From: Planctomycetota bacterium
GTDB lineage: Bacteria > Planctomycetota > Planctomycetia > Gemmatales > Gemmataceae
Assembly: GCA_021324515.1 (NCBI GenBank)
Contig: JAJPIY010000175.1
Location: 1-45,261, forward strand
Direction of reading: 5' to 3'
Length of the DNA: 45,261 nucleotides
Position 1 is the stretch's first letter. Each line of letters begins with the position of its first letter. This document shows positions 1 to 45,261 of this stretch, piece after piece. Position numbers and translations under genes: made by a program. The notes beneath the pieces were generated by a model. That model was given only the letters and a program-made list of their open reading frames with translations. It did no database searches and was not told the origin of the DNA.

Positions 1-617
1 AGCCAAGAACGGAGAACACGCCGGCCCCAGAGAATCTCGAACAGTAAGGCGTTGACGGCGGCAATGAGAAAGCTGACGCCATATGCTCCCGTCAAGTCGG
101 CAATCTGAATCAAGGGTAGAAACGGGTGCTGCGAATGGCTGAGCATATACCAGGCGAAGCCGCCCAGGAGCTTTGAACGCAGAAACTCCACAGTCGTCCA
201 GGCGATCGGCGCCGCCAGCACCAGAGGCAAGGAGGTGCGGCGGTCGAGGAGGTGAATCAGATATACGGTTAGGAGGAAATAAAACGAACAATAAAACGCC
301 AAGCCGATCCAGGTGGCATACATGCGTGGATCGGCCACGCGCATCCATTGCATCGCCGCCAGGTAAAATGCCAAGCTGCCCAGCCAGGCGCTGAAATAAA
401 TCCACCGCGGCCGGGCAGAGCTGCGCACCAGGGCAAGCAGCGGAACCAGGGCGATCCAGATGAGCCAGCCGCAAGCGATCGGAAAATAACACAGCCAGAG
501 GAGAGCCGCATTGGTCAACGCTAACGGAAACACGCGCCAGTCGATCGGCGGCCTCGGTGAAGACAGCGCCCCGGCGGACGGCTGCGGCCGCGAGAACGTA
601 GCCTCCGAAATGGGCAT
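1..617 (-). CDS. lnt: Apolipoprotein N-acyltransferase, N-terminal part (cut by window edge)
   Basis: This reading frame starts at an ATG at 617 and runs off the left end of the window, giving about 205 codons. A clear Shine-Dalgarno sequence AGGAGG lies 7 bases before the ATG. The protein is strongly hydrophobic, with several membrane segments, and carries Lnt-like stretches: a region reading LIWIALVPLLALVRS, then GSLAFYLAAMQWMR, then LGGFAWYMLSHSQHPF followed by LIQIADLTGAYGVSFL. In the Lnt family this part is the membrane domain; the enzyme adds the third acyl chain to lipoproteins at the inner membrane. The nitrilase-type catalytic domain (Glu-Lys-Cys) would lie beyond the window, so activity cannot be judged. 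It follows moeA on the same strand after 95 bases. The family call is fairly sure because the motif order matches; the partial state is due only to the window boundary. Confidence 0.85.
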   Translation of the reverse strand, partial: MPISEATFSRPQPSAGALSSPRPPIDWRVFPLALTNAALLWLCYFPIACGWLIWIALVPLLALVRSSARPRWIYFSAWLGSLAFYLAAMQWMRVADPRMYATWIGLAFYCSFYFLLTVYLIHLLDRRTSLPLVLAAPIAWTTVEFLRSKLLGGFAWYMLSHSQHPFLPLIQIADLTGAYGVSFLIAAVNALLFEILWGRRVLRSW

Positions 618-644
618 GCCGTTGCCTCCTGAGATTGTTCTCCG

Positions 645-698
645 TTTTCGGTTTTCGGTCTCCCAACTAACAAGGACTTCCTTCCTAAAAACCGAAAA
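645..698 (-). terminator. Possible hairpin between moeA and lnt
   Basis: TTTTCGGTTTT at 645-655 is the exact reverse complement of AAAACCGAAAA at 688-698, so the transcript leaving moeA could fold an 11-bp stem with a long loop of about 32 bases. The stem is AT-rich and no clean U-tract follows, so it may be a weak terminator, an attenuator between the two genes, or chance. Confidence 0.25.
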
Positions 699-712
699 GG
701 GCAAACGCAGAC

Positions 713-1966
713 CTATTCCAACTTCAGTACCTCGAACACTTGCCCCGCGCGATGACCATGGTCGCCGGGCGGAAACACTACCAAGGCGTTGGCCTGGGTC
801 AAGGCCCGCAAGTCCGCCGAGCCGATCCAGGGTACGGCCCGCACTCGCCATCCAGCCGTTGTCCATTCCAGAAAGGCCGGATGATACGTCGGGCGATCGG
901 TGCGATAGGCGAAATCTTCGCTGAGAACGGCGGAAACAAAATGCGGGCCTGGATCGGCATAACCACGCAACCGTCGCAGCGCGGGACGAACGAATAGCTC
1001 GAAGCAAACCAGCACGCTGACCGGATTGCCAGGCAACCCAAACACCAAGGTCGGCTCGCCGCCGCCGGGACGCGGGTAGGTGCCGAAGAACATCGGCTTG
1101 CCCGGTTTCATCTCGACCTTGTGGAAATGCGCAACAACGCCGGCCTCCCGCAGGACACCGGGCACCAGGTCGAGCTTGCCGGCCGAAACGCCGCCCGACA
1201 GCAGGAGCACGTGCGCCTTGAGGCCGTCGCAGATCAGGGGACGCAGACAGGCGGGATCATCGCGGGCGATGCCGAGATAGCGCGGCGTACCGCCGGCCTG
1301 GCTGACCAGGGCCGTGAGCAGGGCGGCGTTGCTGTTGCGGATTTGTCCCCCCTGCGGCCTCTCACTGGGTTCGACCAGTTCGTCTCCCGTGGACAAGACA
1401 GCCACGCGGGGCGACGGATGTACCAAAACGGTCGTGCGGCCGATCGTGGCGAGGACGCCGAATTCCTGCGGACGCAGTACCGCCCCTGCCCGCAGTACGA
1501 TGTCGCCGCACTTCATCTCAGCGCCCTGCGGCAGAATGTTCTGCCCCGGTTTCGGGGGACGGTCCTCGATCACAACGAGGTTGTTTTCGCTTAGGCGCGT
1601 CCGCTCGACGATGACTACGGCGTCGGCGCCCGGCGGGAGCGGTGCTCCCGTCATGATGCGGCTGGCCTGGCCGGCTTCGACTGCCCGGCTCGGCACTTGC
1701 CCTGCTGTAATTTCCTCAAGGACTTGCAGCGTGCCCTTGCCGGTAGGCAGATCCGCGCAGCGCACGGCATAGCCATCCATCATCGACTTGTGATACGGCG
1801 GCATGTCGAGATCGCTGACTACGTCCGCAGCAAGAACGTGGCCAAGAGCGGCCGAACTGAGGGGCATCGGCTCGGGCGGCAATGGCCGGACGTATTGCTG
1901 CACTATCGCCTGAGCCTCGGCAATAGCAAGTATTTTCGGACTTTTTGTAGACACAATATCGGACAC
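713..1966 (-). CDS. moeA: Molybdopterin molybdenumtransferase MoeA
   Basis: The 417-residue protein has the usual length of MoeA, which inserts molybdate into adenylylated molybdopterin in the last step of molybdenum cofactor synthesis in the cytoplasm. Visible family signatures in order are MPPYHKSMMDGYAV (residues about 55-68), RIMTGAPLPPGADAVVIVE (about 103-121), VLSTGDELVEP (about 190-200), the MoCF-binding segment LLSGGVSAGKLD (about 255-266) and GLPGNPVSVLVCFELFVRP near residue 313-331. The SGGVS segment usually continues with Gly-Asp or Gly-Glu plus Asp; here it is AGKLD, a modest variation. The gene lies between an aldehyde dehydrogenase and lnt on the same strand. No other cofactor-synthesis gene and no obvious molybdoenzyme is visible in the window, so its client enzyme is unknown. 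Confidence 0.93.
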   Translation of the reverse strand: MSDIVSTKSPKILAIAEAQAIVQQYVRPLPPEPMPLSSAALGHVLAADVVSDLDMPPYHKSMMDGYAVRCADLPTGKGTLQVLEEITAGQVPSRAVEAGQASRIMTGAPLPPGADAVVIVERTRLSENNLVVIEDRPPKPGQNILPQGAEMKCGDIVLRAGAVLRPQEFGVLATIGRTTVLVHPSPRVAVLSTGDELVEPSERPQGGQIRNSNAALLTALVSQAGGTPRYLGIARDDPACLRPLICDGLKAHVLLLSGGVSAGKLDLVPGVLREAGVVAHFHKVEMKPGKPMFFGTYPRPGGGEPTLVFGLPGNPVSVLVCFELFVRPALRRLRGYADPGPHFVSAVLSEDFAYRTDRPTYHPAFLEWTTAGWRVRAVPWIGSADLRALTQANALVVFPPGDHGHRAGQVFEVLKLE

Positions 1967-2087
1967 GGCTTCCTCGGATCGTATGCTTTTGTGCAGCCTC
2001 CGAGGAAGATTGTACCATCCGATACCGTCGGCGAACTAGCCTGAAAAACGCACCGTACTCTTGAAAGAAGCGACCCCTGGCCTAAGT

Positions 2088-2193
2088 GCCGCCGGCTTAA
2101 ACCCGGCGGCTCGCTAGTCCTTGCTCTTTGTGAGCCGCCGGGTTAAACCCGGCGGCGCGCGGACACTTGAGCCGCCGGGTTAAACCCGGCGGC
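2088..2193. repeat. Three copies of a 23-bp GCCGCCGGGTT palindrome
   Basis: Copies lie at 2088-2110, 2134-2156 and 2171-2193. Each arm reads GCCGCCGGGTT, followed by a single central A and the exact reverse complement of the arm. The last two are perfect palindromes; the first has one mismatch (GCCGGCTT in place of GCCGGGTT). They occupy the 259-base spacer between the aldehyde dehydrogenase and moeA, both on the minus strand. They look like a REP-type dispersed palindrome. They could act as a terminator or mRNA stabiliser for the upstream aldehyde dehydrogenase, but they lack a U-tract. Confidence 0.85.
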
Positions 2194-2225
2194 TGCGGAC
2201 AGACAGGTGAGGCGTGCAGGGTTCC

Positions 2226-3698
2226 TTACTTCAATTTGATCGTGACGGTCTTGATTTCGGTGTAGTGTTCCAGGGCCGCCTCGCCGTTTTCGCGGCCTTG
2301 GCCGGACATCTTGAAACCGCCGAACGGCGTCGTCGTATCGACGACGTGGTAGCAGTTCACCCATACGGTGCCCGCTTTGACCTCCCGGGCGAACAGGTGG
2401 GCCTTGTCGATGTCGCGCGTCCACACGGCTGCGGCCAGACCATAATAAGTCCGGTTGGCCCGGTCGATGACTTCCTCGACTTTCTTGAACGGCAACACAC
2501 TGACGACCGGCCCGAAGATCTCATCCTTGGCGATGGTCATATCATCTTTGACATTGTCAAAGATGGTCGGTTCAACGAAGAACCCCTTGTCGCCGAAGCG
2601 ATGGCCGCCGGTCATGAGCGTGGCGCCTTCTTTTTGGCCCAATTCACAGTAGTAGAGGATTTTGTCCATCTGCTCTTTGGAGACCTGCGGCCCTTGCTCG
2701 GTCTCCGGATCGAGCGGATCGCCGATCTTGCGTTCCTTGGCTTTCTCGGCCAGGCGCTCGACGAACTCCTGATGGATCTTGTCCTCGACAAAGAGCCGAC
2801 TGCCGGCCGTGCAACATTGTCCTCCGTGGAAGTAGATGGCGTGGAAGGCGCCGGCGACCGCTTGCTCCATGTCGGCATCGGCGAAGATCACATTGGGCGA
2901 TTTGCCACCCAACTCGAACGTGACCCGCTTGAGGGTGTCGGCGGCCGCTTTCTGGATGATCTTGGCCGTATCGACATGGCCAGTGAAGGCGATCTTGTCC
3001 ACGTCGGGATGAGCGACCAGAGCGGCGCCGGTGATTTCCCCGATGCCGTTGATGATGTTGACGACGCCGGGCGGGAAGCCGGCCTCGATGGCCAATTCCC
3101 CCATGCGCAGGGCGGTCAACGGCGTCTGCTCGGCCGGTTTGAGGACCACCGTGTTGCCGCAGGCCAGGGCCGGTCCCCATTTCCAGGCCAGCATCAACAG
3201 CGGGAAGTTCCAGGGGATGATTTGGCCAACGACGCCGACCGGCTGCCGCAGCGTATACGATAGGAAATTGCCACGCACCGGCACGGTTCGGCCTTCGATC
3301 TTGTCGGCCCAGCCGGCGTAGTAACGCAGGGTGTTGACCACGCCTTGCATGTCGGCGAGGGAGTCTTGGATGGTCTTGCCGCAGTTGAGCGATTCCAGGC
3401 GGGCCAGTTCGTCGGCCTCTTTTTCGACAAGGTCAGCGAGTTTGTACAACAGCCGACCACGATCGGCAGCGTCCATCGTCTTCCACGGACCGGATTCCAG
3501 CGCCTTCCGTGCGGCCTTGACCGCTTTGTCCACGTCCTTGGCCGATGCCGCCGCTACCTTGGCGATCACTTGTCCGGTCGCCGGATTGTACGTCTCGAAC
3601 GAGCCGCCCTCGACCGGATCGACCCACTCATTGTTGATGAGCAGTTTGGTCTGGCGAATGGCTGGAGGAGCCGGTCGCTTCATTGTCGCTTGCGCCAT
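2226..3698 (-). CDS. NAD(P)-dependent aldehyde dehydrogenase
   Basis: The 490-residue protein is a full-length member of the aldehyde dehydrogenase superfamily, which oxidises aldehydes to carboxylic acids in the cytoplasm. The catalytic motifs are present: IPWNF (Asn at about 163), VVLKPAE (Lys 187, cofactor), FELGGKSP with the general-base Glu at 262, and [10 protein letters not shown] with the nucleophile at Cys 296. The C-terminal [13 protein letters not shown] motif is also typical. An open frame continues upstream to 4193, but that extension has no family similarity and is Arg/Pro-rich. The ATG at 3698 is chosen because homologous sequence begins just after it and a GTGAGGTG Shine-Dalgarno-like stretch lies about 9 bases ahead. 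The overall style is that of the ALDH1/ALDH2/betaine aldehyde dehydrogenase group. The true substrate cannot be read from sequence; formaldehyde, acetaldehyde or a sugar-derived aldehyde are options. Confidence 0.93.
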
Positions 3699-4234
3699 GA
3701 CATCACACCTCACGGGAACGAGAAAAGGGTAAAAGGGACGCACCTGCTGCCGTCCCGGCCAGCTGGGCGTCACGCGGAGAGACTCGACCGATGGCATCCT
3801 ATGCCGCCGAACGCTATGGTCAAGCTGTCTGGGCCGTGACGGTTCGGGAACAAGTGGTCCCCCGTTCCTGGACGCTTGCGGCCCAGACCAGCGACCTCGA
3901 ATGCCGTCGGGACTCGCGGCCCTGAGTCTATCTCTGAAGTGCCGATCTATTCCGCGCAAGCAGTGCAATCGGAACAAGATGAGGTTCCGCGCCTCGACTT
4001 TCTGACAAGAGTTATTGACGGTTATATTTTCCAGACTTACTATATTATCAACTTTATGCATCTTCTCTCCATTTCCCAAATAGGAGAAACGGAAGATGCA
4101 ACAGGGAGGGACTGTTGCGCGCCGAAGAGGATGCATCTCGGATGGCCCGTGAAATCGTGGGTTCAAAGCCCGTGGAGGGCTTAGATGTACCAAAGGTTTT
4201 GGAGTTCCCTTTCCATACTGGGAGGCGTTTCACG
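3699..4234. promoter_or_regulatory. Intergenic regulatory region between divergent genes, with AT-rich core and hairpin
   Basis: This 536-base spacer separates the start of the aldehyde dehydrogenase (minus) from the start of the TIGR03000-type gene (plus). Its centre, about 4010-4060, is much more AT-rich than its surroundings. On the plus strand TTGACG at about 4015 is followed after 17 bases by TACTAT, a moderate sigma70-like match. A nearly perfect inverted repeat follows at 4057-4100. I saw no convincing minus-strand promoter for the dehydrogenase, although TTGATA and TATAAC-like strings occur in the same AT-rich patch. Short open frames here have no recognisable coding character. Confidence 0.45.
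4057..4100. promoter_or_regulatory. Inverted repeat in the leader of the TIGR03000-type gene
   Basis: TGCATCTTC at 4057-4065 pairs perfectly with GAAGATGCA at 4092-4100, and TCTCC at 4066-4070 can also pair with GGAGA at 4083-4087, giving up to 14 bp of stem with a 4-base bulge. It sits about 15 bases after the candidate -10 and 135 bases before the start codon, so it may be an operator, a 5' mRNA stabilising hairpin or an attenuator. It has no U-tract and is unlikely to be a simple terminator. Confidence 0.4.
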
Positions 4235-4858
4235 ATGTACAGTGTTGTGTTGATGATGGCCTTGACCAGCGGCGGCGATGCGCCGGCGTTGGGAGGTTGT
4301 CGGGGCGGTTGCTATGGTTGCCACGGCTGCTATGGCTGCCACGGTGGCTGCTTCGGCGGACATCGCCGTCATGGCTGCTGCGGCTGCTACGGCGGTTGCT
4401 ATGGTTGCCACGGCTGCTATGGCTGCCACGGCGGCTGCTTCGGCGGACATCGCCGTCATGGCTGCTGCGGCTGCTACGGCGGTTGCTACGGTTGCCACGG
4501 CTGCTACGGCGGCCATGCGGCTCCGGTCGCCCCGCCTGTCGCGCCGGCGGCCCCGGTGGCTCCAGCAACTCCCAAGAAGACCAGCCTGGGAGAAAGCGCT
4601 CCGGCTACCTTGATCGTCACCGTTCCGGCCGACGCGCGCCTGAGCATCGACGGCGAGGCCACCACCTCGACGGCGACGCAGCGCGTTTTTGTCTCTCCGG
4701 CCCTGAATTTCGGCCGCGAATATCATTACACTTTGCAGGCCGAGTTCCAGAAAGACGGCAAGACCGTGACTTTGAGCAAGGAAGTTGCGGTCAAGGCCGG
4801 CGAGGAGACGCGCGTCCGATTTGACGCCGAAGATGCCGTCGAGATTGCCAGCCGTTAA
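4235..4858 (+). CDS. Cys/Gly/His/Tyr-rich repeat protein with C-terminal TIGR03000-type domain
   Basis: The ATG at 4235 has a GGAGG sequence 9 bases upstream, giving a 207-residue protein that starts MYSVVLMMALTSGG. Residues about 20-95 are two exact or near-exact 29-residue repeats and a partial third, built from GGCYGCHGCYGCHGGCFGG, HRRHGCC and GCY units. A Pro/Ala linker (VAPPVAPAAPVAP) leads to a C-terminal domain of about 75 residues beginning ATLIVTVPADARLSIDGE, containing TQRVFVSP and ending KAGEETRVRFDAED. That domain matches what I know of TIGR03000, a family seen only in planctomycetes, often behind low-complexity repeats. Function is unknown; the many Cys and His suggest metal binding or disulphide cross-linking in an envelope protein, which is inference. 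The N-terminus is only weakly signal-like. A strong terminator follows at 4882. Confidence 0.88.
   Translation: MYSVVLMMALTSGGDAPALGGCRGGCYGCHGCYGCHGGCFGGHRRHGCCGCYGGCYGCHGCYGCHGGCFGGHRRHGCCGCYGGCYGCHGCYGGHAAPVAPPVAPAAPVAPATPKKTSLGESAPATLIVTVPADARLSIDGEATTSTATQRVFVSPALNFGREYHYTLQAEFQKDGKTVTLSKEVAVKAGEETRVRFDAEDAVEIASR
4304..4519 (+). repeat. In-gene 87-bp tandem repeat (2.5 copies)
   Basis: Units lie at 4304-4390, 4391-4477 and a partial third from 4478 to about 4519. The period of 87 bases is a multiple of three, so the protein frame is kept and adjacent frames are also open across the block. The first two units differ at one third-codon position (GGT versus GGC before the TGC TTC codons), which points to recent duplication or ongoing homogenisation. 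Confidence 0.9.
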
Positions 4859-4881
4859 TGCGGATGCATCTTGCCTTGATT

Positions 4882-4917
4882 AAAAAGGGGGAGGAGTTCG
4901 CCTAACTCCCCCTTTTT
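4882..4917 (+). terminator. Rho-independent terminator after the TIGR03000-type gene
   Basis: AAAAAGGGGGAG at 4882-4893 pairs perfectly with CTCCCCCTTTTT at 4906-4917 across a 12-base loop, leaving a run of U at the 3' side of the stem. It starts 24 bases after the stop codon. It is also symmetrical enough to work from the other strand. Confidence 0.85.
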
Positions 4918-4937
4918 CGCTTTTTCCCGCCACGGTT

Positions 4938-5022
4938 CCCCCCCCACCCCAACCCTCCCCCACAAGGGGGGAGGGAACTCATTCTCCCTCCCCCCTTGTG
5001 GGGGAGGGTTGGGGTGGGGGGG
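4938..5022. repeat. Long inverted repeat of the CCCCAACCCTCCCCCAC family
   Basis: A left arm at about 4938-4976 (containing CCCCAACCCTCCCCCACAAG) is almost exactly complementary to a right arm at about 4985-5022 across an 8-base loop, a stem of about 38 bp. Related sequence occurs at about 25405-25460 and at 45060-45261, so this is a dispersed element. With the terminator just before it, it fills most of the 338-base spacer 4859-5196, in which I see no gene. It has no features of an insertion sequence. Confidence 0.8.
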
Positions 5023-5196
5023 AAGGGGAAAAAATGTCAAATCTCCCTGTGCCCAGTATTACGTTGCTTATCGCTATTTGCTTTTTGGGGCCTTGCACAC
5101 TATGCTTTTTTTAGAATGGCGATCCCAGCACTATTCCTGCCGAAAGCGTTTTGAGGTCCGAGTTATCCACGTCGCCCTTTTGGTATAGGGGCCGTT

Positions 5197-5751
5197 ATGA
5201 CAAGCGGGACACCGCATTCGATCCAGCATCGGCGGCGTGTTCGCCTCGAGCTTGAGGTGCTGGAGGCGCGCGATCTTCCTTCGGGGTCCGTGTTCGCTCT
5301 GAGTACGCCAGGGGATCCGCCTGCGGCAACCGTTGTCCTGGACATCCGCGGCACCGGAATGACGTTCGACCAACGAGGGCTTCCGGCGTCGTTCCAGGGG
5401 AACATCTACATCGGTCTACAGCCGCTAGGTCCGGTTATCGGCCAGTATGAAGAGACGCTTACTCCCTTGCTCCTGGACGGTCTGTTCATCGGGACATTAG
5501 GACAGGCCACTTTCACGTTCTTCCCCGGAGCACTCGGCGATCAGCCTCTGGCTACTCTTCACACCTTTGAAGTGTCTTTTCTCCAAGGCGTCATCCCCCC
5601 CATCGGTGCGCTGTACGTGAACAGCGTCGGGACGATTACCGGGGCCTCGGGGGCTGTCGCCCCTGTGCAAGGCGGCTTCACCAGCGCAAGTCTCCTCGTC
5701 TTGGGTCCGCCGTTCGCTTCGAATACTTGGGTGGATTTCACAGTGCAGTGA
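5197..5751 (+). CDS. Hypothetical protein with planctomycete LEVLEARDLPSG N-terminal motif
   Basis: The 184-residue product begins with a basic stretch (QHRRRVRLELEVLEARDLPSG). Its LExLExRxLPS pattern is frequent at the N-terminus of planctomycete surface or secreted proteins and is thought to be a targeting signal; that role is family knowledge, not shown here. No classical hydrophobic signal peptide is visible. The rest is rich in Gly, Thr, Phe and Leu with alternating hydrophobic residues, consistent with a beta-rich domain (for example GTLGQATFTFFPGAL and the C-terminal SNTWVDFTVQ). No known domain was recognised. The Shine-Dalgarno region is poor (GGGG at about 8 bases). A weak promoter-like pair, TTGCTT at 5078 and TATGCT at 5101 with 17-base spacing, lies upstream. 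The gene ends 33 bases before the terpene-synthase-like gene. Confidence 0.65.
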   Translation: MTSGTPHSIQHRRRVRLELEVLEARDLPSGSVFALSTPGDPPAATVVLDIRGTGMTFDQRGLPASFQGNIYIGLQPLGPVIGQYEETLTPLLLDGLFIGTLGQATFTFFPGALGDQPLATLHTFEVSFLQGVIPPIGALYVNSVGTITGASGAVAPVQGGFTSASLLVLGPPFASNTWVDFTVQ

Positions 5752-5784
5752 CAGACAAATCCTATTTCCCCATGAGGACAAATT

Positions 5785-6867
5785 ATGCCCTTGGACAACG
5801 TTATGACGGGACGATACAATCGAGCTACCTTACCGGTTCCACCGACTAAAGAAAGGTCCGGTGATGATGGAATGGAGGGACGCTCCCCGGTGTCGCAAAC
5901 GTTTTTCCCATCTCCCGACGACATTCAGCGCGAAATAGCGCTGGCCCTGACCAAACCTCTCAGCCCTACTCTGGAGCACTGGAGCGCTCGCTATGCCCAG
6001 GTGGGCTATCGGCAGAACCATTATTATTTATGGCGCTGGGCCCGCCAAGGCGTCGAAGTCACTATGCTCTCCAGCGTCTCTCCCAAGCTGCGCGACGAGG
6101 TGTGCGATACCAAGGTCCTTGGCGTCATGCTCGACGTGCTGGTGGACGATGTGGCGGATCGCAACGGCGACGAAGCCCTATTGGAATGCCTGCTGAATCT
6201 GCCTTTGCGCGATGATCTTCCCGATTTGCACCGCTTCTCTTCCGCGGAACAGGCGTATGCTCAGCTGGTCCTGGAATTGTGGCAGGAAATTCATACGCGC
6301 GCCCGTCGGTATCCGCGCTACCAGGAATTCGCTGCCGTGCTGCGCTACGATTACGTGCAGCTGTTCAACACCATGCGCTATTCCCATCTGCTCAATCGCA
6401 ACCCTGCCCTGCTGAATGTGGTCGAGCACGACCTCTACTTGCCCCATAACATGCACATGATGGTCTCGGCCACGCTCGACCTGATGTGTTCGCCCCTCTT
6501 TGATGCCGCCGAGATCGGCCATCTGCGGGAGGCGGCCTGGCTCGGTCAATGCATGGGGCGCATCGGCAATCTGACTACCACCTGGGAACGAGAGCTGGAC
6601 GAAGGCGATTTTACCAGCGGCGTGTATGCCCGCGCCCTGATGCAAGGCGATCTGACTCTAAGGCACCTGCGCAACGTCGATCGCCAAGCGATCCGGGCCG
6701 CTATCGTCAACGGACAGCATGAAGCTCATTTCCTCGCACGCTGGCAGGAGCACCGCCAGGCAATTCTTGCCAAAAGCTCCCAGGTGAAGTCCGTCGATTT
6801 GGATCAGTTCGTCCTCGGACTGCAACGGCTGATTTGCTTGCACCTGGGCAGTCGAGGCCACAAATAA
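5785..6867 (+). CDS. Class I terpene synthase-like protein
   Basis: The 360-residue, mostly helical protein has the two metal-binding motifs that define class I terpenoid synthases, at the right spacing. An Asp-rich motif DDVAD (DDxxD form) lies at residues 121-125 in the context VLGVMLDVLVDDVADRNGDE. An NSE-like motif NLTTTWERE (N-x3-T-x3-E) lies at residues 262-270, followed by LDEGDFTSGV, which resembles the sequence after the NSE motif in bacterial sesquiterpene synthases. The 141-residue gap is close to the family norm. In the canonical motif the residue after Asn is usually Asp; here it is Leu. If active it would ionise a prenyl diphosphate with Mg2+. It could instead be a non-catalytic relative. 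The start at 5785 has GAGGA about 7 bases upstream; Met 30 is an alternative. It lies 101 bases before two hybrid kinases on the same strand, so co-transcription is plausible. Confidence 0.55.
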   Translation: MPLDNVMTGRYNRATLPVPPTKERSGDDGMEGRSPVSQTFFPSPDDIQREIALALTKPLSPTLEHWSARYAQVGYRQNHYYLWRWARQGVEVTMLSSVSPKLRDEVCDTKVLGVMLDVLVDDVADRNGDEALLECLLNLPLRDDLPDLHRFSSAEQAYAQLVLELWQEIHTRARRYPRYQEFAAVLRYDYVQLFNTMRYSHLLNRNPALLNVVEHDLYLPHNMHMMVSATLDLMCSPLFDAAEIGHLREAAWLGQCMGRIGNLTTTWERELDEGDFTSGVYARALMQGDLTLRHLRNVDRQAIRAAIVNGQHEAHFLARWQEHRQAILAKSSQVKSVDLDQFVLGLQRLICLHLGSRGHK

Positions 6868-6968
6868 TCCTCTCCAACTTCTGGCGTGCGGAGCGTCTTG
6901 CCCCTTAGCAGCAACCCAGCGGGTGGGCAGCCTTTCCCCTTCGCCGGTTGAACAGTGGGGTGAATCGC

Positions 6969-9900
6969 ATGGCTGACCATGTAGCCGCAGCTTCGACAAT
7001 CGCCCCGAGCCAACGAGCGCCCGGTCTTTTGCTGCGCCTGGTCAGGCGGTGGGGCGAACACTATGTCCTTCTGATGATGCTGGCCACGCGCCTGAGCGGT
7101 TCCCTCGGCGGCTTGCTGGTGGTCTACTACGTCAATTTGACGCTGCGTATGCCCGCGGTCATCCGCTGGCATTTCCAGTTGTTGGCGGTGATTGTGGTAT
7201 TGGCGGCGATACTGCTGACCGTGCTGGCGGCACTGGGGGAGACGCGGCGCCTGCGGCAGGCCCTGGCTTGTCTGCGTCGCGGCGCGTCGCTCAGCCCGGA
7301 GTTGGCGGCCCAAGCCGGTCGCGAGGCCGTTCTCTTTCCAGCTCGTCATCACCGCAATGAAGCCTGGCTGGTGCCGCTTTCCACCTTGGTGCCGGTGCTC
7401 ATCCTCCTTAAGTACGTGGACGATGCTTCGTCGATCATTCTGCTCAACATTACCTTGGCCGTCTTCATGGGCATTTCCATGGCCCTGATGACCACCTTCT
7501 TCATCATCGATCGCTGTATGCAGCCGGTCATCCATCATCTTTTGGTGAATGGCCTCCTCATCGATTACCAAGCCTTGCCCCGGAGCCACCTGCGTTCGCG
7601 GCTGAACCTTTGCTTCGTCCTAATCATTCTGACCACGGCGTTGATGATTGGGACCATGGCCCGGCAGCGAGCCGCTGACCTTGTCGACTACCCGGACGAT
7701 CAGGCCGAGGCCGTCGCCAGTCTGCGCAATCATACCGCTTTCATCACGATAGCGGCCGTCATCGTGGGCGTCGTGTTCTCCACCGTCTTGGCCCAATCGG
7801 TGGCCTCGCGCGTGGACCGGCTGCTTCAGGCCATGCAGCGCGTCCAGCAAGGCAACCTGAGCGAGCGCATCCAGGCCACGGGCAATGATGAGATCGACAT
7901 ACTCAGCCGCCAGTTCAACGCCATGGTGGAAGAGCTTGCGCGCAATGCCAAGACCATCCAGGACCTCAACCTCAATTTGGAGAAAAAGGTGCGCCGCCGC
8001 ACCCGTCAGCTTTCCCACAGTCGCCGCAGGCTTCAGCATTCCTACCGCCAGCTGCGCGAATACGACCGGCTCAAGACCGAGTTCTTCTCCAATGTCAGCC
8101 ATGAGCTGCGCACGCCCTTGACCATGATCCTGTCGCCGGTGCAACAGGTCCTGGAGAGGTACGGAGCGCAGCTGCCGCCTACGGCCGTGTACATGCTCGA
8201 CGTAGTGAACATTAATGGGCGGCGTTTGCTCGAGTTGATCAATCGCCTGCTCGAGTTCTCCAAGCTGGAGGCCGGCCGCCTCAAGCTGGTGCGGTCACTG
8301 GTAGACCTGAACCAACTGGTCCACAAGCTGGCGACAGCTGCTCAGCCGCTGGCGGCCCAACGGCAGGTGCAGCTACAGTTGAACACCGACCCTGCCCTGG
8401 CGAACATCTGCGCGGATGAGGAAAAACTCGATACCGTCATCAGCAATCTCCTGTCCAACGCTATCAAATTTACGCCTGCGGGGGGAAGAATCACACTGGA
8501 AACCGCTCAGGAAGGCGAGCAGGTGCGGGTTTCGGTACGGGACACAGGCATCGGCATCGCTCCGGCCGATCAGCCCCGCATTTTTGAGCGCTTCGTGCAG
8601 ATAGACGGCTCTTCCGCGCGTGAATTTTCCGGCACGGGCTTGGGGCTGGCCCTGGCCAAAGAATTGATCGAACTGCACCAGGGACGAATCCAGGTCGAGA
8701 GCGAGTTGGGGAAAGGCTCCCATTTTTGGTTCACGCTGCCGGTGGGGGAGGGGAACAAAGCAGATGAAGCCAGCGGGGCGGACCAACCGCAGTATACCCC
8801 CGCCCCGCTCGGCAATTCGAACTCCCATGCTTTGCGGACGCGCTTTGCGGACTTGATCGCCTGCGAACCGCCTTCCACTTTAGCGCAAGATACGGCGCAG
8901 GCCCCCGCCGATGCGCCGCGGATTCTGATCGTGGACGACACGCCGGAAATGCGGACCTTGGTGGGCAGCATTCTTTCGCCGCACTATCACATTTTGACCG
9001 CTTGTGACGGGGCCGAGGGCATCGAATTGGCCCTGCGCGAACAGCCCGCCCTGATTATCTCGGATGTCATGATGCCGCGTGTGGACGGCTACGCCTTTTG
9101 CCGGCGCATGAAGTCCGAGCCGACGACGGCCCTGATTCCCTTCGTCATGCTCACGGCCAAGGCGGATCGCGCCATGAAAATCGATGGGCTTGCCTGTGGG
9201 GCCGACGATTATCTGGTTAAACCTTTCGATGCCGAAGAATTGCGGGCGCGTGTCCGTTCGCTCCTGAAGCTGCGTCGCTTGCACCTGGAGCTGGAGCAGC
9301 GCAATGCCGAACTGCAAACGGCCTTCCGCGATCTGCGAACGGCCCAGGCGCAGATGGTGGAAATGGCCCACCGCGCCGGGATGACCGAGATCGCCACCGG
9401 CGTCTTGCACAACGTGGGCAATGTCCTCAATAGCGTCAACATCTCGCTAACCACTGTAAACAATCGGCTGCGGCAGCTGAACTTCGAAGGCCCGGCCAAG
9501 GTGGCGGCCCTGCTCCGGGAGCACCGCGACCAGCTGGCCTCTTTCCTCCAGTCCGACCCTCGCGGCCAAAAGTTGCCGGAATACCTAACCCGACTCTCGG
9601 AAACGCACCTGGCGGAGCAACGCCAGATCTTTGACGAAATGGATTTCTTACACGACAAAATTCAGGACATTCGCAACATCATCAACGCCCAGCAGAACTA
9701 CGCCCGCCGCGTCTCTCTCCGCGAACTTGTCGATCTCCAGAGCTTGGTCCGGGACGTTCTGGTCATGCATTCCCACTCGTTCACCAAGCACAACATTCAG
9801 TTGACCCGCGATTTCGAGCCGCTGCCCGAAGGGAAGCTGGAGCGGTTAAAGCTGATCCAGGTGCTCGACAACCTGATCAAGAACGCTATCGAGTCTATCA

Positions 9901-10226
9901 AGGCACATCCCGGGCCCCAGCGCGCTTTGACGGTTCGGGTTCGCAGCGCTGGTCCCGATCGCGCTCAGATCATCGTCGCCGACACCGGCTACGGCATTGA
10001 GCGCGAGAACCTGCAAAAGATCTTCCACTACGGCTTTACGACCAAGCGCTACGGTAACGGCTTCGGCTTGCACTCGGCTGCCAATGCCATGATGGAGATG
10101 GGCGGGACCATCCAGGTGCAGAGCGAGGGGCCGGGCAAGGGCGCTACGTTCACTATTGAATTCCCTCTCACGGACGAAGCGGCGGAGGAAGGCCGTCATG
10201 TCGAGGAAGAGGAAGTCCATGCCTGA
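6969..10226 (+). CDS. Membrane hybrid histidine kinase with two kinase cores
   Basis: The 1085-residue protein has several membrane segments within residues 30-230 and a final one near 258-275. A HAMP domain follows at about 278-332, then a coiled region. The first kinase core has the phosphoacceptor His 378 in [13 protein letters not shown] and ATPase boxes NLLSNAIKF (493-501), DTGIGI (525-530) and GTGLGLAL (555-562). A receiver domain follows (about 650-770) with VDD at 655-657, phosphoacceptor Asp 699 and Lys 751. A second core begins with [13 protein letters not shown] (candidate His 814) and has ATPase boxes [11 protein letters not shown] (966-976), DTGYGI (1005-1010) and GNGFGLHS (1029-1036). 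The start is placed at ATG 6969; a TTG at 6948 is possible. The stop lies inside the next kinase gene, so the two are probably translationally coupled. No ligand-binding domain is recognised in the membrane part. Confidence 0.9.
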
Positions 10227-12597
10227 GCAACGGAGCCAGACGATGACGTATGCAAACCGCATTCTGATTATTGACGACAACAAGGACATCCACACCGACT
10301 TCCGCAAGGTGTTCGAGATCGCCAATCGTAAGGACGGCGAGTTGGACAATTTGGAAGAGGAGTTGTTCGGCTCGTATCATGGCCAATCAACGATTCGGCG
10401 AGACATTCACCTGAAGGTCGAGATCGACTCGGCTTACCAGGGCGAGGAAGGCATCGCCATGGCCCTGGAGGCCGCTCGACAGGGGCGGCCGTATTACATG
10501 GCCTTCGTGGATGTCCGCATGCCGCCCGGCATCGACGGCATCCAGACCATCAAGAGGCTGTGGAAGCACTTGCCGGATCTGCCCTGCGTCATCTGCACCG
10601 CCTTCTCCGATTATGATTGGAAAGACATTGTCATTCACCTGGGCAAATCGGGCAATCTGCTGATCCTGAAAAAACCGTTCGACGCCCTCGAAGTCTTGCA
10701 GCTGGCCCAATCGATGGCCGATAAAGTCCAACTAAGCCAATCGGTCCATCGCTCGCTGGAAATGCTGCAACGCAAAGTCGAAGAGCTGACGCGCACCGAA
10801 GCGGAATTGCAGCGCTCCAATCTGGAGCTGTTGCAGGCCAAGAATGCTCTGGAAGCCCAGGCGGCGGAGTTGGCCCGCAAGTCGGAACTGCTCGAAGCCG
10901 CCCGCCAAAGTGCCGAGGCGGCCAATCAGGCCAAGAGCCAGTTCTTGGCAACTATGTCTCACGAACTGCGTACTCCGCTCAACGGCGTCCTGGGGATGAT
11001 CCAACTGCTGCTGGATACTCCGCTAGACGCGCAACAGAAGCGCTATGCCCACACAGCCCATAACTCTGCCGAGGTGTTGTTGAAACTGATCAACGACATC
11101 CTCGACTTTTCCAAGATTGAGGCAGGCAAACTGGAGCTGGAAGCTATCGACTTCGATTTTTACCATGCCGTTGAGAGTGTGGCGGAGTTGGTCACCGCGC
11201 AGGCACGGGGCAAGGGACTGGAACTGGTCTATTCGATCCAGCCCGACATTCCCCGCCGGCTGCGTGGCGATCCCAACCGGCTCCGGCAGGTGTTGGCCAA
11301 CCTGGTCAGCAACGCTGTCAAATTCACGGAGCGGGGCGAGGTGGTCATCCGCGCTACCCTGGAGCACCAGAGCGAGCAGCGCTTGACAGTGCGCTTCACG
11401 GTGACCGATACCGGCATCGGCATCGCTCCGGAGCGGATAGGTCGGCTCTTCCAATCCTTCTCTCAGGTGGATTCCTCAACCACACGACGCTATGGAGGCA
11501 CCGGCCTGGGGCTGGCCATCTCCAAGCACCTTTGCGCGCTGATGGGAGGACAAATCGGCGTGGAAAGCGTGTTTGGACAGGGTTCGACCTTCTGGTGTAC
11601 CATGGTCCTGGAAAAGCTGCCGCATGAGAACAGTGGCCTTCGGCAACTCGCTGCCGAACTGCGAGACATCCGTGTACTGGTCGTGGACGACAATACTGCC
11701 TGCCGCGAAATGGTGGAGCAATTGCTGCGAACCTGGGGGTTCCGGCCCCAAACCGCCGTCAATGGGCCAATGGCCCTGGCCGCCTTGCGGGCAGCCGCCG
11801 ATGCTGGTGACCCGTTCCAATTGGCCTTGCTCGATTTTCAGATGCCGGACATGAACGGCGAACAGCTGGCCCAGGCGATCAAGTCCGACGCCGCCCTGAC
11901 CCAGACGAAGCTCTTATTGCTGAGTTATTTGGGTGAGCCGCTGGAAGCGCTGCGTCTGAAGGCGGCTGGCTTCCTCGACTGTCTCACCAAGCCGATCCAG
12001 CAGTCGCAGCTGTGGGAGGCGATCCGCCAGGCCCTGGCCGGCAGCGCGGCGCCGCTCAGTGGGGAAGCCCCGCGCGCCCCTTCGGGAGGACGGATCGCTC
12101 TGCGGTCATCCGGGAAGAAGCGCGGCCACATCCTCTTGGCCGAAGACAACGAAGTGAACCAGTTCCTGATGGCGGAAATCCTCAGCAATGCCAACTTCGC
12201 TTGTGACATCGTAAGCAACGGCAAAGAAGCGGTGCAGGCGCTCTTGCAACGGCCTTATGATCTGGTGTTCATGGATTGCCACATGCCGGAGATGGACGGC
12301 TTTCAAGCAACCCAGCTGATTCGAGAGAAGGAACAGGCCGGGCTATTGGCCGGGCGGAGGCCCCGTCCCCTCCCCATCGTTGCTCTGACAGCCAATGCGT
12401 TGGTGGACGATCAAGAAGCCTGTCTCCGGGCCGGGATGACCGATTATTTGAGCAAACCGTTCTATCCGGAGCAGGTCGTCCGAACGGTGGAAACGCACCT
12501 GTCTGCGGCCAGGACGGCCTCCCCAGCCCGCAGCGCCAACAAGAACGTCCCTTTGCGGAAGAAGCCGGGGGGCCGACCCATGCGCCGTTCCATCTGA
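10198..12597 (+). CDS. Soluble hybrid histidine kinase, REC-HisKA-HATPase-REC-REC
   Basis: The 799-residue protein lacks membrane segments. Residues about 20-170 form a receiver domain starting [15 protein letters not shown], with Asp 105 in FVDVRMPP and Lys 159 in LKKPF, and an insert of about 40 residues near 45-75. A coiled coil (about 180-245) leads to the kinase core with His 255 in [15 protein letters not shown] and ATPase motifs [20 protein letters not shown] and [11 protein letters not shown]. Two C-terminal receivers follow: one with Asp 546 in [11 protein letters not shown] and one with Asp 693 in [11 protein letters not shown]. The ATG at 10198 is chosen because GGAGGAAGG ends 5 bases before it; it overlaps the preceding kinase gene by 29 bases. 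Met 8 (10219) and Met 16 (10243) also have Shine-Dalgarno-like leaders. The layout suggests that the two kinases exchange phosphate, with an unlinked histidine phosphotransferase and response regulator as output. Confidence 0.92.
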
Positions 12598-12608
12598 AAA
12601 TTCGTTGG

Positions 12609-14657
12609 TTAGCCACGACCCGAAGGCGAGCGCGTTCCCAACCACAACGCTTGGAAATGCGGCAGGGTGTCAAACGGCTGGGCGCGCTGTTCAATTGTCT
12701 CGCCGAGTTGCTGAATGTGGGCGGCGGCAAGCCGGCCCAGTTTTTTGCGCTGGGCCAGCACGAGATAGCCGACGCCTTCGGGATCGAGTTGCATCAGCCG
12801 GCAGCAAGTCGCGTCCACGGCGACGGGATCATCGCCCATGACGAGAACGCCGCTGGCCTTGGCCGTGCCGTTGAGGGGGCCGTCGCCCTCCATGCCGAGG
12901 ATGCCGTCGACAATCGCCAAATCCGGCGGGCGCGTAGCGGCGATGTCCACGATACTGTTATCAATACCACGCCAGTGCAATTCATTCTTGGGCCAACCAT
13001 AGCAGACGCCCGGCAACGTGCCGAACAGGTTCTTCAGCGACAGCGTCGCTACCGCCCAATGGTGCGTCTTCAACTTCGGCAGCGAGATCAACACGTCTGC
13101 TGTCGCCACCGTTTGCGCCAAGTAAAGGTACTCCAACCCGGTCAATCGGCCCAGGTTGAGGTGCTTGCTCGGTTCATCGTGATTGAGATCGATAAAGGGT
13201 GTTTGGTAATGGCGCAGGACATCGCCCAGACCGCTGGCGGAAACAAGATATTCGACGTTGCGCCAGTGTCCCGGCCCCTCGGCGACCAAGACTTCGGCCG
13301 CGCCTTCGCGGCGGCACAGCTCGATGACGGCGGCGACGACATGCGGATGCGTGTTGATGACCTTGTCGCGGTGATATTCGACAAGATTGGGCTTAAGGAC
13401 GACGCGCTTGCCGGCCAAGGGGACGCGTGTCCGGAAAAATTCGTACTGGCGGCGCAACACGTCGGCCAGGTCGGCATTATAATCGCTCACCGACGCGATA
13501 TGGACGTGCGCCTGCGGATCAAGGGGCCGCAGCTGCGTCAGTGCGTGAATGGCCAACCCCTGGACCTTGGCCTTGATGCGCTGGCCGAGGGAACGTTTTC
13601 CGGTTTTGTTTAGCCGCGAGCCGGAGGCGAGCGCGGCCGCGCTCGCCTCCGGCTCGCGGCTAAACGGTCTCTTGTCGCAACGCGCGGCCGCGCTCGCCTC
13701 CGGCTCGCGGCTAAACGGTCTCTTGTCGCAACGCGCGGCCGCGCTCGCCTCCGGCTCGCGGCTAAACCTCGGCAGACGAAAAGGATTGCCGCGGTCGATA
13801 TCGAGGGCCAGGACGGTCAATGCCTGCCGCAGCGGCGCTGGACGCAGCCACCATTTGTCCCGACGGGCCGTGTAGGCAGCGCGAATGCGATCTTCTAATA
13901 CCGTCACGGTTTCGCGGACGCCCGGAGCGTGTGCATAGACATCGAGGGCCAATCGCGCCCAACAGAGATGTTCAAGGTCGTCGTCCTTTTCGGCTACCCG
14001 ACGCAGATATTCGACACTGGCCGTGACGCCCGGCTCGTCGTTCTGGCCTTGCAAAGCCAAGAGCATCAGCGCCGTCGGCGTGGGGATGGGTTCGAGGGCC
14101 AGACCGAAAATACGGCGATTGCCATAATTGACGCCGCCTTGCTCCAGGATACGGTCACGGAGCAGTTTCAAGCCTTCCTCGACGCGCGGGTGCCGGCCCA
14201 ACCCGACGCGCCGCAGCGCCAGACACGCCCAGGCTGTCGGCTCAACCCACGAGAAATTGCCCTCGGCCCACGGCCAGCCGATCAAGCGATTATCGATGTC
14301 GCTAATGTCCTCGTCTTTACCGTCTATCTGTCGTCCTTTGCACGCCAGCAGGGCGGCAGCGATTCGTTGGAGGGAAGGGGCCGTATCGCCGAGCGTCGCT
14401 TGGGTGAAGAGGACGAGTGCCGTCGGCCAGATGGCTTCCGATCGGCCGCGCCCTAACCGATATGTCCCATCCGCGGCGGCGCATTGACGCAGCGCGTTTC
14501 GGCCCGCTTCGATGGCCGCAGCGAACCGTTCCGGACGGCGCGACAGGGCAAGCAAAGCCAGGCACGTCGGCTCCGGATGCGCGGGCTGATCGGCAGCGTA
14601 ACCCCAACCGCCGCCGGGACCCGCCATCGCTGCTAGATCATCGAACGCATCGTTCAC
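12609..14657 (-). CDS. Prenyltransferase/squalene-oxidase-like toroid fused to DUF362 domain
   Basis: The 682-residue product has two domains. Residues about 12-290 contain repeats of the alpha-alpha toroid type seen in prenyltransferases and class II cyclases (GGGWGYAADQPAHPEPTCLALLAL and NFSWVEPTAWACLALRRVG); no DxDD cyclase motif is visible, so catalysis is doubtful. Residues about 385-640 match the DUF362 family (KRVVLKPNLVEYHRDKV, DVLISLPKLKTHH, LSLKNLFGTLPG, IVDGILGMEGDGPLNG, MGDDPVAVDATC), whose function is poorly known. The linker at 298-350 is encoded by palindromic repeats and reads SREPEASAAA three times. The GTG at 14657 is chosen because GAGG lies 7 bases upstream. A TTG at 14735 overlapping the mcsB stop (TTGA) is an alternative that adds 26 residues. 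Translation is probably coupled or close-coupled to mcsB. The gene converges on the kinase gene with an 11-base gap. Confidence 0.8.
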   Translation of the reverse strand: MNDAFDDLAAMAGPGGGWGYAADQPAHPEPTCLALLALSRRPERFAAAIEAGRNALRQCAAADGTYRLGRGRSEAIWPTALVLFTQATLGDTAPSLQRIAAALLACKGRQIDGKDEDISDIDNRLIGWPWAEGNFSWVEPTAWACLALRRVGLGRHPRVEEGLKLLRDRILEQGGVNYGNRRIFGLALEPIPTPTALMLLALQGQNDEPGVTASVEYLRRVAEKDDDLEHLCWARLALDVYAHAPGVRETVTVLEDRIRAAYTARRDKWWLRPAPLRQALTVLALDIDRGNPFRLPRFSREPEASAAARCDKRPFSREPEASAAARCDKRPFSREPEASAAALASGSRLNKTGKRSLGQRIKAKVQGLAIHALTQLRPLDPQAHVHIASVSDYNADLADVLRRQYEFFRTRVPLAGKRVVLKPNLVEYHRDKVINTHPHVVAAVIELCRREGAAEVLVAEGPGHWRNVEYLVSASGLGDVLRHYQTPFIDLNHDEPSKHLNLGRLTGLEYLYLAQTVATADVLISLPKLKTHHWAVATLSLKNLFGTLPGVCYGWPKNELHWRGIDNSIVDIAATRPPDLAIVDGILGMEGDGPLNGTAKASGVLVMGDDPVAVDATCCRLMQLDPEGVGYLVLAQRKKLGRLAAAHIQQLGETIEQRAQPFDTLPHFQALWLGTRSPSGRG
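13609..13766. repeat. Palindromic repeat cluster inside the toroid-DUF362 gene
   Basis: Positions 13609-13664 form a perfect 56-bp palindrome, with left half from TTTAGCCGCGAGCCGGAGGC to GCGCGG. Two direct copies of a 51-bp unit follow at 13665-13715 and 13716-13766. Each starts CGGTCTCTTGTCGCAACGCG and ends with the right half of the palindrome (GGCTCGCGGCTAAA). The 51-bp unit is 17 codons, so the frame is preserved, and the block falls exactly between the two protein domains. It looks like a dispersed palindrome that landed in, or bridged, coding sequence. Confidence 0.9.
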
Positions 14658-14731
14658 GTTAAGACCTCGCCGGAAAAAGGGAGACGATATCCGGTGAAAG
14701 TCTAGCTCAGAAAAGCTGTAAATGCCTGCCC

Positions 14732-15799
14732 TCAATTTGGATGCGCCCCGGCTTCGCGGAGGCGCTGGCGGAGATAACTGGCCCGAGCGGCGTTACGCTC
14801 TTCACCGTCCAGAGAAGCGCCCTTCAATTTCTGCAAGTGGGCCGGCTGCGTGTAGATGAACAGCTCATTGACCGTGGGAATGGTGATCGCTTCGATCAGG
14901 TGCAGATTGATGCCCAGGCGGACGGCCGAGAGTAGATCCATTGTCTCTTCGGATGTCATCATCGTCGCCGAACAGAGAGTGCCGTAGGCACGGGCGATTT
15001 TGTCCTGCAAGCCTTGGCGGTTGTCGCGCAGCCAGCTCATGCGCGCCTGGCGCTCATAGGTGATGATCTGCGGAATGACGCTTTGGATCTCATTGAGAAT
15101 GCCGGTCTCGCTCTTGCCGAGGGTGACCTGGTTGGAGATTTGGTAAAAGTGGCCGGAGGCCCGGCTGCCTTCGCCGTACAGGCCACGCACCGCCAAATTG
15201 ATCTTCTGCAAGGCGCGGAAGACTTTCTCGATTTGCTTGGTGTATTCCAGGGCTGGCAGATGCAACATGACACTGGCGCGCATGCCAGTGCCGACGTTGG
15301 TGGGACAGGCGGTCAGATAGCCGAACTCTTCGCTGAACGCATAAGTGACGCGCTGTTCGAGCAGGTCGTCGACGCGATCAATCTCATGCCAGGCTTCCTC
15401 AAGACTGTAGCCGCTGCGCATGACCTGCAAGCGCAGATGGTCCTCCTCATTGACCATCAGGCTGATGGTCTCCTGGGGGGTGAGAGCGACGCCGCGCGGC
15501 CCGTCGGCGGCGGCCAACTCGCGGCTGATGAGTTGGCGTTCGACCAGGAGCTGACGGTCCAGTGACGACAGCGCCGGGATGCTGAGATAACTGAGCTTCG
15601 GCTCCAGTTCGAGCTTGGCGATACGCTCGCGCAGCAGCGCTTCGATCTCAGCCTTTTGCCCAGTGCTGGCGCGATTGGTAAAGGGGAAGGCGGCCAGATT
15701 ACGGGCCAGGCGAATGCGGCTGGAGATGACGATGTCGGACTCTGGCCCCGTCCCGCGCAACCATTCGCCACTGGTATGAGTCAGGCTGTCCAGATTCAT
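14732..15799 (-). CDS. mcsB: Protein-arginine kinase McsB
   Basis: The 355-residue protein belongs to the ATP:guanido phosphotransferase family. Members of this bacterial type phosphorylate arginine side chains on proteins and mark them for ClpCP degradation. Visible signatures are the ATP-binding SSRIRLARN (residues 26-34), the acidic active-site segment VNEEDHLR (116-123), YLTACPTNVGTGMRASV (161-177, with the conserved Cys 165) and GLYGEGSRASGHFYQISNQ (206-224). Near the C-terminus, the segment matching the allosteric phospho-arginine pocket motif RDxxRA reads RNAARA (335-340), an Asp-to-Asn change. The start at 15799 is chosen because its ATG overlaps the mcsA stop as ATGA and AAAGGG lies 9 bases upstream; an ATG at 15808 is too close to that site. 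The two mcsA genes lie directly upstream. No ctsR or clpC is present in the window. Confidence 0.92.
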   Translation of the reverse strand: MNLDSLTHTSGEWLRGTGPESDIVISSRIRLARNLAAFPFTNRASTGQKAEIEALLRERIAKLELEPKLSYLSIPALSSLDRQLLVERQLISRELAAADGPRGVALTPQETISLMVNEEDHLRLQVMRSGYSLEEAWHEIDRVDDLLEQRVTYAFSEEFGYLTACPTNVGTGMRASVMLHLPALEYTKQIEKVFRALQKINLAVRGLYGEGSRASGHFYQISNQVTLGKSETGILNEIQSVIPQIITYERQARMSWLRDNRQGLQDKIARAYGTLCSATMMTSEETMDLLSAVRLGINLHLIEAITIPTVNELFIYTQPAHLQKLKGASLDGEERNAARASYLRQRLREAGAHPN

Positions 15800-16284
15800 C
15801 CGTGGCATCCCTTTCGTCGAAGCAAGTCTCGTAAACGGGCCGCCTCTTCATAGGCTTCCCGATCGATGGCACTTTGTAAACGGTGGCGCAGCTCCACCAG
15901 TTCCGCCTGCTGCTCGGGGGCAAGGACGGAATGCTGGGGGAACTTGCCCACATGATGATTCGCACGATGAATCCGCTGCAACAACGGCGCTAGCCCGCTT
16001 CGGAAGACCACGTAGTCATGGGGGCAACCAAGCCGACCCTGAGCGCGGAATTCCATGTACTTTATCCCGCAAGCGGGACAGGTCAAGCGGGCCAACTCAT
16101 CGGTCTGCGGGCCGAGGTGCTGGCCAATTAAATTTTGCAGGATGGCAGGCAGATTCAACTCCTGTTTGGTGACCAACTGGTGCTGTTCCGCACAGCTTTG
16201 GCACAGGTGTAGCTCCTTCTTATGCGAATCAACGATGTCGGTCAGATGCACCGTGGCCGGATTGGAGCAGAACTGGCATTTCAC
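15796..16284 (-). CDS. mcsA: McsA-like zinc-finger activator of McsB
   Basis: The 162-residue protein has the expected McsA layout: an N-terminal zinc finger MKCQFC with LCQSC (Cys 3, 6, 28, 31), a second one TCPACG with GCPHDY (Cys 69, 72, 87), and a C-terminal UVR-type helical motif (residues about 126-157, AELVELRHRLQSAIDREAYEEAARLRDLL). McsA binds and activates McsB in the stress-response protein quality-control pathway. Its stop overlaps the mcsB start in an ATGA, a strong sign of coupled translation and partnership. It is a diverged paralogue of the gene at 16377-16859, which differs mostly in the central linker. AAGGAA lies about 9 bases before the ATG. Confidence 0.9.
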   Translation of the reverse strand: MKCQFCSNPATVHLTDIVDSHKKELHLCQSCAEQHQLVTKQELNLPAILQNLIGQHLGPQTDELARLTCPACGIKYMEFRAQGRLGCPHDYVVFRSGLAPLLQRIHRANHHVGKFPQHSVLAPEQQAELVELRHRLQSAIDREAYEEAARLRDLLRRKGCHG

Positions 16285-16376
16285 GCGGCATTCCTTTCCC
16301 TGAACTAAGCCGTGCCCAGGCCCCAGCCTTAAGTCAACTGCTTTCTGGAGTACGGCCTAGAGGAGGCAAGCACCCT

Positions 16377-16859
16377 TTATCCTTCTTCCAGTTGGCGGAT
16401 GCGATCCCGGATTCGGGCGGCTTCCTCGTAGGCTTCCTTGTTGACCGCCTGAAGCAGCTGTTTGCGCAGCTGGATCAATTCCGATTGCATCTGCTTATTA
16501 TGAGGCAATCGTCGCGGCGTCTTGCCACAATGGCGCGCCTCGCCGTGAATATTTTCCAGCAAGGGAGTGAGTTCGTCACGAAATTCCTGATAGTCGTGAG
16601 GGCAGCCCAACCGGCCGGTGTTGCGAAAGTCCACAAACTTAAGCCCGCACACTTCGCATTGGCGATTGAGCAGCCCTGCCTCATCGACCTCCTCGCCGTG
16701 GCCGGAGGAAGCCGTCTTGATGCCCGTCGCTTTCTGTTGCGGCTCATACAAGTGGTTATGCGCGCAAGCCTCGCACAGGTGTAATTCTTCAATCTGGTCC
16801 TCGCCGAGAATCTCGGTGATGTGCAAGGTTGCGGCGTTATGGCATTTTTGACATTTCAT
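16377..16859 (-). CDS. Second McsA-like protein (paralogue)
   Basis: The 160-residue protein repeats the McsA plan: MKCQKC and LCEAC (Cys 3, 6, 29, 32), QCEVCG and GCPHDY (Cys 68, 71, 86), and a C-terminal UVR motif (SELIQLRKQLLQAVNKEAYEEAARIRDRI). The middle linker (about residues 38-64) is longer in polar residues and unlike its neighbour. The gene lies 92 bases upstream of the other mcsA and 71 bases downstream of rdgB, all on the minus strand, so the four genes and mcsB probably form one transcript. Two McsA proteins could address different substrates, or one may regulate the other; the sequence does not tell. Confidence 0.88.
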   Translation of the reverse strand: MKCQKCHNAATLHITEILGEDQIEELHLCEACAHNHLYEPQQKATGIKTASSGHGEEVDEAGLLNRQCEVCGLKFVDFRNTGRLGCPHDYQEFRDELTPLLENIHGEARHCGKTPRRLPHNKQMQSELIQLRKQLLQAVNKEAYEEAARIRDRIRQLEEG

Positions 16860-16930
16860 GGCCGCAGCTCTCCCAAGTCCGTCCGCCGCGATGCGAACCT
16901 AATGCCATTCTAACAGGGGGGGGGATGCTG

Positions 16931-17542
16931 TCAAGCAGACCGTCCCAGCAGGGTGCGCAGCAGCGGTCGCAGCTGGGCCAGCGCCCGCGCGCGATGACTC
17001 AGGGCGTGTTTGACACGGGGGCTTAACTCGCCGAAAGTGCGGTGATATTCGGGGATAAGGAAAAGCGGATCGTAACCGAAGCCGCCGTTGCCGCGCAACT
17101 CGCGGGTGATAAGGCCATGACAACGGCCCTCGACCACAGCACGCACTTCACCCGTAGGATCAGCGAGGGCGGCGGTACAAACGTAATAGGCGGCACGCTG
17201 GTCGTCCGGCAGCGGCGCCAGCTCGGCCAACAAACGCGCATTATTGGCGGCATCGTCGCCTTGCTTGCCGGCATAACGCGCCGAATGTACGCCCGGCCGG
17301 CCGCCCAGCGCCGGCACCACCAACCCGCTGTCTTCGCCCAGCACCCATTGGCCCAGATAGCGTGCCAGTTCCACCGCTTTCTTCCGGGCGTTGTCCACAA
17401 AGGTGGCCCCGTCCTCAACTACTTCCGGAGCGTCCGGCCAATCGGTCAGGTCGCGCAGGTCGAGTCCGAGATCGCCCAGCAGCGCCTTGATTTCCTCACA
17501 TTTCTTGCGATTGCGCGAACCAAGGACCAGGAGTGTTGCCAT
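16931..17542 (-). CDS. rdgB: XTP/dITP diphosphatase (RdgB/HAM1 family)
   Basis: The 203-residue protein matches the Ham1/RdgB nucleotide pyrophosphatases, which hydrolyse ITP, dITP and XTP to monophosphates and so keep deaminated purines out of DNA and RNA. Family marks are the N-terminal LLVLGSRNRKKCEEIKALL (substrate loop S/T-x-N-x-x-K), VEDGATFVDNARKKA, VLGEDSGLVVPALGGRPGVHSARYAG (the acidic base in EDSGL), and GNGGFGYDPLFLIPEYHRTFGEL with SHRARAL near the C-terminus (Ser-His-Arg motif). Length is normal. It is the first gene of the likely minus-strand unit that continues into the mcsA genes. Confidence 0.94.
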   Translation of the reverse strand: MATLLVLGSRNRKKCEEIKALLGDLGLDLRDLTDWPDAPEVVEDGATFVDNARKKAVELARYLGQWVLGEDSGLVVPALGGRPGVHSARYAGKQGDDAANNARLLAELAPLPDDQRAAYYVCTAALADPTGEVRAVVEGRCHGLITRELRGNGGFGYDPLFLIPEYHRTFGELSPRVKHALSHRARALAQLRPLLRTLLGRSA

Positions 17543-17889
17543 AAGCAGTTTCTCGGGGAACGAAGGACTTTTTTGTTATATCGCCACGAGGGCAACGGTC
17601 GATTAAAAAAGACGGAACACAAGGCTGGCTTCGCTGGGCGCGGCAGCGGCCGTTACGCCGACAGGCCGGCCCTTCCGCCTGGCGCGGTCTTGACCCAAAC
17701 CGCTATCCGGCGAGGCCAACCGCATCTTTGTTCCCTTGGCGAGCGAGACTGCATCCGCGCCCCGAGTGTTGAGCCTCTCGGGGTGTTGACGCGGCCCCGC
17801 TCGCCTCTGTTTGCCGTAAGCCCCCTCTTCCCATATAGTCTTCCCCATCGACCCCAAACCCCAAGGATCTTCTTACAGGAGAACGAACC
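17543..17889. other. 347-base spacer between rdgB and fae (divergent starts)
   Basis: This spacer holds the upstream regions of rdgB (minus) and fae (plus). A hairpin CCCCGAG (17760-17766) with CTCGGGG (17777-17783) stands about 107 bases before the fae start codon. No promoter with good matches to both boxes was found and no gene is evident. The hairpin could be part of the fae 5' leader. Confidence 0.4.
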
Positions 17890-18387
17890 ATGTCGATGTT
17901 CATCGGTGAGGCGTTGTGCGGCGAAGGTAATGAGGTTGCCCACATTGATTTGTTGATTGGCTCGAAGGATGGTCCTGTAGGAACGGCCTTCGCGAATGCT
18001 TTGGCCAATCAGTCGGCCGGCCACACCAACCTGTTGGCCGTGCTCACGCCCAACCTGGTCTGCAAGCCGGCAACCGTGCTCATTACCAAAGTGACCATCA
18101 AGGGAATGCATCAAGCGGCACAGATGTTCGGCCCCGCCCAAAAAGCGGTGGCCAAGGCGGTCGCCGACTGCGTCGCCGCCGGCACCATTGCCAAGAGCGA
18201 TGCCGAAAATCTCGTCATCGTCGCCGGCGTCTTCATCCATCCCGACGCCAAGGACGACAAGAAAATCTACCAGTACAACTATGAGGCTACCAAACTGGCC
18301 ATCGAACGCGCTATGAAGGGTGAACCGAAAATCGACGAAATCTTGGCCAAGAAAGACAGCGTCAAGCACCCCATTTGGGAAAAGTAA
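17890..18387 (+). CDS. fae: Formaldehyde-activating enzyme (Fae)
   Basis: The 165-residue protein matches Fae, which condenses formaldehyde with tetrahydromethanopterin to methylene-H4MPT, the entry to C1 detoxification and oxidation in methylotrophs and many planctomycetes. Characteristic segments are FIGEALCGEGNEVAHIDLLIGSK at the N-terminus (with the catalytic His in AHID), AGHTNLLAVLTPN, KPATVLITKVTIKG and AQMFGPAQKAVAKAVADCV, with a final HPIWEK. The start ATG at 17890 has GGAGA about 7 bases upstream. The window contains no other H4MPT-pathway gene (mch, mtdB, fhc), so those must lie elsewhere if present. metF converges on it from the other strand. Confidence 0.94.
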   Translation: MSMFIGEALCGEGNEVAHIDLLIGSKDGPVGTAFANALANQSAGHTNLLAVLTPNLVCKPATVLITKVTIKGMHQAAQMFGPAQKAVAKAVADCVAAGTIAKSDAENLVIVAGVFIHPDAKDDKKIYQYNYEATKLAIERAMKGEPKIDEILAKKDSVKHPIWEK

Positions 18388-18433
18388 GACAGACCGTTTT
18401 TCTTGCCAACCCCCAGCGCTAGCACAGGATGGC

Positions 18434-18480
18434 CCCTTGCTGGCGCGGCGGGTTGAGAGCGCCCTTGCTGGCGCGGCGGG
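18434..18480. repeat. Two direct copies of a 19-bp CCCTTGCTGGCGCGGCGGG element
   Basis: Identical 19-bp units lie at 18434-18452 and 18462-18480 with 9 bases between them, in the spacer where fae and metF converge. The second unit abuts the metF stop codon. They belong to the GC-rich dispersed repeat background of this genome; no promoter or terminator role is evident. Confidence 0.75.
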
Positions 18481-19377
18481 CTAGTTTTGGCGTATTTCGG
18501 CGAGCACTGGTCGCAGCTGCGCCAGGATGCGGCGCATGTGGCTGGATTTGTTCAACACGTAGAAATGGATACCCGGCACGCCGTGGCGCAATAACTCGGC
18601 GGCTTGGGCGACGCATTGGCGGATGCCGACTTCCTCGGCCCGGCTATCGTCGTCGCCGGCCGCTTCCAGCTCCGCTTGTAACGTCGGCGGGATTTTGGAA
18701 CCGCACAGCGACGTGATGCGTCGCACCTGCTTCGCCGACAATATCGGCAACAGGCCCGGAATGATCGGTTTGGTCACGCCCAGGGCGCGGGCCGCCTCTA
18801 CAAAGGAGAAGAAATCGGCGTTGTCATAGAACAACTGCGTGATGGCAATATCGGCACCCGCATCGATCTTGTTCTTGAAATATCGTAAGTCTGACTCCCG
18901 ATCCGGCGATTCGAGGTGCTTTTCAGGATAGCCGGCCACGGCTATGCCGAAGGCGGCGCCGTAGCGGCGGCGGATGTGGGCGACCAATTCATTGCCGTGG
19001 CTATAGCCGTCCGGCGGCGGCACAAAGGCAGTCTCGCCGCGCGGCGGATCGCCGCGGAGGGCGACGATGTTCTCGATCCCGGAACGACGGATCGCATCGA
19101 GGATGCCATCCAGGTCGGCACGGCTGGAGCCGACGCAGGTGAGATGACAGGCCGACTCCATATGGTATTCGTGTTTGATGAGGGCGGCGATCTCCAGCGT
19201 CCGCTCGCGGGTGGAGCCCAGAGCGCCGTAGGTCACGGTCATGTAGCTCGGCCCCAACGCGATCAACTCCGGCAACACACGGCGTAGCGATTCCATCGCC
19301 GCATCCGTTTTGGGGGGAAACACTTCAAACGAAATGTGCGGCCCGGTCGAACCGTTGTAGAATTCGGCAAATCGCAT
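18481..19377 (-). CDS. metF: Methylenetetrahydrofolate reductase
   Basis: The 298-residue protein is a typical bacterial MetF, an FAD enzyme that reduces methylene-tetrahydrofolate to methyl-tetrahydrofolate for methionine synthesis. Motifs in order: SFEVFPPKTDAAMESL (catalytic Glu in FEVFPPK), YMTVTYGALGSTRERTLEIA, HLTCVGSSRADLDGIL, NIVALRGDPPRGE (flavin-binding), FGIAVAGYPEKHLESPD, KIDAGADIAITQLFYDNADF and PIIPGLLPI. Everything expected is present and the length is usual. It converges on fae; the two could share C1 chemistry but use different carriers (folate versus methanopterin). The next gene upstream, CbiX/SirB-like, is on the same strand 14 bases away, so they may be co-transcribed. 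Confidence 0.95.
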   Translation of the reverse strand: MRFAEFYNGSTGPHISFEVFPPKTDAAMESLRRVLPELIALGPSYMTVTYGALGSTRERTLEIAALIKHEYHMESACHLTCVGSSRADLDGILDAIRRSGIENIVALRGDPPRGETAFVPPPDGYSHGNELVAHIRRRYGAAFGIAVAGYPEKHLESPDRESDLRYFKNKIDAGADIAITQLFYDNADFFSFVEAARALGVTKPIIPGLLPILSAKQVRRITSLCGSKIPPTLQAELEAAGDDDSRAEEVGIRQCVAQAAELLRHGVPGIHFYVLNKSSHMRRILAQLRPVLAEIRQN

Positions 19378-19391
19378 GGTCTAACCTTCGC

Positions 19392-19766
19392 TTACGCTCC
19401 AATGTCGTTAGCCTCGCGCACTCTTTGCGCTACCACTTCCAAGAGCAGCGGATGTTGTCCCAGCGGCTCGGCCAGGCGGAAATCAACGGCAGGAAAACGC
19501 TGGGCCAATTTCGTCCGTGCCTCAGACAGATCGCGGCGGACATGAACGCCTGCCGAGAGAAAGTAGGGAACAAGAATCACGCGTTCGGCCCCTTGCTCGA
19601 CGCAGCGTGCTCCGCCTTGCCCGATGTCCGGTTCCGTCAGTTCCAGAAACGATGCCTCGACAATCGGCCAACCCCGCGCGCGCAAACCAGCGGCGACGTA
19701 GAGGAGATCGGCATTGGCTTCCTCCTGTCGGCTGCCGTGAGCAATGAGCAAAAGGGCCGTTGTCAC
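19392..19766 (-). CDS. CbiX/SirB-like chelatase family protein
   Basis: The GTG at 19766 is chosen because GGAGA lies 6 bases upstream and the resulting 124-residue protein begins MTTALLLIAHGSRQEEAN, the expected start of the short CbiX/SirB family; an in-frame extension to 19853 is unconvincing. The AHGSR motif carries the metal-ligand His, and a second conserved segment reads VILVPYFLSAGVHVRRDL with its His. These small proteins insert cobalt or iron into tetrapyrroles (cobalamin, sirohaem); half-length forms work as dimers. The C-terminal LGQHPLLLEVVAQRV is also usual. The metal is not decidable from sequence. No other tetrapyrrole gene lies in the window. Confidence 0.83.
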   Translation of the reverse strand: MTTALLLIAHGSRQEEANADLLYVAAGLRARGWPIVEASFLELTEPDIGQGGARCVEQGAERVILVPYFLSAGVHVRRDLSEARTKLAQRFPAVDFRLAEPLGQHPLLLEVVAQRVREANDIGA

Positions 19767-19852
19767 GATACGTCTCCTTGGCACAGACGAAGTTCCTCCC
19801 ATTGTACAAGTTTTCCGAGTGCCTACGCTAATGTTGCAGGAGGGAAAAACCA

Positions 19853-20425
19853 ATGCCAGTGCCTCGCCGTCCCACGCGTGCAGAAATCGCAGCTGCGGTG
19901 GGAAAAACGCTCCCGGATGTGATAGCGCCGAACCTGAAAGTCCTTTTCTGCGGCATCAATCCCGGTTTGTATACGGCGGCGATCGGCCATCATTTCGGTC
20001 GGCCTGGGAATCGCTTCTGGCCGGCATTATACGCCGCTGGCTTCACCGACCGCTTGCTGTCGCCGTATGAAGAACACGAACTGCTGCCGCGCGGCTACGG
20101 CATCACCAACCTCGTCGCCCGCGCCAGCGCTCGCGCCGACGATCTGACCGAGGACGAGCTGCGCCAAGGCGCACGAATCCTGGAGGACAAAGTCCGACAC
20201 TATCGACCGCGATTGGTTGCGTTTCTGGGTATCACGGCGTATCGCACCGCATTCCAGCGGCCCCATGCCGTGCTCGGCCTTCAGCCGGAGACGTTAGCCG
20301 AGTCAAAGATTTGGCTGCTCCCCAGTCCCAGTGGCTTGAACGCTCATCATTCGCCGGCCGAGCTGGCGCGCTTATTCGGCGCATTACGACAGGCTGTCGA
20401 AGGGGACGCCCTTCTTTCGCCTTGA
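19853..20425 (+). CDS. mug: G/U(T) mismatch-specific uracil/thymine-DNA glycosylase (Mug)
   Basis: The 190-residue protein has the hallmarks of the Mug/TDG family, which removes uracil or thymine opposite guanine in base-excision repair. The catalytic-region motif GINPG appears in VLFCGINPGLYTAAIGHHFG, followed by PGNRFWPALYAAGF. GITNLVARASARADDL and the substrate-loop motif WLLPSPSGLNAHH come later. Asn in GINPG is the key active-site residue. The start has GGAGG about 10 bases upstream. It is divergent from the CbiX/SirB-like gene with an 86-base spacer. Its last codons (CTTCTTTCGCCTTGA) recur about 713 bases downstream as part of a tandem duplication, showing that the duplication began inside this gene. 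Confidence 0.92.
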   Translation: MPVPRRPTRAEIAAAVGKTLPDVIAPNLKVLFCGINPGLYTAAIGHHFGRPGNRFWPALYAAGFTDRLLSPYEEHELLPRGYGITNLVARASARADDLTEDELRQGARILEDKVRHYRPRLVAFLGITAYRTAFQRPHAVLGLQPETLAESKIWLLPSPSGLNAHHSPAELARLFGALRQAVEGDALLSP

Positions 20426-20483
20426 TAGGGGACTTGGGAAATGGGAAAATTCCTGGGTAACCTTTCTTGAAGGAGAAAGCATC

Positions 20484-20735
20484 ATGACTTGTGAAGAGGC
20501 GCGTCAATATCTGTGGCGGAAACCGTTCCAGCCGGTACGCATTCGCCTCAAAGACGGGCGGAGCTTTGCTATTCGCCATCACCGCTGGGCGATGGCTGCG
20601 GAGGCCGTCTTAATCATTGGCCTACCACCGGAAGATGATCCCCATTCTCGGCTTCCCGACCGAGGACTTTGGGTACGCTGGCCCGAGGTGGACACTATCG
20701 AACCGTTGTCTGAACCTTCTGCGGCGACAGTTTGA
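20484..20735 (+). CDS. Small protein A, copy 1
   Basis: An 83-residue protein starting MTCEEARQYLWRKPFQPVRIRLKDGRSF, with AAEAVLIIGLPPEDDP in the middle and WVRWPEVDTIEPL at the end. It resembles small planctomycete proteins with the pattern PFxPxxIxLxDGRxFxIxH, of unknown function. A good Shine-Dalgarno sequence AAGGAGA precedes the ATG. It is 73% or more identical by eye to the gene at 21199-21450 and pairs with the next small gene in a duplicated unit. Purifying pressure is suggested because both copies keep open frames, most differences being conservative or silent. Confidence 0.75.
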   Translation: MTCEEARQYLWRKPFQPVRIRLKDGRSFAIRHHRWAMAAEAVLIIGLPPEDDPHSRLPDRGLWVRWPEVDTIEPLSEPSAATV

Positions 20736-20749
20736 AGGAGACCATGCCC

Positions 20750-20974
20750 ATGCGTCAGGATGACCTGGATGAATATCTGGATCGCGAGCCATTTCAGCCG
20801 TTTCGCCTTTATCTTTCTACCGGCGCATTTGTGGACATTCGCCAGCCGCAATTGACATGGACGACGCGTTCGACGCTCACTCTCGGCCAAGCAGTTGAAG
20901 GGGACCAGCAGCGCTTCCTGGTGATCGCTTTGATACACATTGTCTGGCTCGAGCTTCTAGTCCCTCTACCGTAG
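20750..20974 (+). CDS. Small protein B, copy 1
   Basis: The 74-residue protein begins MRQDDLDEYLDREPFQPFRLYLSTGAFVDIRQPQL and ends HIVWLELLVPLP. It shares the PFxPFRLxLxxG pattern with its partner A, so A and B are probably ancient relatives. The ATG at 20750 (not the in-frame TTG 20732 or ATG 20744) is chosen because it aligns with the start of copy 2 at 21465 and leaves GGAG at 9 bases. It begins 14 bases after gene A. Function unknown; a chaperone, antitoxin or regulator role would be guesswork. Confidence 0.72.
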   Translation: MRQDDLDEYLDREPFQPFRLYLSTGAFVDIRQPQLTWTTRSTLTLGQAVEGDQQRFLVIALIHIVWLELLVPLP

Positions 20975-21022
20975 AGGTCGCAACGCACGGTGTCTTGGGA
21001 CCACCCGAGTTGTGTGAGCGCC

Positions 21023-21084
21023 GGCGAGCGGGGGGTGTCAACCCCCCGGTTGTGCAACCGGGGGGTTGACACCCCCCGCTCGCC
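21023..21084. repeat. GGCGAGCGGGGGGTGTCAA palindrome, copy 1
   Basis: An inverted repeat with arms beginning GGCGAGCGGGGGGTGTCAAC, each about 28 bp with a short variable centre (TTGTGCAA). Other copies are at 21737-21803, 35796-35856 and 39389-39450. A partial copy follows at about 21092-21119. Confidence 0.88.
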
Positions 21085-21198
21085 AGGAACTACCGGGGGG
21101 TTCATACCCCCCGCTCGCCGGCGTCCTTCTTTCGCCTTGATAGGAGACTTGGGAAATGGGAAAATTCCTGGGTAACGTTTCTTGGAGGAGAAAGCATC

Positions 21199-21450
21199 AT
21201 GACTTGTGAAGAGGCGCGTCAATATCTGTGGCGCGAACCGTTTCAGCCGGTACGCATTCGCCTCAAAGACGGGCGAAGTTTTGATATTCGCCATCGTGGC
21301 ATGACACTGGCCGCAGAGGCTGTTTTGATCGTTGGTATTCCGCCCAAAGAAGATCCGAATGCTTGGTATTCCGACCGGACGGTCTGGGTGCGGTGGCCGG
21401 AAGTAGACGCCATTGAACCGTTACCTGAACCAGCCATGCCGACCACCTGA
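21199..21450 (+). CDS. Small protein A, copy 2
   Basis: The 83-residue duplicate of the gene at 20484. It reads MTCEEARQYLWREPFQPVRIRLKDGRSF, AAEAVLIVGIPPKEDP and WVRWPEVDAIEPL. Substitutions are concentrated in the middle (HHRWAM becoming HRGMTL; SRLPDRGL becoming AWYSDRTV). The Shine-Dalgarno is GGAGGAGA. Leaders of the two copies are nearly identical, so any regulation is probably shared. Function unknown. Confidence 0.75.
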   Translation: MTCEEARQYLWREPFQPVRIRLKDGRSFDIRHRGMTLAAEAVLIVGIPPKEDPNAWYSDRTVWVRWPEVDAIEPLPEPAMPTT

Positions 21451-21464
21451 AAGAGAACGGGCCC

Positions 21465-21689
21465 ATGCGGAGGGACGACCTGAACGAATATCTGGACCGC
21501 AAGCCATTCCGGCCCTTTCGTCTTTATCTATCTACAGGAGCATTTGTAGATATCCGTCAGCCACAATTAGTCCATGTCAGTCACTCAGTCCTCACTCTCG
21601 GCCAAGCGGTTGAAGGGGACCAGCAGCGCTTCCTGGTGATCGCTTTGATACACATTGTCTGGCTCGAGCTCCTGGTTCCTCTACCGTAG
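21465..21689 (+). CDS. Small protein B, copy 2
   Basis: The 74-residue duplicate of the gene at 20750, beginning MRRDDLNEYLDRKPFRPFRLYLSTG. The last 32 residues are identical to copy 1, while the middle differs (TWTTRSTLTL versus VHVSHSVLTL). It lies 14 bases after gene A copy 2. AAAGAGA lies about 9 bases upstream, a weaker ribosome site than in copy 1. Confidence 0.72.
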   Translation: MRRDDLNEYLDRKPFRPFRLYLSTGAFVDIRQPQLVHVSHSVLTLGQAVEGDQQRFLVIALIHIVWLELLVPLP

Positions 21690-21736
21690 AGGTCGCAACG
21701 CACGGTGTCTTGGAATCACCCGAGTTGTGTGACCTT

Positions 21737-21803
21737 GGCGAGCGGGGGGTGTCAACCCTCCGGTTGAACAACACAACCGGGGGGTTGACACCCCCCGCTC
21801 GCC
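21737..21803. repeat. GGCGAGCGGGGGGTGTCAA palindrome, copy 2
   Basis: Same family as the element at 21023, with a longer centre (TTGAACAACACAA) and one arm mismatch (CCCTCC for CCCCCC). It fills the spacer after small protein B copy 2, with a partial third arm at about 21812-21839 and a remnant (ACCCCGCTCGCCGG) at 21850-21864. Confidence 0.85.
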
Positions 21804-21886
21804 AAGGTCAACCAGGGGGGTGACACCCCCCGCTCGCCGGCGCTCACGCAACCCCGCTCGCCGGAATCTCGCAGCAAACCTCGACT

Positions 21887-23560
21887 TCACTTGCTTTTTT
21901 CGTAAACGATTTTACCGCCTACAATCGTCGCTACCACGTCTGTATCGGCGATGCGATCGCGCTCGGAATCAGCCAAGATGTCGCGGGACAGTACAACCAG
22001 ATCGGCAAGTTTGCCTACCTCCAGCGAGCCGCGCTCTTTTTCCTGAAACGCCGCATAGGCCGAGCCGAGCGTGTACGCCTCGATCGCCTCGGCGACAGAA
22101 ATTTTCTGTTGGGGAAACCAACCATTGGGATGTTTGCCGTCGAGCGTACGGCGATGAACAGCAGCGTCGATGCCCAGAAGAGGATTCAGTGGTGCTACGG
22201 ACCAGTCCGAACCGAATGCCAAGCGCGCCCCCGCGTCGAGCAGCGAACGGCAGGCGTAAGAAGAAGCACAGCGTTCGGCGCCGATGCGGCCTTCGGCCCA
22301 GCGGCCATCGTCGATAGCGTGATAGGGTTGCAGGGAGGCGATGACATTCAGCTCCTTGAAACGTCCGTAATCGGCCGGCCGCAAATGTTGGGCATGCTCG
22401 ATGCGGAAACGGCGATCCCGTGGGCCGTTCTTCTTCGCTACTTCGGCAAATATGTCGAGCAATTCGGCATTGGCACGATCGCCGATGGCATGAACGGCGA
22501 CGGACAATCCGGCGGCATCGGCGCCCTCGATGTACTCGCGTAAACGATTCAGCGGCGTCACGAACACGCCGGTGTTGCCTTTTTCGTGCAGATACGGTGC
22601 AAACATCTTCGCCGTGCTGGAACCAAGAGAGCCATCGATGAAACCCTTGACGCCGCCGATGCGCACCCAATCGTTGCCGAAATCCGCCTCGACGCCGAGC
22701 GCCGCCAGGCTGCGCCACTCGGCCAATGGCCAGCGCAGGTCGATGCGTGCGGTTAATTTGCCCTGGCGGGCCAACTGCTGATAGAGACGGAACAGCCGGC
22801 GGCGCGTGGCCGGGGCGCTGCCGTCCATGTCCTGCATACTGGTGACGCCCACTTGTCGCGCCTCGGCCAGGGCGGCGCGGACGGCTGCAATGATTTCCTC
22901 CTCGCTCGGTTGGGGAAGGTGGCGTTCGACAAGTGACATCGCATTGTCACGAAGGACGCCGCTGGGCTGGCGCGAGCCGGGCTTGCGGTAAATGACGCCG
23001 CCGGGCGGATCAGGCGTCTCGGCAGTGATGCCAGCCAAGCGCAGCACCCGACTGTTGACCACGGCCATGTGGCCATCGTAGCGGCGCAGAAAGACGGGGC
23101 GATCGGCGACATATTTGTCGATCAACTCCGCCGTGGGCAACTGCCCGGCGAAAGTGCGGTCGTGGTCCCACTCACCACCCAACAGCCAGCGATCGCGCGG
23201 CAGCTTCTTGTCGAATTCACGCAATCGTTTGCCGAACTCGGCCTCATCGCCGGCGTCCTTGAGCGCTACCTCGGACAACCGTAAGCCCGAACCAAGCAGA
23301 TGAACATGGCTGTCGTAGAATCCCGGCACAATGCGCCGTCCTTGAGCATCGACAACGCGCGTCTGCGGGCCGATCATCTGCCGCATCTCCGCGCTCGTAC
23401 CGACCGCGACGAGGCGATCATGGACCACCGCCAGCGCTTCGACCTCCGGCTGCGCGCGGTTGACCGTCCAGATCTTTGCATTGAGGACAACGAGATCAGC
23501 GGCTGTCAAAGCCGGAAGAGCCAAGTGGACAACCGACAGACCAACAGTGAAAAGGCCCAC
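21887..23560 (-). CDS. Secreted YtcJ-like metal-dependent amidohydrolase
   Basis: The 557-residue protein belongs to the Amidohydro_3 (YtcJ/N-substituted formamide deformylase) branch of the amidohydrolase superfamily. It starts at a GTG (23560) with AGAGG about 9 bases upstream and a hydrophobic N-terminus, MGLFTVGLSVVHLALPALTAA, that fits a signal peptide for export. Metal-site motifs are VPGFYDSHVHLLG (HxH), a Lys in GGVKGFIDGSLGS, VAVHAIGDRAN (His), RIEHAQHL (His) and AFGSDWSVAPLNPL (Asp). The C-terminal IPLADLVVL-like segment reads KLADLVVLSRDIL. Reactions in this family range from amide and formamide hydrolysis to others, so the substrate is open. An upstream in-frame Lys-Arg-Arg would suit a signal peptide, but no start codon is available there. 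Confidence 0.9.
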   Translation of the reverse strand: MGLFTVGLSVVHLALPALTAADLVVLNAKIWTVNRAQPEVEALAVVHDRLVAVGTSAEMRQMIGPQTRVVDAQGRRIVPGFYDSHVHLLGSGLRLSEVALKDAGDEAEFGKRLREFDKKLPRDRWLLGGEWDHDRTFAGQLPTAELIDKYVADRPVFLRRYDGHMAVVNSRVLRLAGITAETPDPPGGVIYRKPGSRQPSGVLRDNAMSLVERHLPQPSEEEIIAAVRAALAEARQVGVTSMQDMDGSAPATRRRLFRLYQQLARQGKLTARIDLRWPLAEWRSLAALGVEADFGNDWVRIGGVKGFIDGSLGSSTAKMFAPYLHEKGNTGVFVTPLNRLREYIEGADAAGLSVAVHAIGDRANAELLDIFAEVAKKNGPRDRRFRIEHAQHLRPADYGRFKELNVIASLQPYHAIDDGRWAEGRIGAERCASSYACRSLLDAGARLAFGSDWSVAPLNPLLGIDAAVHRRTLDGKHPNGWFPQQKISVAEAIEAYTLGSAYAAFQEKERGSLEVGKLADLVVLSRDILADSERDRIADTDVVATIVGGKIVYEKSK

Positions 23561-23807
23561 TATGAAACGCCTCTTGATAAAGTGCTGACTTGCCTCTATT
23601 GGCGGCGCCAGAAAATCATGGAAATGAGGTAGGTTATCGAGACCATAAAGCTATCGGACAAAACTTCAGCTTATTTTCGGAACTCAATATTTTCCAATTG
23701 TTTGTATTATCACCCGCCGAGAAGCTGTTGTCCAGCATGGTTGTTTTCAAAATCCGATGGCGTCCGAGCTGCGGTGGCAAGGAAGCGGTGAGGGGAATGC
23801 TGGTCTC

Positions 23808-25145
23808 TTACGGCCGCGGCTCGGAGGAAATGGAGCGCTCGCCGTCCCACAGTTGCCGACGGCCGGGCAGCAGACATGCCAGCACGAACGCTGTGTAACA
23901 CAACAGCACGCCATCCAGCGGCAGGCGCGGGCCGGATAGCGCCTCCGCGTGGCTCAGGACATACGGCAGCGGCACCCAGATCATGGCCAGTGAGGAGGGC
24001 ATGGCGCTGCTACGCCAACCATACGTCCAGCGCCAGCCGAGCAGACCCAGCACGACCAGAATCAGCATCGTCCATTCAAACACCACCGGATACGTCCACG
24101 CCAACCAGGTCGACTCGACTGCCTCCGCAGTTGTCTCCGCAAATTGTCCCTTGGTGAACCAGCGTTCGCCGAAAAGGAAATACAATCCCGCCCACAGACG
24201 CCGCCGTACCGTCTCGACAGGGCGATCATGCAGTTCCTGGCGAATGTGATTGGCAAACGCGGTGTCGCGCTGGGTCCGTTGCGATACCGGGCCGAACGGG
24301 TCCGCCGGCGGTTTGGCGTTTTCATTAGGCCCGCCGGTCGCTTGCGGGTTGTTGCCGATCCACAAGTGATAATAGGTGGAATCGACGATGGGCACGGCCT
24401 CGCCGAAGAGCTGCCAGTTGCGGAAGGTCCACGAACCCAGGCCGATGATGAAGCCGAGGAACGCCAGCAGCGCCCACAGCCAGCCATGCACCAGAAGTCG
24501 GCTCCGCCAGAGGAACCAGGCCAGGGCCACGCCAGCGAACGGTAGCAGGGCCGCACGTACTAAAGCCAGCGCGGCTAATGCCAGACCGTAGAAGAGGCTG
24601 CTAAGTGGGCCGCCGGTTTGACTGGCCCGCACACCTAAAAACAAGGCCAGAGCGAGCAAGAACGTTGCCGTCGTGCCATCGGCGAGGGCCGCGGTATCGA
24701 CAATCCAGAACGGATGCCAGGCGCTCAGCAACCCGGCCAGGCCAGCGATCAGTGAACGGCGAAACGCACGCCGGGCGAAGAGGAAATATAGCCCGGCCGT
24801 GAGGGCGCCCAAGCCGCACTGGAGCCAGCGCATGGTGCTGGGCAGCACTGGGGCATCAACCAGACGATTGACCGCGGCCACGAGGATGGGATAACCCGGC
24901 GAGATGACAGCAGTGTCTACCTCTTCGCCGCTGGTGGGCGAAGTCAAAGCGAAACGCTGCTGTGTTGTCAACTGGCGGACCAGCGAGTCCAGTTCTGGCA
25001 AGGGCGTCTCCACGCGCAGCGGCCCCTCGTTGCGGGCGTAATCGGCGCAGAAAATCAGATAGCCGGCACGCAGACCCGCCGCCGCGGCGACGATAGCGAT
25101 CAGCAGCACGCCGTCCATCCAAGTGAACCGCTGCACTTCTCCCAT
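23808..25145 (-). CDS. Multi-spanning membrane protein, glycosyltransferase 39-like
   Basis: The 445-residue protein has about nine to ten hydrophobic helices. It begins MGEVQRFTWMDGVLLIAIVAAAAGLRAGYLIFC, with an acidic extracytoplasmic loop after the first helix, SPGYPILVAAVNRL, and a family-like FARRAFRRSLIAGLAGLLSAWHPFWI. This layout resembles the polyprenyl-phosphate-dependent glycosyltransferases (ArnT/PMT, GT39 or GT83), which move sugars across the membrane, but no diagnostic Asp-Glu pair could be assigned with certainty. Residues about 240-345 form an extracytoplasmic domain (IGNNPQATGGPNENAKPPADPF, then ERWFTKGQF). The ATG at 25145 is chosen for the GGGGAG 8 bases upstream; the open frame extends to 25250 without similarity. 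No cell-wall operon surrounds it. Confidence 0.7.
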   Translation of the reverse strand: MGEVQRFTWMDGVLLIAIVAAAAGLRAGYLIFCADYARNEGPLRVETPLPELDSLVRQLTTQQRFALTSPTSGEEVDTAVISPGYPILVAAVNRLVDAPVLPSTMRWLQCGLGALTAGLYFLFARRAFRRSLIAGLAGLLSAWHPFWIVDTAALADGTTATFLLALALFLGVRASQTGGPLSSLFYGLALAALALVRAALLPFAGVALAWFLWRSRLLVHGWLWALLAFLGFIIGLGSWTFRNWQLFGEAVPIVDSTYYHLWIGNNPQATGGPNENAKPPADPFGPVSQRTQRDTAFANHIRQELHDRPVETVRRRLWAGLYFLFGERWFTKGQFAETTAEAVESTWLAWTYPVVFEWTMLILVVLGLLGWRWTYGWRSSAMPSSLAMIWVPLPYVLSHAEALSGPRLPLDGVLLCYTAFVLACLLPGRRQLWDGERSISSEPRP

Positions 25146-25819
25146 GGACTGTTCTCCCCGCGGGCCGTTTGTGGGCAAAGGGTCTGGCTTCTCAGAAATT
25201 AAGAGGCGGCCTCCTGGCCATGGCGGAGGATGAGAAGACCCTTCCCCCATTTTATACGCAGCAACTGTGCTGAATACTTAGGACCAGCGGACAAGCCCCT
25301 TACGAGCCGAAAGCGTAAGCGCCGGAAACTCTCCCATCGCTTACGCTTTCGGCTCGGGCCCAGATCGTTTTTTTCCATCAACTCTTATTGGGGAGACGGG
25401 AGAGGCTTTTTTCCCCTCCCTCACAGGGGAAGGGTTGGGGTGGGAAGGGAAAGGGAAAAAAATATCCAATCTCCCCGTGCCCCGTATATATTTCGCCCGT
25501 TACCTTTGGCCCTTTTGACACAATCGATTTCCTGTCCCCTAACAGGGCAATCCGGGTAAAAGCTACAGCATATACGGCCTGCTCCGGAGATTTCCCTTTT
25601 TTGGGCGTAGCCGGGTAAAGCCCTTCTCTGGCTGACGAGATGGGGCTAAAGTTTCCAGTAGCAGATTCTGTGGGCATGTGAACGGCAAAGGCGCCGGCGA
25701 CATGAGATGCTGAAGCGTCTGGTGATCGCTTCCCTTTCTTTGGTCCCTGGAACTTCCTTGAGGAAAAGAGCAGCGTGGGTCTTGGGCCTGCGGTTTGCTC
25801 AGAAAAGCAGGAGCAACAC
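25146..25819. other. 674-base spacer with two repeat elements, no gene seen
   Basis: Between the divergent membrane protein and membrane fusion protein genes. The left half carries an inverted repeat at 25303-25356, followed at about 25405-25460 by a CCCCTCCCTCACAGGGG element related to the one at 4938. Open frames across it translate repeat sequence and show no family similarity. A promoter for the export operon is expected near 25700-25800 but none stands out. Confidence 0.6.
25303..25356. repeat. CGAGCCGAAAGCGTAAGCG inverted repeat
   Basis: CGAGCCGAAAGCGTAAGCG at 25303-25321 is exactly complementary to the sequence at 25338-25356 across a 16-base loop. It is another dispersed palindrome family, distinct from the others by its arm sequence. 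It is 19 bp long with no U-tract. Confidence 0.82.
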
Positions 25820-27082
25820 ATGGACATCTCCATCCAATCCGTCGAGGTGCGGGGAACCTCCGCGCAGCCGAAAGCGGAGTGTTCTCATGCCGAGAAGGAG
25901 TACGAGCCGCGTTTGCGCCATTTCACACTTGCTGACCACGAGCGGCGAAGCGAAGGGAAGGCGGCGGGACATCGGCCCCTGTACAAAAGCAAAGGGCTGC
26001 TCTGGATGCTCGCCGCCGTCGTCCTCGGTGCCGCCGGCGTGGCCGGCTATGCTTCTCGCCAGGTCCACAACGTTGCGCAAACCGAAATCCCGATTTGCGC
26101 CACCAAGCCAGCAAAAGAAGTGCTGCTCGATCTGTCGGGCTTCGTGGTGCCGCACACCAAAATCGTTGTCTCGCCGCAAGTCAACGGCATCATTTCCCGT
26201 GTCTGTATTCCCGAAGAAGGGCAGAAGGTGCAGACAGGCGACCTGCTCTTCGAGGTCGATGACGTTCGCTACAGGGCGGAATACGAGCAGGCCGAAGCAG
26301 CGTTGGCGGTTGCGGAATCCCAACTGGAGGAACTGGAGAACGGCCGCGAACCGGAGGACATTGCCCATGCCCGGGCGCTCTATGAGCAAGCCAAGGTGCA
26401 GGAGAAATGGGCCGCGGTGGAATACGAGCGTGCGCGCAAGCTCACGCCGAATGCTCTCGGCCAAGCCGAGTACGATCGCATTTTGACGAACTATTACGAT
26501 GCCAGGGCGGCCGTGAAAGTGCAGAAAGCCCATGTTGCCAAGGTAGAGGCCAAAACGCGTCCTGAGAAGATCAACGCGGCCAAGGCCGAGGTCCAGCGCG
26601 CCCGGGCCGTGCGCGATCGGGCCAAATACTACCTCGATAAGACCAAGATCCATGCCCCGGCCGACTCGGAAGGCAAGCCATGCGTCTTCACGGTACTCCA
26701 AAAGAACGTCAATCCCGGCGAAAGCATTCAGGCGGACTTCCTGTACACCGCCCTGTGTACTCTTGCCGATCTGCGCGAGATGGAGGCCGAGGTCGAAGTG
26801 CAGGAGCGGGACTTGCACCTGCTATACAAAGGCATGCCCTGCGAAGTCCTCCCCGATGCCTATCCCGACCGGCCCTATCAGGGCGTGCTCCGTCGTATGC
26901 AGCCGTTAGTCAACCGACAGCGCGGCGTCGTGCAGGTGAAGGTCGCCATCTCCGCTCCCGACGAGTATTTGCTACCGGACATGAATGCCCGCGTCCTGTT
27001 CCTCAAGGACGCTAGCGGCAAGCCGAATTCCCCACTCTCCAGCGCCAGCAAGGGCGCCTTTGCTAGCGGTAGGGACGGGTAA
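25820..27082 (+). CDS. Membrane fusion protein (HlyD/MacA-like) of an ABC export system
   Basis: The 420-residue protein has a cytoplasmic N-terminal tail of about 55 residues, one membrane segment (GLLWMLAAVVLGAAGVAGYA, about 58-77), then the classical fusion-protein plan: a barrel-sandwich half (FVVPHTKIVVSPQVNGIISRVCIPEEGQKVQTGDLLFEVDD), a helical hairpin (about 160-265), a return strand (KTKIHAPADSEGKP) and a C-terminal beta-barrel (LREMEAEVEVQERDLHLLYKGMPCEVLPDAYP). Such proteins bridge an inner-membrane transporter to the outer membrane. ATG 25820 has GGAG 6 bases upstream. The ABC ATPase starts 14 bases after its stop. No TolC-like gene is present in the window. Confidence 0.88.
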   Translation: MDISIQSVEVRGTSAQPKAECSHAEKEYEPRLRHFTLADHERRSEGKAAGHRPLYKSKGLLWMLAAVVLGAAGVAGYASRQVHNVAQTEIPICATKPAKEVLLDLSGFVVPHTKIVVSPQVNGIISRVCIPEEGQKVQTGDLLFEVDDVRYRAEYEQAEAALAVAESQLEELENGREPEDIAHARALYEQAKVQEKWAAVEYERARKLTPNALGQAEYDRILTNYYDARAAVKVQKAHVAKVEAKTRPEKINAAKAEVQRARAVRDRAKYYLDKTKIHAPADSEGKPCVFTVLQKNVNPGESIQADFLYTALCTLADLREMEAEVEVQERDLHLLYKGMPCEVLPDAYPDRPYQGVLRRMQPLVNRQRGVVQVKVAISAPDEYLLPDMNARVLFLKDASGKPNSPLSSASKGAFASGRDG

Positions 27083-27096
27083 GGAGTTCTGCAAGC

Positions 27097-27828
27097 ATGA
27101 GCGCGCAACCGCTGATTGTGGTGGACAATGTGGCCAAAGAATACATGCGCGGCAGCGAGCGCATCGTGGTGTTGCGCGACGTTAACCTAGAGATCGCCGC
27201 CGCAGACTTCGTGGCCCTGATTGGCCCCAGCGGCTCCGGCAAGACCACGCTCTTGAACCTCATCGCCGGACTCGATCAGCCGACGAGCGGCCGCATCTGG
27301 TTCGATGGCCTGGAGATCTCGAAGCTCGACGAGGCGCGGCTGGCGCGCTGGCGCACCAATGCCGTCGGTTTCGTGTTCCAGTTCTTCCACTTGATCCCGG
27401 TGTTGACCGCTTACGAGAATGTCGAATTGCCGTTGTTGCTTCTGAACTTGACAGCACGGCGGCGGCGGGAGCAAGTGTTGATGGCGCTCGATCTGGTGGG
27501 GCTCTCGCATCGCTTGCATCATCGGCCGGGACAGCTGTCCGGGGGCGAGCAGCAGCGTGTCGGCATTGCTCGCGCCCTCGTCACCGATCCCAAGCTCATC
27601 GTCGCCGATGAGCCGACCGGCGATCTCGACCACGTGAAATCCGGAGAGATCCTCGATCTGCTTCAATCATTGCAGCAGGAGTTGCAGAAAACGATTTTGC
27701 TGGTGACACATGATCCAGCAGCGGCGGCGCGGGCCCGGCGCGTACTGCGCATCGACAAAGGCACCCTTGTCGAGGACCGGAGCATGCACTCTGGCCGTTT
27801 CCGGCTTTTCGAGTGGACGGTGCAATGA
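27097..27828 (+). CDS. ABC transporter ATPase (MacB/LolD-type)
   Basis: The 243-residue subunit has Walker [10 protein letters not shown] (residues 43-51), the Q-loop in [10 protein letters not shown], the signature [15 protein letters not shown], Walker [13 protein letters not shown] and the H-loop in LLVTHDPAA. The close match to the LolD/MacB style suggests that it powers movement of lipoproteins, peptides or small toxic molecules rather than import. The stop overlaps the start of the first permease as ATGA, and GGAG precedes its own ATG by 9 bases, so the system is one operon. Confidence 0.94.
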
Positions 27829-28994
27829 AGGCGTTGCTTCTCATTCTGAAAAACCTGCGGCGCAACAAGCTGCGGACGACCCTGACCGCGTTGGCGGTAA
27901 TAGTGATGGTGGTCCTCTGCACCGAAGCAGCGACCGTCCTCTTCTGGGTCCATCAGCACGTCCACACACAGGCATGCCAATCCAAGCTGCTAGTCAGCGA
28001 GCGTTGGGTCGCCCCCAGCTGCATTCCGACCCGTTATCTTGCCTTGCTGACGCATCAGGAAGGCGTTGAAGACTGGACGCTGTGGAACCTCTATACCGGC
28101 TATTTGGACACCTCGCGTCAGAGCAGCCGCAAGGGCTTCGGATTGGCCACGCGCCCGGACAATCTTATCGCCATGCACCTCGGCTTGGAGAAACTGGATC
28201 CCGCCGCTGTCGAAGCGCTCCAGCGGGAGAAGACCGGGGCCATTGTCAGCGCCGACCTTATGCAGCAAATGAACTGGAAGGTGGGTCAGCAGTTCACGGT
28301 CCTCAGCTCCAGCCATCCCCATAAGGACCTGCGTTTCAAGATCGTCGGCGTACTGCCGCCCGGCGAGTACGTGCGCAACTTTTTCTTCCGCCAGGATTAC
28401 TACGAAGAAGGTACAGGCAATAAAGAGACGATTACCTGCGTCTGGCTGCGCCTCCGAGATGCCGAGACGGCCCAGCGCGTGGCGAGCCGGATTCAGAAAC
28501 AGTTTCAGCACAGTCAGCCAGAGCTAAAAGTCGAGACAGAGTCCGCCGGCGTGGCGCGCTTCGTCAGCCGCGAGCAGGCGCTTTTGTCCGTCCTCAAATG
28601 GGTGGTTGCCGTCTTGGTCCTCGACATGGCGATCGTTTTGTCCAACAGTATTAGCGTGGCCACGCGCGAGCGCCGAGTCGAGATGGCCGTCCTCAAAGTG
28701 CTGGGGTTCGAGCCGGTGGTCATTATGGCCCTGGTTGTGGGCGAGGCGATGTTGCTCGGCGCGGTCAGTGGCTTCGTTGGTGCAGCGCTGGCCTGGCTGA
28801 GTTCGACGCTGGCCGTCCACGGCTTTCTGCCGAGTAACCCCGCCACGCGCATCTTTTTCAGCTTCCCCATCCAGGCCGCAATGGTCCTTTGGGGAGCGCT
28901 TCTAGGCGCATTGGTCGGTTTCATGGGCAGCATCGTCCCAGCATGGAATGCGTGGCAGGTCAAGGTTTCGGATGTGTTCGCCAAAATCGCTTGA
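27825..28994 (+). CDS. ABC transporter permease 1 (FtsX/MacB-type)
   Basis: The 389-residue protein begins [31 protein letters not shown], the typical MacB-type first helix. A periplasmic domain follows (about residues 45-245), then three C-terminal membrane segments (LKWVVAVLVLDMAIVLSNSI; VVIMALVVGEAMLLGAVSGFVGAAL; and AAMVLWGALLGALVGFMGSIVPAW). It uses the ATG that overlaps the ATPase stop. The FtsX-like C-terminal part contains the motif RERRVEMAVLKVLGF, which couples to the ATPase. It and permease 2 are two different subunits, as in LolCE/DevBC systems rather than a MacB homodimer. Confidence 0.9.
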   Translation: MKALLLILKNLRRNKLRTTLTALAVIVMVVLCTEAATVLFWVHQHVHTQACQSKLLVSERWVAPSCIPTRYLALLTHQEGVEDWTLWNLYTGYLDTSRQSSRKGFGLATRPDNLIAMHLGLEKLDPAAVEALQREKTGAIVSADLMQQMNWKVGQQFTVLSSSHPHKDLRFKIVGVLPPGEYVRNFFFRQDYYEEGTGNKETITCVWLRLRDAETAQRVASRIQKQFQHSQPELKVETESAGVARFVSREQALLSVLKWVVAVLVLDMAIVLSNSISVATRERRVEMAVLKVLGFEPVVIMALVVGEAMLLGAVSGFVGAALAWLSSTLAVHGFLPSNPATRIFFSFPIQAAMVLWGALLGALVGFMGSIVPAWNAWQVKVSDVFAKIA

Positions 28995-29003
28995 TACCGC
29001 ATT

Positions 29004-30152
29004 ATGGTCCCGCTGGCTTACAACTATCGCAACCTGCAAGTGCGCTGGAAGACGACGCTGATGACAGCGTTCGGGTTCACGCTGGTGGTGGCGGCGCTGG
29101 TGATCATGCTGGCGTTCCTCAACGGCATCGAAGCCGCTTGCATCGCCAGCGGCGAGCCGGAGAACGTCATCCTGCTCAGCAAAGGCAACCAGGACGAGGT
29201 GCTCAGCCAAATGGAGCGTCCGCTGGTCGCCCAGGTGGAGAACAGCAAAGGCGTGGCCGTCGATGCGGCCGGCCGCCCCCTCGCCAGCCGCGAACTGTTC
29301 TTGGCCGTTCATCATCGTCCCCCGGAGGGCGATGAATTTCACTTCTTGCAAGTGCGCGGCGTACTGCCGGCTGCCTTTCGCGTGCATTCGCAATTGCACC
29401 TCCTCTCGGGCCGGACCTTTCGCCCGGGCCAGAGCGAAGTGATGATCGGCAAGGGCGTCCAGCGCACGCATCATTTTCAGATCGGCGACACCCTCGAAAT
29501 TGGCCGCAAACAGTGGCAAATCGTCGGCGTCTTCGAGTCCCGAGGCGCTGCCTTCGAGTCGGAACTGTGGTGCGATCTCAACGAGCTGGCTAGCCAGTTC
29601 CGCCGCGACGGTTTGTACAGCACCGTCGTCTTGCGTGCCGAGACCCCCCAGGGGGCTGAGGAATTGGCCGAGCGGCTCCGGAACAGCCGCAGCGTTAGCG
29701 TCGAAGCGCTGACGGAGCCGAAGTATTATCAGAAGCAAGCAGAACAGACCAGGCTTCTGCAGACGGCAGCGTGGGTCATCGCCTGGTTCATGGGGCTCGG
29801 CGCCCTGTTCGGCGTCATGAATACCCAGTTTGCGGCCATCGGCCAACGCAGCAAAGAGATCGCCGTGCTGCGCATCCTGGGATTTCCGGCGCGCGCCATC
29901 TTGTTGTCTTTTTTGATCGAGGCGCTTGGGATCGCCGCTGTCGGCGGTTCGTTTGGCGTGGCCTTGGGCGCAGCGGCCAATGGCGTCACGCGCAGCTTCT
30001 CCCTGGGGGCGCGTTCCATCGATTTCGCCTTTCGCGTGGATGGTCCGATTGTGGTTTGCGCCGGCATCTTCGCCCTACTTATGGGCCTGCTGGGCGGCTT
30101 GTTGCCAGCGCTGTCGGCCATGCGCGTCAAACCGCTGGAAGCGCTACGCTAA
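29004..30152 (+). CDS. ABC transporter permease 2 (FtsX/MacB-type)
   Basis: The 382-residue protein has the same design as permease 1: a first helix in LMTAFGFTLVVAALVIMLAFL, a periplasmic region about 45-245 (HLLSGRTFRPGQSEVMIGKG and WQIVGVFESRGAAFESELW), then three membrane segments and the coupling motif QRSKEIAVLRILGFP. It starts 9 bases after permease 1, with no strong ribosome site, as expected for coupled translation. It ends the operon: a hairpin GCTCTCC/GGAGAGC (30168-30185) follows and the next gene has its own likely promoter. Confidence 0.9.
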   Translation: MVPLAYNYRNLQVRWKTTLMTAFGFTLVVAALVIMLAFLNGIEAACIASGEPENVILLSKGNQDEVLSQMERPLVAQVENSKGVAVDAAGRPLASRELFLAVHHRPPEGDEFHFLQVRGVLPAAFRVHSQLHLLSGRTFRPGQSEVMIGKGVQRTHHFQIGDTLEIGRKQWQIVGVFESRGAAFESELWCDLNELASQFRRDGLYSTVVLRAETPQGAEELAERLRNSRSVSVEALTEPKYYQKQAEQTRLLQTAAWVIAWFMGLGALFGVMNTQFAAIGQRSKEIAVLRILGFPARAILLSFLIEALGIAAVGGSFGVALGAAANGVTRSFSLGARSIDFAFRVDGPIVVCAGIFALLMGLLGGLLPALSAMRVKPLEALR

Positions 30153-30167
30153 GGACTAGCGGACTTT

Positions 30168-30185
30168 GCTCTCCCCAAGGAGAGC
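30168..30185 (+). terminator. Hairpin after the export operon
   Basis: GCTCTCC (30168-30174) pairs with GGAGAGC (30179-30185) across a CCAA loop, 16 bases after the stop codon. No run of T follows, so it is at most a weak terminator. Confidence 0.35.
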
Positions 30186-30250
30186 GGGAAAAGTCTGCTG
30201 ACGCTAAGGCGCAGTTGCGCTCCCCTTGCCGCACGGAGGCCTCCTTGCGG

Positions 30251-30256
30251 TATAAT
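30251..30256 (+). promoter_or_regulatory. Candidate -10 box before the substrate-binding protein gene
   Basis: A perfect TATAAT lies 49 bases before the start at 30305. The best upstream partner, TTGCCG at about 30226-30231, is 19 bases away, longer than ideal. The -10 match is exact, but the -35 is poor. Confidence 0.45.
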
Positions 30257-30304
30257 CGACAAGGTCAACTTGGTCTCTTCTTTCCGGGCATAACGAGAAG
30301 TCCT

Positions 30305-33070
30305 ATGACTATTTTTCTCCGAAATATATCTCGATTGGCCGTGCGGACCCGTCTGATTATTGTGGTGTTGAGCTTAGCCGTGTTCGGAGCAGGAACAGCC
30401 AGCGATCTCCTCGGCCAGTCCTCCACTCCGAAACGCGGGGAAGAAGAGAGCGTTCCCCAAACCCAGACGCCGGGCCCAAAACAGCGCGTCGAGGAAGAAG
30501 AAGATGCTCCCCGCAAAAAGCCGAAACGAAAAGTCATCCGCGTCGAGGAAGAAGAAGGCGAAACCAAACCGGGGGGAACCCGGCCCGCTGATCCGTCGGC
30601 CAGCGGTGATCTGGCTCAACTGGCCAAAGAGGCCAAACATCCCGCCCTCAAAGAGCTTTTCGGTTCCCTGGCCGTTCCGCATGATCACGTCTTGTTCCAG
30701 CTTTCGCGGATCATGACCAGTGGGGAGCGCAGGCGACGCGAGGAAAAAATTGTGCCGACGCCTTTTTACCTGGGCAACGATCCAGGGCGCTATCGCCGAG
30801 AGCGTTTGCGCTTCACGCCGTTCACTCTGGATTGGCAACAGGGGAGACCGTTTGAGCCAATCATCGAGACCCTCGAATCTGTCCGTCCTTACGAGGAGAT
30901 CGCCCAGGACAAGGTCCGCGATTTCCTGCACTCCAACTACGACCAACGAGAGCCAAACGATCCGCTTTATCTGTCACGTTATGACATGCTCAAAGCCGCT
31001 GAGCAAGTGTTGTCATCGGTGTTGCGCTGGCACCAATCGGCCATTCAAACCGGCAAGCGTAGGGGCCAAGAATGGGACGACGTCGAGAAAGCCTTACGTA
31101 AGCAATTACTCGAAGACGTGTTGCTCAAGCAAATGGAACTGCTGGCCCAAGCCAAGGACTGGGACCGGGTATTGAGCCTGACGCACCGCTTGGCGGTCAG
31201 CTATAGCAACAGCGATGAACGCATCTTCTATCCCGTCGCCCGGATGATTGAAAGCGCCCTCAAAGATCCGACGGGCAACGAGGACAAAAAAAAGAATGCC
31301 TGCAAGCGCCTGCATGAGTTGGAAATGGAGTTTCCCGACAATAAAGTATTTCAGCCACTCAGCAGGATGCTTCAGGCGCGCGCAGAAGAGCTGCTGGCCC
31401 AGGCGCGGGAAGTTGCCGGCGATAAAAAAGACCTTCAAAGACTTCAACGGGCGCGTGAGTTATTGTACGACGCTGAACAAACCTGGCCCCAGCTGCCAGA
31501 ATTGCGCACCTTCAAAAGCGAGTTGGGGCTGGAATACCCGATCCTGCGCGTCGGGGTGCGCGGCCCGTTGCCGAAATATTTTTCCCCGGCCTGGGCTTGC
31601 ACGGACAACGAACGCCGCAGCGTCGAGATGTTGTTCGAGGGGCTGGTCAAACGAATCCCGGATGAGGCGGGTGGTTTTCGCTATCGTCCCGGGCTAGCGG
31701 AGTCTTTGCCCAAGGTGGTCCCCTTGGGCCGTCTGTTCGACCTGCCCCGCAACGCTTTCTGGTCTGACGGCCGGCGGCTCAACTTTACCGACATCGACAT
31801 CTCGTTGACTCTCCTCAAGTCGGGCAAGGGCGTTGGGTGCTCGCGCGTCTGGGGGGACCTGCTCGCCGAAGTGGAACCGATGAAGTCGCCGTACCAGGTG
31901 ACGTTGCGACTCAAGCAAGGTTTCTTGGACGCGCTGGCCCCGATGACCTTCAAAATTTTGCCGCGCAATCCACGCGCTCCCGTCACCACGGAAGAATTCG
32001 CCCGTGCGCCGGTGACCAGCGGTCCTTTCTTGCTGGAGCCGTACCGCTCGCGGCGCTCCGATGAAACGAAGCGTGAATGTCTTGTGTTCGTGGCCAATCC
32101 TTACTACGGCCAACGGCGGAGCAAGCGCGGTTTGCCCCATATCCAGGAGGTCCGTTTGTATACCTATGCCGGCGACGTGAACGGCCTCGTCGCCGACTTG
32201 CGCGCCGGCCGATTGGATCTGGTGCTCGACCTGACAGCCAAGGAAGCAGAGGAGCTGAAAAAACAGGCGCCCGACTTGGTGGTTCCCATGCCCTCACCCG
32301 CTGTATCCAATCGCCGGATTTATTTCCTGGCTGTCAACACGCGCAAGCTGGACGACGCCAAGCTGCGCCAGGCGTTGTCGTGCGCCATCGATCGAGAAGG
32401 ACTGTTAAACGAGCATTTTCGCGCCTCGGCCAAAACGCCGCTGCACAAGGCGCTGGACGGTCCTTTCCCCGTCGGTTCGTGGGCCTGCAAACCGGAGAAC
32501 GACGCCAGCAAGGCCCGCCAGGCCCTATTCGATCCAGAACGAGCCAAATTGTTGATGCAGAACGTCAAAGCCGGTCCTTTCCGACTCAAATATGTGCCGG
32601 AGAATCCAGACCTGGATGACGCCCTGAAGCACCTGTGCGCTCAGGTGAAAGAGCGAACCGGAGTCGTGCTGGAGCCTACGCCTGTTTCTTCGCCCTATCA
32701 ACTGCGTGAAGACGTAGAATGGACGAAGAACTACGACCTGGCGTATTACCACTATGATTTTCCGGATGAGATGTTCTGGTTGGCGCCGTTGTTCGGATCG
32801 CCGCCGGAAACGGAAGACACAAACAACATATTTAAGTTTCATAGTAGCGTTCTACCGAACCTGTTGATGGGGACGAAAGGCCACCGGAGCTTCCCTGAGG
32901 TGCGCAGCTATCAATGGGAGACCCAAGACTATTTGAACCGCGAGATGCCGTTCATCCCGCTATGGCAGCTTGATCCGCTGTTGGCTTATCGCCGTGATGT
33001 TCAGCCGGCCGCGCTCGATCCGCTGCTGCCGTTCAGCACCATCGAGGAATGGCGTTTGCAACCCCAGTGA
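30305..33070 (+). CDS. Large family-5 (peptide/nickel type) extracellular substrate-binding protein
   Basis: The 921-residue protein is about 1.7 times the usual size. Residues 12-38 form a signal or anchor segment (RTRLIIVVLSLAVFGAGTASDLLG). A low-complexity acidic/basic stretch (about 45-90, RVEEEEDAPRKKPKRKVIRVEEEEGE) and a helical region to about 405 with TPR-like features follow. The C-terminal part (about 412-921) matches the SBP_bac_5 fold: LRVGVRGPLPKYFSPAWACTDNE, MLFEGLVKRIPDEAGGFRYRPGLAES, DIDISLTLL, RLDLVLDLT, IYFLAVNTRKLDDAKLRQALSCAIDRE, PFIPLWQ. Family members bind oligopeptides, nickel or glycans for ABC uptake, but no cognate permease is present. The ATG at 30305 is chosen because it begins the signal segment; the frame is open further upstream into the permease. 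Confidence 0.82.
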   Translation: MTIFLRNISRLAVRTRLIIVVLSLAVFGAGTASDLLGQSSTPKRGEEESVPQTQTPGPKQRVEEEEDAPRKKPKRKVIRVEEEEGETKPGGTRPADPSASGDLAQLAKEAKHPALKELFGSLAVPHDHVLFQLSRIMTSGERRRREEKIVPTPFYLGNDPGRYRRERLRFTPFTLDWQQGRPFEPIIETLESVRPYEEIAQDKVRDFLHSNYDQREPNDPLYLSRYDMLKAAEQVLSSVLRWHQSAIQTGKRRGQEWDDVEKALRKQLLEDVLLKQMELLAQAKDWDRVLSLTHRLAVSYSNSDERIFYPVARMIESALKDPTGNEDKKKNACKRLHELEMEFPDNKVFQPLSRMLQARAEELLAQAREVAGDKKDLQRLQRARELLYDAEQTWPQLPELRTFKSELGLEYPILRVGVRGPLPKYFSPAWACTDNERRSVEMLFEGLVKRIPDEAGGFRYRPGLAESLPKVVPLGRLFDLPRNAFWSDGRRLNFTDIDISLTLLKSGKGVGCSRVWGDLLAEVEPMKSPYQVTLRLKQGFLDALAPMTFKILPRNPRAPVTTEEFARAPVTSGPFLLEPYRSRRSDETKRECLVFVANPYYGQRRSKRGLPHIQEVRLYTYAGDVNGLVADLRAGRLDLVLDLTAKEAEELKKQAPDLVVPMPSPAVSNRRIYFLAVNTRKLDDAKLRQALSCAIDREGLLNEHFRASAKTPLHKALDGPFPVGSWACKPENDASKARQALFDPERAKLLMQNVKAGPFRLKYVPENPDLDDALKHLCAQVKERTGVVLEPTPVSSPYQLREDVEWTKNYDLAYYHYDFPDEMFWLAPLFGSPPETEDTNNIFKFHSSVLPNLLMGTKGHRSFPEVRSYQWETQDYLNREMPFIPLWQLDPLLAYRRDVQPAALDPLLPFSTIEEWRLQPQ

Positions 33071-33089
33071 AATCCGGGGTAGGAGCGTC

Positions 33090-33117
33090 TTGCCAAAATC
33101 CTCGCTACGGTTATGAT
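33090..33117 (+). promoter_or_regulatory. Sigma70-type promoter of tRNA-His
   Basis: TTGCCA (33090-33095) and TATGAT (33112-33117) have 16-base spacing and each match the consensus in 5 of 6 positions. The -10 ends 11 bases before the tRNA. This is the clearest promoter in the window. Confidence 0.75.
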
Positions 33118-33128
33118 GCCAATGAGTC

Positions 33129-33203
33129 GGTGGGTGTAGCTCAGTTGGTTAGAGCGTCAGACTGTGGATCTGAATGTCGGGGGTTCGAGTCCCCTCACCC
33201 ACC
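33129..33203 (+). tRNA. tRNA-His (GUG)
   Basis: The sequence folds as a full cloverleaf: acceptor GTGGGTG (33130-33136) with CACCCAC (33196-33202), D-arm GCTCAGTTGGTTAGAGC, anticodon stem TCAGA/TCTGA enclosing CTGTGGA with anticodon GTG, T-arm with loop TTCGAGT. The extra G at 33129 opposite C at 33203 is the G-1:C73 pair specific to tRNA-His. The CCA end is not encoded. Confidence 0.97.
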
Positions 33204-33263
33204 CTTTTCTTAACGGTCCTCACCCGCCTGTCCCCCCAAGGAGGCGATTGGGACTGCTAGCAC

Positions 33264-35681
33264 TTAAGGGGCAGCGGGCCACCATACCTCGAAACGGGCA
33301 CCGTGCCCCGGTTCGCTGACAACTTCGATGCGGCCGCCGTGGTTTTGCACGATGTGCTGAACGACGGCCAGGCCCAACCCAGCGCCGCGTTCCTTCGTCG
33401 AGAAAAAAGGATCGAACAAGTGTGCTTTGGTCGCCTCAGATATGCCCAGACCCTGATCGCACACCGACAGGCACACCCATTGGCCTTCGGCCGAGACCGG
33501 TGCCGTCCGCACATGCAGTAAGCCGCCCGCCGGCATGGCATCGCGGGCATTGAGACAAAGGTTCATGAGGACTTGTTGCACTTGTGTCGCGTCGGCCTGC
33601 ACGAACAACTCCCTTTCAGCCAGCTCGGCCTTGAGATGGATGCGCGAGGGCAGGGTGGCGCGGAGCAACTCCAGAGTGCGGGCGACCAGCGGATTGATAT
33701 CGATTCGTTGAGTGGTGCTTTTATTCGGTTTGCCGAACGTCAAGAGTTGATTCGCCAGGTTGGCGGCTTGTTTGGTCGCTTCCTGAATACGTCCCAACTC
33801 GATTCGCGCGCCATGATTGGCAGGGAGACTGGCCGCCGCCAACTCGGCCAGGTTGAGGACTACGGACAGCAGGTTGTTGAAGTCATGGGCGATGCCGCTG
33901 GCGAGCTTGCCGATCAGTTCCAGGCGCTGGGCGCGCAGCAACTCCTGTTCGAGTTGGCGTTCGCGGGTGACGTCAGCAATCAGTGTAGTCGTGCCGATGA
34001 TAGTGCCATCGGCACGGCGGCGCGGCTCGGCGAAAGCGAGGCCGACTTTGTCACTGCCGTCTTTGGCGCGATAACGGTATTCGGCCCGGGCGCTCCGCCC
34101 GGCCAAGGCTTCCTGGCTCATTGCCAACAGCCGCGGAAAGTCCTCCGGATGAACGAGCCGGCCCCACGCTGCCGGATCGGCGATCTCGTGAAAGTCGTAT
34201 CCCGTCACGGCCCGCGTCGCCGGATTGGCGTAGGTAATGCGCAGGTCGGTATCCGCCTGGATCACCATGAGCGGCAAGGACTCGACCAGGTCGCGGTATT
34301 TCTCTTCCGATTCGCGGAGCATCCGCTGCGCCTGGATTGTCGTGGTAATGTCGATGTACGTGGAGACCACCCCCAGGGCGCCGCGCTGTTCTCCGGAACT
34401 GCCTGCGCCCAGAGGCATGGCATTGACCAGCACCCAACGAAGTCCTTGGAAGGGCCTGTCCTGGGTTGGCATGGGCGGCGGATGCGGCAGGAGAGCGAAG
34501 ACGAGATTACGTACCGGCCGGCCCAGGCGCAGGACGAGGGCGGCAGGATGGTCTTCGGGGGACACTCTCGTGCCGTCTTGGCGTATCAAACTCCAGGTAT
34601 AATCGGCCGCGGTCATGCCGCGCAACTTTTCCGGCGCCTGGCCCAGAAGGACGCTGGCGGCCGTGTTGCAGTCGATGATGCAGCCGTTGTGGTCTTGCAC
34701 CACCACGCCTTCGGACATAGTTTCGAGAATGGTACGGAGGCGGCCCTCGGTGTCGCGGCGCGCCGCCTCGGCTTCGTGCAGAGCGGTCAAGTCCTCCATC
34801 ACCCAGACGGCAGCTTCCGGAGGGGAGGCCGCAGGGGCCGTATCGTGCGGCCCTGGCGAAGTCCATGTCACGGGTGCCGCCCACGTCACCAGGGGTGTAC
34901 GGCGGCCATCGGGACGATGGACCACGATGTCATCGCGCAGGGCCGTCACTCCTCGGCGCAGTGCCAGATAGACAGGCAGTTCCTCAACCGGATAGCAGCT
35001 GCCGTCGGGCCGATGTAGACGATAGACTGCCGACAGATGTTCCACGTGGGCTGACACGTCCTCGCGTTGGCCCAGCAGCTGGCGGGCACGGGTATTGACC
35101 AGGATCGGCTGGCCGTGGGGGCCTTGTACGAAAAATACACCGGCCGGCAGGTTGTCCACTAGGGCGTTCAGCATGATTGTGGTCCGCCGAAGATCGTCGG
35201 CCAAGGCACGCTGTTCGCTGACATCGCTCAGCACGCCTTCCCAACCAATCAATCGCCCTTGGCCATCCAGGTGCGGAGTTAGCGTATCGCGCAGCCAGCG
35301 GACGCCCCTCTCGGTCGATGCCATGCCACGATCTGCGACAAGGCGATATTCACACGTGACGAGTTGGGCATAGCGACCCAGCTGCGTGAGGGCGGCCTGA
35401 AGCACTTCATGATCTTCAGCGTGGACATGGGCCAACCAGCGCGGGTAGGGACCGAGCAGTTCGTGGGACGGCCGTCCGACCAAGGCTTCACTGGCGGCGC
35501 TGACCAGGATCACTTCCGCGTCCAAGTCGCTGGCGGCCAATGGCGGTTGGTTCGGCCGATAAAAACGGGCCGTGTAAAGAACAACGGGAAGAGACGCGCC
35601 GATATGCTGGGCCGCCGGACTGCGCAACTCCTCCGCAGCCGTGACCCTAGACAGATGGCCGGTGGGAGAGATTGGCGCCAT
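33264..35681 (-). CDS. Multi-PAS sensor histidine kinase
   Basis: The 805-residue soluble protein carries about four PAS domains. They include the N-terminal one (VILVSAASEALVGRPSHELLG, with HVHAEDHEV) and further ones around VDNLPAGVFFVQGPHGQP, MSEGVVVQDHNGCIIDCNTAA and VESLPLMVIQADTDLRITYANPATR. PAC-type ends such as GWEGVLSDVSEQ and GTTTLIADVTRERQL occur between them. The kinase core has phosphoacceptor His 599 in IAHDFNNLL, then NLCLNARDAM, CDQGLGI and GAGLGLAVVQ. No membrane segment or receiver is seen, so the signal is probably cytoplasmic (redox, light or a ligand). The start at 35681 has AAGGGA about 9 bases upstream. No partner regulator is adjacent. Confidence 0.9.
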   Translation of the reverse strand: MAPISPTGHLSRVTAAEELRSPAAQHIGASLPVVLYTARFYRPNQPPLAASDLDAEVILVSAASEALVGRPSHELLGPYPRWLAHVHAEDHEVLQAALTQLGRYAQLVTCEYRLVADRGMASTERGVRWLRDTLTPHLDGQGRLIGWEGVLSDVSEQRALADDLRRTTIMLNALVDNLPAGVFFVQGPHGQPILVNTRARQLLGQREDVSAHVEHLSAVYRLHRPDGSCYPVEELPVYLALRRGVTALRDDIVVHRPDGRRTPLVTWAAPVTWTSPGPHDTAPAASPPEAAVWVMEDLTALHEAEAARRDTEGRLRTILETMSEGVVVQDHNGCIIDCNTAASVLLGQAPEKLRGMTAADYTWSLIRQDGTRVSPEDHPAALVLRLGRPVRNLVFALLPHPPPMPTQDRPFQGLRWVLVNAMPLGAGSSGEQRGALGVVSTYIDITTTIQAQRMLRESEEKYRDLVESLPLMVIQADTDLRITYANPATRAVTGYDFHEIADPAAWGRLVHPEDFPRLLAMSQEALAGRSARAEYRYRAKDGSDKVGLAFAEPRRRADGTIIGTTTLIADVTRERQLEQELLRAQRLELIGKLASGIAHDFNNLLSVVLNLAELAAASLPANHGARIELGRIQEATKQAANLANQLLTFGKPNKSTTQRIDINPLVARTLELLRATLPSRIHLKAELAERELFVQADATQVQQVLMNLCLNARDAMPAGGLLHVRTAPVSAEGQWVCLSVCDQGLGISEATKAHLFDPFFSTKERGAGLGLAVVQHIVQNHGGRIEVVSEPGHGARFEVWWPAAP

Positions 35682-35795
35682 TACGGTAATCCCTTCAGTT
35701 GGCGGCGCAATCTATCAGCGATTCAACGCCTCCAGAGATGGAGCTGGATTATACTAGGCACGGGGAGATCGGACATCTTGGGGTTGCGTAGCTCT

Positions 35796-35856
35796 GGCGA
35801 GCGGGGGTGTCAACCCCCCGGTAGCATAACCGGGGGGTTGACACCCCCCGCTCGCC
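35796..35856. repeat. GGCGAGCGGGGGTGTCAA palindrome, copy 3
   Basis: Same family as 21023-21084, with centre TAGCATA and one G fewer in the left arm (five instead of six). It lies in the spacer 35682-35959 between the multi-PAS kinase and pgk, in which nothing else was identified. Confidence 0.85.
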
Positions 35857-35959
35857 CCTGTTTGTGTCCATCTCTACCGCCTCCTGTATAAGTGTAAAGG
35901 GCGGAGGGGCCTTACTCAAGTGCCAAGAGGTTGGGATAGGGAAATAGGGAGCGGGCCGG

Positions 35960-37150
35960 CTATTTATCGTCGATTTCCGCCAGTGCTGCGAACGGCGTGC
36001 CTTCGACGTACTCCAAAAACGCGCCGCCGCCGGTGGAGACGTGCGTCATCTTGTCGGCCAGGCCGAATGCCTCAACGGCCTCGGCCGTCTCGCCGCCGCC
36101 GACGATGGTGATGCCCTTCGATTCCGCTAAAACGCGCGCGATTTCCCTGGTTCCCTTGCTGTACGGCTCATCCTCAAATTTGCCGAGCGGGCCGTTCCAC
36201 ACCACCATCGCCGCCTGCTGGATCGCTTCGCTGTACTTGGTGATCGTCTTGGGGCCGATGTCCACGCCGACGGCGCCGGCGGGGATGTCGCCCTCGACAA
36301 TGCGAGCGGTTTGCGGGGCGTCAATCTTCTCGACGACGAGATGATCGGTCGGCAGCTCGATCTTGCCCTTGCCTAACTCCAGGAGTTCACGGGCCAGGTC
36401 GAGCTTGTCCGCTTCCAGGCGTGAATCCCCGACATTGCGGCCCAGGGCTTTCATGAACGTGTAGGTCATGGCGCCGCCGATGAGGATGCGATCGACGCGC
36501 GCCAAAAGCGCTTTGATGAAGCCGATCTTGTCCGACACTTTGCCGCCGCCCAGGATACCGACGAACGGCCGCGGCGGTTCAGCTAATAAACGATCTAGAA
36601 TGTCCAATTCCTTGGCGACGAGCATACCGACGACGCGCGGCTTGCCCTTCATGGCGGCAGGCACAGCGACCATCGAGGCATCTTTGCGGTGGCAGGTGCC
36701 GAAGGCGTCGTTGACGTACACGTCACCGAGTTTCGCCAGTTCGGCGGCGAAAACGGCGTCGCCGCTTTGCTCGCCTGGATGGAAGCGCAGGTTCTCCAGG
36801 ACCACCACTTCTCCCGGTTGCAGCGCCTGCACTGCCGATGTCACCGCAGGACCGATGACTTCATCGACCTTGCGGACAGGCTGGCCCAACAATTCGCCCA
36901 GGCGCGCGGCGACGCGGTCCATACGAAAAACGGCGTCTTTCTTAGGGTCGCCTTTGGGTCGGCCGAGATGGCTCATGACGATGGCCGCCGCGCCGGCGTC
37001 GAGGATCTTGCGCAGCGTCGGCAAGGCGGCGCGGATACGGCGGTCGTTGGTGATATTGCCGGCGGTGTCGAGCGGCACATTGAAATCGACTCGCACCAGC
37101 ACTTTCCGGCCGCGCAGGTCCGTCAGATCATCAAGGGTTTTCTTGGCCAT
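35960..37150 (-). CDS. pgk: Phosphoglycerate kinase
   Basis: The 396-residue protein is a canonical phosphoglycerate kinase, transferring phosphate from 1,3-bisphosphoglycerate to ADP in glycolysis. Motifs: RGRKVLVRVDFNVPLD (N-terminal substrate site), MSHLGRPKG, NLRFHPGEQSGD, YVNDAFGTCHRKDASMVAVP, GGGKVSDKIGFIKALL, ALLARVDRILIGGAMTYTF, and the C-terminal nucleotide-binding GGGETAEAVEAFGL and STGGGAFLEYVEG. All catalytic segments are intact. It is the second gene of a minus-strand pair with gap, 50 bases apart, and GGGAGA precedes its ATG, so they are probably one transcript. Confidence 0.97.
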   Translation of the reverse strand: MAKKTLDDLTDLRGRKVLVRVDFNVPLDTAGNITNDRRIRAALPTLRKILDAGAAAIVMSHLGRPKGDPKKDAVFRMDRVAARLGELLGQPVRKVDEVIGPAVTSAVQALQPGEVVVLENLRFHPGEQSGDAVFAAELAKLGDVYVNDAFGTCHRKDASMVAVPAAMKGKPRVVGMLVAKELDILDRLLAEPPRPFVGILGGGKVSDKIGFIKALLARVDRILIGGAMTYTFMKALGRNVGDSRLEADKLDLARELLELGKGKIELPTDHLVVEKIDAPQTARIVEGDIPAGAVGVDIGPKTITKYSEAIQQAAMVVWNGPLGKFEDEPYSKGTREIARVLAESKGITIVGGGETAEAVEAFGLADKMTHVSTGGGAFLEYVEGTPFAALAEIDDK

Positions 37151-37200
37151 GTTCTCTCCCTATTCCTCCCCATGTTCCCCAGCTTGTCGAGGGCCTTCTG

Positions 37201-38298
<1,098 letters not shown>

Positions 38299-38367
38299 TC
38301 ACTTGCTTTCCTATATAACGTATGACTGAGAGTGCAACTGTCGAGGGTCTCAGAAGCGGAGGAGCTT

Positions 38368-39354
38368 ATGACGGAAACGATTCGCGTGGCGGTGACAGGG
38401 GCGGCGGGGCAGGTGGCCTATGCCATGCTGGGCCGGCTCGCTTCCGGCGAAGTATTCGGGCCGGACAAAAAGATCACCCTGCAACTGCTGGAGATACCGC
38501 AAGCGCTGCCGGCGCTGGAAGGCGTGGCGATGGAGCTGGACGATTGCTCTTTCCCCACGCTGCACGAAATCATTTGCACCGACGATCCGAACAAGGCGTT
38601 TGCCGGCTGCAACTGGGCGCTTCTGGTCGGTTCGTTCCCGCGCAAGCAGGGCATGGAGCGTAAGGAACTCCTGGGCATCAACGGCAAGATCTTTGTTGGC
38701 CAAGGCAAGGCGCTGGCTGCCCATGCCGCCCAGGACGTGCGCATCCTGGTCGTCGGCAATCCATGCAACACCAACTGCCTGGTCGCCTATCACAATGGCA
38801 AAGCCATCCCTGCCGAGCGCTGGACAGCCATGACACGCCTCGACCACAACCGCGCCCGCACCGCCTTGGCCAAGAAAGCCGGCGTCGCCAATAGCGACGT
38901 CAAGCAAGTGACCATCTGGGGCAATCACAGCAATACGCAATATCCCGATTTCACCAACGCCAAGATCAAGGGCCGGCCGGCTACTGAGGTTATTACGGAT
39001 CGTCAATGGCTGGAAAACACGTTTGTGCCGATGATCCAGCAGCGCGGGGCGGCCGTCATCAAGGCGCGCGGCGCCAGCTCGGCATTGTCGGCGGCCAACG
39101 GAGCGCTCGATCACATCAAAAGTCTGCTGACGCCGACACCTGCCGATGATTGGTTTAGTGCTGCCGTGGTGTCCAAAGGAGAGTACGGTGTACCGCCGGG
39201 TTTGGTGTTTAGCTATCCGTGTCGGAGCGACGGCAAGGGCAACCTCCACGTCGTCGAAGGCCTCCAACTCGACGCCTTCGGACAACAGAAATTCCAGATA
39301 ACCCTGCAAGAATTGCAGGAAGAACAAGCGGCCGTGCGGGAATTGTTGGGGTGA
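38368..39354 (+). CDS. mdh: Malate dehydrogenase
   Basis: The 328-residue enzyme matches the cytosolic-type malate dehydrogenase group. Motifs: [18 protein letters not shown] (dinucleotide-binding), LQLLEIP in place of the usual Asp-containing strand, [32 protein letters not shown] (mobile loop with Arg), [12 protein letters not shown], the active-site [14 protein letters not shown] and [13 protein letters not shown] (catalytic His). It converts malate and oxaloacetate in the citrate cycle. The ATG at 38368 has GGAGG 5 bases upstream; an upstream frame extension to 38332 is unlikely. Terminated by the palindrome at 39389. Confidence 0.94.
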
Positions 39355-39388
39355 ACAGAATGAGCGGAGTTGCGTCAGCGTCCTCGAA

Positions 39389-39450
39389 GGCGAGCGGGGG
39401 GTGTGAACCCCCCGGTAGAACAACCGGGGGGTTCACACCCCCCGCTCGCC
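39389..39450. repeat. GGCGAGCGGGGGGTGTGAA palindrome, copy 4
   Basis: Fourth copy of the family, centre TAGAACAA. Both arms carry GTGTGAA/TTCACAC instead of GTGTCAA/TTGACAC, a compensatory change preserving the stem. It lies where mdh and the next gene converge, a plausible bidirectional terminator location. Confidence 0.87.
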
Positions 39451-39465
39451 AGAATTGCGAATTTC

Positions 39466-40296
39466 TTATCGATCGCCGATGTATTGCTCGGTATAGATGC
39501 TTTGGAAGTGTGTGCTGCCGTTTTCGCTTTTCGCATCTTTGTCGATCCGCAAAGTTGCTTTTTGCAGCCGACCCGCCTCCAGATCGAATACGATCTCCCC
39601 TTGGGGTTGCATCTGCCACAAGGGCACCTGATCTTCCTGGGCGGCGGGCGCGTCTTTCACTTCCGTGCTTAGCTCTACTGTAGCCAGGTTGCCGGTGATT
39701 TCCTTGCAGAGATAATGCTGCACGGCGGTGTACTTCTCGTCGCCGGCCCCCAGCGGCGGCTCCAACACGATCTGATAAGAGCGTTCCCAACTCAGCCCCA
39801 CCTTTAACGCCTCGACCGGTAGCAATAGTTTGAATGCCGGATCACTCTCGTAGCGGGCTGCCGAATGACCGGGCCGCGCTTCCTTGACTTCCAGCACTTT
39901 CCCTTGGCCGTCGATGCGAACCACGACCAGCGGTTGACCGATGTAGTTCTCATACTGCTTGCGCAGTTCGGGGGTGCTTTTGTCCAGGTGCGTCGAATCG
40001 AATACCAACGGCTCGCCGGCCGGCGGCGTCGTCTCGAAGAACAGGGCTTGCAGCGACATTTGCAATGTGGCCACGCCGGCGCTATCGACATCGAGCACTT
40101 GCCAACGTTTGATTGATTGCACACGTGTTTTCGTTTCGTCTTTGTTCTCGCCCATGACATACGAGGCAACGGTGTGGTGTTCGGTGCGATAGAGCAGCAC
40201 TTGTCCGGTTTGCCAACGGAAGCGCGGCGCCTGTCCCGCGGCTAGTGAGGCCATTATCAGCACGCTGCAGCAGGCCGCCGTTAGTTTACGGATCAT
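39466..40296 (-). CDS. Secreted protein of unknown function
   Basis: The 276-residue protein begins with a signal peptide (MIRKLTAACCSVLIMASLAAGQA) and then a predominantly beta region: FRWQTGQVLLYRTEHHTVASYV, KRWQVLDVDSAGVATLQMSLQAL, PLVVVRIDGQGKVLEV, GDEKYTAVQHYLCKE, and GEIVFDLEAGRLQKATLRID. This pattern resembles planctomycete secreted proteins of the DUF6263 type, but the match is by memory only. GGAGG lies 8 bases before its ATG. It is divergent from the YtrA-like regulator with 213 bases between them, and converges on mdh. Confidence 0.7.
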   Translation of the reverse strand: MIRKLTAACCSVLIMASLAAGQAPRFRWQTGQVLLYRTEHHTVASYVMGENKDETKTRVQSIKRWQVLDVDSAGVATLQMSLQALFFETTPPAGEPLVFDSTHLDKSTPELRKQYENYIGQPLVVVRIDGQGKVLEVKEARPGHSAARYESDPAFKLLLPVEALKVGLSWERSYQIVLEPPLGAGDEKYTAVQHYLCKEITGNLATVELSTEVKDAPAAQEDQVPLWQMQPQGEIVFDLEAGRLQKATLRIDKDAKSENGSTHFQSIYTEQYIGDR

Positions 40297-40472
40297 CGGG
40301 CTTTCCTCCCTGTCCCTAAGCGCGACATCCGATCCTGTGGGCGGTGCGGCCTATAGCAAAGAGCAGACGAGGAAGCCAGATCAACTTTCGGAGGCTGGCC
40401 TCATCGAACCGAGAGGATGCTTTGTTATCATTTTTTTCTGACGTTCCCTCTTGCACTTGTCCTTTCGATGCT

Positions 40473-40497
40473 CTAGTGTACTAGATAGGTGTTACAC
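40473..40497. promoter_or_regulatory. Candidate operator for the YtrA-like regulator
   Basis: CTAGTGTACTAG (40473-40484) is a near-perfect palindrome, and GTGTA (40476-40480) with TACAC (40493-40497) forms a wider one with 12-base spacing. The site ends 12 bases before the regulator start codon, the usual place for autoregulation by YtrA-type GntR proteins. Binding is inferred. Confidence 0.4.
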
Positions 40498-40509
40498 ACA
40501 AGAGGGTGA

Positions 40510-40908
40510 ATGATGTGGTTTGACATCCATCCGGACTCGCCGGTCTCGATTTGCGAGCAGATCGTGGCGCAGGTCATTTTCAACGTGGCCTCGGGCGGTC
40601 TAGAGGTTGGCTCGCTGATACCGAGCGTGCGTGAGTTGGGTGCGCGGCTGACGGTGCATCCGAACACTGTGGCCAAGGCTTATCAGGAGCTGGAACGGAT
40701 GGGGGTGCTGACGGTGCGGCGCGGCCGGGGCATGGAAGTAGCAGCCGATGCGCTCAAGCTGTGTCAGACCGAACGACGTAAGAGGGTCCGCCAGCGCATC
40801 CGCGAGGCGCTGCGCGAAGCGATTTCCAGCGGCTTGCCGCACGAGGAGGTACGCCGCGTCGTCGAAGAAGAGTTGGCCAGCCACGATGACGGCAAGCGGC
40901 GTTGCTAA
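40510..40908 (+). CDS. GntR-family transcription regulator, YtrA subfamily
   Basis: The 132-residue protein has the winged helix-turn-helix of GntR proteins (SICEQIVAQVIFNVASGGLEVGSLIPSVRELGARLTVHPNTVAKAYQELERMGVLTVRRGRGMEV) and only a short helical tail (about 45 residues) for dimerisation, the mark of the YtrA subfamily. These regulators usually repress an adjacent ABC operon, which fits the ATPase starting 30 bases downstream and the palindrome just upstream. The initiating ATG is one of two consecutive ATG codons at 40510. Confidence 0.9.
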   Translation: MMWFDIHPDSPVSICEQIVAQVIFNVASGGLEVGSLIPSVRELGARLTVHPNTVAKAYQELERMGVLTVRRGRGMEVAADALKLCQTERRKRVRQRIREALREAISSGLPHEEVRRVVEEELASHDDGKRRC

Positions 40909-40938
40909 CATCCCTCTCAAAGACAAGGGACGAATACG

Positions 40939-41955
40939 ATGGAAACGATCATCGCCACCGAGGGATTGACCAAAAGTTTCCACGGCAAGATCGTGGTCAA
41001 TCGTCTCGATCTGCAAGTGCCCCGCGGGGCCATCTTCGCCCTGCTCGGCGATAACGGAGCGGGCAAGTCGACAACGATTCGCATGCTCACCGGTCTGTTG
41101 GAGCCGGACGCCGGCCGGGCCTTCATTCTCGGCGAGGACTGCTGGGCGCGGGCCATCGCGCTGCGCCACCGCGTCGGCTACGTGCCCGAGAAGCCACGCT
41201 TCTACGACTGGATGACCGTCCGCGAGATCGGCTGGTTCACCGCCGGTTTTCACAAGCCTGGTTTCTTCTATCGCTACGTCGGGCTGATCGATCGTTTCCG
41301 GCTTGATGCCTCGACGCAGTTGAAGGCGCTGTCCAAAGGCGGCTACGCCAAGGTTGGTCTGGCCCTGGCGCTGGCGTCGGACCCGGAAGTGTTGATCCTC
41401 GATGAGCCGACGTCGGGACTGGATCTGTTCATCCGCCGCGAATTTTTGGCGAGCATGGTCGAACTGGCCGGGGTGGGGCGGACCATCCTGATTTCCAGCC
41501 ACGGCATCGCCGAGGTGGAGCGGGTGGCCAGTCACGCCGCCTTCATGGCCGAGGGCCGATTGCTTTTGACGGATTCCATCGAAGGACTGCGTAAACGCCT
41601 GGTGCGCGTGCGGCTGCGCTTCGCCAACACTCCACCGCCGCCTGCCGCTCTCGGCGCCGTCCTGGAACACGAAGTTTCCGGCCGGCTTTGGCAAGCCGTG
41701 CTCCAAGATCCTGACCCGGCCGAGATGGCAAAACTACGCAGCCGTGAAGATATCTACGACGTTGACGAAAGTCCGCTCAGCCTCGAGGAGATGTACACCG
41801 CCTTGCTGGCCCGCTTCCATCATCCCAGCCAGCCGCGCGAGACCAGCAACGGTGAAGACCGCTGGGATAAACCGAGCGGCCCAGGGGCGAGCAGCGCAGT
41901 TGGTCCTCGCCGGCGCGGCGAACCGGCCCACGAAGAGGAGGTTGAGCCGTCATGA
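40939..41955 (+). CDS. ABC transporter ATPase (YtrB-like)
   Basis: The 338-residue ATPase has Walker A GDNGAGKST (residues 37-45), a degenerate signature LSKGGYAKVGLALALA (131-146, Lys in place of the first Gly of LSGGQ), Walker B VLILDEPTSGLD (151-162) and the H-loop in ISSHGIAEVERVA. The C-terminal part (about 210-300) is the regulatory extension seen in CcmA-type ABC-2 exporters, followed by a charged Pro/Gly-rich tail. Its stop overlaps the permease start (ATGA). In other bacteria such GntR-linked systems respond to cell-envelope stress, but the substrate here is unknown. AAGGGA lies 8 bases before its ATG. Confidence 0.93.
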   Translation: METIIATEGLTKSFHGKIVVNRLDLQVPRGAIFALLGDNGAGKSTTIRMLTGLLEPDAGRAFILGEDCWARAIALRHRVGYVPEKPRFYDWMTVREIGWFTAGFHKPGFFYRYVGLIDRFRLDASTQLKALSKGGYAKVGLALALASDPEVLILDEPTSGLDLFIRREFLASMVELAGVGRTILISSHGIAEVERVASHAAFMAEGRLLLTDSIEGLRKRLVRVRLRFANTPPPPAALGAVLEHEVSGRLWQAVLQDPDPAEMAKLRSREDIYDVDESPLSLEEMYTALLARFHHPSQPRETSNGEDRWDKPSGPGASSAVGPRRRGEPAHEEEVEPS

Positions 41956-44900
41956 TGCACACCATGCTGTGGAAAGAGTACCGCGAACATCGCCTCATCT
42001 GGCTGACCATGTTGCTGGTCAACTGCGGCGTTTTGATCGGCCTGTGGCAGCTGGATCAGACGTTCTCCCTGACAGCAGGCCAGAGCAAACTGCTAATGCT
42101 CGGCCCCGTGGCCGCGCTGTTCGTTTGGGGCTACGGCATGATTTGCGGGGCCATGCTCTTGGCCGGCGAACGCGAGGAAGGAACGCTGAATTTCCTCGAT
42201 ACTTTGCCGGTGAGCCGTCTGCGCTTGTGGCTGGTCAAGGGGCAAATCGGCTTGCTTCTGTTGTTCGGACAAATCATCGTGCTGTGGGTCTTCTTGGCGG
42301 TCTTGCGCGCTAGGGAAGATCCCAATCTGCTCGTGGATGCTTCCCAGTCTTTGTGGCCTTACGCCCTGGGGATGCTGGCGTTGGGCCTGATCGGTATGGC
42401 CGCCGGCTTGTTCTTCTCGGCGCGGGGCGAAAACGTCCTGCACACGATCGGCTTGGCCGTCGTCGGCCAGATCGTCGCCTGGATCGCCGCGGTTTTCTTG
42501 GGCATCATCCTCTCCATTTTTGTGCTTATCCTCGTCGAATGGCTTGTTGAAGGACGAAACCCAGGACCAATATTAAGATCAATAATCGAGGGGCCAATTA
42601 CGATCTTCTCCGTGTTCGGCGGCTTGACCTTGGCCGCAATTGTGGGTTCTGCTCGTATCTTCAGTCGGGCGGATCGCGAACGCCGTCCAGTAGCGGTACG
42701 GCGGATGCGCGCGGGGGCCAGCGTTGTGGCGAGTTGCCTGCGGATTATATGGTTGTGCTATCGGCAGATGGGACGGCTGGCCTTGGGGGTGCTGGTCTTT
42801 TCGCTGTTCCTTGGCGTTCTGTTTCTGCTGACGGGGCCGTTGCTGTGGCCGGCGGCGACGTTGTGCTTGGGCGTACTGTGCGGCGTGACCGTTTTTTCCG
42901 ACGAGCAAACGCTCGGCTCATTCCGCTTCCTGGGCGATCAGCGCTTTCCGCTCGGCCGCATCTGGGTCATCAAGAGCGGCCTGCGCTTTGCCCTGCTGTT
43001 GCTTTCCGCTTTTCTGATACTTCTTCCGTCTCTTTTAGTGGGCTTTTACTATGGCATGACGAAACGAGCCGAGCCGCCGCTCATCCACGAGATGCCGTTC
43101 TTGGTGCTGATTGCCGAAGTGGTCCCGTGGCCGACCTTTTTATTGATGTGGCTGCTGTACGGATTTTGTGCGGGACAGCTGTGCGGTTTGCTGAGCCGCA
43201 AAAGCATTGTGGCGGCCATGATCGCCTTCATGATCTCGGCGCTGCTGGTGACGCTATGGGTGCCGTCGCTGGCGGGCATTGGCCTGCACTTCTGGCAAAT
43301 CGCCGGGCCGCCGCTGATCTTGTTGGCTGCGGCGGCGTTTCTGGTGCCGGCGTGGACGGCAGATCGGCTGGCGGAGTGGAAAACCTATCTCGGCATAAGC
43401 GGCGCGATGGCGGCATCGCTTGGGTGGATCGCTTTCGGCATCTGGTATCGTGTGATCGAGGTGCCCGACGTGCCGGAGCCGTTCGACGTGGCCGCCTACA
43501 CGGCTAGCATACCGACGGCGGATGAAAACGAGGCCGGCCAACTCATCCGCAGCTTTTGGGGCAAAGTCGATCCGGTAATGTCCGAACTGCGCAAGTCGCT
43601 CGGTAAGAAACAACCGTTGTCACACGAATTGAGCAACGTACTGAGCGACGGTTGGCCGGACAGACCCTCTGAATTGGGCGATTGGATGGATAAGGTGTTC
43701 GCCGAAGATTGGCTTCAGCCGCTCACCGCCCTGCCTGATTTGCCTCCCGGCACCGTCGTTGACCCGCGCTTGCTGACGCTGCGCGACCTGGACGGGGAGA
43801 ATTTCCGAAAATGGAATTCGGCCGGCAGTCTCAGTATGCTGCTGGCTGCGCGCGGCCTGCAACAGCAGGCGCGCGGCGATCCGGCGGTGTTCGTGCAACA
43901 CCTGCGGATTGCCCTGGCCCTATCGCGTACTTTGCGGCATCACATGCCCATCCTTATGTTCCATATAGACGACGGTGTAGCGACCCTCTGGCCTAAAGCT
44001 GTCGATCTGTGGCTGAGGAAGCTGCGCGGCCGTCCCGATTTGCTCCGGCGCGCCCTGCAAACGCTCCTCGACTACGAGGCGCAACTGCCCGACGACGAAG
44101 GACCCTTCCGGGCCACCTACCTCGTCGTCCGCAACACCCTGAGGGGAGCGCCCGAGCAATTACTCAATCGCGTCCTTAAGGACGGCGGACATCACAACGA
44201 GGCCCATCGACATCGGGAGGCGGAGCTGCAAACCGTGGTTCTCCTATGGCTAATTCCCTGGGAACAAGAGCGCCATGAGCGTCTGCTGCGTCTGGCTTTT
44301 CGACGCAACGATCGCGACCTAAGAAAAATAGACAAGTGGGGCGGAGATGTTTTCGCCTCTCTCCTCCTCTTTGAGCAGAGACTCGATATTGTCACAAGGG
44401 CATTCAGCACCCAACGCAACCTAGTCGATCTCCGTGCCTGCCAGCTCAAAGTAGCATTGCGTTTGTATCAGGAGGAGAACGGCGACCTGCCGGCCGATCT
44501 CGACGCCCTGGTGCCGCGCTATTTGAAGTCGCTCCCACGCGATCCGTTCGGCGGGCAGCCGTTTCACTATCGCCGTTCGCGCGGCGAGTGGATCGCCTGG
44601 CTAGGGAACTCTTCTCTACTGGGCCAGCCTCCCGGAACGGCTGAAGTCCCCCCAGGCGAAAAGGTGCCCTTGATGCCCCGCACCGACGGGCCGGTGGCGC
44701 CGCCGGCTCGTGCTGAGGCCATGCCGCATGAGCACAGGGATGCGGAAGACAGGGGCGTCTTGGAAGAGCAATGGCTGCCGCCGCCGGAGGGCGTTCCTTT
44801 CATGCCACATGTGGATGAACCGATGAGGCCGCCGCTGCCGGTTCCCCAGCCGGGAGGACCGCCGCCTCTGGTTATTTTGGCCACGCGGTTCGTTCCCCAA

Positions 44901-45026
44901 GGCCAAGGCATCCTCTGGTCGGTCGGCGAAGACGGCCACGATGACGGCGGCAAGGAGCAAAGCGTCTTTTTGAATCCGTCGTCCTTGGGTCAAGACCTTA
45001 TTTATCTGGTGCCGCCCCCGCCCTAA
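41952..45026 (+). CDS. ABC-2 type permease with large extracytoplasmic C-terminal region
   Basis: The 1024-residue protein starts MMHTMLWKEYREHRLIWLTMLLVNCGVLIGLWQL and has about twelve membrane segments up to residue 510. The start is typical of ABC-2 permeases; LAGEREEGTLNFLDTLPVSRLRLWLVKGQIG is the coupling region. The final helix (GISGAMAASLGWIAFGIW) leads into a 500-residue soluble part. Residues about 570-800 are helical and include repeated charged segments. Around 826-880 the segment ALRLYQEENGDLPADLDALV followed by PRYLKSLPRDPFGGQPFHYR resembles the C-terminal part of type II secretion pseudopilins (GspG), a family pattern also seen in planctomycete proteins. A Pro-rich tail (885-1024) follows. 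The function of the soluble part is unknown. Its ATG overlaps the ATPase stop. Confidence 0.85.
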   Translation: MMHTMLWKEYREHRLIWLTMLLVNCGVLIGLWQLDQTFSLTAGQSKLLMLGPVAALFVWGYGMICGAMLLAGEREEGTLNFLDTLPVSRLRLWLVKGQIGLLLLFGQIIVLWVFLAVLRAREDPNLLVDASQSLWPYALGMLALGLIGMAAGLFFSARGENVLHTIGLAVVGQIVAWIAAVFLGIILSIFVLILVEWLVEGRNPGPILRSIIEGPITIFSVFGGLTLAAIVGSARIFSRADRERRPVAVRRMRAGASVVASCLRIIWLCYRQMGRLALGVLVFSLFLGVLFLLTGPLLWPAATLCLGVLCGVTVFSDEQTLGSFRFLGDQRFPLGRIWVIKSGLRFALLLLSAFLILLPSLLVGFYYGMTKRAEPPLIHEMPFLVLIAEVVPWPTFLLMWLLYGFCAGQLCGLLSRKSIVAAMIAFMISALLVTLWVPSLAGIGLHFWQIAGPPLILLAAAAFLVPAWTADRLAEWKTYLGISGAMAASLGWIAFGIWYRVIEVPDVPEPFDVAAYTASIPTADENEAGQLIRSFWGKVDPVMSELRKSLGKKQPLSHELSNVLSDGWPDRPSELGDWMDKVFAEDWLQPLTALPDLPPGTVVDPRLLTLRDLDGENFRKWNSAGSLSMLLAARGLQQQARGDPAVFVQHLRIALALSRTLRHHMPILMFHIDDGVATLWPKAVDLWLRKLRGRPDLLRRALQTLLDYEAQLPDDEGPFRATYLVVRNTLRGAPEQLLNRVLKDGGHHNEAHRHREAELQTVVLLWLIPWEQERHERLLRLAFRRNDRDLRKIDKWGGDVFASLLLFEQRLDIVTRAFSTQRNLVDLRACQLKVALRLYQEENGDLPADLDALVPRYLKSLPRDPFGGQPFHYRRSRGEWIAWLGNSSLLGQPPGTAEVPPGEKVPLMPRTDGPVAPPARAEAMPHEHRDAEDRGVLEEQWLPPPEGVPFMPHVDEPMRPPLPVPQPGGPPPLVILATRFVPQGQGILWSVGEDGHDDGGKEQSVFLNPSSLGQDLIYLVPPPP

Positions 45027-45061
45027 CGAGGCGCAGAGGAAGAGTAAGAACGGCCGGATAA

Positions 45062-45261
45062 AACTCTCTCCCTCAAGGAGGGAGGGTTAGAGTGGGGGGT
45101 TAGAACTCCTTGTCTGCATTGTACTTACCCCCCACCCCAGCCCTCCCCCACAAGGGGGGAGGGAGTTTTGGTTTTCCCTCCCCCCCTGTGGGGGAGGGAG
45201 TTTTGGTTTTCCCTCCCCCCCTGTGGGGGAGGGAGTTTTGGTTTTCCCTCCCCCCCTGTGG
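45062..45261. repeat. CCCTCC-rich inverted and tandem repeats at the window end
   Basis: CCACCCCAGCCCTCCCCCAC at about 45132 and its relatives match the element at 4938. From 45161, a unit of 35 bp (GGGAGTTTTGGTTTTCCCTC followed by CCCCCCTGTGGGGGA) repeats at 45161-45195, 45196-45230 and 45231-45261, continuing past the window. Each unit has a self-complementary core (CCCTCCCCCC.TGTGGGGGAGGG). The period is exact and there are no unique spacers. Confidence 0.88.

Follow-up and report, generated by a model that had tools for sequence, protein, structure and literature searches.

A palindromic array that lies in frame within a gene of a planctomycete MAG is, with little doubt in our assessment, a REP array belonging to a REP/RAYT family of this Gemmataceae genome; it lies in a disordered linker of a toroid–DUF362 protein whose two domains had been joined beforehand. 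The array occupies positions 13608-13767 (160 bp, minus strand) of the window, by which we mean the whole 45,261-nucleotide stretch of DNA analysed, and it encodes a 53-residue linker, residues 298-350 as counted from a GTG at 14657. The host ORF (minus strand, 12609-14735, 682-708 aa) stays open through the array; its likely start is this GTG, while the frame is open from a TTG at 14735. The N-terminal part (13768-14657, minus strand) is an alpha/alpha-toroid domain with a terpenoid-cyclase-like fold, for which Pfam gave no match; the nearest solved folds to the predicted toroid include squalene-hopene cyclases, drimenyl diphosphate synthase and complement C3d-type domains. The C-terminal part (12612-13607, minus strand) is a DUF362 domain (Pfam PF04015, 1.4e-50). 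The structure model of the host protein has a mean pLDDT of 85.5, with values below 50 nearly throughout the repeat-encoded residues, and the REP-encoded peptide, mildly charged and rich in Ala and Ser, is probably a mere flexible tether.

Read along the plus strand, the array opens with a perfect 58-bp palindrome (13608-13665), a REPIN-like unit of two inverted REPs that abut head to head with no gap (arms 13608-13636 and 13637-13665), the arm GTTTAGCCGCGAGCCGGAGGCGAGCGCGG being followed by its own reverse complement. Two extra minus-oriented half-sites follow (13687-13716 and 13738-13767), each preceded by an identical spacer (13666-13686 and 13717-13737, minus strand, reading ...GTTGCGACAAGAGACC), which gives a 51-bp period. 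Full copies of the 51-bp unit lie at 13631-13681 and 13682-13732, and a third, at 13733-13767, consists of the first 35 bases only. The original prediction had recognized a real array with two full direct units and a perfect palindrome, but placed the borders at 13609-13766 and made the palindrome 56 bp long; its SREPEASAAA, said to recur three times in frame, does so in the translation of the minus-strand ORF (FSREPEASAAARCDKRPFSREPEASAAARCDKRPFSREPEASAAALASGSRLN). Inspection of the sequence shows that two of the three palindrome frames are closed, by the stop in GTTTAG at one end and by that in GGCTAA at the opposite end; the single stop-free frame is the same on both strands. Folded as single-stranded DNA, it reaches -41.1 kcal/mol (z = -10.5). 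The source MAG comprises 4.92 Mb in 419 contigs, several of which end within such arrays, so that the count of 51-bp units may be wrong; the reading frame is independent of that count because 51 is a multiple of three.

Searching the genome for the half-site returned 239 copies at up to three mismatches, with none for a reversed control; none occurred in 100 dinucleotide-preserving shuffles of the window either, and chance or low complexity is thereby ruled out as the origin of the array. Each half-site is an imperfect hairpin (GCCGCG/A/GCC-GNA-GGC/GAG/CGCGGC; -6.5 to -8.7 kcal/mol as DNA) that folds only weakly better than its shuffles when taken singly (z about -0.7 to -1.6), with G, T, A and C all found at the variable base of the GNA loop; the single-stranded form of the GTTTAG family hairpin is GTTTAGCCGCGAGCCGNAGGCGAGCG. 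These are the size and abundance of REPs (20-40 nt imperfect palindromes in high copy), with GTTTA-GCC rather than GTAG or CGTC at the foot of the stem in the copies read. In the 78 array loci read, the commonest form is +-, the inverted doublet that serves as the dispersal unit of REPINs, and arrays of several units consist of one + and then at least one -, or the mirror image, with a single exception (+-+-). Many spacers copy the flank on the reiterated side and show no likeness to the opposite flank. By eye, unit lengths are divisible by three in about half of the arrays; a 42-bp unit recurs with unrelated spacers at L127, L130, L137, L162, L179/L188, L183 and L210. A near-identical spacer (GTGGTGGATTTACGATTGGGG) occurs in arrays L151, L164 (C99:4-82) and L204 (C406) despite their differing flanks, which suggests that arrays move as units.

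In-frame copies, found by listing the ORFs that span arrays and by Pfam, are rare: at only 4 of the 54 loci away from contig ends does a frame run uninterrupted across the array within a plausible gene, and one of these four cases is at the N-terminus only. The family is therefore mainly extragenic, in keeping with the earlier remark that palindromes of the dispersed kind are usually intergenic. Of the 78 arrays, 18 contain the stop of a coding-like ORF (at least ten as V-TAG), although some of these 18 ORFs are antisense or spurious. The host gene itself ends on a degenerate half-site with three mismatches (12611-12632, plus strand), whose TTAGCC provides the TAA stop codon as well as the final residues, RSPSGRG. 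Nucleotide similarity of the window to a congener (G001) and to a second copy of the gene on contig C174 ends at 12653, about 20 bp away, and this half-site thus lies at a synteny break.

The palindromic repeat is almost certainly spread by its own putative transposase gene elsewhere in the genome. Contig C91 (L151) carries at 4544-5450 a Y1_Tnp gene, scored above the cut-off, with repeat arrays on both sides; it encodes an HVH motif and YIEQNP, and its TAG stop lies within the repeat's GTTTAG. The closest NCBIfam model is NF047646 REP_Tyr_transpos (9.7e-15), at 54.7 bits, below the cut-off of 80 for this curated RAYT model. A Y1/HUH transposase gene flanked by the same REPs on either side is the arrangement of a REPtron (Di Nocera et al., PMC3733652). 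In G020, G029 and G016, which belong to other genera, homologues (63, 56 and 52% identity, respectively) are likewise flanked on both sides by near-identical versions of the repeat. The congeners G001-G003, in which repeat copies are mostly decayed, have no close RAYT homologue.

The original prediction left two routes open for the array, that it had joined two genes or that it had expanded within a linker. For the former, in which the palindromic repeat bridged a toroid gene and a DUF362 gene and so created the fusion, one can cite the position of the repeat exactly between the domains and the occurrence of toroid and DUF362 as separate adjacent ORFs in G044, G051 and G055, from other orders of the class. 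Against it, about 50 Gemmatales relatives encode the fusion in one ORF without such a repeat, their domains joined by unrelated linkers of 17-38 aa that vary in sequence and length, and only 7 of the 59 genomes searched, the source genome included, carry the repeat family at one mismatch. The fusion is therefore older than the repeat; joining by the repeat is ruled out as its origin, and we give the bridging account next to no credence. Expansion within the linker is supported: the native linkers of relatives with the same fusion are of similar length or shorter, and the array adds 38 residues compared with G001 and 35 compared with the gene copy on C174.

That second copy, which has the same upstream neighbours and about 85% nucleotide identity, may be a paralogue or may belong to a contig of a co-binned relative. 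Its linker shows no significant REP similarity (the score was reached by 154 of 500 shuffles); heptamer-like repeats, CCATCCG and CGGAAAG, are present in it (L209, 2668-2739). In another lineage (L105) the same linker holds an unrelated palindromic C/G-rich repeat in frame, with a second copy in the locus (6648-6697; agreement at 39 of 39 bases, and an inverted match that spans 50 bases), and the linkers of L102 and L087 contain the L105-like peptides PLPSGRGAGG and PLPSARGAGG. The toroid–DUF362 linker seems generally open to repeat insertion.

When the linkers of 54 homologues were aligned and compared with the repeat, only two, those of G002 and G001, both of the same genus, proved repeat-like. 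The G002 linker (TTAGCCACGATCCGAAGGGGAGCG) is in the register of the window's first half-site, with 4 mismatches in 24 positions where the next best linker has 9 (1 of 5000 simulations), and in the G001 linker both 8-nt termini survive, 53 bp apart and with the codon frame unchanged (0 of 20000 simulations). Judging from these sequences, a REP probably entered the linker before G001, G002 and the source species split, and the simplest reading is a single ancient insertion that has decayed in G001 and G002 and been renewed in the source species; decay in G001 is strong, which leaves a small residual likelihood of independent insertion at one site, or of chance resemblance.

The spacers point to where the renewed copy came from. 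Elsewhere in the genome, the spacer 24-mer GTTGCGACAAGAGACCGTTTAGCC is matched only at the locus on contigs C315 and C280 (2-3 mismatches; controls 0). No array but the one at that locus has a 51-bp spacing like the window's, and its 28/51/51 layout is also the same. An aspartate-semialdehyde dehydrogenase-like ORF, which from its sequence we take to be asd, ends there as LRKETV-TAG within a repeat, and the window spacer read in the asd frame would give LRQETV-TAG. Both contigs end inside the asd-locus array and look like the two sides of a single array. With 22 of 24 bases and the architecture shared, the window array is probably a recent copy of the array at the asd 3' end.

Two other accounts of the window array have to be weighed against this import. 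One old linker REP could have expanded in tandem on the spot, with nothing brought in from elsewhere, as would suit both the decayed REPs at the same site in congeners and the frequency with which arrays here grow by same-side flank duplication; yet the spacer is unlike either local flank (p = 0.38 and 0.78) while it and the layout correspond to those at asd, and we judge local expansion unlikely. Alternatively, assembly could have misplaced an array from another locus in the host gene, a suspicion fed by C280, C315, C346 and other contigs that end inside arrays and by the gene copy on C174, which is without a REP. Here the 3 differences in 24 bases between the window spacers and those at C315/C280 mean that the reads are not the same, the array has unique sequence on either side of it on the contig and an open frame, and congeners have decayed REPs at this exact site; we hold such an artefact to be very unlikely.

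On import from asd, the history probably ran as follows. A REP would have inserted into the toroid–DUF362 linker before the three species split and would have been tolerated there because one of the three palindrome frames is stop-free and the linker is unstructured. Later, in the source lineage, the linker would have received a copy of the array at the asd 3' end, itself grown by duplication of its flank; the route would have been either insertion into the old REP, mediated by RAYT, or recombination between REPs. As a tentative generalization, which we think possible but do not favour, REP arrays might act as shuttles, growing at the 3' end of a gene with its last codons copied into their spacers and then moving as units into the linkers of other genes, to be translated in a new frame. 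If so, the interdomain linkers of Gemmataceae would be repeatedly rebuilt from palindromic mobile DNA over species-level time.

Two further genes support the proposal, made from the window alone, that this repeat family is able to give rise to protein linkers. In panE (C201) an in-frame repeat separates ApbA (14-119) from ApbA_C (189-326; Pfam), and the G001 orthologue has a decayed repeat that is gap-free over 49 positions. A membrane-protein gene (C391) contains an in-frame repeat minus 8 internal bases, and the identical loss in its G001 orthologue points to one shared insertion; the orthologues in G002 and G003 (L248 and L249) showed no clear REP. The window linker, panE and the membrane protein all use the FSREPxAS frame, and together these three genes, unrelated to one another, show a repeat inserted in frame with the open frame conserved, as is characteristic of Rickettsia palindromic elements (RPE). 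A lipoprotein-like protein (L162, C63), with an array open through its N-terminus, is only a candidate fourth coding copy because its start codon may lie downstream. L168 and L178 were dropped as coding copies, their arrays lying upstream of the likely starts.

Could the REP-encoded linker have been selected as a functional peptide, beyond mere tolerance? The REP-derived stretches do stay in frame in congeners, in three genes, and the same linker has taken up an unrelated palindromic repeat in lineage L105. Set against this are linker sequences and lengths that vary freely among relatives, the decay of the REP sequences in congeners and the disorder of the linker in the structure model, and selection of this kind seems to us improbable, tolerance being the reading that we retain.

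REPs are small imperfect palindromes of high copy number, mostly extragenic and near gene 3' ends; those of the GTAG/CGTC type occur as inverted dimers and, along with the DNA that flanks them, as tandem clusters, and some copies lie inside ORFs, where they encode 20-82 residues, while the repeat terminus often provides a TAG stop (PMC3733652). The family described here is alike in all these traits and in having a RAYT-type gene flanked by repeats. It differs in its GTTTA(G) tag, in that its inverted REPs abut without a gap, and in the history of its coding insertion, for which congeners supply decayed counterparts and a likely donor gene can be named. The REPINs of Pseudomonas fluorescens move as inverted REP doublets, and some are in tandem, flanks included (Bertels and Rainey 2011, PMC3116915). 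Both features are common to the family here, whereas REPINs have a spacer between their REPs (71 or 110 bp start to start) and map mainly outside genes, and here the palindrome is a perfect 58 bp and only one arm is reiterated in the window array. The best-known coding palindromes, the RPE, have one open frame and, read in it, are found inserted in unrelated genes (PMC10969869). The likeness to these is one of behaviour only: RPE are about 150 bp long and often intragenic, while the repeat here is 58 bp, rarely intragenic and flanks a RAYT-type gene.

Intragenic REPs, tandem REPs with duplicated flanks and stops supplied by REPs are thus already published (PMC3733652, PMC3116915). The novelty lies in the GTTTAG-tagged planctomycete family itself, in coding copies that have decayed equivalents in congeners, and in asd as the likely donor; a literature search, with most subscription papers outside its reach, found no paper on this family. 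Coding REPs have usually been regarded as isolated oddities, and here the history of an insertion becomes readable, from an old in-frame REP and a fresh array with its donor to a RAYT-type gene kept in this genome and a second lineage's unrelated repeat. This makes it possible to test by what route bacterial linkers acquire sequence and for how long peptides derived from mobile repeats last.

The window contains two other repeats. Imperfect 87-bp tandem repeats with GGCTGCTAC-like units occupy 4304-4522, and a 35-bp palindromic tandem repeat (CCCTCCCCCCCTGTGGGGGAGGG) lies at the contig end (45141-45261).
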